Assembly: GCF_030463565.1 (NCBI RefSeq)
Contig: NC_134675.1
Location: 12,607,862 to 12,671,861, forward strand
Length of the DNA: 64,000 bases
Origin: Pelecanus crispus
Lineage: Eukaryota; Chordata; Aves; Pelecaniformes; Pelecanidae
Direction: 5' to 3'
This document shows, one piece after another, positions 1 through 64,000 of the stretch. The notes beneath the pieces were generated by a model. The model did no database searches and had not been told where the DNA came from. It saw only the letters and a list, made by a program, of their open reading frames with translations. Numbering within the stretch: position 1 is the stretch's first letter; every line of letters begins with the position of its first letter. Made by a program: the position numbers and the translations under genes.

Positions 1-225
1 AAAAGAGTTAATATATATACGGGTTCCAAGTATGCATTCAGAGTTATTCATGCCCATGGGGCAATGTGGAAAGAAAGGGGACTATTAAATTCTCAAGGAA
101 GCCCTGTCAAGTATGAAAAAGAAATAATGAAGTTATTGCAGGCAGTTCTAGAACCCAGAGAAGTGGCTGTGATGCACTGCAAGGCCCACCAAAAGGGACA
201 AGGGGAGATTGTCCAGGGAAACTGA
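1..225 (+). pseudogene. pol: ERV pol: C-terminal part of RNase H, broken
   Basis: Frame 1 from the window edge reads as the end of a gammaretroviral RNase H. It has the segment YTGSKYAF, where the family normally has an aspartate (YTDS), then HGAMWKERGLL and VAVMHCKAHQKG. The Asp-to-Gly change would remove one of the metal-binding acidic residues. Two consecutive TGA codons (223-228) end the frame, but the same frame continues into integrase at 229-694, so these are later substitutions in a once continuous pol. The start lies outside the window. Confidence 0.85.
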
Positions 226-228
226 TGA

Positions 229-694
229 GCAGATGCAGCAGCAAAGAGAGTGGCAATGCAGGAGCCAACAATTGGTGCATTAATACCCAAAGGAAAAATA
301 AGTTTGGAACCACCCAAGTATACAGAGAAGGAAGATAGATTAGCTGAGGTATTGAAGTGCACAAGAAATTCTGAAGGGTGGTGGGTGACCCCCAATCACC
401 AGGTGCTGGTATCTATGAAAATAACGGAAAGACTTATGCAAAAATTGAATGAGGAGACCCATATGGGAGCAGACGCTATGGTGAGTAGTGTCAAAAGGCA
501 TACATTAGGGCCAAAGATGCAAACTTTGGCTGCCATTGTTTTAAAGAAATGCCAGAATTGTTGTTTAAATAATCCAAAGATTCAATGGAAGCCGCCAGCG
601 GAAGGTGTGAAAAGAGGCATCACCCCTGGGGAATACTGGCAAATAGATTTTTTGGAGTTACCAAAATGTAATCAATATAAATATTTACTTAGAC
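229..694 (+). pseudogene. pol: ERV pol: integrase N-terminal half
   Basis: This stretch is in the same frame as the RNase H piece. It carries the end of a zinc-binding HHCC region (ETHMGAD; paired cysteines in KKCQNCC) and the start of the catalytic core (EYWQIDFLELP, whose Asp is the first residue of the DDE triad). Coding sequence stops at about 694, where a minus-strand CR1 begins, and resumes in the same frame at about 1315. The integrase was therefore intact enough to be recognisable when the CR1 landed. The protein would insert viral DNA into host DNA; here it is inactive. Confidence 0.88.
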
Positions 695-1312
695 TCATAG
701 AATCGTTTAGGTTGGAAAAGACCTTTAAGATCATCCAGTCCAACCATTAACCTAACATTACCAAGTCCACCACTAAACCAATTAAGGGTAGAGCAGTAAT
801 TTCATATTTCCTGGCTTGGTGGCTGGATTATTTATAATGAAAGTAAAAACTAGGAATCATCAAGATTGGAAAGGACCTCTAAGATCATCAGTCCAACCAT
901 CAACCCAACACCACCATGCCCACTAAACCATGTCCCTAAGTGCCACATCTACCCGTTTTTTGAACACTTCCAGGGATGGGGACTCCACCACCTCTCTGGG
1001 CAGCCTGTTCCAATGCTTGACTACCCTTTCCGTGAAGAAATATTTCCTAATATCCAATCTAAACCTCCCCTGGCGCAGCTTGAGCCCATTTCCTCTCGTC
1101 CTATCACTTGTTACTTGGGAGAAGAGACCAACACCCACCTCACTACAACCTCCTTTCAGGTAGTTGTAGAGAGCGATAAGGTCTCCCCTCAGCCTCCTCT
1201 TCTCTAGGCTAAACAATCCCAGTTCCCTCAGCCACTCCTCATAAGGCCTGTGCTCCAGACCCTTCACCAGCTTCGTTACCCTTCTCTGGACATGCTCCAG
1301 CATCTCAATGTC
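695..1312 (-). mobile_element. CR1 LINE fragment with duplicated 3' tail, inserted in integrase
   Basis: On the minus strand this reads as the C-terminal end of the CR1 ORF2 reverse transcriptase (matching the copy at 13250-13650), then the 3' UTR, ending near 697 in the CATAGAATCG-type terminus. The 3' end is composite. Tail A (about 925-870) is followed by an AT-rich linker (about 868-785) and then a second tail B (about 784-697). The same arrangement occurs at 61800-62038. Short similar sequences flank the insertion (TACTTA at 688-693, TACTTG at 1313-1318), possibly a target-site duplication. The coding part is 5' truncated, as is usual for CR1. Confidence 0.9.
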
Positions 1313-1314
1313 TA

Positions 1315-2076
1315 CTTGTTCTTGTAGACACTTATTCAGGTTGGCTGGAAGCTTTCCCGTGTCGTACCAATCGGACCAGAGAGGTAACAAAGATTTTATT
1401 AAAAGAAATAATACCTAGGTTCAGGATACTGGAAGGAATATCCTCAGACAATGGGCCCCACTTCATTTCAGAGGTAGTGCAAGGAGTTTTGAAATTTCTT
1501 AAAATTAAATGAGATCTGCATACCCCTTGGAGGCCACAGTCTAGTGGAAAAATAGAAAGAATGAATCAAACCATTAAAAGACAGATAGCAAAACTATGCC
1601 AAGAGACACATATGAAGTGGATAGAGGTCTTACCAATAGCCTTGATGAGAGTTAGAATAGCCCCTAGGGCGAGAGAAGGAATAAGCCCATTTGAAATTCT
1701 GTATGGGAAACCCTATCCAGTCAATAGCCTTATGATAAGGGGGGACGAAATGCACATCAAAGGGGAGGAAATGTTAAGGAATTATTTAATATCCCTGTCA
1801 CAAACTTTATCCTCCCTAAATAGATGTCTCAACCAGAGGACTTCTTTACCTCTAGACTCACCAGTACACGACTCTCATCCAGGAGATTTGGTCTATCTTT
1901 GAACTTGGAAGGAGGAACCTTTGAAAGAAAAATGGAAAGGACCCTACACCATTTTACTGACCACCTTTACAGCGGTAAAGGTAGAAGAAATTGACTCCTG
2001 GATACAATACACCCAGGTGAAGAAAGCACCCCCAACAAAGCAGTGGACTGTTGAGACTGTAGACTGGAGACTGTAA
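1315..2076 (+). pseudogene. pol: ERV pol: integrase C-terminal half
   Basis: Integrase resumes in its original frame after the CR1. It shows SSDNGPHF (second catalytic Asp), PQSSGKIERMN (catalytic Glu) and the C-terminal DNA-binding region with HPGDLVYL and KWKGPYTILLTT. A TGA interrupts it at 1510-1512 and another at 1900-1902. The frame ends at TAA 2074-2076, close to the expected integrase end and just before the envelope remnant. The CR1 insertion, the stops and the RNase H substitution make the protein non-functional. Confidence 0.88.
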
Positions 2077-2143
2077 ACTGAAAGTCTCTAAAGCTTAATG
2101 AACTATACCTGGGACCTCGAAGACTCATATCTTGACAGAATGC

Positions 2144-2779
2144 TCTCAAGGACTGACTTTATTTTGTTGTCTATTACTGATGTTAGTTCCCATTGTAATT
2201 GTATGTATCCGTAGGAATACTAATTTCTTCACAGGAACAGGCCAATATGGTACTAAACATCATTACCCTTTGCCTAATCATGAAGGTGCATAGTTGAAAC
2301 TCTGAGAGGCAGCCAGTGAAAAATCCCTGGGAAGAGAACGTACATTTTGGATTAATGCAAAAAACGATGCAAATCATAAACAAAACTAATTGCTGGATCT
2401 GTAAGAAGTGAACCAGTTAACTGAAATTACTATTCAGGATAGAATGGCCCTGGATATGCTCCTGGCATCTAAGGGAGGGGTATGTACTGTCCTAAATACC
2501 AGCTGTTGTGCCTATGTGGACCAAAGTGGCAGAATATCTTCTGATCTTAATGAAATTTGGAAACAAACTGAAATTTTACATGAAATTCAAAAGGATGATA
2601 CTTCCCTTGGCTTTGCTGAAACTTGGAAGTGTCTGACCTCTTGGATACCAGATTTAAGCTCATGGTTAAAGAAACTAATATGTACATTGATTACAGGATT
2701 ATTAAAATTCATATGCATATACATGTTAATCCAATGTGCATGGAAATGCTGCTCTGCTTTGGGAAGACAAGACATATGA
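2144..2779 (+). pseudogene. env: ERV env remnant: signal-peptide-like segment plus transmembrane subunit, surface subunit almost gone
   Basis: A strongly hydrophobic stretch at 2150-2205 looks like an envelope signal peptide. A CWIC motif at 2391-2402, in another frame, resembles the conserved surface-subunit cysteine motif. From 2408 a 123-residue frame gives the transmembrane subunit. It has an immunosuppressive-domain-like segment (MALDMLLASKGG), a CX6CC motif (C followed by TVLNTS then CC) at about residues 25-33, and a hydrophobic membrane anchor at about residues 89-110. The signal and TM segments share a frame. Only about 200 bp separate them, so nearly all of the receptor-binding subunit is missing. 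The protein could not act in entry. The signal and CWIC calls are weaker than the TM call. Confidence 0.82.
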
Positions 2780-2832
2780 AAAGATGAGACTTGTATAAGG
2801 AAAATGTGAATCTTCTTTCCTTACACAGTCTC

Positions 2833-2843
2833 AAAGGGGGGAA
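2833..2843 (+). promoter_or_regulatory. Polypurine tract of the class I provirus
   Basis: An all-purine run (AAAGGGGGGAA) sits one base before the TG that opens the 3' LTR. This is the expected position and composition for the plus-strand primer of reverse transcription. Confidence 0.85.
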
Positions 2844-2844
2844 T

Positions 2845-3136
2845 TGATGACTGTTTGAGGTTATGGTGACATTGTTTACCTTAGGAAGAAATGTACTAAA
2901 GATAATAGACACCAGGATATCTATAATAAGGAGCAGAAGGCCAAGAAATCTCTAAAACAACAGACATATATCCCTGAGTGTCAAAACTCCTCTCTACTCC
3001 TCTTTTACTAGTCAGCAAGATCCAAGAATTGGTGTCCCCTAAGTGAACCAGCTAATTGTAATACGAAAACCACACCTCTGTTGGAAGAGCTACCCACCCC
3101 CAAAGGGAGACCCTTACCCACTGAGCACGCGTAGTG
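2845..3136 (+). mobile_element. 3' LTR of the class I provirus, left part (U3)
   Basis: It begins TGATGACTG right after the polypurine tract and carries U3-like sequence until a CR1 takes over near 3137. The rest of the LTR continues at 4833. Confidence 0.8.
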
Positions 3137-4832
3137 ATTTTAAAGGGAGTCTTCACTGGCAACCTCTCTCCTCACCCCTCCCGAGTCGATGGACCGCAAG
3201 ATGGGGACCAGGGGGGTAAAGCCCCTCCCACTGTAAGGGAAGATCAGGTTCGAGACCACCTGAGGAACCTCAATGTACACAAGTCTATGGGACCTGATGA
3301 GATGCATCCCAGAGTCCTGAGGGAATTGGCTGATGTAGTTGCCAAGCCACTCTCCATGATATTTGAAAAGTCATGGCAGTCCGGTGAAGTCCCTGCTCAC
3401 TGGAAAAAGGGGAATGTTGTGCCCATTATTAAAAAGGGAAGAAAGGAGGACCCTAGGAACTACCGACCTGTCAGCCTCACCTCTGTGCCTGGGAAGATCA
3501 TGGAACAGATCCTCCAAGAAGCTATGCTCAAGCACATGGAGGACAGGGAGGTGATTCGAGACAGCCAGCACGGCTTCACCAAGGGCAAGTCCTGCCTGAC
3601 CAACCTAGTGGCTTTCTATGAAGGAGTGACTGCATCAGTGGACAAGGGAAAAGCAATGGATGTCATCTACTTGGATTTCTGTAAAGCGTTCAACACAGTC
3701 CCCCACAACATCCTTCTCTCTAAATTGGAGAGATATGGGTTTGATGGGTGGACTGTTCGGTGGATAAGGAATTGGCTGGATGGTCGCATCCAGAGGGTCG
3801 TGGTCAATGGCTCGATGTCCACATGGAGACCGGTGACAAGTGGTGTCCCTCAGGGGTCCGTACTGGGACCGGTGCTATTTAACATCTTCATCAATGACAT
3901 AGACAGTGGGATCGAGTGCACCCTCAGCAAGTTTGCAGATGACACCAAGCTGAGTGGTGCCGTTGACACGCCAGCAGGACGTGATGTCATCCAGAGGGAC
4001 CTGGACAAGCTGGAGAGGTGGGCCTGTGTGAACCTCATGAGGTTCAACAAGGCCAAGTGCAAGGTCCTGCACCTGGCTTGGGGCAACCCCCGATATCAGT
4101 ACAGGTTGGGGGATGAAGGGATTGAGAGCAGCCCTGTGGAGAAGGACTTGGGGGTACTGGTGGATGAAAAGCTGGACATGAGCCGGCAATGTGCGCTTGC
4201 AGCCCAGAAAGCCAACCATATCCTGGGCTGCATCAAAAGAAGCGTGGCCAGCAGGTCGAGGGAGGTGATTCTGCCCCTCTACTCTGCTCTGGTAAGACCT
4301 CACCTGGAGTACTGCGTCCAGCTCTGGGGCCCTCAGCACAAGAAGGACATGGACCTGTTGGAGCGGGTCCAGAGGAGGGCCACAAAAATGATCCGAGGGC
4401 TGGAGCACCTCTCCTATGAGGCCAGGCTGAGAGAGTTGGGGTTGTTCAGCCTAGAGATGAGAAGGCTGTGAGGAGACCTTATTGCGGCCTTCCAGTACTT
4501 AAAGGGGGCCTATAGGAAGGATGGGGACAATCTTTTTAGCAAGGCCTGTTGTGACAGGACAAGGGATAATGGATTTAAACTAAAGAAGAATAGATTTAGA
4601 CTAGACATTAGAAAGAAGTTTTTTACAATGAGGGTGGTCAAGCATTGGAACAGGTTGCCCAGAGAGGTGGTAGAGGCCCCATCCCTGGCAACATTCAAGG
4701 TCAGGTTGGATGGGGCTCTGAGCAACCTGATCTAGTTAAAGCTGTCCCTGCTCACTGCAGGGGGATTGGGCTACATGATCTCTAAAGGTCCCTTCCAACC
4801 CAAAGCATTCTATGATTCTATGATTCTATATG
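3137..4832 (+). mobile_element. CR1 LINE copy inserted in the LTR, nearly intact ORF2 C-terminal two thirds
   Basis: A 1.7 kb CR1 body ends in the CR1 3' UTR and the terminal repeat ATTCTATGATTCTATGATTCTA at about 4807-4829. It is 5' truncated within ORF2. Its 3' UTR (4740-4829) is the closest match in the window to the tail of the SINE at 18963-19110. The element interrupts the LTR, so it is younger than the provirus. Confidence 0.95.
3140..4735 (+). pseudogene. CR1 ORF2 reverse transcriptase, 5' truncated, one nonsense codon
   Basis: The continuous frame reads as a LINE reverse transcriptase. It has [13 protein letters not shown], then [28 protein letters not shown] (the palm aspartate), [17 protein letters not shown] and the FADDTKL catalytic motif near 3930. 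The C-terminal region ([22 protein letters not shown], then the GDLIAAFQYLKG segment) follows. A TGA at 4469-4471 replaces an expected CGA arginine, the usual CpG decay. After it the same frame runs on to a TAG near 4733-4735. Apart from that codon the visible two thirds look undamaged. The N-terminal endonuclease is missing. Confidence 0.92.
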
Positions 4833-5071
4833 TCTTTAAGTCAAAGCAAATGTAGAAATAACCAATGACTAACAAGTAGATGTTAACAGTAGGTGTAGTG
4901 ACTTTGTTTAATTGTATAAATATGTGAAGCAAGGATAACGGGGTGTGCTAGTGTTGTGGAATTACCACCTAACACCCATCTCTGCACAGAAATGGAATAA
5001 AGCAAATATCTCGACTCAGTGTGTGAATTGGTTCTTGCACACCGGGTAAAGAACCCATCTTTGGGACAACA
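4833..5071 (+). mobile_element. 3' LTR of the class I provirus, right part (U3/R/U5)
   Basis: After the CR1 the LTR continues with a TATA element (TATAAA, 4915-4920) and a poly(A) signal (AATAAA, 4996-5001) about 80 bp downstream, the spacing typical of gammaretroviral LTRs. The exact end (a CA at 5068 or 5071) is uncertain because the 5' LTR and the target-site duplication are outside the window. Confidence 0.75.
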
Positions 5072-6884
5072 ACGGCAATATCATAAAGACATGCAACTCC
5101 TTTTAAATTTGGCCCTTACGACACAGATGTTTGATGTCACTGGCATTACCAAACAAGACCTGCAGTAGATACCTGCTACACAAAATAGCTGCAGCTCTCT
5201 GAATTTCTAGGAAAGCCTTTACAAAGTCACTTGGACTTTGACCTTCTCTCCCTAGTTCATCTCAACGGAGAGAGCCAGAGTCTTGATTTCTGCCCCAGGA
5301 CTCATGAGCATCTCTGGCTAGACTCAGCCCTGCTGTGCCCCTGGCAGAGCTGCTGGCGGCTGCCTTGCCAGCTCAGGAGCAGGTAAAACCGACTAAATGC
5401 CTACTCACACATCAAATTTTTTAGACTAGCAAATCCCTGTCGACATTGTAAAGGGAACACAAAAAAGGCCTTGTGTCATGAAAATTGAAATACTTTTGCT
5501 CTTCTTTCAAACAAAAAGAAAAAAATTCGCATCCTGCTTCTGTAAAATGTTCGTGAGTTTTGTAAAAGTGAAAAAATAGGTTTCCTCCAGGCTAAGCACT
5601 GAATAATTTAAAAAAATAAAAACAACTTCAAAGACACGTTTTACATTCTAATTGCATTCAGGCATTTTGTTTTTTAGAAAATTATTACCTTGGTAATATT
5701 GCATGCTATTCTTCCATGCACTGTGAGCTTTGGCTACCCAGAAGATTTGTCCAGTGCAAGACCCATGCAAGAGAGGGAGAAGCCACTCTACAAATGGGAA
5801 AGTTTGTGAGTCATCTCAAGGGATTAGCACTATATTTGCAAGGAAATGCACCCTGGACATGAAAGCGAGGGTTGCAGAGGGTGTACAGGCATCACTGTTT
5901 GCCTTAAAATGAAGGTAGAAGAACTTGGACCAAAGCAGTCGAGCACTCTAACAAGAAGATCTGCTCACAGCTGTTCCTTTTGCCAGGAGCAAAATGAAGC
6001 CTGAGCCCTGATGGCTCTGCTGAAACTGAGGGGCTAATGAAGGGACACCAGGAATGGTGCTTGAAACCGCTGCCACTGCTTTGGCCAGAGTGCACCAACC
6101 CCTCGCGTCAATCCCCCACCAACTCCCACAGCTCCCAGGGACAAGGGAGCAAAGGTGGCTTGGGGACACCTCCTCCTACATGGCCCTGCCATGCTCTGTC
6201 CAGACAGAAGCAGAGAAGATCTGACAGCCAGTTGAGAGAAATTCATGAACATTGCAGTTCGTTAAGAGGCTACTGAGGGAAAGCACTGAGGTTAACAGGA
6301 TGTGCTATATTAAGCCCATTTATAGCTTTATGGCACCTTCAAAGGGGCATCAGAGCTTTCTGCAGTGAAGTATAATGGTCAGATAGTTACAGAGACAGGT
6401 TTAACAGAGTACCCCAGGCCACCCGAAGGAGAGGCAGCACAGTTAACTTCAGAGTTTGAGGTCAGCTCTTGATGTTTTCCTCTTAAGTATCTCATCCACA
6501 ACCACTCCCAGGCTTACAACATTGCATATATCACAGCCTGCTTTGTGCAGACAAAAGTATTTAATGACACAGAGAACTACTTTCTGATGATTGGGGCGGA
6601 GGGGGGGAATCATCCAGATGTTTCATGCTGTTTGATTTTCTTAGACTGCTGCATACAGGGAAGCGGGGATGGTTGTTGTTTTTATGTGAATGCCACCCCT
6701 CTTGCTCATATCCCCAGGCCCTGCTGCACTACAAGACACTGTCATGACACAACCTAATCCACAGCGCAGGGAGATAGCACAGTATCACAGCAGACGATGG
6801 AGCTGCCCCTTGCCCTCCACCCATGCACACCATGGTCAGCAGAGCAAGGTCGGGGTGGGGGCCCCTGCAAGCACCCCAGACCAT
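5072..6884. other. Intergenic DNA, no gene recognised
   Basis: I see no coding exon, known repeat or RNA gene. Short reading frames on both strands have no recognisable motif. Confidence 0.5.
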
Positions 6885-7405
6885 GGGATGCACTCCACTG
6901 ACCACCAGGGGGATGAAACCCCACTGACCTCCAGGGGGATGAAACCCCACCGACCCTGGGGGAGTGGGCCCTACTGACACCTGCTCCATTGGCCTACAAA
7001 GGGATGCACCCCACCAACCTCCTGGGGATGGAGCCCCCAGGATTATGGGGTACACACCCTAATGACCCCCTGCATGGGGGATGTACCCCTCTGGGGATGG
7101 AGCACCAAAAGCCATGGGGGAGGCACCTCATTGACAACCGGGGAGGGTGGCGTTGCATCCCACCAACCCCCGGGGGGAAGATGAAGTGCCCAGTCCCAGG
7201 CTGGAGGAATGCACCCTGCCGACACCAGGAGATGGGGCCTCCAGGGTAATGGGGGAGGCTGCCACCAACCCCCAGGAGATGGAGCCTCGCTGGCACCGGG
7301 GTGGGGGCTGCACCTCACCGACCGCCGAGGGATGAAGCCCCCCGGTGCCGGGGGCGGGGGGGAATGACTCCCACCGACTGCCGGGGGATGGAGGCCCCCC
7401 AGCCC
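6885..7405. repeat. Degenerate minisatellite of about 26-bp units
   Basis: Variants of GGGGATGAAACCCCACTGACC followed by TCCAG recur along about 500 bp. The clearest tandem units are at about 6892-6955, and later copies (about 7003-7040, 7140-7180, 7255-7330 and 7370-7400) are more diverged and separated by G-rich spacers. The unit is not a multiple of three, so the reading frames that cross it are not evidence of a protein. It grades into the CpG island on its right. Confidence 0.75.
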
Positions 7406-7990
7406 GCTGCATGCTTGCTCCGCTCCCGCTGCGACAGCGCGGGGAGGGCCGCAGAGCAGAGCCCAGCCCAGCCCCGCCCCGCCCCGCCGCCCCCGGCCGG
7501 CGGCGGCAAGCCCCGTCCCCGCAGGAGGGAAGCTGCCAGCGGGGCAGGCGCCGGATGCCCGCTGCCCCCCCCGGCCCGCAGCCCCGCGCTCCCCACTCAC
7601 CTCGGCGGGGGCAGGGAACCCGGTGTCCCGACACCTGCCCGGCGGCCCCGGGGCAGGGCGGCCCCGGCCCGGCGCCGCTCCCACGCCGCCTGCCGCACCG
7701 CCGCGCTACCCGCCTGGCCCGGCCCGGCCCGGCCCGGCCCGAACCAGCGAGGGGGGTGGTGCGGGAGTCCCGCGAGGAGCGGCCTGACGGGGCGGGCGGC
7801 GCGGAAGCCCTGTGCGGGACGGCGCCGCGAAACCCGCCCGGGCGGGGTTCCCCCACCTCCCCGCGATACGGAGGGACCGACCAGGCGGCACCGACAGCAC
7901 CCAATCGCACCTCGGGCTGCCTGCGAGCCGGGGGAGTCCGGGGGAAGTAAGCGTGCTGCGGGGTCGCCTGGCGCTCGAAGAGTTGCTTAA
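7270..7990. promoter_or_regulatory. CpG island, possible promoter
   Basis: Very high GC and dense CpG, unlike the AT-rich surroundings. It has GC-box-like CCCCGCCCCGCCCCGCC near 7475-7490 and a GGCCC pentanucleotide run at about 7716-7741. On the minus strand a good splice donor (GCCGAG then GTGAGTGG) falls at 7601/7600. On the plus strand a weaker one (GGGGAA then GTAAGC) falls at 7946/7947. Either could end a first exon, so transcription either way is possible. I cannot name a gene. The long GC-rich reading frames on both strands are probably composition artefacts. Confidence 0.65.
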
Positions 7991-10900
7991 AATCTCCAGC
8001 CCCCGAGGAGCAGGTGTTGTTCTGTACATGTTTTTAATATTTTCGGACACATTACCAATTTTTTTAAGAAAGAGCTAAAATAATCCTTTTTTAATTTTAA
8101 AAAGTTCCCTTTTTTTACCAGAAACTTAAGATTATTAAAATAAAAGTACATTTTAAAATGTTTGGTTGCTTTTTCAGGTTCACTTTTCCTAGGCACTGCA
8201 AAAGGAAATGGTCAGCAGCTCTGTTTTCTTTCAAGCCAGAGTCCCTTCCTGACTCATGCCCCCATACAAGGCTCAGGGAGTGCATTTCCAGTACTGCTGT
8301 TCTAAAAAAAAAAAAAAAAAAAAAAAGTGTTGAAATCAACCAAAGTGTCTCTAAGGTATTGTCTTTATTAAAGACTCTGTCAGGTAATCACTTTACAATT
8401 TGGCACAGATGCTCTGCCTATCACTTCTTTGAAGATGATTGCTCATGTGTCTGTGCTGATAACTAAATCAAGCCCAGCGTTTAAAGTGGAGGGTTGTCTA
8501 GAAGCAGTTGTTGCAGTGACAGGCTTGGCACAAGGTACCAGGCAGTGCCTTAGGACTCTTCAACACTCGAAGGATGCTGTTAGTTGAGCTGAATTGTTCC
8601 ACGAATGCAGAATACTTCCATGCAAACAAAATAGTATCACAGAGTCCACTCTCAACCACCCTCCATGAAGAGCAGGGAGCTTTTCAGTGGTGTCGGCCAG
8701 GCCATATCACATGATAAAAAAAAAACCCAACAACCCCTTCCATGCTGCTGAACTCTGGGACGAGGTGCAGAAAAATAGGTGTGTGATTCCTGCCGGTGAC
8801 CTTGTTTCAGTGAGGAAATCCCAGGCACACGGAGCAAGTAATAACTGCTGGGGCTGGCGGGAGAGCAGCTCCCGGCAAGCAGCATGCCAAGTTTTCCACC
8901 AGTGCTGATGGCAAACACACTGACACCACACCAGATTGCAGTTAACCAAGCAGTGCTCAGAAAGACAATGTCCCACTGTGTTTTTCCCCCGTGTCTTCAT
9001 GCTGAATTACAATCCCGTTAGGTGGTTCCCTGCAGGGACAGGGTTAATCCAGCACACAATTCAATTAAATTTCAATGAAAACAGATTTGGGGGTGTATGA
9101 AGTTCTGCCACCAGTCAAGATCCCAGGTGACTAATGCTGCCCTGTGCCCCTGCCAGTGCCAGGTCACAGGGGATCAAGGCCCCTCCAAAAGCACTGCAGT
9201 ATCAGACTGATTCAGTCTTGATCTGTGATTTTTCCACCCTGTTTCTAGGGACCTGCCTTTGAACAATACTCTGTTCATTATTTATCTGCATGAGAACAGC
9301 TGTGCTTGCAAATGATTCTTCCATGCTGCCAGGTAACTCTCTGAAAACAGTGCTGGCTCGCAACAGCAAGATGGATGATGGGGTGAAGCAAGAGAAACTC
9401 TGAGAATTATTCCCTTTGACTCCCAAGTTCAAAAATGTGATTATCTCCCGGTAGGACATGAAAAATCCCCAGAGATCCCACAGCAGAAACAAGTGGCACA
9501 CCTCAGGATAGCAGCCTAGAGTGCTGAGCCCTTATTTCAGAGCACGGCTGTCCCCTGTGATCAATTCTGGTGGGAAATAATAGCCGATAGCCATGCAAAT
9601 GTGACAATTAACTTCAGCAGCAGCATATGGATCAGAATCACAAAAAAAATACATGCACTAGCTTCCGATTATCCATTATCTTCATTTTTAAAGGTCCACA
9701 AGTCCAGTCTATTTGTACAGCTTGTCACTAAGACAAGGGAGCAGATTATGCCTGAACCCCTTCTCATTCAAATCAGAGCAATTCTATTCATTTCAGGGGT
9801 TGCACCAATGTAGAAATGACATAAAAAGGGACTTTTCTTTATCTTTCTTATCCCCCCACATAACAATATCATTTAAATCTCTCTAAAATCAGTCATATGA
9901 GTTTCCCCCATTTTCTACATCAGTTGTAAGATAACATTATAAAGCACTGAAGGTTTGGTGTTCCTGCTGCAGGGCATTTGGCTTCTGGCAGGATTATACT
10001 ATGGAAAGCTTGTAAACAACATCTTTTGCCAAGTACTTTCATAGGCAGCTGTTGGCATTCAATTTTGTAATGTAAATCAATCATTGCTTATATCTTCTGA
10101 TATCAGGCCAAAAGGTGGAAATATGTGCTATATGTGTTGGGTTTATTCTGCAGATCTCTGTGGAAAGGTCAACTTTATCTACAACTGGAATCAGTAATTT
10201 TGGAGGCTGCCAGCAATATTTTACATTCTCTTCTTACACATCTGAGAAATACTATTTTTCTGCTGCTCTTCCTGAAGGTTATACACCTCTTCTGCAATGT
10301 GAACATCAAAATCCTAATTAAATGTGGTTTCATGAGTATGGATCTCCCAACATTGATATACAGGATTTGCAATACTTGTATTTTGCAACCTGGTCAGATG
10401 TCAATAGGATCAGTAGCATTCTGTGTTTTTCTCGGACACCAGCTGGGTAGAGATTAAGTATATCCCTTAGTGTTTTCCACGCTTCACCTCCCAGAGAGTG
10501 CCCAAAATCTCATTTTATTTTTCTTTAGATAAGGGAAGGATGCTGAAAGTAAAACAGTTATCTGGACCCCAGAGAAACCTGGAAGAGGAGCTGGAGGGCA
10601 AGAAAAAGGGGAGAAACCAGAAAGCAGGGAGAAAGATCAGATTAAGCCACTGGAGTAATATTCAGCTTTCAGGATTCGAACACTGCTCAGATTATATAAC
10701 CTCATGTGGCTGTATCAGAAGGACCAAATTTCAGTAGTGTATTTTCAGAAACCTGGAGTACTTTCAGAGTTGCTACACAGCAGAGTTTAGTCATCCTAAC
10801 AACATTTTACCCCAATACCAGCTTCAGCAATCTGTAATTTTGTCACATTTTCCAAGCGCAAGCAGGATTCTCTGCCCTGAACTGTGCCACCCTGACAGTG

Positions 10901-11940
10901 TCCATCTTCTGCTGCACTCTGGGGACGGTTGGACAACATCCAGCGATCCAGGCAGATCTGCTGAGCTATCACCTGCCCTCAGCTTTCCCTGAAATCCCCA
11001 GATGTGGGGGTTCACATTATTCTGAAGTTTTTCTGTAGATGATTTGATGCCACTCGGGTATAGTTTAGTGGCATGGGACAGACTGTCTGGCAGTAGGTAG
11101 AGCAGAAATTGCAAATGAAAAAGCACAATGTCTTCATATCCAGGTGGGACGTACGTAACACTGCCATCATTGACAGTACAAAGTGGGGCAATATTTGCTA
11201 AGTATCTGGGGCTGATTAACCTGAACTGTGAGTTCCCCTCAACAGCTTCTGAAATTCAGGATGTGATTTAAAAACTGCAGCATGACTCCAGACACATTGT
11301 GAGCTCCACTAGCAAGACTTGTGTTTTCCTGTGTTTATGGAACAAAACTAGGACCCTTCATCTTTAATATTGCTCCTCTCTCTGCCCTTTACACAGACAC
11401 ACACACTCGCCCATGTATATAGCTGGTATAAAATAGACCTAGGACAAGTCACCACTGGCTGTGCTATTATAATTTCCATTCACAAGGAGACTAGAATTAA
11501 CTGTCCTGTTGATTTCCTTGTCTACGTGGAAAAATTAACCAGCATGATTACAATAATAACTTAGAGTTATCTTGGTCCTCAGGTGGACACTGTTCCAATT
11601 TTATTTGGAAATAATTACTTCAAAAGCAAAGTAATTTTTCCAGAACAGTGTCTTACTCTGAAAGAGCATATCCATACAGCTTCCACTGCAGCAGCAGTGA
11701 CAGTGATATGCTTTGCATAAGCAAAGCCCAAGAGAGAGAACACATTACATATGTCTCCTCCATAACATGCTGCAGTAAACATGAGACTAAAAGGGCTGAA
11801 TAAGAAATATCTTAGAAGTTGGATGGAGCCGCACACAGAAAGTGGACAGTCACGCCAGGTTCAGAGCCACAGTCACAATTTGGCTCTACACAGACTTATA
11901 TCATCTGTAATAATGACACTCCACTTTGTCCCAGCTTTAA
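7991..11940. other. Intergenic DNA, no gene recognised
   Basis: Mostly AT-rich unique-looking sequence with an uninterrupted A23 run at 8304-8326. No coding motif, RNA gene or transposon was recognised. Confidence 0.5.
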
Positions 11941-11967
11941 TCCTTTGCTGGATGCGGGGGGGGGGGG

Positions 11968-12003
<36 letters not shown>
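11968..12003 (+). repeat. (AAC)12 microsatellite inside a CR1
   Basis: Twelve perfect AAC units follow a G12 run. At the same point the twin CR1 (about 60152-60166) reads GGGGGGAACACTGCCACAAAGG, so the array grew from the GGGGAAC in the element. Confidence 0.97.
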
Positions 12004-12004
<1 letters not shown>

Positions 12005-12057
12005 TTGGCACTGAGGACAAGGAAAAGGCTGAGGTACTTAATGCCTTCTTTGTCTCT

Positions 12058-13650
12058 GTGTTTAATAGCCAGAAGAGTCATCCCCAGGGTACTCAGCCCT
12101 CTGAGCTGGAAGACAGGGACGGGGAGCAGAATGGAGCCCTCATAGTCCAGGAGGAAGCAGTTAACGACATGCTATGCCACCTGGATGCTCACAAGTCTAT
12201 GGGGCCGGATGGGATCCACCCAAGAGTACTGAGGGAGCTGGCAGAGGAGCTTGCCAAGCCCCTTTCCATCATCTGTCAGCAGTCCTGGTTAACAGGGGAG
12301 GTCCATGATGACTGGAGGCTTGCCAATGTGACGCCCATCTACAAGAAGGGCCGGAAGGAGGACCCGGGGAACTACAGGCCTGTCAGCCTGACCTCAGTGC
12401 CAGGGAAGATTATGGAGTGGTTCATATTGAGTGTGCTCAACAGGCAAGTGTAGATCAGCCAGGGGATTGTGCCCAGCCAGCATGGGTTCATGAAAGGCAG
12501 GTCCTGCTTGACCAACCTGATCTCCTTCTATGACCTGGTGACCCGCCTGGTGGATGAAGGAAACGCTGTGGATGTCATCTACCTGGACTTTAGCAAAGCC
12601 TTTGACACCGTCTCCCACAGCATTCTCCTAGGGAAGCTGGCAGCTCATGGCTTGGAGGAGCGTACTCTTCGCTGGGTAAAAAAGTGGCAGGGTGGTCAAG
12701 CCCAGAGAGTTGTGGTAAATGGAGTTAAGTCCAGTTGGTGACCAGTCACGAGCGGTGTTCCCCAGGGCTCTGTTTTGGGGCCAGCCTTGTTTAATATCTT
12801 TATCAATGATCTGGATGAGGGGATCGAGTGCACCCTCACTAAGTTTGCAGACGACACCAAACTGGGTGGGAGTGTCGATCTGTTTGAGGGTAGGATGGCC
12901 CTGCAGAGGGATCTGGACAGGCTGGATCGATGGGCCAAGGCCAACTGTATGAGGTTCAACAAGGCCAAGTGCCAGGTCCTGCACTTGGGTCACAACAACC
13001 CCATGCAACGCTACAGGCTTGGGGAAGAGTGGCTGGAAAGCTGCCTGGCCGAAAAGGACCTGGGGGTATTGGTAGACAGCCGGCTGAACATGAGCCAGCA
13101 GTGTGCCCAGGTGGCCAAGAAGGCCAACAGCATCCTGGCTTGTATCAGGAATAGTGTGGCCAGCAGGAGCAGGGAGGTGATTGTCCCTCTGTACTCGGTG
13201 CTGGTGAGGCCACACCTGGAATACTGTGTCGTCCAGTTTTGGGCCCCTCAGTACAAGAAGGACATTGAGGTGCTGGAGCATGTCCAGAGAAGGGCAACGA
13301 AGCTGGTGAAGGGTCTGGAGCACAGGCCTTATGAGGAGCGGCTGAGGGAACTGGGATTGTTTAGCCTGGAGAAGAGGAGGCTGAGGGGAGACCTTATCGC
13401 TCTCTACAACTACCTGAGAGGAGGTTGTAGTGAGGTGGGTGTTGGTCTCTTCTCCCAAGTAGTTAGCGATAGGACAAGAGGAAATGGCCTCAAGTTGCAC
13501 CAGGGGAGGTTTAGATTGGATATTAGGAAAAATTTATTCACGGAAAGGGTAGTCAAGCATTGGAACAGGCTGCCCAGAGAGGTGGTGGAGTCCCCATCCC
13601 TGGAAGTGTTCAAAAAACAGGTAGACGTGGCACTTTGGGACATGGTTTAG
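12058..13650 (+). pseudogene. CR1 ORF2 reverse transcriptase with two in-frame stops
   Basis: Reverse-transcriptase motifs appear in order: [61 protein letters not shown] and FADDTKLGG. The C-terminal region ends at TAG 13648-13650. TAG at 12451-12453 and TGA at 12739-12741 break the frame, and both also occur at the equivalent positions in the 60 kb copy. The catalytic FADD motif is intact. The endonuclease half is missing. Confidence 0.93.
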
Positions 13651-13960
13651 TCTAGTCTACTCTTAATTGGTTTAGTGTGGACTTGGTAATGTTAGGTTAA
13701 TGGTTGGACTGGATGATCTTAAAGGTCTTTTCCAACCTAAACGATTCTATGATTCTATGATTCTAATTTGGATCACCCACTACAAATGGGAAGAACAACA
13801 ACAAAAAAATTATTCTGGTCCAATACTTTTTTACTGCCTTTCCCAGCAAGGGAAAAAATAAGCTAAGAGCTGTGAATTCATCAGCAGGGATTACTCTCCA
13901 TTTATGTCTTTCATCCCATATTTTCATAGACTAACTGCAAGCCTTACTATTATGTAAAGT

Positions 13961-14291
13961 TCATAGAATCATAGAATCATTTAGGTTGGGAAACAACCCT
14001 TAAGATCATCAAGTCCAACCTTCAACCTAACACTGCCAAGTCCACCACTAAACCATGTCCCTAAGTGCCATGTCTACACATCTTTTAAGATACCTCCAGG
14101 GATGGGGACTCAACCACTTCCCTAGGCAGCCTGTTCCAATGCTTGACTACCCTTTCAGTGAAGAAAGTTTTCCTAATATCCAATCTAAACCTCCCCTGGC
14201 GCAGCTTGAAGCCATTTCCTCTAGTCCTATCGCGAACTACTTGGGAGAAGAGACCAACACCCACCTTGCTACAACCTCCTTTCAGGTAGTT
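13961..14291 (-). mobile_element. CR1 LINE 3' fragment
   Basis: Minus-strand CR1 3' end (terminus at 13961) with about 330 bp of ORF2 end and 3' UTR. Here the tail passes directly from CATGGTTTAGTGG to the terminal segment, with no linker, a third tail form in this window. It is truncated at its 5' side shortly before the solo LTR at 14332. Confidence 0.92.
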
Positions 14292-14331
14292 CCCCAGATG
14301 CAATGGGGTTTCCCCAGAATACAAAAGTGGG

Positions 14332-15461
14332 TGTATTGGGTTTGCATGGCAAGGTTTTGGTAGCGGGGGTGGGGGGGGGCTGCAGGGGTGGTTTCTGTGA
14401 GAAGATGCTAGAAGCTTTCCCTGTGTCTGATAGACCCAATGCCAGTTGGCTCCAAGATGGACCCACCGCTGGCCAAGACTGAGCCAATCAGAAACAATGG
14501 TAGCGCCTGTGTGATAACATATTTAAGAAGGGGGAAAATTTGCTGTGCAACACCAGCAACTGCAGCCGGAGAGAGGAGTGAGAACATGTGAGAAACAACT
14601 ATTCAGACACCAAGGTCACTGAAGAAGGAGGGGGAGGAGGTGCTCCAGGCGCCAGAGCAGAGATTCCCCTGCAGCCCGTGGTGAAGACCATGGTGAGGCA
14701 GGCTGTCCCCCTGCAGCCCAGGGAGGTTAACGGTGGAGCAGATATCCACCTGCAGCCCATGGAGGACCCCACGCCAGAGCAGGTGGATGTGCCCAAAGGA
14801 GGCTGTGACCCCATGGAGAGCCCACGCTGGAATAGGCTCCTGGCAGGACCTGTGGACCCATGGAGAGAGAGGAGCCCACACTGGAGCAGGTTTGCTGGCA
14901 GGACTTGTGACCCTGTGAAGGACTGCACCCCATGGTAAGGACCCACACTGGAGCAGTCTGTGAAGAACTGTAGCCCATGGGAAGGACACACGTTGGAGAA
15001 GTTTGTGGAGGACTGTGTCCCGTGGGAGGGACCCCACGCTGGAGCAGGGGAAGAGTGTGAGGAGTCCTTCCCTTGAGGAGGAAGGAGCAGCAGAGACAAC
15101 ATGTGATGAACTGACTGCAACCCCCATTCCCCATCCCCCTGAGCCGCTCAGGGGGAGGAGGTAGAGAAAATTGGGAATGAAGTTGAGCACAGGAAGAAGG
15201 GAGGGGTGGGGGGAAGGTGTTTTAAGATTTGGCTTTTATTTCTCATTACCCTACTCTGATTTGACAGGTAATAAAATTAAACTGATTTTCCCCAAGTTGA
15301 GTCTGTTTTGCCCATGATGGTAATTGGTGAGTGATGTCCCTGTCCTTATCTTGACCCACAAGCCTTTCATTATATTTTCTCTCCCCTGTCCAGCTGAGTA
15401 GGGGGAGTGATAGAGCAGCTTTGGTAGGCACCTGGCGTTCAGCCAGGGTCAATCTGCCACA
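14332..15461 (+). mobile_element. Solo LTR of an avian ERV (1130 bp) with target-site duplication
   Basis: It starts TGTATTGGGTTTGCATGG and ends CTGCCACA, flanked by GTGGG on both sides (14327-14331 and 15462-15466). It has a CCAAT box (14484-14488), a TATA-like CATATTTAAG (about 14519-14527) and AATAAA (15270-15275). The wide gap between TATA and poly(A) signal implies an unusually long R region. That region contains imperfect 45-bp tandem repeats at about 14910-15050. I recognise the ends as a common avian LTR type but cannot give the family name safely. Confidence 0.88.
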
Positions 15462-18400
15462 GTGGGCAACCCTTTAGAATTACTTAATTTAAATTAGAAT
15501 GAAACATATATGTATAACTGCTTCAAACATACTGGGGGGTGAAAGCAGGGAGTAAAAATGCTGCTATCAACAAGATCTAAACTTTAAAGTGAGAAAATAT
15601 ACTCTTAGGTACGTTTAGTAGAAGTTGTTTGTGGATACCATCCATTAAATTATTCATTTGCTGCAAAAGTCTAAGATATGTACTCTGTATAAATACTACC
15701 CTTAACAGACCAAAATAAGTCAATAGCAACAGTCAAATTGTCTCATATTCAAACACTCAGCTACAAATCTTCATAGAAACATTCATTTTCCAAGCTCCTG
15801 AGGGTAAAAGCCTCTCTAAGATTATTTTGCAATATATATAAATTACAGTTCTCTAAAGACTCTCTTCCATATAATTCCAAGATCAAGTCTCTTTTTTATT
15901 TCAGTGGTATAAGATATCATAGATCAAATTCATCCATTGGATGAACTTGACTGTAGATAGAATATTTGCAGACACCAAAGAAGTAGATACGAAAAGGCTA
16001 AGGTTAAAAATAAATCAGGTACTAAAGATCATCTTAGACCTTCTCATCAAGATAAGATTTTTTCCTAATTTCATTAGTAAATTAGTCATCCTCCTCTTTA
16101 TATTGTGCAGTGGTTATTAAACCTGCTCTGATGCTGTGTTTATATTTCTTTGAAGTAATAAAGTTTAGATTTCTTTGATTTCTATTCTTAGGTGATCAAC
16201 TCATCATTCCTCCCTTTGTCTACAGTAGTGCTCCTGTGCATTTTAGGGTTTATTAGATTTCATTGTTAAATATGTGGGTACATATAGAGTCATTTACTGT
16301 TTCAAAGCACCTTCTTCAATTTGAACATCATCTTTGCACAAAAATCCTTATCTGCACATACCTGTAGGAGAAAACAGAATATTTTATTCACAACAGTTGT
16401 TGAGTCTGTGCTGTCTTGACAGGATCATAAGAAAAACACTGACAAAACCCTTTCTTGCACGGAACTGGCACCAAGGATTTGTAAAATAACTCTGTGCAAT
16501 AGATAACCAAGTCCTGCTTAAACATTGACAAAGCAATCTGTCACCAGGGAAATGTCCACATCTTTAATGTGCAAATAGCAGGGTCAGTGCCTTACCAGTA
16601 TTACATTAATCAAGGGCTGTGCAAAGAGAAGTGTTTTAAGAGATTAGCCAAGTTTTGGAGAAGCTAGCCAGCCCCATAGCTAGCCAGCTGCCAGCACTGC
16701 CCTTTTCCCAGATACCGGCAGCACTCCTGCTTTCTCCAACACGACCATGTTCACAGTCTGCCAGGAGTGAGGGGATCAGCCTGATTTCATAACATAAACC
16801 ACCAGTCTGATGTCCTCTCCTCATGGGAGCAGGAAACACTTGACGTGGACAAAGCCCATAAACAGTCTATTTGTTGTTCATAAAATACTTGTCACACATG
16901 TTAATCATTATAATCTTTTGCAGTCAGAAATGAACTGCAAGGCAGAAATGAAGTGCACTGTCAGAATGTCTTTGTGGATCATGAAGTTCTCTGTAATACT
17001 GCATACAGAGATTTGATATTCAGGAGAAACTTCATAGTTTAATCTGTCAGTTTTTACCACTATGGTATGTGCAGCATCCTTTTTGTTGTTGTTGTTGTTC
17101 CTAGAATTGGCCTGGTTTCTCCTCAAATTCTATTGTTACAGTTGGAAATTCTTCATCAGAAGAGTTTTCTGAAAAAAAAAAAACCCTAAACCTACCACTA
17201 ACTACCTAGGCTGCAGTTAGTATTTCTTTATCACACAGATTGCATATCCACAGCAGCCTGTTCTGAATGTCTTTTCATTTAGGCTTTTGCACTGTAATAT
17301 TTTCTTTTGTATTTCTTGTACTTATTAAAAAAAAAAAGAGAGAGATCCAAGGCTAACAAAATACAAACTGGTTAATAGAAAAAGCTGCACACTTGAATTT
17401 TTGTAGTCCTCAGAGCATGTGATGTGAAGTCTTGTGAAGCAGCAAAAGTGCTCCCAGATCTTGCTTCAGTGGCCATTTCAAGCAACTGATATCTGTTTTC
17501 CTTTTTTAAGTATAGCATGCTGCTATTCAGCTTGAACTACCTGGGGTCTAGAATTCAAAAAAAGCTAATAAAAAACTTTTCTAAACAGTTCTATTTTTGT
17601 ATCAAATCCAAAGCACTGCAAGTCAGAGCTGTTACTTCAAATGAACATTTTTCTATATCATTGAGACACAGGTGTGTTGTAACAAGCATAAGAAATCAAA
17701 AGGACCAGTGAATCAAATCAATCACCAGAAATCCTGATAGAGAGGGAGTGACAGACAGACCTAGAAAATTAAACTGCTATACCACTCCTGAAGAATTGCA
17801 ATTGTGATAAAAAACATCCTTGCAAATAACATAATTGAAAACTTCCAAGAGCTGAAATATCAAATACTAATGCAATTCCGCTAAATATCCCCCATATAAA
17901 TCCCATTTCGGTGACATTAAAGAGTCAGAAGACAGAGAATTACCATCCAGGGAGCTGAGCAGGAGAGGGGACAAAATAGAGATATGCCTGAAGAGACAAG
18001 GATCCAGCTAAGGGCCATAATTAGCAGCCCATTATGCTCTCCAGCCTGGTGAATTCACACATGGAAGTGAGTCAGCACAATAGCTGTTTATACTCCTATT
18101 TCTTTCTAAGAGCGGTAAATGAACGAGCCTTCTCCATATTGTGAATCTGTTGAGCTTAATGGAAGCCCTAGCCTGATTTTGAGTTAATTTGCTTGGAGCA
18201 AAGAAGTCTGAAGCCATAAACAGTATGAATATCAAAGGGGTCTAAGTGAAGCTTGTGTAATACAAGGGCTTGTTATGCAGGTAGCCAAAGGATTTTGCCT
18301 TTTTTAAATACTTCATTGCCGATTTGCAATCTGAACAGGTACCCTGGGCCAAAGGGGTGCAGGGGCATCCAGGTACAAACCCACCACTCCCCGCTGGCAC

Positions 18401-18962
18401 GGTGCTGCTCTGGGGGGAGATGGAGCCAGGTGCAAGTGGCTGCTTTTGCTTCGCTCCTTGAGAGAGCTGCAGCACCACAGATCTGCCTGCAGGAGAGGAA
18501 AAGGCAACGCAGTGACGTACACCCCCAGGCTACGTCCCACATACCCACTTTGTGAGCTGGGGATGGAGTGGAAGCATGGGAGCCACCTGCCTTTCGTTTG
18601 GTTTCTCAGCTGGAGGCCAGCAGAGAAATGGTCCCCATCAGATCTTTATTGCAAGGGGCCAGATTTGCATGGGAGCATCTACAGGCTGGTGAAAGCAATG
18701 GCCTTTGGGGCCTTGTGTGACAGCCTGGGCTCTGCGAAGTCTTTGTCTTGCAAACCAGACAGGTTCTTGCCTGCGTGAAGGAGGCCTCTGGAGCATGGCC
18801 CACAGCTGAGTACAGATACATTTGGTAACTATATTGATTGCAGTATTGTTGAGGTCGTAATTATGGGGTTGATGGAAGGTCACTGAGCAAATGCCATTTC
18901 TGATGGTGCCAGATTACACGCTAGTAGTACACCTTTCATCAGTCACTTCCATATTTAGTCCC
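15462..18962. other. Intergenic DNA, no gene recognised
   Basis: AT-rich sequence with short homopolymer runs. No coding exon or known repeat was recognised. Confidence 0.5.
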
Positions 18963-19110
18963 AGCCGGGTTAGCTCAGTTGGTTAGAACACGGCGCTAAT
19001 AACGCCAAGTTTGCAGGTTCAATCCCTGCTTACTGCAGGGGGGTTGGGCTCAATGATCTCTCAAGGTCCCTTCCAACCCAAAGCATTCTATGATTCTATG
19101 ATTCTATGAT
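18963..19110 (+). mobile_element. tRNA-Ile-headed, CR1-tailed SINE
   Basis: The first about 65 bases fold as a tRNA-Ile. A box TAGCTCAGTTGG is at 18971-18982. The anticodon stem GGCG/CGCC encloses the loop CTAATAA with anticodon AAT at 18998-19000. B box GGTTCAATCCC is at 19016-19026, within a perfect GCAGG/CCTGC T stem. Instead of the 3' acceptor strand the sequence switches into a CR1 3' UTR that closely matches 4747-4829 and ends in ATTCTATGATTCTATGATTC. The switch falls on CCCTGC, present in both parents. It keeps a type 2 pol III promoter and a CR1 recognition tail, the logic of a SINE mobilised by CR1. A tRNA-Ile/CR1 SINE (TguSINE1) is known from songbirds; identity with it is not tested. 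Confidence 0.93.
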
Positions 19111-22100
19111 ATTTCTCCCCTTGATGCTCCTTAACGCAGAGCGATATGCAAAGCACCATAGTCCTCCTTCACATCCCTTCTTACCCTGGCAGCCCATCTG
19201 CTGCGGGGCGTCTGCATCGCCAGGGGTGCTGAGCACCTGTCTCTGCCCAGCCTCATCTCATCCTTTCCCTGTACAGTCACCCCTGCCTGTACCCATCTGA
19301 ATGGTAGTGGAGAAAGCACACATGGCCCCAAGACCATGATTCACCAGCTTAGATCAACAGTGATATGGTGATGAGGTCAGCTGGCATTCATTTAAATATC
19401 ATACATGTGAATACTAACTTGCAAAGTTAGGAAGTTAAGTTGCAAACAACATCTGGCTGGGAGAGTAAGAGGGCTTTTCCGCTCTGTATTTCTGCACAGC
19501 ACCCAGCCCAGGGGGATCCTAGTCCAAGGCAAGTGGTCTGCTATGGTCAACCACCCCGACTGAAACACCATACTGACTGTGATTCAGTTCTCTCTTTGGT
19601 TCAGCTGTGATGAAAAAGCCAGCTTTTTGCAGAGGAAAAAAAAAATCTCATTGAGAGCAATACTAAAGCTATTGCTGTGGGCAGATCCCTCCATTGCAGC
19701 ATGTACATAGCTACCCAGAGCAGCTAAAGTGGAGGAGCCCACATCTGCTGCGTCTTTCTCTACAGCCTAGCTCCCTGTAATGCAAAAAGCAAGAAGATAC
19801 CAGGGTGCTTCTCAGATGGAGAACTTCAAGAGGAATTCACTGCTTGACAGCCTAAATCTGCCCAATCTCTCCCAGCAGCGCTCCTGCCCTCATCTCTTTG
19901 AGATGCTGAGACTCTGTATAGAATAAGTGGTGACTGTGAAACCCTGACAAAGTAGAGGGAACAAATGGGATATTTCTATTTCTGGAATTGCCCATTAGAG
20001 AAGCTATTCTGTGGTACACAGCATGCCAGCGTGCTTTAAAAAATAAATAGGAACAAGAATATTAGCAGAGGAAGCATATGTGGCCCCAAGACCATGACTC
20101 ATCAGGTTAAATCAACCAACTGAGGTCAGTGCTTCTATTTATCAGCTTTTAGTTGCAAATATGGCGATGGGGACAGTGATTCTATTACTTAAATTTTACA
20201 TGCTGTGTAAAATACGGCAGTGATTAATGTCTGTAACTAAGGCAGCTAGCTAGCTAGATGTGCTGCTTTTAGAATTTGGAAGCTATTTCAAGGTCAAGAG
20301 GTTTAGTTTTCTTCCTTAAGTGGGTTTTCAGCTGGTAAAGTGGGATTCCTACAGATTTCAGGGTCTGTATTTATAGTCAATAAAGGTATTTTGTGCTCTC
20401 ATCAGCATCCAAAAACAGAGTTCAAGTGCAGCTTGATGAGAAAAGTCCCACTAATTGCACTTCCACAGTCACACATCCTTCATGCATTGAGGGACCATGA
20501 AAGCATTGACCATAAGCTGATGCCAAACATGAAGCTATTTTGACAAATACAGAAAACATTTCTATAATGTGGTGTTGATTTTTATTTTGGTGTTCCAAAT
20601 TTTGGATACAAAGCATCCTCCTCTTTAGCTAGTCTGTACCCTGGTCTTTTATACCATCAGTGTGCGGGGAGCTGGATTAGATGGTGCAGGTGGGGGGCCC
20701 TGACCCTGGGTTTGCTCATGGGCTGCTGCATCAGGACACATCGAAGCTCAGGCTCAAGCAGATGGTGGGAAACCATCTCTGAGGAAGGTCCACTTCTGTT
20801 GCCAGGACAATGCATGCAGAACATTACAATAGGTGCAAATAATCTTACATCCCTGCTGTCTTATATGTTAGTTGTTACCATTTTATCATCATTTTCACTT
20901 ACTGTGAAATTATTCCATTCTGGTTTTTACTGTCAATTAAAAAAAAAAAAATCAGAGGTAGTGCTGATGGGAGGACAGTATTCCTTGCTGTCAAACACCC
21001 AGAAGCCCATAGATATGCCCAGGTACAATGTATTAGTACAAGAGGAGAGGTACCCTTCTCTCCTCTCTTTCACAAGGAAAGCATGGGACAATGACAGGGC
21101 AAGCCCAGAGCAGAATAATAACTGCATTATCTCCAGTTATCTCCATTTCCCAGCAGAGGTAAGTTAAAACCAAGCAACTCACTGCCCTGATTCACATCCC
21201 ACTGCTGTAGAGGTAAACAGGGACTCAGCAGGTTTGATAAGAGAAAGCCAAACTCTGCTCAAACAGGGGAGCTCACTCCAGAGGCTGATATGGCAGGCAG
21301 AGCCCAGATCGAGTGCTACGGCACAATCCCATCTCTGTTGGTCAAAACTGAGAGAAGTAACACAGGGAAGTTCCAACCCAACAGCTGTACTACAACATAA
21401 CAGCTGGAGCCAGCTGGTCCTCCTCACCCAGGGCAGTGCAACTGGGGAAAATACCGATGGAGAGACCACAGGCATTCGGTGGGCAAACCCATAAGAAGGA
21501 CAGCATAAGCAAAGGGTGCAAGGCTCGGCCAGGCATGCCAAGGGTTTACCAACTGCCACCCCCAGCAAGGGGAAGGCTGAGGGGTCTGTTAGCATGTTAG
21601 CCAACTCCTCCAGGCATTTGGGATGGGGCTCGCCACCTCCCATCTCTCCCTTCCCAGTCTCCTCCTTCGTGCCTGACTCCTGCAAGCAGACACACTTGGG
21701 AGATGAATCCCCATCCTTCCACACTGCTCAGCCTCGCACATCCACGGCTGGCTGTCTGCCTGCAGCCTCTTAACAGTCAGACCCAGTCACCAGAACATGT
21801 AAAATTTCCTATAGGAACCCTGTAGGCCCATGGTAATTACAAACTGCGGTGCTGGTTGGGGCTGTGCTGTAATTACCAGCAGCAAAGATAAAATCTCTGA
21901 GCAGGCTCTCAAACTATTTAGATTACAACTCTGCTCAGCTTAGCAGCGCTCTCCGCAGCAGCATCCGTCTTTCAGCAATGTCAGCTGGTCACTGTGCAGG
22001 GTTTCACACAGTTTTACCTGCTCCCCAGTTCTTCAAGTTTTTTGTTTGTTTTTTAAGGCCAACTTCTGGATGAGATATTTTGGTAAGATTTTCTGCCCTA

Positions 22101-23001
22101 AAGCCCTCACTAGACACCACTTCCAAGGTTCATACTCATGAATTTCATTATTTCCAATGGAAACTGAGTGTATCCTGGGTCCCTGGAGCATCAAGGGGAG
22201 GTGATTTACCTGCTAATGTCAGTCTGATAATTTTGTGCTTAGGTTTGGAGGCACCCTCTATGGCTGTTTCCTCACTAAGTGCTTGGTGTCTTGAATTTTT
22301 CACAGCTAAGACATCTATGACTAAGGCATCCAGAAAGATTATTCTTTTTAAATACAGGTTAGCTACTCTTTGATTTGATTTGTGTGGGTGTTATTTCACT
22401 CAGTGCTTCGGCGTCTTGTGACCCACTTACAGGCCGAAACAGGCTCCGGTGAACTTTCATGCCTTTATATTCAGGTTGCTCTTAACTTACCAAAAAAAAA
22501 CCCAAAACCTCTGGGGCAACTCTATCCTTAAGTTTTAAATCAGAAATGGCTATTCTGTATAAGTGATTGAAAAAATGTTATAGCAGTTCATTTCATGAGT
22601 CTCATGAGCTATGAGGGCCAAGTGGGGTCTCAACAGGGCTCAGGGTGCTGGGCTTACCTAGAAGGATAAGAAGTGCCAGGGACCGTTGTGAGCTTTCCTT
22701 AGTCCTTGTGAAAGCTTCTGTCCCGCAGCCAAGAGGTCTGTGGACCTGGGACATCTCCTGATTTACATGTGGCAGCTGAGATGAAGCTGCTGCCGAGGCT
22801 CAGGTGCTCCTCACCCACCTCCAAATCCTTCCCCAAGCAGAAAGGGGACACAGGGAGACCTTCCAAGATCCCTTTGGAAGAAGTTTAAAAAAAAATCAAA
22901 AGAAGAACTACTTCAACCCCAAAACAACATTGTCCTTGTGGGGAGCTCTGTTGGTGCCTGGCAGTTTATTTTACTGGTATAATTGTGCAAAGAGAACATG
23001 T
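19111..23001. other. Intergenic DNA, no gene recognised
   Basis: No coding exon was recognised. It includes one diverged local duplication (listed separately) and A-rich runs. Confidence 0.5.
19310..20190 (+). repeat. Pair of diverged direct repeats about 760 bp apart
   Basis: ATGGCCCCAAGACCATGATT at 19321-19340 matches GTGGCCCCAAGACCATGACT at 20080-20099. Similarity continues (CACCAG..TTAGATCAAC against CATCAGGTTAAATCAAC), and a further match, ATATGGTGATGAGG against ATATGGCGATGGGG, lies downstream. It is an old local duplication or two copies of an unrecognised repeat. Confidence 0.6.
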
Positions 23002-23367
23002 TGTCCTGGTTTCGGCTGGGATAGAGTTAATTTTCTTCCTAGTAGCAGGCACAGTGCTGTGTTTTGGATTTAGTAGGAGAAGAATGCTGGTAACACACTG
23101 ATGTTTTAGTTGTTGCTGAGTACTGCTTATGCTAGTCAAGGACTTTTCAGCTTCCCATGCTCTGCCAGGTGCACAAGAAACTGTGAGGGGGCACAGCCAG
23201 AATAGTTGATCCAAACTGACCAAAGGGCTATTCCATACCACATGACGTCATGCTCAGTATATAAACTGGGGGGGGGTTGGCCGGGGAGCAGCGATCGCTG
23301 CTCGGGAACTGTCTGGGTATCGGTCGTCGGGTGGTGAGCAATTGCATTGTGCATCACTTGCTTTGTA

Positions 23368-23404
<37 letters not shown>

Positions 23405-23580
23405 TTGTTATTATTACTACTACTATTGTACTTTGTTTCACTTATTAAACTGTTCTTATCTCAACCCAGGGGTGTTTCTCACTCTTACTCTTCCAATTCT
23501 CTCCCCCATCCCACCGGGGCAGGGGGAGTGAGCGAGCGGCTGTGTGATGCTTAGTTGCTGGCTGGGGCTAAAGCACGACA
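23002..23580 (+). mobile_element. Solo LTR, ERVL-like family, with target-site duplication
   Basis: It starts TGTCCTGGTTTCGG and ends GCACGACA, flanked by CATGT (22997-23001) and CGTGT (23581-23585), which differ by one CpG-type change. It has a CRE (TGACGTCA, 23243-23250), a TATA box (TATATAAA, 23258-23265), the perfect palindrome GAGCAGCGATCGCTGCTC (23286-23303), an ATT microsatellite (about 23369-23405) and an ATTAAA poly(A) signal (23444-23449). No proviral interior follows in the same orientation. Confidence 0.92.
23243..23265 (+). promoter_or_regulatory. CRE plus TATA box in the LTR
   Basis: TGACGTCA is followed seven bases later by TATATAAA. The same pair is intact in the other plus-strand LTRs at 32562-32584 and 58451-58473. 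Confidence 0.85.
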
Positions 23581-24228
23581 CGTGTCTACTCTTCTGTACC
23601 GATATGCCCTTAAGGAGTTTAAACAGTTCAGTCTGTCTTTGAAAACATTGTGAGGTGACTTAATTACAATGTAAATGCCACTTCAGAGGGAAAATATCAC
23701 AATATAACAGCTCGGAGTTACAGTCAGGATACCACCCTTAGAAATGCAGGACACTTGCACACTATCAGCACCAGGTTAACTCTATCCAAATACAGCTACC
23801 AAAGCATGAAAAAGAAGCATAAGGCTCTGTCATGGTTTAACCCTAGCATAGGGTTTAACCCTTGATGTATACACACAGATATCATTCCCTTTGTCTGTGG
23901 GCCATCCCTCTAAAATGTCCATTGAGTTCATTTACTCCATGACTTTGGGTTACATCTGTCATCACAGTCTTTCAGAGCAGGAGAGATGGTGCGCGGTGTT
24001 GGATTGTTGCATATTGAAGCCATTTCTTGTTCCAACACAGTTTAATAAAAGTTCATTTTCATTAAGCTGGGAGATTCTTACTGTAATACCATTGATATGG
24101 CATATAGGAACCATAAAAGAGATAAGGTACAGTATTATAGAGCAATTAACATCATACCATTCAGTTCATTGGCTATTTTCACCCAAAATCAAATCCCCTT
24201 GAGGTACACATCGGAGTTCCCCATCCTC

Positions 24229-24753
24229 TCACATCACCCACCAAGTGCACCCAGGTCCTTGAGCAAAAGCAGTCCCACGAATGGGTTTGCCTTTGCCCGA
24301 GGGGGGAGTAACCCAGACTGTCTTCCCCAGCATATTTTTTCTGTGCACTACAGGGACTTTATCTCCTTCTACAGTACGTAAAAGTTTTGATTGGGCAGGG
24401 CCACCTCGACTGGCAGATCCCCTGGTGTTGACTAACCAGGTGGCTTTTGCTAAATGTGTATCCCAATGTTTGAATGTCCCACCACCCATTGCTCTCAGGG
24501 TAGTCTTTAACAGTCCATTGCATCGTTCGATTTTCCCAGAGGCTGGTGCATGACAGGGGATGTGATATACCCACTCAATGCCATGCTCTTTGGCCCAGGT
24601 GTCTATGAGGTTGTTTTTGGAAATGAGTCCCGTTGTCTGACTCGATTCTTTCTGGGGTGCCATGTTGCCACAGGACTTGCTTTTCCAGGCCCAGGATTGT
24701 GTTCCAGGTGGTTTGTGGGAGTGTGATATAATCAATCTGCCAGGCCTCCCCAT
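24229..24753 (-). pseudogene. pol: P1 pol: integrase C-terminal part
   Basis: Minus-strand frame with ASGKIERCN, which carries the catalytic Glu of the DDE triad, and the C-terminal part (HLAKATWLVNTRG, then LLGKTVWV and GPGCTWWVM). The stretch containing the second Asp is damaged and out of frame upstream. The region between this and RNase H (24754-24877) holds the rest of the core in broken frames. Confidence 0.85.
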
Positions 24754-24877
24754 ATTTATATTTCAGCCATCATCCTCCATACCACAGAGGTTTGAACCAC
24801 TTGGCTTGCTTGATTGCAGTGCATGTTTCACATTCATGAATAATCTGTGCAATACTGTCCATAGATAAGTCCACCCC

Positions 24878-25543
24878 TCAGTCACGAGCCCATCTATATG
24901 TTGCATCTCTTCCTTGATGGCCTGAGGCTTCATGGGCCCACCAGGCTATAAATAATTCACCCTGATGTTGCCAGTCCAGATCCACCTGAGCCACTTCAAT
25001 CTTAGCAGCCTGATCCACCTGCTGGTTGTTTTGATGTTCTTCAGGGGCCTGACTCTTGGGTACATGAGCATCTACATGATGAACTTTTACAACCAGGTTC
25101 TCTACCCAGGCAGCAATATCTTGCCACAATGCGGCGGCCCAGATGGGTTTGCCTCTGTGCTGCCAGTTGCTTTGCTTCCATTGCTGCAGCCACCCCCACA
25201 GGGCATTTGCCACCATCCATGAGTCAGTATGGAGATAAAGGACTGGCCACTTTTCTGGTTCAGCAATATCTAAAGCCAGCTGGATAGCTTTCACCTCTGC
25301 AAACTGACTCGACTCCCCTTCTCCTTCAGCAGTTTCTGCGACTTGTCGTATAGGACTCCAGACAGCAGCTTTCCACCTCTGATGCTTTCCCACAAGACAA
25401 CAGGACCCATCAGTGAACAGGGCATATTGCTTCTCATTTTCTGGCAATTTATTATACAGTGGGGCATCCTCGGCATGTGTCACCTCCTCCTCTGGTGATA
25501 TTCCAAAACTTTTGCCTTCTGGCCAGTCCACGATCACTTCCAA
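24878..25543 (-). pseudogene. pol: P1 pol: RNase H and integrase zinc-finger start
   Basis: The 221-residue frame shows the RNase H acidic residues in order: LFTDGSC (Asp), QFAEVKAIQLAL (Glu) and LYLHTDSWMVANAL (Asp), then VHHVDAHVP. It ends in the first half of the HHCC zinc-binding domain (HEASGHQGRDATYRWARD). A TGA at about 24875-24877 stops it inside that domain. The sequence matches 33968-34633 in P2 at nearly every residue. Confidence 0.9.
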
Positions 25544-25726
25544 GATTCCTGGGCGACTGGGGTTTCCTATTCAAACCCCTTGTGTGATTAGTGCAACCCT
25601 CTTACTCCACGTAGCATCAGTTGCATGATGTGGAGAGGGGACCCTCCCTTTGAACATCCAGCCCAGCACCGGCAGTCGGGGGGCCAGCAGGAGCTGTGCT
25701 TCAGTACCAACCACTTCTGAAGCAGC

Positions 25727-26085
25727 TCAAACCCCTTCATATGCTGCCAGTATCTCTTTCTCAGTTGGAGTATAGCGGGCTTCGGATCCTCTGTATCCCC
25801 GACTCCAAAACCCTAGGGGTCGACCTCGAGTCTCCCCTGGTGCTTTCTGCCAGAGGCTCCAGGTAGGGTCATTCTCCCCAGCTGCGGTGTAGAGCACATT
25901 TCTAATATCCTGCCCTGTCTGGACTGGCCCAAGGGCTACTGCATGAACTATCTCCCATTTAATTTGTTCAAAGGGTTGTTGTTGCTCAGGGCCCCATTTG
26001 AAATCGTTCTTCTTCTGGGTCACTTGATAGAGAGAGCTTACCATCAGACTCTAATTTGGAATATGCATTCTCCAAAAACCCACAA
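25727..26085 (-). pseudogene. pol: P1 pol: RT thumb/connection, fused to gag-leader sequence
   Basis: It reads YQVTQKKNDFKWGPEQQ followed by WSLWQKAPGETRGRPLGFWS, the connection region before RNase H in ERVL-type pol. Upstream, the GFWRMHIPN segment is preceded directly by gag-leader residues (NFEYPWDV) at about 26086, so an internal deletion has joined the two genes in frame. The RT catalytic region is gone. Confidence 0.85.
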
Positions 26086-26270
26086 CATCCCAAGGATATT
26101 CAAAATTCTCAACAGCTGTTGTAACTAGGCTGAAGGAGAAAGGGATGGTGACGGAGTGGGGAAAAGCATTACCACAGAATAAATGATTGAGTTTTTCAAG
26201 AAATTTGTACTTCTCTGAATCTGGATACCCACTTCCATATAGAAAAATAGATGGACACAATAGGGGAAAC

Positions 26271-28409
26271 TAGGCTTTGACTACCTGAAGTGCCTGAAGC
26301 CCAGTTTAGGCAGAACTGAGTCTTTGATCTTAAAGTTCTGTTTCCCAAACTGGTGAAGACCAGAGCCTCAGGAAAAGTTGGAAATTACTTAGAAAAGTAA
26401 AAAAATTCCTTTAAGGATTGCATGCATGTGATACACATTAACCATTTGCAGCTTATAGCTTGAAAGGGTGCTTTATTTTGTTTTGGTACAGATTCAGTCC
26501 AGTTCACAGAGAACACATTAATTAATACATATCTTCACTTTGTAGGAGAAATGGGCATGAACACATGAGCACTCAGTCACCAGCCTTTCATAGCTAATTT
26601 ATGCAATATTTGCCTCTAAAGCACACAGGTTTCACTAACATCCCATATAGGAGCACTGTAACATCATCTCTAGAAACACAGGAGAGGAGGATGTAAAATT
26701 ATATATATACTGCTTGTGGATTTATCTTTCAGAATCATGTTTTTGACATTAACTTGCAAGTTTGTTTTAAAAGAATGAGTCCCTGAATAATCTATGTTCT
26801 TCCTTGAGGCACAGGTTCAAGTTCAGGCTATGATAGCAATCTTCACTTTAAGCAGCCATGGAGAGCTGAGGACTCGGAGCAGCCAAAACTGTCTTAAAAC
26901 CAGGTCTCCAGGTCTCTGTGAGCTGCAGTAACAGCTAATAGGAAAAAGGGTACCTGAATCTCAGCAGAACAGTCTCCCATGTTTAATCATTTTATTAGAA
27001 CCTGAAATAGCAACGAAGGCAAGGATGTTTGCTAAATCAGTCCCTGTTAACCTACCAAACTTACCTTCATTGTTAGATATAAGGTCTGGTAGCACTCATG
27101 AGACTTTGGGTTTTTTTAAAGCACAACATAGGACTCAAGACTCCAAAAGCTCATCTATTTCCTTTGCAAATCCAGGCTTATGCCAGGTGGTCTAGCAAAA
27201 GATACTGTCACTCTTCACAAACCCTTCGTTACTTACATCAAAATTCTTTGATACACCCAATACAAACTCTCCCCATCACAGACAGAGGTTCTATCTTTAA
27301 ACAAAATAAAGCTGATAAATACTGTAGGCAGTTATCTTCTACGTGGAAAAAAAAAAAACACCAAACAAAAACCACCAAAACAAAACAACAAACCCTCTCT
27401 CTGGAAGGGATTAAAGAAGGGTGACTTTTTTTTTTAAAACCATGCTGGCTGTAAGGGTGACAAAAACCCAATATCCTCCACAATATAACATGAAACCAGC
27501 AGGAACATGAAAAATACTGACAGAATGAAGATGAGAGGACAGAAAAGGGACTATGAAAGATACTTTCAGTCTGAAGCATGTTTCAAGTAGCTCAGATTTT
27601 CAAACATATTTTAAAAGTTTTGTGCACTCAACTTGCTCCTGAATACTCCACTATTTTTTCTGACTTTTCCACCTAATTACTTTTCTCTCCTCTCAAAGAG
27701 CAACAGAAAATGAGAAAACAGATCACAGGAGAGAGAGACAATGAAAGCAGTGAGTTAGCATATACTATCAAGTACAAAGTATTCTGTAAGCTGTCAAATA
27801 TAAGAGCAAAATAGCAACTTTCATTTTCCCTCCACTTAAAGCAATCATGTTTTGAAAATGTTTAAAAGAAAATGTCCAAAGTTCATGCCCAAGCTCCTCA
27901 AAGTTTTAAACACAGCATCTTACAACTGGGAGAACACCGTTTATCTTTTTATTTGTAAACCAAAGTTTGAAATACCTTATAATATACTTTTAATTTAATT
28001 TTTCTAAAGAAACATCATTTAAGAACTGAAACAAGTGTGCCACTAAATGTTAAGGACCATATTTTAAACCCCTTTATTAAAAATGGCTATATAGGTATGA
28101 TGAATTTAAGTTGTATTTTAAAACTAAGTGCAAAATTGGAAGTCCAGTCACAGATGATGCTGTAGAGTTGTGCTCAAGATAGAAGGGGTCTACCCATGGC
28201 AGGTACAGCTGCACACTCATAAGCTAACTCAGTCTGTCTCAGCCATGAATCCTGCAGATCTGAGTGACACTGCTGATTAGGTCAGTTTCATCTACTTAAT
28301 ATAAACTCTCCCTTTCTAATAAGAAGGATATTAACTAAAGCTTTCAGTTAAGCAATAAAACCTTTCTAATTAGCAACAAAAAATAAAAATTACATGCTTG
28401 CTGTTTCAG
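26271..28409. other. Region downstream of GOLPH3, no gene recognised
   Basis: AT-rich sequence with C/A-rich low complexity near 27350-27400. No coding motif was recognised. Longer GOLPH3 3' UTR isoforms could extend into it. Confidence 0.45.
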
Positions 28410-29972
28410 GCACTTTTAAGATCATAGTTTATTTACTGTAGGTAAAAAGCTAGTATACAGATTAAGGGATCCCTTAAATTTCAACTCTACAGTTATATAC
28501 CATCTAGTATTCTTGCTCTGAATATTAACCAAAAAAAACTTTCTAAACACCTGTAAGCCCCACTATAAATCTTCATTGTTATGAGGAAAAAAAAATATAA
28601 ATCAATGCTTAATTTGTTCAATGCATAATATTTACACTGTGAAACCAATGGGAGATAACAAGCAATGGCAAAGAGGCAATACATTTTTAAAAGCCAAAGT
28701 TTTATATATATTTTTTTTTTACAAGAGTGTGCTAATCAGCATAATTGTATATAAAAAATTAAAATATAGCAGAGCGTCCCATTACAGAAATTTTAATCAT
28801 CTGAACTGCAGTCATTACTTGCTAACCATTTACATGCAACACCTGCTAGGACTGACTTTTTGTTTTTAAAGTGTAAAATAGATTACAAAGTTTGAGACAA
28901 ATGTTAATTTGCGTACAAACAAAGTTAAAAAGTGCACTCAAGAATTGTACTGGTCACAAGCCTCTTCTATACAAGAGGGGGAAAAAAAAAAGAAAAAAAA
29001 GTACAAACGATGATAGAAAGTAGTCTCTTTCTATACACTAATTATTAAAGGCAATGCATAGACTGAGAATACCTGGATGGCAAACTCTGTAGACACTGGA
29101 AACAAACAGCTTTCACATACATGCTCTTTATAGGAGGCCTTTCTTTCCATCAAATGGCAATGGCTGATAGCAAATAAGGGGCACCAGGTGTACAACTATG
29201 TAGATCTTGCAAAATACTAAGATGGGGCAGTAGTTAATATACAATTTGAACTATATATACAATATAATGGAATGTATCCCATCCCAAAACTGTTTTATGA
29301 AACAATTGGACCTTTCTACATTAGCCTTACAACTCAGCTATCGTTCTAATGAAAACATAAGTGTACAAGAGACTTTTCATGTAAAATTTACAGGGCATTT
29401 TACAGGAACTATTGACAAAGCTGCTTAATGGCATTTCTGCTTTTAAAGTAAATTTGTTAGATATAATTGAAACAATATCTGTGTTTAAAATGTCCTGACA
29501 GACACTTCAACATGGAGCTTTGGTGATTTTAAAAGGCCCTTTTTCAGTCTGTTATGAATTGTACTGCAGAAGTATTGATGCATGCACACATCTGTGTCAG
29601 CTGAGACTAGTGATCCAACTGCATGCACATTTCCTCCTTGAGGTACTTTCCATGTTAAACCACTTCAATAACAGTAAGATGAAAAACAGATTAAACGAAG
29701 TATTTCAGATAACTCAAACTGAATACAAAATAGAATGCCAATATGGCAGTAAACCCTTTTTCTGTTGTTTTTTAACAGGAAGGTCTCTTGTACCAGCAGA
29801 ATCCTGTATACGGATACACAGAGAAGGAGGGAACACACCACTTATAATTCCCATTAAACAAGAGCTGATTCATCATGTGAGAAGGTACAAATTACAGAAA
29901 ACATGAATAGTCAATAGAAGAGAAACAACTGGTTTACATGAAAGAAGAGAGAACACTGCAGTCTGAACGCAG
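28410..29972 (-). other. GOLPH3: GOLPH3 3' UTR (predicted)
   Basis: AT-rich sequence running from the GOLPH3 stop codon to the first downstream AATAAA on the minus strand (28428-28433). This gives about 1.56 kb, close to what I know for mammalian GOLPH3. The cleavage site is placed about 20 bases past the signal and is an estimate. Confidence 0.7.
28428..28433 (-). terminator. GOLPH3: Poly(A) signal AATAAA, GOLPH3
   Basis: First canonical AATAAA on the minus strand after the stop codon (TTTATT on the plus strand). Confidence 0.65.
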
Positions 29973-30524
<552 letters not shown>

Positions 30525-30678
30525 TCATGTCAGCATTTCTCTGACCTACCCAGACATATGCACAGAGGCAGAGACCATAATAGCCTCTTTGAGGAGTTTC
30601 AGTGTACATTTAAAGTTTGGATGAAATGCTAGCTAAGCCATGTCTTGATTAGGGATATGACAAATAAGCACTCTTATC

Positions 30679-30820
30679 ACAGAATCATAGAATCGTTTAG
30701 GTTGGAAAAGACCTTTAAGATCATCCAGTCCAACCATTAACCTACACTACCAAGTCTACTCTAAACTAATCAAGGGTAGACTAGACTAAACCATGTCCCG
30801 AAGTGCCACATCTACCCGTT
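30679..30820 (-). mobile_element. CR1 LINE 3' fragment
   Basis: About 140 bp of CR1 3' end on the minus strand, with the same short-linker tail form as 13650-13766. It breaks off in the 5' direction at TACCCGTT and is followed by A-rich and C-rich tracts. Confidence 0.9.
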
Positions 30821-31806
30821 TGTACTGAAGGAAAAGAGAAAAAAAAAAAAAAGGACCCCCCCCCCCCCCCCGCCAAAACCAAAAAAACAAACCACCAAAC
30901 AAAACACCACACACAGTCATGAAGAAAGAGTTGATAAAAACAAAAATAAGCATCTCCTCCAATCTTGTCCATTTGTCTACTTCCAGCCTTTTATCAATTC
31001 AGAAGCTGGAAGAAGTGTCATTGCCATTCTTTCTGCTAGAGACAAGCTAATACACACTTACCCTATATGTCCCCCTCGCTTCTCTATTTCTTCAGGTTTA
31101 CATTCTTCTCTCCCTTCCTGCCCCCACCAGGTGAAAGTGACATGCACTGTGTGAATGTGGGTGTGTGCATTACACACAGGCACATGTTGGGCAGGGGCTT
31201 TGATGTTTCTATAAAAATTATTTCTAATGTTTTTTTGTTAAGGCAGGAGAACTGGGCACTTCAGAGTGTGTGAGCTTAGAGGAGGGAATTTTAAAAGCAC
31301 AAAATCAGCATCAACAGCTACTGAGAAAGCTAAAGTTGCTAAGCACTGAGAAATCCATCTTTGCTTAAGAGTTTACTTAACAAGCTAAAACTTTAGGTCC
31401 AGCCTACCTAAGTATTTATTGTAAGGATTAAAATCCCCTCCTGATATAAAAGAGCCTATGCATTTTAAGAGGCGAGGGAAGAAACAGCATAAAGTATTTC
31501 TTACATAGATGTTTTTTTTTTCCCATAAATGATGTGAGAATTTATATATCAGAAAACTTTTTTAAAAAATCATTGGTTAATGAATAATAACACACAGATT
31601 ACTTTAAGGTTTCTCCCACTGTGACTGAAGGTGACGTACACTGTAACCAAATAGCAGACAAGTAAACAATGAGGTGACACGAACTGCATAGTGAAAGGTA
31701 GAGAACGTACCCAGGCCTGAACTCCACAAGTCCCTGTAGGAATTACATTCTCATTGAATGCAGTTCCCCAGCTTGACCATGAATGAAATTAAGCTATCAC
31801 AAACGC

Positions 31807-31829
31807 GGGGGGGGGGGGGGGGGGGGGGG
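31807..31829. repeat. G23 homopolymer
   Basis: An uninterrupted run of 23 G, preceded by ACGC. A C16 run lies at 30856-30871. The true lengths may be unreliable in an assembly. Confidence 0.9.
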
Positions 31830-32321
31830 AAGTCGTCTCCTTACAGTGTTTCACAGGGCAAAGGTAATTTCTTAGATGTTTCTAAATTTGTTACGTAGAT
31901 GTGGCTATACGATAATAAAAATCAGTACTGTGGTGACACCTTGTGACCAATCTCCTCAATTACACAGGCACTTGCTTGTTCAAACACACAGCTGTTTGTT
32001 ACAGCTACAGGAAGACCTAACATTTTGATCCAAACTTCTGTATTCCCTATACCTGCTTGCCTTAGAGGCCATCACATAAACAAGATCAGCCTGGCAAACA
32101 TCGTCTTAAATGTGCATATAAATATTTCCATGATGGCTCTGAATACTAACTCCAAGCAGCATTCTTTGCATCACTGATAATTATGGATAGCTATTTTCCA
32201 GGATCAGGCCCTACAGCAAAATTCTAAGAGATTATCAAAAACCCAAAAAAGAACACCAAAATATTTTTCTTCAAAGTGCAGTTCTCTAAACCATGGGAAA
32301 TGCAAAGAACTCTAATACCAT

Positions 32322-32875
32322 TGTCCTGGTTTCGGCTGGGATAGTTAATTTTCTTCCTAGTAGCAGGCACAGTGCTGTGTTTTGGATTTAGGATGAGAAG
32401 AATGCTGATAACACACTGATGTTTTTGGTTGTTGCTAAGTATGGCTTATGCTAGTCAAGGACTTTTCAGCTTCCCATGCTCTGCCAGGTAAAAAAAAACC
32501 TGGGAGGGGGCACAGCCAAGACAGTTGATCCAAACTGACCAAAGGGCTATTCCATACCATATGACGTCATGCTCAGTATATAAACTGGGGGGAGTTGGCT
32601 GGAGAGCAGCAATCACTGCTCAGGAACTGGCTGGGTATCGGTCGGCAGGTGGTGAGCAATTGCATTGTGCATCACTTGCTTTGTGTATTATTATTATCAT
32701 TACTATTATTATCATTACTATTTTACTTTATTTCAATTATTAAACTGTTCTTATCTCAACCCAGGAGTGTTTCTCACTCTTACTCCTCCAATTCTCTCCC
32801 CCATCCCATCGGGGTAGGGGGAGTGAGTGAGCGGCTGCGTGGTGCTTAGTTGCTGGCTGGGGCTAAACCACGACA
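32322..32875 (+). mobile_element. ERVL-like LTR in plus orientation at the 3' side of minus-strand provirus P2
   Basis: TGTCCTGG start and CACGACA end. CRE is at 32562-32569 and TATATAAA at 32577-32584, both intact; the downstream palindrome is decayed here. Proviral interior follows within about 15 bp but in the opposite orientation. No duplication flanks this LTR alone (ACCAT before, GTCTC after). ACCAT does resemble ACTAT at 38833-38837, after the 5' LTR of P2. Confidence 0.9.
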
Positions 32876-33357
32876 GTCTCACGACAGGAGTATATCCACC
32901 CCTTATTCTGTACCATCTACATCAATCACAGGCCCTACCCTTCCCAATGTGTTCTAATTGGTCACCACCACTTTCCCTATCTTGATATATACACACAGAT
33001 ATCATTCCCTTTGTCTGTGGGCCATCCCTCCAAAATGTCCACAGAGTTCATTTAGTCCATGACTTGGGGTTCAATCTGTCATCACAGTCTTTCAGGGCAG
33101 GAGAGATGGTGCGTGGTGTTGGATTGTTGCATGCTGAAGCCAGTTCCAACACTACTGCACTTTGCTCGGTTTCATCACAGTTCATCTTCATGAAGCTGGG
33201 CAATTCTTACTGTAATACCATTGATGTGGCATATAGGAACCATAAAAGAGATGACATACAGCATTATATAGAAATTAACATCATACCATTCAGTTCATTG
33301 GCTATTTTCACCCAAAATCGAATCCCCTTGAGGTACACATCGGACTTCCCCATCCTC

Positions 33358-33964
33358 TCACATCACCCACCAAGTGCACCCAGGTCCTTGAGCAAAAGCA
33401 ATCCCACAAATGGATTTGCCTTTGCCCGAGGGGGGAGTAACCCAGACTGTCTTCCCCAGCATATTTTTTATGTGCACTACAGGGACTTTATCTCCTTCTA
33501 CAGTACGTAAAAGTTTTGATTGGGCAGGGCCACCTCGACTGGCAAATCCCCTGGTGTTGACTAACCAGGTGGCTTTTGCTAAATGTGTATCCCAATGTGT
33601 ATCCCAGGTGTCTATGAGGTTGTTTTTGGAAATGAGTCCCATAGTCTGACTCGATTCTTTCTGGGGTGCCACGTTGCCACAGGCCTTGCTTTTCCAGGCC
33701 CAGGATGGTGTTCCGGGCGGTGGCATGGGGCACGGGATATGTTTCCAGCCATTCGGTGGTTGCTTCCACCATGGCGAGCACATAGCGCTTGCCTTGGCGG
33801 GTTCGTGGGAGTGTGATATAATCAATCTGCCAGGCCTCCCCATATTTATATTTCAGCCATTGCCCACCATACCAGAGAGGTTTGAACTGCTTGGCTTGCT
33901 TGATTGCAGCGCATGTTTCACATTCATGGATAACATGTGCAGTACTGTCCATAGATAAGTCCAC
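33358..33964 (-). pseudogene. pol: P2 pol: integrase with a deletion through the catalytic core
   Basis: The first part reads CETCAAIKQAK (zinc-domain cysteines), then AWQIDYITL (first Asp) and ERIESDYGTHF (second Asp). About 130 bp present in P1 (24470-24600) are then missing, and AATGTGTATCCC is duplicated at the junction (about 33583-33606). The lost segment carries the catalytic Glu (KIER in P1). The C-terminal domain follows in another frame. Confidence 0.88.
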
Positions 33965-33967
33965 CCC

Positions 33968-34633
33968 TCAGTCACGAGCCCATCTATATGTTGCATCTCT
34001 TCCTTGATGGCCTGAGGCTTCATGGGCCCACCAGGCTATAAATAATTCACCCTGATGTTGCCAGTCCAGATCCACCTGAGCCACTTCAATCTTAGCAGCC
34101 TGATCCACCTGCTGGTTGTTTTGATGTTCTTCAGGGGCCTGACTCTTGGGTACATGAGCATCTACATGATGAACTTTTACAACCAGGTTCTCTACCCGGG
34201 CAGCAATATCTTGACACAACAGGGCAGCCCAGATGGGTTTGCCTCTGCGCTGCCAGTTGCTCTGCCTGCATTGCTGCAGCCACCCCCACAGGGCATTTGC
34301 CACCATCCATGAGTCAGTATGGAGATAAAGGACTGGCCACTTTTCTGGTTCAGCAATATCTAAAGCCAGCTGGATAGCTTTCACCTCTGCAAACTGACTC
34401 GACTCCCCTTCTCCTTCAGCAGTTTCTGCGACTTGTCGTATAGGACTCCAGACAGCAGCTTTCCACCTCTGATGCTTTCCCACAAGACAACAGGACCCAT
34501 CAGTGAAAAGGGCATATTGCTTCTCATTTTCTGGCAATTTATTATACAGTGGGGCCTCCTCGGCATGTGTCACCTCCTCCTCTGGTGATATTCTGAAGTT
34601 TTTGCCTTCTGGCCAGTCCATGATCACTTCCAA
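33968..34633 (-). pseudogene. pol: P2 pol: RNase H and start of integrase zinc domain
   Basis: The same 221-residue frame as in P1, with the acidic residues in LFTDGSC, QFAEVKAIQ and LHTDSWMV. It stops at the same place, inside the HHCC domain after RWARD. Between this and RT (34634-35065) the connection region is readable in broken frames. Confidence 0.9.
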
Positions 34634-35065
34634 GATTCCTGGGCAACTGGGGTTTCCTATTCAAACCCCTTGTGTGATTAGTGCAACCCTCTTACTCCAC
34701 GTAGCATCAGTTGCATGATGTGGAGAGGGGACCCTCCCTTTGAACATCCAGCCCAGCACCGGCAGTCGGGGGGCCAGCAGGAGCTGTGCTTCAGTACCAA
34801 CCACTTCTGAAGCAGCTCAAACCCCTTCATATGCTGCCAGTATCTCTTTCTCAGTTGGAGTATAGCGGGCTTCGGATCCTCTGTATCCCCGACTCCAAAA
34901 CCCTAGGGGTCGACCTCGAGTCTCCCCTGGTGCTTTCTGCCAGAGGCTCCAGGTAGGGTCATTCTCCCCAGCTGCGGTGTAGAGCACATTTTTAATATCC
35001 TGCCCTGTCTGGACTGGCCCAAGGGCTACTGCATGAACTATCTCCCATTTAATTTGTTCAAAGGC

Positions 35066-36001
35066 TTATTGTTGCTCAGGGCCCCATTTGAAATCTTTCT
35101 TCTTCCGGGTCACTTGATAGAGAGGGCTTACGATCTGGCTGTAATTTGGAATATGCATTCTCCAAAAACCCACAATGCCTAAGAAAGCTTGTGTTTCCTT
35201 TTTGCTAGTTGGTGGGGACATGGCTGTTATTTTGTTGATCACAGCCATTGGGATCTGACGACGTCCATCTTGCCATTTTATTCCTAAAAATTGGATCTCC
35301 TGTGCAGGTCCCTTGACCTTACTTTGTTTTATGGCAAAACCAGCCTTCAGAGGGATTTGGACTATTTTCTTTCCCTTTTCAAAAACTTCTTCTGTTGCAT
35401 TGCCCCACACAATGATGTCATCAATATACTGCAGATGTTCTGGAGCTTCACCCTGTTCCAGTGCCGTCTGGATCAGTCCATGGCAAATGGTGGGGCTGTG
35501 CTTCCACCCCTGGGGCAGTCGGTTCCAGGTGTACTGAACACCGCTCCAAGTGAAAGGAAACTGTGGCCTGCACTCTGCTGCCAAAGGGATGGAGAAAAAC
35601 GCATTAGCAATGTCAGTTGTGGCATACCACTTGGCTGCCTTTGACTCCAGTTCATATTGAAGTTCTAGCATGTCTGGCACGGCAGCACTCAGCGGCTGTG
35701 TAACTTCGTTCAGGCCACGATAGTCCACTGTTAGTCTCCACTCCCCATTAGACTTTCGCACTGGCCATATGGGACTGTTAAAGGGTGAGCGAGTCTTGCT
35801 GATCACTCCTTGGCTCTCCAGTCGATGAATAAGGTTATGGATAGGAATCAGGGAGTCTCGGTTGGTGCGATATTGCCGCCTGTGCACAGTTGTGGTAGTG
35901 ATCGGCACCTGTTGTCCTTCGACCCTCAGCAACCGCACAACAGAAGGGTCCTCCGAGAGACCGGGCAAGGTGGACAGATGTTTCATTTCCTCTGTCTCCA
36001 A
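35066..36001 (-). pseudogene. pol: P2 pol: reverse transcriptase
   Basis: A 311-residue frame covers the palm and fingers. It has SPFNSPIWPVRKSNGEWR, VDYRGLNEVT (template grip), YATTDIANAFFSIPL (first catalytic Asp), LPQGWKHSPTICH and the catalytic box QYIDDIIVWG at about residue 192. It ends at a CAA-to-TAA stop just after GPEQQ. Upstream, an 11-bp deletion near 36030-36050 (compare P4 56411-56437) shifts it out of frame from protease. The RT core looks undamaged in this copy. Confidence 0.92.
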
Positions 36002-36029
36002 GGCAGCTGTACCAAAAGCCCACCAGTAC

Positions 36030-36350
36030 CCTTCTGGATCCTCTCCTAAGGTAATCTATGCCGAGGATGCATGGAGCATCTGGGCCAGTCAAAGTGGGGT
36101 GCTTCTGCTACTCATTCCCACTTAGGCTCACTTTGTCCTCCAGTACAGTGAGCTGTTGGGATCGACCTGTCACTCCAGAAATACAAATGGGTTCTGCCCC
36201 TCTATAGTTTGATGGCATTAGGGTACACTGTGCACCAGTGTCCACTAGAGCCTTATACTCCTGTGGGTCTGATGTGCCAGGCCATCGAATCCCCACAGTC
36301 CAGTAAACCCAGTTGTCCCTTTCCTCCACCTGGCTGGAGGCAGGGCCCCT
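36030..36350 (-). pseudogene. pro: P2 pro: retroviral aspartic protease
   Basis: YKALVDTGAQCTLMP holds the DTG active-site triplet, and CILGIDYLRR downstream fits the second conserved protease segment. The frame is the same as the gag C-terminus and is separated from it only by TAG 36351-36353. A second TAG at 36108-36110 (GNE, stop, QKH) interrupts the protease and is also present in P4. Confidence 0.88.
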
Positions 36351-36578
36351 CTAACACTGGTCACAGTATTCGCTGTTCACTTCCTGTAAATGTGAATCAA
36401 AAGTCCCCTGATCAAGGTCGGAAGTAAAATTAGCCCTCTTACTCTGTCTGGGGAACTGCTTACTGGAAACTGGAGCTGCAATTTTCCTGGGAGAACCGCC
36501 TTTTGTAAAAGTTTTTCCTTGCAACTCACGCACCCATGCCTCTAGGGTCGAGCTAGATTTTCCATCCCACTTCCTCAT
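36351..36578 (-). pseudogene. gag: P2 gag C-terminal region
   Basis: Basic, serine-rich sequence (KIAAPVSSKQFPRQSKRANF) ending EYCDQC and then TAG 36351-36353, after which protease continues in the same frame. No CCHC zinc knuckle is visible. Sequence between 36579 and 37132 is gag in broken frames, including a conserved piece at 36807-36992 (LEVIYSDLNNEQL). Confidence 0.78.
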
Positions 36579-37132
36579 GTCCTCTCCGTGGTCACACAGG
36601 TAAAACCACAGGGTGCCCCTTGGTGTATATCCTTTATATCCTCTCTTCTGAGCAGGACGTTGACTCCTAACGTCTGAGATAGTGGTCTGTACAGGTGGGG
36701 AGTAGGATATATCCTCTCTGATTTGCTGTACCTTCAGGGACAGTTTCTCTACAGCCGAGACACAGGCCCGTAGGGAGGAAGAGTTACTTTCTTCGTATTC
36801 CCGGACTCAGCTCGTCACTTCATCCACCGTTGGTGCCTCGTCATCTTTCCAGGCCACTATTGCCAACGAGTTGCTATACGATGCTGGTGCATTCTGTAGC
36901 ACCTTCTGCCACATGGGTCGTGTGCACCTGACTTCATCTGGATCTTTGGATAACTGCTCATTGTTCAAGTCACTATAAATCACCTCCAGCATGCCTAATT
37001 CCCTCAGGGACTGGATACCTTTCTCTACAGTGGTCCATTTGCCTGGGCTGAGGGTTTGTGCCCCTTTTCCAATTGCTTTGTCAATGCCCCCTTCCCTAGA
37101 ACGGGATCCCAGCTGTTTGGCTTCCTTACCCT

Positions 37133-38113
37133 CTAATTCTTGGCTACTGGCCCTGTTATCCCAGCATCAGAGCAGCCAGGTGACAATGTGCTCGCCTGGA
37201 CGACGACTCGACTGAAATTTTTTCGCATACCTCGCAGCTCACTCAAGGATAAGGATCGGGTGGTTTCCATCTCATTTACTAGTTCTTCCTCCTCTTCTTC
37301 CTCTCCTTGTGATGGCCCTGTTTTTTCATCATCCCTCTCTAAACGAGCCGACTTTTGCTTCCAAGATTTCTTTTTGGGTATGGAGGCAACTGATACTGGC
37401 ACGGATTGGTTCCCTGGTGTAGCCGCAGTGCCTGTTGCCAGGGTTGGAGTAGCCACAGTGCCTGTCGCTTTGTCATCAGATCCAGAGTCCTCCTCTTCCC
37501 CTTGAGGGTACTGAATAATGTTGAACAGGGCTTGATGGGCATGGGCCAGCTCCCAGCACATTGCAGTGATTTGTGTCTCTCTGGAGTTGCCAGGGTGACA
37601 ACATACTTTTTCCAAATACTTTACTAGTTCTTCAGGATTCTGCACTTGTTCAGGGGTGAAGTTCCAAAACACTGGAGGTGCCCACTGTCCTAGGTACTTG
37701 CCCATACTATTCCACACACCCTGCCACTCATAACTATCCAGCCTTGGGGTGGATCTCTGGATGATATTCTTAAATTGATTACTAACCTTTGTCAAAACAG
37801 AAACAGTATTCCCAAGAAATAGCAATAGATGTATATTAACTACCCAGGTATGTTCAAGATACTGAAAAGTTGTAATGAAGGAGGAAACATCATAGAAGAA
37901 GGTAGCAAAGGTGCCACTCTGTATTTCCTCCACAACAAGCCTCTCGAAGGAAGAGGTATAATTGCTAATTCTCTCCATGAGGTGGTACCCCAAGTACAGT
38001 AATGGCTTCAGTAGAAACCCCAGATACCAAATAATGGTAAAGGTCAGTGTTTTAATAACAAATCTCCCAGGCAAAACATCATGAATCACTGCAGAGCATA
38101 GCACACTGCACAA
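37133..38113 (-). pseudogene. gag: P2 gag N-terminal two thirds
   Basis: A 326-residue frame. It has a hydrophobic N-terminal region (residues 20-45), a central part (WAPPVFWNFTPEQVQNPEEL), a TATGTVATPT-type Ala/Thr/Pro linker, a basic patch (PKKKSWKQKSARL), an acidic run and a conserved SLSELRGMRKNFSR motif near the end. P4 and, in part, P1 carry homologous sequence. The gag role comes from position between leader and protease; I cannot assign matrix or capsid boundaries. The start codon is uncertain. Confidence 0.78.
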
Positions 38114-38247
38114 ACCAATACCAATCTAACATGTACAAAAAAAAAGGAGCACGGTGCAGATCAGATGAACTAATATTGTGACCGGCAACTGTTAACAGAT
38201 TCCTTAATACGCTCTGGTTAATCTGTTATTATCTCAAACCCTTTGTT

Positions 38248-38265
38248 GCCCCACGTTGGGCGCCA
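38248..38265 (-). promoter_or_regulatory. Primer-binding site of P2 (tRNA-Lys type)
   Basis: On the minus strand TGGCGCCCAACGTGGGGC lies 8 bases after the 5' LTR end. It matches the tRNA-Lys-type site known from betaretroviruses. P4 carries a mutated form at 59069-59086. Confidence 0.88.
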
Positions 38266-38273
38266 AAAAGGAC

Positions 38274-38832
38274 TGTCATTATTTAGCCCCAGACAGCAGC
38301 TAAGCACCACGCAGCTGCTTGCTCGCTCCCCTTGCCCCAGTGGGATTGGGGGAGAGAATCAGAGGAGTAAGAGTGAGAAACACTCCTGGGTTGAGATAAG
38401 AACAGTTTAATAATTGAAATAAAGTAAAATAGTAATGATAATAATAACAAAATAATAATAATATACAAAACAAGTGATGCACAGTGCAATTGCTCACCAC
38501 CCACCGACTGATACCCAGACAGTCCCCCAGCAGCGATCGCTCCCCCTGGCCACCCCCCCCCCCCCAGTTTATATACTGAGCATGACATCATATGGTATGG
38601 AATAGCCCTTTGGTCAGTTTGCATCAACTATTCTGGCTGTGCCCCCTCCCAGTTTTCTTGAGCACCTGGCAGAGCATGGGAAGCTGAAAAGTCCTTGACT
38701 AGCATAAGCAGTACTTAGCAACAACACACTGATGTTTTAGTTATCAGCATTCTTCTCATACTAAATCCAAAACACAGCACTATGCCTGCTACTAGGAAGA
38801 AAATTAACTCTATCCCAGCTGAAACCAGGGCA
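38274..38832 (-). mobile_element. 5' LTR of P2
   Basis: Minus-strand LTR of the TGTCCTGG family, here opening TGCCCTGG and ending AATAATGACA. The CRE has decayed to TGATGTCA (38583-38590 on the plus strand reads TGACATCA). A C-run replaces part of the G-rich stretch after TATA. Confidence 0.92.
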
Positions 38833-40382
38833 ACTATCCAAGAACTAGTAATTAAATACCCACGTGTAAGTAAAAATGATTGATCTAAGTCTCAGCCACA
38901 GCACTGACAATAACTATCTTCCCAGAGCCAAAGCTTAGCAGGGTCAGGAAAACCTTAGCTTAGCTCAAGGAAAACCTACAACATTGTTCATTCATTAGTT
39001 GGCCTTTTTTGAATCAGTACTAACTTGATGTGCTCTGCACTGTGAGAGAAGGTGAAATGTCAGCAGAAATTATGCATTTGGGACAAGAAAAATTAATTGT
39101 TTTTGCAGGCTGTAAAATTGAAGGGGAGCTGATCAAGAACTAAACTGCAAGGCTATGCAGCAGCCATGCCCCCTACTGACAAGGGCTGCTTTCTTCTCCT
39201 CTCTCCCCCCTCTGCCTGACAGTCAAGGAGCAAGAGGGGAGGGATGGCAAGGGCACCAAGTATAAACTGTATGCGAGTATGCAAGGAAGGCTGTTTCAGG
39301 TGGTGCAGGACAAACGGGAAGAACATAACGAAAACAAGAAAGCAGAGAAAGCTGGAGAGATTTTTCTCATTTTTGAAACCCTTACTTATCTGTTGTTACA
39401 AGTAACAAATAGATTTAGACAGACAACTTCAAGTCTTATTAACCCCTACCTCCCAAAGTCATATTGCTGACAAAACAGTGGGTTTTTTTCATGCACTGGT
39501 TGCACAACTAAGTACAACTCTGATCTACTCCAGGGAAGCTGCATTTTGTGTGTTTTGTAAAAACAGACAAACCTTAGTGATGAATTTTGGCTACAGAAAA
39601 AAGAAAAACCACCAAACAAACAAACAAAAAAACCAAAAAAGTACTACATGTTAAAAGATGGTCATTGTTAATTTCAGTTTAATTTATGCAGCCTAAGAAT
39701 ACAAATGTTGGTGAGGTATATGAAAAGTGTTAAGTGCAATTGTAAAGATGAAATCTAATTGACATTTCTTTTTTTGGCAACAATTTATTAGCTTTACAGG
39801 AAGAGCTGTGTGCAAAGTACTCATCTTGAAAGACTTTGTTTTGAACAACTAGAAGTATCTAATATTTGAAAATATTTGTTACATTTCTCCAGTTAATGGA
39901 AAAATAGAAAGAACTCTTGTCTTTTTATTGTTTCTTTATGATTAATGGCCAAATCACCCTCAATTTTTACATCTGAACAATGAACTCCTTATCTCCTTTC
40001 TTTATCAAAAGATCTGAATACTGAATCCATACGGCTATACTCCAAACTTCCACTAAACCTCATTTCCAATTACAGAGAAAGGCAGTTATATCTCCAGGGT
40101 GCAGTCCTGATTTACTTCAGAGTCAGCGGAAGACAACCTCTTCCACAAAGTAGAGATGTCCTCTGACACTTCCATCTAGATCCTTTCTGTACCAAGTTAA
40201 GTCAAAAACAACAGTTACTTATATTTGATTCAAGGCTACAAAATCAACAAGAGACTACTTCAGAGGACAGACTAATTAACTTTTTTGCATACTTTCTCCC
40301 CAAAAATCTTACAGTATAATCTCTAGTGATGCCAGATAATTAGCTTTATTGGGGGGGGAGAGGAGCAAATACATTATGTTCA

Positions 40383-46960
<6,578 letters not shown>

Positions 46961-48903
46961 TCAACTACCATTCCTGTAAAACATGAAAAACAGACTCATC
47001 CCCTATTAGCTTCGACACTTAGTCTCTGCTCTTCGAAGAGCAGGGAAACTTCAGGAAAGTGATACAAAACAAAACAGCAAGATATCAAGAACTGAGAGAT
47101 ATAAAGTGGAGTTTATATGCAGTCAAAATAAACTTATTACATTTTTAAGACATCAAGCATTTGGCATCACCGACATCACACAGGCTTATTTGAGTTTCCT
47201 GAGAAATATTAACATGATTTTACATCCATAAACAATATGGCACCGATGAAGTAATAATAACCTGAAAAATCAATATTACATAAAATATGGAGTATATTGG
47301 AAATTAAAAGTCCAAACACAAATGTGGCAATCAGTACAAACCACAGAACAGATTTTTCAGCTTGAATATAGTAAACCAAAAGACAAAAGTTTTCAAGCAA
47401 ATATTTGGAACAGCTATTAGTTTGTCATTTAAATCCTTTGAAAACATACTTCTAAAACTTGATGTATGTTATTCTTATATGGACTGCAAAACTGCAAGCC
47501 ACATTTATTCTATGAACCACACCACATCTACCATGCTTTTTCATCTATATTTCTACATTGACCGCTGTCTGCTTAAATGACGGAACAGAATATTTGACCC
47601 AACACATTTACTCAATATCTAGAAATACATGTATTGACTTTGGTACTCCATTGCTCAACAATTATGACACCCCCCCCCCCCAATCTTATAAAAAGGATTC
47701 TATTTTAATTACAGAGTAGCCAACAGTTAAATATTAAAAAACATGCAAGAACAGTATCTAAGACAAAACAAAATAATTCTGAGAAATTATTTGTCTTTTG
47801 AGAAATGATTGCGGAAACACTTGGTATGATCCAGAAAGACCTTCCAAAACTCCTCTAGTGATGCATCTCTGTGAAAACATTCACTTTGGGATTCTTTAGA
47901 GAAAAGTACATGAAACAAGAAAAAATAAAAATAAAAAAAAAGGAGAGAACACTCCCTTTCATAAAATTTATCCTAACCAGTAACAAAGACTAGCTTAAAT
48001 CAAGAGCAATACAATTTTATTCTATTCACAAATAAAAGCTGCCAATGTACAGAGGTATCAGATGCATACATCTGAAGTCTGCTAAACACACAAACCAGTC
48101 ACTAACACATGCCATTAAATATAGATTTCTAGGAACATGATAATATTTGTTTCCATTTAGCACTTAGCTATTTTCAAGAGCTGTATTATACAGATGACCA
48201 ATACTTCTGAAAATTCTACAAAAGCTCTGAATCTCTAGAAAGTAATTACTGAAATATGTCACAGATTTATTTTAAAGGCCATAAATATAAGGTTGGAAAG
48301 GCATTTGAGAAGTTATCTAATCAGCCTTCTACTCAGAGCTGATAGGAGAGTAGCTGATACTCCCAAAGTCAGTCAGCCATTCTGTAAATTAAGATTTTGG
48401 TTGGCACCACACATTTCTTTGCCAAAAAACATGCAAGATAAGGTGCAGTATTTGCTTGACCAAAAAAAAAAAAAAAACCAACCCCAAAACAAAAAAAAAA
48501 AACACACCAAAAAAACACCACCCCACCCACAACAACAAAAAAAAAAAGACTCCTACATTCTACTATTTTCAATCAAATAGCCTCTTTACATAAAAATAAT
48601 TTTTGAAATCAGACAACACATATGCAAACTAAAAATCTATTGGACAAACCTACAGCTGTGGCATGATAAATATACACTTTTTTCTATTCACAAAAAGTGT
48701 TATTATGCAAACAATTCAAGCACTAGAAATTTTTTTTTCCCTTGTTTAGTAATGAAAACTGAATTTATTTTTAAAGTGAGTATTTTTCAACAAAGTGACG
48801 TTAACTACACCACTCCCAGTAGCAATTACCAGATGTAAACTCCTCTGCTCCAGCAGTTATTCAACATATATGGCCTCAGGCTGTGGGCTGCAGAGAAATA
48901 CAG

Positions 48904-49050
48904 GATCATAGGATAATTCAGGTTGGAAGGGACCATAGGAGATCTCTAGTCCAACCTCCTGCTCAAAGCAGGTTCAGCTATGAAGTCAGATCAAGTTGCT
49001 CAGGGTTCTATCCAGGCAAGTCCTGAAAACCTCCAAGGATAGAGACAGTT
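48904..49050 (-). mobile_element. Old CR1 3' fragment
   Basis: Minus-strand CR1 3' end (ATCATAGGATAATTCAGGTT, then TCTAGTCCAACCTCC) of an older subfamily, about 150 bp. Confidence 0.82.
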
Positions 49051-50877
49051 TTTAATCAAGTGATCCTGAAAGTCAGCTCAAAAAGATTATGGTCTTCATA
49101 AATGGAACTGCTTGCTCTAGTTGACTAGATGACATTAAAGTCGTAGAACGTATACTGCCTCACCTTCTGTTCTGGGTTTTTTGGTGGGTTTTTTTTTTCC
49201 CAGGCTCAGTTTGCAGGTGATCCACAAGAGAAGGAATATCATATTTCAATATACAGCGATTATACTGCTATTAAACAGTGAGGAAAAAGATATTTTATAA
49301 CAGTGTCATCCTGAACATTTTTCAATCCATTAAACTGATCTTTCCAGATAGTTCAGGCAGATAGACTGATCGTTTTTGGCACTTACTGCAAAGACCTCAA
49401 ACAACTGAAGGAACCTTCACAGAAGGTCAGTTTAGCACACAACAGTCTAACTAAATCATCCTTTAAATTAACTCAAACTTCCTGGTGTACCTGAAACAGA
49501 GTAGAAGCAGACATTTATCTTCAACATTGCAAACAGCTCCTTGACACCTACTTTAAATGGCATACAGCATAACTAGAAAAAGGTGCACAAAGGTGCACAA
49601 AAGAGAAACAATAATGCTCAGCATTATAGAACTAGTGCCTATTAAAGAGGCTATAGATGGACAGTGAAGAAAAGGGGTAGAGAGAATAATAACATACATA
49701 AAGGGAGAAGAGCAATATAGAATAATGTACTATTTGCAGAGGAAACAATTATTTTTTTTCTTTTTCCACAGACAAGAACTAGAAGGTGGTAAATGAAGCT
49801 AGCTCATGGGTTGGAAAAGTCAAAGGCCAACTTCTTTTCTATGTTTCTATTCAACTGTTTTTATAGGAAGGCAAAAGTTTAAAAACACACACACACACAC
49901 CCCCCTTTAAAAAATGAGTTAAATTCATAGGAGATTGATAATGAAGTTTGACAGACAGCAATGGATCTGTAAGCCATGCATGGCCTGGGAAGCCCCCACC
50001 CAGTTGAAGTCAGTGTACACTGGAGGAATAGTCATTCCATGTTCCCTGAACATGGCCTGACCATTGCCAGTTACAGGTTATGGAACAAGGATTTGGTTTG
50101 AACTTTTAACACCGTTCTCATATTATATTCCAAACACCTAACAGTCTCAAAACACTTAGACTGAAGATCAAAGATCACTATTTATAGATGCAAGTCATTC
50201 CACTATTTAATGCTCTTAAATAGCACTAGTATTCTCACAAATACACCACCAAATATTTTTGCTTTATCTGTCTTCCTACAAGTCTTTTATAATTTTATAA
50301 ACATCCTAACTCAATGAAATACTTATTTCATTAAAGTTGCTAAGCGGGGGGGGGGAGAAGTCTTACAAGGCAGGGAATTATTTTTATCTGACAGCAATCA
50401 CACTAGAATAGCACTTTAAGCTATGAATAGCTCGCAAGACAAAATTTTAAATCTACATTGATTCAAAGATCAAAAGAATGTTTACAGCTGTCATGTTTAT
50501 TTAAACAAAGACAGCACAAAAGCATTTTTTGTCAGAGCTGACCTAGAAATTTTCAAGTAAAAACTAATTTTGCTAGACAAGCATAAAGGGAAATGAAAAT
50601 GAAGTTTATAACAGAAACTTGTTACCATATTAACATTAAAAACTCAGACTTTCCACTCAGGTATGGCAAAGCACAGAGCTAAGACTAAGATCCTCTTTCT
50701 GCTTAAAGAATAAGTTATCCAAAATCCATGTTCATTAGACCATTTCTCTCCCACCACCTCTTGTAGCATTTATTCACTTTCTCCTCTTCCCATGCCTCTT
50801 ACCTAATTCCCAAGTTCACACATGTCTTCCTGTTCAGTTATCCATTAATCACTTGAAACTCTCACTTATTAAATACT

Positions 50878-51053
50878 GTCATAGAATCATAGAATGGTTT
50901 GGGTCAGAAGGGACCTTTAGAGATCATCTAGCCCAACCCCCCTGCAGTGAGCAGGGACAGCTTTAACTAGATCAGGTTGCTCAGAGCCCCATCCACCCTG
51001 ATCTTGAATGTTTCTAGGAATGGGGCCTCTACTACCTCTCTGGGCATCCTGTA
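50878..51053 (-). mobile_element. CR1 3' fragment
   Basis: Minus-strand CR1 terminus (ATAGAATCATAGAATGGTTT) and about 175 bp of 3' UTR and ORF2 end, related to the subfamily of 3137-4832. Confidence 0.9.
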
Positions 51054-53215
51054 ATGATGATAATCTTCTAATGATGGCCCTGTGCCTCAATGTTACCCAA
51101 CCTACGTTATCTTCCACTCCCTGCTTTTACCTTGCCTCTTCAGCTGCACTTCCCCACAATCAAACTGTGACACTCTCTCCTACTGCAGCCCCCTTCCCCA
51201 CCTCATCTTACCGTGACATGTAATACATTATAAACCTGTAAGTGAAAAGTTAAAGATCTGAATTTCTGTGGCCCTCATGGATTTCCTTAGAAGTTCCTGA
51301 AGTTTCCTTGCATGAAACTTCAAAATCATTTCACTTAAGCACAAAACAGCCAACCTTCATGAAGCGGTCAGTTACCTCTTACATTGTTCTACTCAGCTTC
51401 CAGGCAATTGTCAAGCTAGTAAATTGCAGATGCCATTTCACATTTATAGACATTACATACCTCAAAATAACAAGAAAGTCTCTTTAATGGATTACAGAGT
51501 GAAGATAAAAAAAAATACTTCATAAAAATGAGGACAAAATACTTATATGAGACCATGTAATGTTTTACTTCAGAATACTTTCTTTGTTTTACCCGTAAGA
51601 GTTACTAAAAATCTCTTCCCACTACAGAAATATACATTCTCTCTCTAATTTTCAGTTAACTCCTAATAGGAGAGCAGCAGTTCTACTATACCTGGCACAG
51701 ACCAGAAAAGGGTGGGGAAGAGTTAAAAATCCATGAAAATCTCTGATTCAAAAGAAAGGAAAAGAAAAGAAGCACTTGCAGAGTTCCAACCCTGAGGCTT
51801 CAAGATACATACATGGTAATAAAAAAAAAAATAATGTGTTTAATTAACTTGGTTAAGGCCACCTGTTTACAGAACCTTCTACAGAACAACATAGACTGTG
51901 GCTGCCAATGCATTCCTTGATCTAACCCAGTGAGTCTCAATCTATTATAGATTACTTTGCAGACCACAGAGCCATGGCAAATAGAAATCAGCTTTATAAG
52001 TCTTTTAAAAAAGCATCATAAAGCCATGTAATAGTCTGTGAACATAACCAAGGGTTACAATAGCCTGCTACCATAAAATAAAATATTTATTTATTTTAGC
52101 AACAACAGGCCCCTCAGGCCCATCCTCAGATCCATACAGACTCATATTCAGTATTAGAGGTCAGCGTTAGGTCAAAGTCTTGGCCTTGACTCAGACTCAA
52201 TTTACATTTATGAAGAACCACAACAGCAGAGCTTCTCTGAGATAATGCATGTAACACTGCCCAGTCTAAACTTCTCTTTCTAAATGCCTTTTCAGTTTGT
52301 ATTCAGACTTAAGATTACTCCTTAAACCCTCACCTAGCACCCTCTACTTAAAAGCAAAACAAAAGATCTATTGTAACCAAACTGAAATAAACCAAAGGGG
52401 AACCTTCTGAAGGAGAAACATCACCAGAGTTACCTGAAACCCTGAATTCCTGTTCTCAGGAAATTCCAAATTCTTCTTCTATGAAAGACACAAAAAGACT
52501 TCAAAACTTAGTAAAGAATGCAATTTCTGAAACTTCATTTAGAGACAGCAAAAATAAAATGTTGTTTTAACCCTTTTTAGGAATGGTAGACCCATCAGAA
52601 GGGGAGCTGGCCAAACTGGAAAGTAACAGAAAGCCAAGACAGACAACAGTTACAGTTCCTGAGGAGTCCAAAAGTCCTAGCTCTGAGGCAATATATCTGA
52701 CAGTCTATCAAGACATGAAACCTCTAACTTAATGGTTTCTAAGCTATGAGGCACAATCTAGGTTAGAGAAAGCTTTCACTTTAGCAAAGGGTAAATTCTG
52801 AATTTACAGGTAGCCTGTTTTCTATTAGAAGAATATTTCAGCCAGCTCTACTTGGATGCTGAAAGACAGAAAAATGAGACTTCCTGAACTGTGCTGGAGT
52901 TTGCTATTACTTTTATTACTTCTGCATAGATGGCATTCAAATAATGTGTCAATGGCAGCAATATAAAAGCTCTGAGACATAAAACTATTGTTTTGTTTAT
53001 CCATAAACAACTATCTAGCTTTCCCAAACAATGGTTTCTTCCTTGCCATCTATTCTTTCTGATATGCGGTAGACTATTCTTACGGCATGTTCTCAGAAAT
53101 CACAGATGACAAACATACTGGAAAATATTCTATGCCTACTGGCATCATGGGAAGTTATTGAAAGCAATTATCTCCAGCTCTCATTAATGATCCTCACAAA
53201 ATTTACATGCCAGCA

Positions 53216-55016
53216 TGTCATGGTTTAGCCCCAGCCAGCAACTAAGTACCATGCAGCCTCTCACTCACCCCCGCTACCCCGGTGGGATGGGGGAGAGAAT
53301 CGGAGGAGTAAGAGTGAGAAACACTCCTGGGTTGAGATAAGAACAGTTTGATAATTGAAATAAAGTAAAATAGTAATGATAATAGTAACAATATAATGAT
53401 GATGATGATAATAATAATAATAGTAAACAAAGCAAGTGATGCACAATGCAATTGCTCACCACCCGACGACCGATACCCAGACAGTTCCCGAGCAGCGATC
53501 GCTGCTCCCTGGCCAACCCCCCCTAGTTTATATATTGAGTATGACATCATATGGTATGGAATAGCCCTTTGGTCAGTTTGGATCAACTATTCTGGCTGTG
53601 CCCCCTCACAGTTTTCTTGTTTACCTGGCAGAGCATGGGAAGCTGAAAAGTCTTTGACTAGCATAAGCAGTACTTAGCAACAACTAAAACATCAGTGTGT
53701 TATCAACATTCTTCTTCTACTAAATCCAAAACACAGCACTATGCCAGCTACTAGGAAGAAAATTAACTCTCTCCCAGCCGAAACCAGGACAGTATCCACC
53801 CCTTATTCTGTACCATCTACATCATGCACAGGCCCTCCCCTTCCCAATGTGTTCTAATTAGTCACCACCACTTTCCCTATCTTGATATATACACACAGAT
53901 ATCATTCCCTTTGTCTATGGGCCATCCCTCTAAAATGTCCATTGAGTTCATTTATTCCATGACTTTGGGTTCCATCCGTCATCACAGTCTTTCAGAGCAG
54001 GAGAGGTGGTGTGCAGTGTTGGACTGTTGCATGCTGAAGCCAGTTCTCATTCCAACACGGTTTCATCAAAGTTCATTTTCATTAAGCTGGGCAATTCTTA
54101 CTGTAATACCATTGATGTGGCATATAGCAACCATAACATACAGTATTATATACTTAACACTAACATACTATATTATTATATTAACATTATACTATATTAT
54201 AATATTAACAAGCAGTTAAGAGATAACATACAGTCAAGAGATAGCATACAGTATTATATAGCAATTAACATCATAACATTCAGTTTATTGGCTATTTTCA
54301 CCCAAAATCAAATTCCCTTGAGGTACACATTGGACTTCCCCATCCTTTCGCATCACCCACCAAGTGCACCCAGGCCCCTGAGCAAAAGCAATCCCATGAA
54401 TGGGTTTGCCTTTGCCAGAGGGGGAAGTAACCCAGACTGTCTTCCCCAGCATATTTTTTATGTGCACTTTAATGCAGCCTCTCACTCACCCCTGCTACCC
54501 CGGTGGGATGGGGGAAGAGAATCGGACGAGTAAGAGTGAGAAACACTCCTGGGTTGAGATAAGAACAGTTTGATAATTGAAATAAAGTAAAATAGTAATG
54601 CTAATAGTAACAATATAATGATGATGATGATAATAATAATAATAATAGTAAACAAAGCAAGTGATGCACAATGCAATTGCTCACCACCCGACGACCGATA
54701 CCCAGACAGTTCCCGAGCAGCAATCGCTGCTCCCCGGCCAACTCCCCCCAGCTTATATACTGAGCATTATGTCATATGGTATGGAATAGCCCTTTGGTCA
54801 GTTTGGGTCAACTATTCTGGCTGTGCCCCCTCCCAGTTTCTTGTGCACCTGGCAGAGCATGGGAAGCTGAAAAGTCCTTGACTAGCATAAGCAGTACTTA
54901 GCAACAACTAAAAACATCAGTGTGTTATCAACATTCTTCTCATACTAAATCCAAAACACAGCACTATGCCTGCTACTAGGAAGAAAATTAACTCTATTCC
55001 AGCCGAAACCATGACA
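53216..55016 (-). mobile_element. Provirus P3: two LTRs around a 0.68 kb interior, with exact target-site duplication
   Basis: 3' LTR at 53216-53791, interior at 53792-54473 and 5' LTR at 54474-55016, all minus strand, flanked by CAGCA at 53211-53215 and 55017-55021. The interior is only the 3' end of pol and following sequence. The 5' LTR lacks about its last 38 bp, where it joins integrase-end sequence at about 54471-54474. Leader, gag, protease, RT and most of integrase are deleted. An AT-rich stretch at about 54140-54245 looks like local expansion of TATTATA motifs. Confidence 0.93.
54285..54470 (-). pseudogene. pol: P3 pol: last part of integrase
   Basis: The minus strand reads the integrase C-terminus (NMLGKTVWV, GPGCTWWVM, then the VPQGNLILGENSQ tail). 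The catalytic residues are gone. Confidence 0.85.
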
Positions 55017-56130
55017 CAGCATAATAAAAATACAACTTGGAGACCTGTAAAACATAGAAGGTTCATTTCTACTTTTAAGATGAGAATGAGAAGAAATAGT
55101 TGTCAACAGATGTATAGCCTGAGATGGACTAGCTAAAGCAAATATGGAACTTGGAAGAACTTTGAAAGTCAGTTTAGGTCATTTGTAGGATTAGGCAAAG
55201 CAAATTGAGTAGTCTGCTGGTATAAATTATATGTGTGAGACTGATTTTTATGTTGCATAGCACAATTGGCAAAGAGCCTACTTACTTGTAACATTTACAG
55301 CGCATGTGTCATGAAGCGAGAATACCTGAATGCTTGCTTTGAGTAGTTATCTCAATACTGAGAAAAAGACTCATGTTTTGTATATTAAAAATTCAGGTAT
55401 CTTTTCTTAGAGGTACTTAAAGGGGCAGAGAGAAACACTGGCGGGGAAAAAGCAGGAAAAGAAACTGAGGACTAAATGACATCCCAGTGTTTAATTACTT
55501 TCCCAGCATAAGCATCTCTCTTGAACCACTACTTTCTGCACACCACTTCAAGTATTCTTCCTTCAAGAAAGTCATTTCAGTTTTACTGACCTTTCAAATC
55601 AATGTCACAGCATCTCATTTTAACCTTGCACAAAACCATGTAACTTGAGAAGGTACGTCCTCCCCCATATCTTCATTTTTAGACATTTCAGGGCTAAACC
55701 CAAGAATGCAATCCAACAAAACAAAAACTGCTGCTGAACACAAAGTATTTATTTTTTCACCCCATCGCAGCACATTCCTACTATCTCTCTTGATGCCACA
55801 GTAGCATTTGTGTAGTCAACTAGGTGAGAACGTGGCCTGTCGAATGGCCAGTCTCTTCACCTGATTCACAGAGAATACGAACAAATTGCAGAGGCAGCAT
55901 GGAAAAGGGAAGGAACATGGTTGGAACAGAAAGCAAAAGGCAAGAGCATCCCCTTCAGTGATAACCGACACTTCAATGGACAAACTTGTTTCAAAACCTG
56001 AACAGTTTTCACAACCTGAATAGCTATGGCTACACGTATTCAGTTAGTCCAGCACGGCAGTACTCAGCAGTGGCGTGACTTCGTTCAGGCCACGATAGTC
56101 CACTGTTAGCCTCCACTCCCCATTAGACTT

Positions 56131-56478
56131 TCACACTGGCCATATGGGACTGTTAAAGGATGAGCGAGTCTTGCTGATCACTCCTTGGCTCTCCAGTCGA
56201 CGAATCAGCTTATGGATGGGAATCAGGGAGTCTCGGTTGGTGTGATATTGCTGCCAGTGCACTGTTGTGGTAGCGATTGGCACCTGTTGTTCTTCGACCT
56301 TCAGCAACCCTACAATCGAAGGGTCCTCCGAGAGACCGGGCAAGGTGGACAGATGTTTCCTTTCCTCTGTCTCCAAGGCAGCTGTACCAAAAGCCCACCA
56401 GTACCCTTTTGGGTCCTTGAAATACCCTCTCCTGAGGCAATCTATGCCAAGGATGCACGGAGCATCTGGGCCAGTCAC
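56131..56478 (-). pseudogene. pol: P4 protease end and RT start
   Basis: The frame runs from CILGIDCLRRG (protease) through a linker to the RT N-terminus (DSLIPIHKLIRRLESQGVIS, NSPIWPV). It keeps the YFKDPKG segment that P2 has lost. Just upstream the protease active site (ALVDTGAQC, about 56606-56632) is read in the same frame but is cut by extra stops. Confidence 0.85.
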
Positions 56479-56739
56479 AATGGAGTGCTTCTGCTACTCA
56501 TTCCCAGTTAGGCTCACTTCAGCCTCCAATACGGTTAGCTGTTGGGATCCCCCTGTCACTCCAGGAATACAGATGGGTTCTGTCCCTCTATAGCTTGATG
56601 GCATTAGGGTACACTGTGCACCGGTGTCCACTAGAGCCTTCTACTCCTGTGGGTCTGATGTGCCAGGTCATTGAATCCCCACAGTCCAGTAAACCCGGTT
56701 GTCCCTTTCCTCCACCTGGCTGGAGGCAGGGGCCCTCTA

Positions 56740-57141
56740 GTCCTGGTCATAGTATTCGTTGTTCACTTCCTGTAAATGTTAATCAGGAGTCCCTCTATTA
56801 AGATCAGAAGTAAGATCAGCCCTTCTACTCTGTCTGGGGAACTGCCCACTGGAAGGTGGAGCAGCAATTTTCCTCGAAGAACCCCCTTTTGTGACTGTTT
56901 TTCCTTGCAACTCATGCACCTGTGCCTCTAGGGTCAAGGTGGATTTTCCATACCACTTCCTCATGTCCTCTCCGTGATCACGCAGGTAAAACCACAGGAT
57001 GCCCCGTGGTGTGTATCCTCTATATCCTCTCTCTTGAGCAGAAGAACGCTGACTCCTAATGGCCAAGATATTGGTCCGTATAGGTGGAGAGCAGGACATA
57101 TTATCTTTGAGTTGCTGGACCTCCTGGGACAGTTTCTCCAC
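56740..57141 (-). pseudogene. gag: P4 gag C-terminal region
   Basis: A basic tail as in P2 (KIAAPPSSGQFPRQSRRADL). A TAA at 56779-56781 (TCA in P2) is a private lesion. The frame then continues to TAG 56737-56739, the same amber position as in P2, and beyond it into protease. Another gag piece lies at 57234-57437. Confidence 0.78.
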
Positions 57142-57599
57142 AGCTGAGACAAGGGAGGAAGAGATATTTTCTTAGTATTCCCGGCGTCGTCTAGCCACTT
57201 GTTCCACTGCTGGTGCCTCGTCATCTTTCCAGGTCAGTATTGCCAATTAGTTGGCATAGATGCTGGTGTGCTCTGTACCACCTTCCGCCACATGGGTCGT
57301 GTGTACCTGACTTCATCTGGATCTTTGGGTAACTGCTCATTGTTCAGGTCACTATAAATCACCTCCAGCATGCTCTCTACCATCCATTTGCCTGGGCGGT
57401 ATATAACATCTTCCTTGAAGGGATACCTTCCCTTCACGCTTGACAGGAGTTGCCTCCAGAGGCTGAGCGCTTTTGTCCCTTTTCCAATTGCTTTGTCAAT
57501 GCCCCCTTCCCTAGAAAGGGATTCCCAGCTGTTTGGCTTCCTTATCCTCTAATTCCTGGCTACTGGCCCTGTTATCCCAGCATGGGAGCAGCCGGGTGA

Positions 57600-58181
57600 C
57601 TATGTGCTCACCTGGACGATGACTTGACTGAAATCTTTTCGCATACCTCGCAGCTCACTCAGGGATAAGGATCCGGTGGTTTCCGTCTCATTTACTAGTT
57701 CTTCCTCCTCCTCCTCTCCTTGTGATGGCCCCATTTTTTCATCATCCCTTTCTAAACGAGCTGACTTTTGCTTCCAAGATTTCTTCTTGGGTATGTGGAC
57801 GACTGATACCAGCACAGGTTGGTTCTCTGGTTCAGCTGCAGTGCCTTTCACTGGGGTTTGAGTAACCACAATGCCTGTCGCGGGGGTTGGAGTAACCGCG
57901 ATGCCTGTCACCGGGGTTGGAGTAGCTGCAATATTCTTAAATAGTTTGTTAACCCTAAGCAAGACCTGACACATATTCAGGAGACATAGGAATAGGAACA
58001 TGCTGGTTTGAACATCCCAAGGATATTCAACATTCTCAAGAGCTATTTTAATTAGGCTGGAAAAGAAGGGGAAGATGGAGGAAGGTGTCTCCCCCATAGG
58101 TTGGCTCTCCAAGGAGGAAAAAAAAGTGTAATTATTAATAATTTCTGATAGATGGCTCCTGAAGTACAGAGTTGACGGCAA
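57600..58181 (-). pseudogene. gag: P4 gag N-terminal region with internal deletion and 30-bp repeats
   Basis: It shares ENVEYPWDV, PKKKSWKQKSARL, the acidic run and SLSELRGMRKDFS with P2/P1. Compared with P2 the central part (WAPPVFWNFTPEQ region and about 100 residues more) is absent, without breaking the frame. In its place TPTPVTG-type units repeat about three times (about 57850-57935). Confidence 0.78.
57850..57935 (-). repeat. About three 30-bp tandem units in P4 gag
   Basis: Units containing GGGGTTGGAGTAACC with ATGCCTGTC (plus strand) repeat with few changes. They encode a Thr/Pro/Gly/Val-rich decapeptide and preserve the frame. Confidence 0.85.
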
Positions 58182-58209
58182 TGCTCAGTACAAATACAAG
58201 ATTGATCTA

Positions 58210-58779
58210 TCCTGGTTTCGGCTGGGATAGAGTTAATTTTCTTCCTAGCAGCAGGCATAGTGCTGTGTTTTGGATTTAGTAGGAGAAGAATGTTGATAAC
58301 ATGCTGATGTTTTTAGTTGTTGCTGAGTACTGCTTATGCTAGTCAAGGACTTTTTCAGCTTCCCATGCTCTGCCAGGCGCACAAGAAACTGGGAGGGGGC
58401 ACAGCCAGAATAGTTGATCCAAACTGACCAAAGGGCTATTCCATACCATATGACGTCATGCTCAGTATATAAACTGGGGGGGGGGTGGCCGGGGAGCAGC
58501 GATCGCTGCTCGGGAACTGTCTGGGTATCGGTCGGCGGGTGGTGAGCAATTGCATTGTGCATCACTTGTTTCGTGTATCATTATTATTATTATCATTATT
58601 ATACTGTTACTATTAGCATTACTATTTTACTTTATTTCAATTATTAAACTGTTCTTATCTCAACCCAGGAGTGTTTCTCACTCTTACTCCTCCGATTCTC
58701 TCCCCCATCCCATCGGGGTAGGGGGAGTGAGCGAGCGGCTGCGTGGTGCTTAGTTGCTGGCTGGGGCTAAACCACGACA
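58210..58779 (+). mobile_element. Solo LTR nested in P4, exact target-site duplication
   Basis: Plus-strand LTR inserted in the minus-strand provirus, flanked by GATCT at 58205-58209 and 58780-58784. Its first bases are altered (ATCCTGG where the family has TGTCCTGG). CRE 58451-58458, TATATAAA 58466-58473 and the palindrome 58494-58511 are intact. P4 leader sequence lies on both sides. Confidence 0.92.
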
Positions 58780-59068
58780 GATCTCACGACCAATAATTTT
58801 ATCATACCATAAGCCAGTGTTACACAGTACAGCAAAGCAATAACCTTAATCCATCTCCCAGAGGTAATAAACAGCACATAAATACTGATAAACAGTATAT
58901 ATGGTATGTAAGGTTTTACATAACACAACTCTGAGAACAAATGCAACAACTCTGAGAGCAAGTAAATCAACATTGTGACCAGCGATTATTAAACTAATAT
59001 AACAAATGCTTATTAGAAATTTGTTTTAACACGCTCTGGTCAGATATGTTGTTATCTCAACCCTTCGA

Positions 59069-59086
59069 GCCCCACATTGGTCACCA
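59069..59086 (-). promoter_or_regulatory. Decayed primer-binding site of P4
   Basis: The minus strand reads TGGTGACCAATGTGGGGC, three substitutions from the P2 site, at the same distance from the LTR. Confidence 0.8.
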
Positions 59087-59094
59087 AAAAGGAC

Positions 59095-59679
59095 TGCTGT
59101 GGTTTAACCCCAGTCGGCAACTAAGCACCACGCAGCTGCTTGCTCATCCTCCCCACCCCGGTGGGATGGGGGAGAGAATTGGAAAAAAAATACGTAAAAC
59201 CCATGGGTTGAGATAAAGGCAGTTTAATAGGACAGAAAAGGAAGAGAAAGTAATAATAATAATAATGATAAAAGAATATACAGAACAAGTGATGCACAAT
59301 GCAATTGCTCACCACCCGCAGACCGATACCCAGACAGTTCCCGAGCAGCGATCGCTGCTCCCCGGCCACCCCCCCCCCAGTCAATCACTTCGCTCCCCGG
59401 TCAGCCCCCCCCAGTTTATATACTGAGCATGACATCATGTGGTATGGAATAGCCCTTTGGTCAGTTTGGATCAACTATTCTGGCTCTGCCCCCTCCCACT
59501 TTCTTGTGTACCTGGCAGAGCATGGGAAGCTGAAAAGTCCTTGACTGGCATAAGCAGTACTCAGCAACAACTAAAAACATCAGTGTGTTATCAACATTCT
59601 TCTCCTATTAAATCCAAAACACAGCACTATGCCTGCTACTAGGAAGAAAATTAACTCTATCCCAGCCGAAACCAGGACA
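59095..59679 (-). mobile_element. 5' LTR of P4
   Basis: It runs TGTCCTGGTTTCGG to CCACAGCA on the minus strand. The CRE is decayed (TGACATCA on the plus strand at about 59429-59436). The palindrome at 59343-59360 is intact. Confidence 0.92.
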
Positions 59680-62038
59680 TTGGCGAAGTAAGGAGGAGGG
59701 GCAGCAAAACTGTTACCATGGACTTCCGGAGGGCAGACTTTGGCCTGTTCGGGACACTGGTTGGGAAAGTCCCTTGGGAGGCAGACCTGAAAGGCAAAGG
59801 GGTCCAGGAAGGCTGGGCCTTCTTCAAGAAGGAAGTCTTAAAGGCACAGGAGCAGGCTATCCCCATGTGCCATAAGACAAACCGGCGGGGAAGACGACCG
59901 GCCTGGCTGAACAGGGAGCTTTTGGTGGGACTCAGGGGAAAAAAGGACAGTCTACTGCCATTGGAAGAAGGGGCAGGCAACTCTGGAAGAGTACACGGAT
60001 CTTGTTAGGTCATGCAGAGAGGAAAACAGAAAAGCAAAAGCCCAGCTAGAACTCAATCTGGCCACTGTTGTAAGAGATAAAAAATGTTTTTACAAGTACA
60101 TTGACAACAAAAAGAGAGCCAAGGCAAATCTCCATCCTTTGCTGGATGCAGGGGGGAACACTGCCACAAAGGATGAGGAAAAGGCTGAGGTACTTAACGC
60201 TGCCTTTGCCTCTGTCTTTAATAACCAGTCATCCCCAGGGTATTCAGATGCCTGAGCTGGAAGACAGGGACAGGGAGCAGAATGGAAACCCCATAAACCA
60301 GGAGGAAGCAGTTAATGACCTGCTACGCCACCTGGATGCTCACATGTCTATGGAGCCAGATGGGATCCACCCGAGAGTATTGAGGGAGCTGGCAGAGGAG
60401 CTTTCCAAGCCACTTTCCATCATCTATGATCTGTCAGCAGTCCTGGTTAACAGGGGAGGTCCCTGATGACTGGAGGCTTGCCAATGTGACACCCATCCAC
60501 AAGAAGGGCTGGAAGGAGGACCTGGGAAACTACAGGCCTGTCAGCCTGACCTCGGTGCCGGGGAAGATTATGGAGTGGTTCATATTGAGTGTGCTCAACA
60601 GGCAAGTGTAGATCAGCCAGGGGATCAGGCCCAGCCAGCATGGGTTCATGAAAGGCAGGTCCTGCTTGACCAACCTGATCTCCTTCTATGACCTGGTGAC
60701 CCGCCTGGTGGATGAAGGAAACGCTGTGGATGTCATCTACCTGGACTTTAGCAAAGCCTTTGACACCGTCTCCCACAGCATTCTCCTAGGGAAGCTGGCA
60801 GCTCATGGCTTGGAGGAGCGTACTCTTCGCTGGGTAAAAAAGTGGCAGGGTGGTCAAGCCCAGAGAGTTGTGGTAAATGGAGTTAAGTCCAGTTGGTGAC
60901 CAGTCACGAGCGGTGTTCCCCAGGGCTCTGTTTTGGGGCCAGCCTTGTTTAATATCTTTATCAATGATCTGGATGAGGGGATTGAGTGCACCCTCACTAA
61001 GTTTGCAGACGACACCAAACTTGGTGGGAGTGTCAATCTGTTCAAGGGTAGGATGGCCCTGCAGAGGGATCTGGACAGACTGGATCGATGGGCCAAGGCC
61101 AACTGTATGAGGTTCAACAAGGCCAAGTGCCAGGTCCTGCACTTGGGTCACAACAACCCCATGCAACGCTACAGGCTTGGGGAAGAGTGGCTGGAAAGCT
61201 GCCTGGCCGAAAAGGACCTGGGGGTATTGGTAGACAGCCGGCTGAACATGAGCCAGCAGTGTGCCCAGGTGGCCAAGAAGGCCAACAGCATCCTGGCTTG
61301 TATCAGGAATAGTGTGGCCAGCAGGAGCAGGGAGGTGATTGTCCCTCTGTACTCGGTGCTGGTGAGGCCACACCTGGAATACTGTGTCGTCCAGTTTTGG
61401 GCCCCTCAGTACAAGAAGGACATTGAGGTGCTGGAGCATGTCCAGAGAAGGGCAACAAAGCTGGTGAAGGGTCTAGAGCACAGGCCTTATGAGGAGTGGC
61501 TGAGGGAACTGGGGTTTGTTAGTCTGGAGAAGAGGAGGCTGAGGGGGAGACCTTATCACTCTCTGCAACTACTTGAAAGGAGGTTGTAGTGAGGTGGGTG
61601 TTGGTCTCTTCTCCCAAGTAGTTAGCAATAGGACAAGAGGAAATGGGCTCAAGCTGCGCCAGGGGAGGTTTAGATTGGATATTAGGAAAAATTTCTTCAC
61701 GGAAAGGGTAGTCAAGCACTGGAACAGGCTGCCCAGAGAGATGGTGGAGTCACCATCCCTGGAAGTGTTAAAAAAAACGGGTAGACGTGGCACTTTGGGA
61801 CATGGTTTAGTGGGCATGGTGGTGTTGGACTGATGGTCGGACTGATGATCTTAGAGATCCTTTCCAACCTTAATGATTCCTAGTTTTTACTTTCATTAAA
61901 AAAATAATCCTGCCACCAAGCCAGGAAATATGAAATTACTACTCTACCCTTAATTGGTTTAGTGGTGGACTTGGTAGTGTTAGCTTAATGGTTGGACTGG
62001 ATGATCTTTTCCAACCTAAACAATTCTATGATTCTATA
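59680..62038 (+). mobile_element. Longest CR1 copy in the window, with duplicated 3' tail
   Basis: It starts at the edge of the P4 LTR, so its left part was probably separated by that insertion. It includes the linker before RT (59718-60008, RRGRRPAWLNRELLVGL), RT, and a composite tail. Tail A (61800-61873) is followed by the linker CTAGTTTTTACTTTCATT to CTCTACCCTTAATT, and then tail B (61960-62038). The linker matches that of 695-1312. Confidence 0.94.
60101..61836 (+). pseudogene. CR1 ORF2 reverse transcriptase, several stops and frameshifts
   Basis: It has the same motifs as the 12 kb copy ([28 protein letters not shown]). TAG at 60609-60611 and TGA at 60897-60899 are shared with that copy. 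Private lesions include a frameshift near 60426-60440 and another near 61545 (AGGGGGAGACC). Identity between the two copies over 60578-61478 is very high. Confidence 0.92.
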
Positions 62039-63294
62039 ATGCCGTGTCAACATTTTCATTACGAGATAAAAAAATTCCACTCATTTCACTGTTCTCGCAT
62101 TAAAAGGAACAAGTTTTTCCATTTAGTACTTAACATATACTAACTGTAAATTGAAAGTCTCAGACACCGACTGCAGATGCTGCTAAAGCAGAAGTCCCAT
62201 TTAAACATCCAGCACAGGCAAAGCAGTTGTAATTAGCACTTCCTAAGCAATTAGTATAGATCAAACATCCATCTGGCATTTACCTCAACCTAGCCAATAA
62301 ATGTTATACCTGCCTTCTCCACTGTGCAATGTAGAATACATACTGAAATGGCAACATAATATGTATGGAATGCTTCTCTCATGGTAGAGACTGTCAAATA
62401 TGGAAGTGCCGGAGTAAAATCAAGTGTCTACTGAAGTCAAAAATGGAAGTGCAATGTGCTGTGCAAAAATTATTTGCTAAACAGAAAACTCATGGCACAG
62501 CCCATGTACAAAAGACACCTAGCCTGGCAGTTAAGGACTCTCTAACTAATACAACCACGATGCTATCTAGTAAGAACATAAAGGCAGATGACTAGAAAGT
62601 GTATAGCAATAAGTAGCTTACAAGTGCTTAAAAGAATATCAGCAATACAAAGATATGCAAAAAGCCCGATAGCCTAATTTCCTGGTGTGATGAATAAATC
62701 CTGTAACATCCACAAATAGTAAAAGACCTATGAGTGTTTAACAGCTCTCCATTTACAAAGATCTAGTTTACAAGGCATACTATTTTATTATCTTAATGGT
62801 CCATCACAAACAGGGGGAAGAAAAAAAAAAAAGAAGGGTTGAAATGCAGTATTTTAGTATAAGATATACAGGGGGAGGTGGGGAAGACTTGACATGCATA
62901 ATAGAGGTCTGCACTCACACTAACAGCTTAGTCATAGTACCACACACCTACATGCTCCTACTCATCCAGGCTTACATACGATGCACTTAGAGGAAGGGAA
63001 GTTGTGCACTATTTTATGTGTAACCTTGTAATTTTTATGTCTGAAACGTGTATATTAAATCATTTGCAGTAACATTTTATGAGAATTTCTGAAAGGAAAG
63101 AAAATAAATTACTGAAATCAATCTAAGACCTGTTTGCAAGCTGGGAAAAAACCAGTTAAAAGTGGCACATGATAAATTGACTATTTTTTTTTCTTTACTA
63201 AAAGTTATGAGAAAAGAGATTGAGAACGTTGTCTATGTAGAGGAAACTAAGCCATGTGTTTACTCCAGACTAGCTTCCCCTTCCCATCCTTCCA

Positions 63295-63949
63295 GTGGAT
63301 GAAAAACTGGACATGAGCCAGCAATGTGCACTTGCAGCCCAGAAAGCCAACCATATCCTGGGCTGCGTCAAAAGAAGTGTGGCCAGCAGGTCGAGGGTGG
63401 TGATTCTGCCCCTCTGCTCTGGTGAGACCCCACCTGGAGTACTGCATCCAGCTCTGGAGCCCTCAGCACAGGAAAGACATGGACCTGTTGGAGCGGGTCC
63501 AGAGGAGGGCCACAAAAATGATCAGAGAGATGGAACACCTCTCCTATGAGGAAAGGCTGAGAGAGTTGGGGTTGTTCAGCCTGGAAAAGAGAAGGCTCCA
63601 GGGAGACCTTATTGTGGCCTTTCAGTACTTAAAGGGGGCCTATAGGAAGGATGGGGACAGACGTTTTAGTAGGGCCTGTAGCAGTAAGACAAGGGGTAAC
63701 GGTTTTAAACTAAAAGAAGGTAGATTCAGACTAGATATAAGGAAGAAATTTTTTTACAATGAGGGTGGTGAAACACTGGAACAGGTTGCCCAGAGAGGTG
63801 GTAGATGCCCCATCCCTGGAAACATTCAAGATCAGGCTGGATGGGGCTCTGATCAACTTGATCTAGTTGAAGATGTCCCTGCTCATTGCAGCAGGGGTTG
63901 GACTAGATGACTTTTGGAGGTCTCTTCCAACTGAAACCATTCTACGATT
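63295..63949 (+). mobile_element. CR1 LINE 3' fragment
   Basis: ORF2 C-terminus from [20 protein letters not shown] to the 3' UTR, ending CCATTCTACGATTC. Small frameshifts occur, including one at the T run near 63750. It belongs to the same subfamily group as 3137-4832. Confidence 0.93.
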
Positions 63950-64000
63950 CCCCCAGTAATGCAACACAGAAGTGAATATGTGCTGTAGTAATTGTTTGCT

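Follow-up and report, generated by a model that had tools for sequence, protein, structure and literature searches.

The window analyzed here (the whole 64-kb stretch of DNA, positions 1 to 64000, part of contig C45 of a 1.314-Gb assembly, G000) contains a 148-nt tRNA-Ile/CR1 SINE at 18963-19110, recognized as such by its tRNA head, promoter boxes, CR1 3' end, hairpin, 8-bp repeats, and many dispersed copies (Table 1). The copy is nearly full-length; relative to the common GACC leader, two bases are missing from its 5' end. The original prediction described a tRNA-Ile(AAT) head that carries both boxes, A and B, and leads into a CR1 3' UTR, and both halves of this description were borne out. 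Rfam matches a tRNA at 18964-19037 (39 bits, gathering threshold 29, E 1e-4), its only match in the window, and the AAT anticodon and both boxes could be located, the boxes from motifs that we take to be those of pol III promoters. ARAGORN called no tRNA gene in the window. The sequence is CR1 from 19027 onward, and within the window the SINE tail is most similar to two CR1 tails, 4754-4829 and 50948-50879. The first of these tails belongs to a LINE copy with a 445-aa open reading frame (3134-4471), which by eye we take to be reverse transcriptase-like. Many further long repeats and retroelement-like open reading frames, CR1- and LTR-element-like by eye, occur in the window, as expected of a W chromosome.

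Excerpts of PMC5729268 assign the CR1 3' hairpin a role as reverse transcriptase binding site and describe an 8-bp microsatellite at the CR1 end. The predicted RNA fold of the whole SINE consensus does not stand out from shuffled sequence (z -1.43; 20 of 200 shuffles do as well or better).

Table 1. Features of the SINE copy, its CR1 relatives in the window, and tRNA-Ile fusions elsewhere in the assembly
Feature	Coordinates	Strand	Basis
Whole SINE copy, subfamily S6	18963..19110	+	Best 40 of 1,598 genome matches near full length, 95-100% identity
tRNA-Ile(AAT)-derived head, ending in shared TCCC (19023-19026)	18964..19026	+	Rfam RF00005; tRNA-query matches end at position 63
Pol III A box TAGCTCAGTTGG	18971..18982	+	Sequence
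Anticodon AAT (isoleucine)	18998..19000	+	Rfam alignment
Pol III B box GGTTCAATCCC	19016..19026	+	Sequence
CR1-derived tail	19027..19110	+	94.7% to CR1 tail 4754-4829, 91.4% to CR1 tail 50948-50879
Predicted hairpin GGGTTGG...CCAACCC, presumed CR1 reverse transcriptase binding site	19041..19079	+	Predicted consensus fold
ATTCTATG repeats, three units plus AT, CR1 priming end	19085..19110	+	Sequence
CR1 LINE copy of a possible partner family, its tail the nearest to that of the SINE	3134..4829	+	Tail match
Another CR1 tail of this type, with TGTCCCTGCTCACTGCAG where the SINE has its join	50879..50948	-	Tail match
L114, full-length tRNA-Ile fused to 5'-truncated CR1 ORF2 sequence	C1:176152409-176152482
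L118, full-length tRNA-Ile fused to 5'-truncated CR1 ORF2 sequence at another point than L114	C1:218994772-218994845

Copy number, insertion hallmarks, and age of the family

With up to three mismatches, a 23-mer of the junction occurs once in the window and in none of 100 shuffles. Allowing at most two mismatches, the junction pattern occurs 2,235 times in the genome (1,186 and 1,049 on the two strands), and the same pattern read backwards occurs on neither. The chimera that was predicted from one locus thus represents a family. We rejected a single chimera on this count, and a chimeric insertion spread by segmental duplication, with no SINE involved, has next to no probability given junctions on both strands, varied flanks, and 5' truncation.

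We drew two samples of copies. When the 148-nt copy was used as a genome query, the best 40 of 1,598 candidates were scored; each of these aligns almost end to end at 95-100% identity and has the same head, join, and tail, and this first sample is biased toward copies like that of the window. The second sample comprises 40 further copies with an exact junction, taken in order along contig C1 from 3.1 to 25.8 Mb (two already in the first sample were omitted), a choice that favors intact junctions. Of the 67 copies long enough to include the A box, 60 have it in identical form; the B box is identical in 77 of 80 copies, 40 of which were chosen for an exact junction that includes the B box. Because most copies are so young and half were chosen in this way, box identity is not evidence of selection.

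Insertion hallmarks are mixed. The leader before AGCCGGG in the first sample reads TGACC in 17 copies, GACC in 6, ACC in 4, and CC in 2, and is missing from 11; 33 of the 40 copies in this biased sample start within 3 nt of the full 5' end. The corresponding number in the C1 sample is 17 of 40, the other 23 being shorter. Among the latter, 14 start between reference positions 8 and 13, which makes a second group of 5' ends at the A box or slightly upstream of it, and nine start elsewhere. Partial 5' truncation of this kind is what target-primed reverse transcription should yield. Target-site duplications are seldom clear: flanks match over at least 8 nt in two of the 40 copies of the first sample. 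The mean flank match is 4.45 nt versus 4.03 nt in 500 shuffles, four of which reach 4.45, so that any target-site duplication signal is at most weak.

The copies fall into a ladder of subfamilies, in which diagnostic positions shift stepwise from AGAGCGTGG/GGTCACGGG/CTCACT/CTAGATG to AGAACACGG(T or C)G/GTTCACAGG/CTTACT/CTCGATG. We named the steps S0 to S6, and the last one, S6, includes the window copy. This order was presumably produced by source copies that were active one after another. Divergence from the nearest step was calculated without the first 11 positions, the tail past position 128, the junction, and diagnostic and CpG sites, which leaves about 80 sites per full copy. In the C1 sample it is 3.44% for S0 (n=9), 0.70% for S1 (n=4), 0% for S2 (n=6), 2.55% for S3 (n=12), 0.75% for S4 (n=5), and 0.64% for S5 (n=4); 35 of the 40 copies lie less than 3% from their own subfamily and 5 lie more than 3% away. 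The scored matches, a biased sample, give 3.75% for S2 (n=1), 0.50% for S3 (n=5), 0.50% for S4 (n=10), 0.45% for S5 (n=11), and 0.87% for S6 (n=13). S6 is therefore not the least diverged group despite its last place in the ladder, and S3 probably still mixes finer groups. At a rate of roughly 2e-9 changes per site and year, the family would have been active until recently, starting perhaps 15-20 million years ago.

The tRNA-Ile/CR1 join and other tRNA-Ile fusions

CR1 reads TGTCCCTGCTCACTGCAG at the join (TGTCCC|TGCTCACTGCAG), and we take tRNA-Ile to read GATCCCCGTACGGGCCA there (GATCCC|CGT), with which the sequences of L114 and L118 agree around the join. As the two differ beyond TCCC, only these four bases (tRNA positions 60-63) are common to both. 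Among the matches to a 74-nt tRNA-Ile query, 38 of the best 40 of 1,318 end exactly at position 63, and one head among these 40 (L121), which represents the nearly exact tRNA-Ile at which the ladder begins, is still tRNA-Ile at 100% over positions 11-63 (53 nt). The original prediction had proposed a template switch at the microhomology CCCTGC, thought to be common to the end of the tRNA T stem and to CR1. Template switching remains the best account of the join, and we place it at TCCC. We rejected CCCTGC, which CR1 has but tRNA-Ile does not: TCCC is shared with the tRNA, and TGC is already CR1. The T stem looks complete because the CR1 bases TGC by luck pair with its 5' strand. Four or five of its five pairs form in 79 of 80 copies; the perfect GCAGG/CCTGC stem of the window copy is found in six of the 80, and ACAGG/CCTGC in 66.

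We propose that, in the founder event, CR1 reverse transcriptase would have left CR1 RNA at TCCC in the 3' UTR and continued on a tRNA-Ile(AAT) primary transcript from the TCCC of the T arm. The founder would have retained the 5' leader (GACCA) and both pol III boxes, and the insert could then have been transcribed by pol III from its own boxes. Its RNA would be recognized by CR1 reverse transcriptase through the hairpin and the ATTCTATG end, and successive source copies would have given rise to the present ladder. Pol III transcription of the SINE and its mobilization by CR1 are likewise proposed.

The only full-length tRNA-Ile matches among the best 40 are L114 (96%) and L118 (89%). In these the tRNA is followed by 12 and 17 nt, respectively, with T-rich stretches (CTCTTTT and TCTTTCTTCT) and then by CR1; the reverse transcriptase sequence that follows is 92% (L114) and 89% (L118) identical to other CR1s of the window, and L114 continues to a CR1 3' end. 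Both resemble what a jump from CR1 RNA to a tRNA-Ile primary transcript, at its 3' end, would leave. A canonical tRNA-Ile 3'-half pattern with up to two mismatches finds three places in the genome (L114, L118, and C2:135000761), against one for the backwards control, and reveals no ordinary tRNA-Ile(AAT) gene in the assembly. For this reason L114 could also be a CR1 insertion beside a real tRNA gene; the real tRNA-Ile(AAT) genes may be unassembled or divergent. At the third place (L129), the tRNA-Ile 3' half stands right before a stretch 69-82% similar to LTR-like sequence of the window, and Rfam called no tRNA there.

Placement of the host and origin of the family

SINEs are rare in birds. 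Excerpts of Suh et al. 2017 (PMC5729268) describe TguSINE1 (tRNA-Ile/CR1-X) and PittSINE (tRNA-Asp), and trace the tRNA-Ile/CR1 type back to one birth early in passerine history: TguSINE1 is reported there from Eupasseres only, its activity having ended in oscines before their radiation, with longer activity inferred for suboscines.

In a tree of interferon sequences (55 of 120 listed rows, 185 columns; here and in the RAG1 and ND2 comparisons, unnamed metagenome rows, two in RAG1 excepted, and many close relatives were removed by hand), the 16 sampled passerines form one clade (100/98) with the host outside. AU tests reject the host with suboscines (p-AU 0.003) and with oscines (0.046). They do not reject the host with Eupasseres (p 0.125), though the log-likelihood is 25.9 lower, or a clade of the host with all passerines (p 0.245), which covers the sister position too. 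The interferon tree thus does not place the host in Eupasseres, short of proof. RAG1 gives a weaker indication of the same kind: over aligned columns the host is 96.0% identical to Dromas, its closest match, versus 92.2% to a songbird model, in a comparison of 10 of 120 rows that include two metagenome rows and one songbird row from an incomplete model (BLAST 96% over 64% of the query). Support around the host in the RAG1 tree is weak. The host therefore seems not to be a songbird, and the inference drawn in the original prediction for that case, an independent birth or an older origin, applies. That the host is a passerine after all and the family a late TguSINE1 is very improbable in light of these trees and tests, even though a suboscine would fit the recent activity, given the longer suboscine activity inferred in the excerpts of Suh et al. 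2017 (PMC5729268), and the grouping with Eupasseres, tested on one gene, is not formally rejected. Contig C1, at 228 Mb, is moreover too long for chromosome 1 of passerines, which is split.

Two further observations concern the loci surveyed for placement. The interferon-like sequences include a tandem array at C46:10442347-10594434 (37 matches at intervals of mostly about 3.92 kb, the majority within an open frame of some 575 codons). Several copies of mitochondrial COX1 inserts lie on a small contig (C29:1.59-2.80 Mb, L061-L068) and make up 17 of 18 COX1 matches. ND2 beside one of them matches at best 84% among the birds listed, for which reason the insert looks old; a tree of 41 of 120 rows groups it weakly with Pelecanus (88/65), and ND2 thus does not place the host.

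We consider it likely that the copies represent a young, CR1-mobilized SINE family of a non-passerine bird, founded by a template switch and separate from TguSINE1. Given how young the copies are, we favor independent birth. The same tRNA and the same LINE clade would also be expected if the family were TguSINE1 itself or its direct ancestor, older than the split between passerines and the host, dormant for a long time, and active again here of late. The primer published for TguSINE1, CAGTTGGTTAGAGCGTGGTG in the excerpts of PMC5729268, is identical to the oldest heads (the window copy differs at 4 of 20 bases), but it is plain tRNA-Ile sequence and does not discriminate. We regard such a revival as unlikely, since the oldest subfamily is only 3.4% diverged (n=9) and the head of L121 has kept full identity to tRNA-Ile.

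With independent birth as the preferred reading, a tRNA-Ile/CR1 SINE in a bird that is apparently no songbird means that such elements were probably born more than once in birds; a young family of like make-up, in a host beyond the passerines sampled, would have arisen by convergence. We raise, tentatively, the broader possibility that bird CR1 reverse transcription is prone to jump onto tRNA-Ile transcripts, the only tRNA examined here, so that tRNA-Ile/CR1 SINEs are born repeatedly. TguSINE1 would then be one birth and the present family a second, and L114 and L118 hint at two jumps that founded no SINE. A second tRNA-Ile/CR1 family makes the question of why tRNA-Ile testable, and some two thousand insertions, many of them young, are usable as phylogenetic markers.

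Comparison with known systems

In the literature searched we found no tRNA-Ile/CR1 SINE outside passerines; Ottenburghs 2021 (GBE evab016) may describe one. Excerpts of Galbraith et al. 2021 (PMC8665684) cite Suh 2017 and Ottenburghs 2021 for the statement that only some birds have CR1-mobilized SINEs. A highlight article on the latter study (PMC8044554) puts the tRNA-like sequences within transposable elements at hundreds to thousands in some bird genomes and names no species. Scans of genome-contig and viral-contig collections returned 0 and 0 junctions; the TguSINE1 primer had no match in the viral-contig collection and matched one bacterial contig in the genome-contig collection, without a tRNA there.

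The closest known element is TguSINE1 of the zebra finch, which, in the excerpts of PMC5729268, agrees with the present family in its tRNA-Ile head, in the hairpin of its CR1 tail, and in its ATTCTRTG end. Numbers are also similar, at about 2,000 SINEs per oscine and 2,500 per suboscine genome (same excerpts) versus 2,235 junctions here. Host range and age differ: TguSINE1 is reported from Eupasseres only and as extinct before the oscine radiation, whereas the host of the present family is placed outside the sampled passerines and the subfamilies show 0-3.4% divergence. PittSINE of Pitta, with which TguSINE1 shares four tail nucleotides against CR1-X1_Pass, likewise carries a tRNA head on a CR1 tail, for which a template switch is proposed, but its head is tRNA-Asp (excerpts of PMC5729268). 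The tortoise pol III SINE (tRNA-Lys/PsCR1, excerpts of PMC3747384) is alike in its tRNA head and CR1 tail and differs in its tRNA, tRNA-Lys, and in its turtle hosts. ManaSINE1 and other AviRTE SINEs (excerpts of PMC4844689) are similarly lineage-specific with borrowed heads, but are mobilized by RTE and not by CR1.
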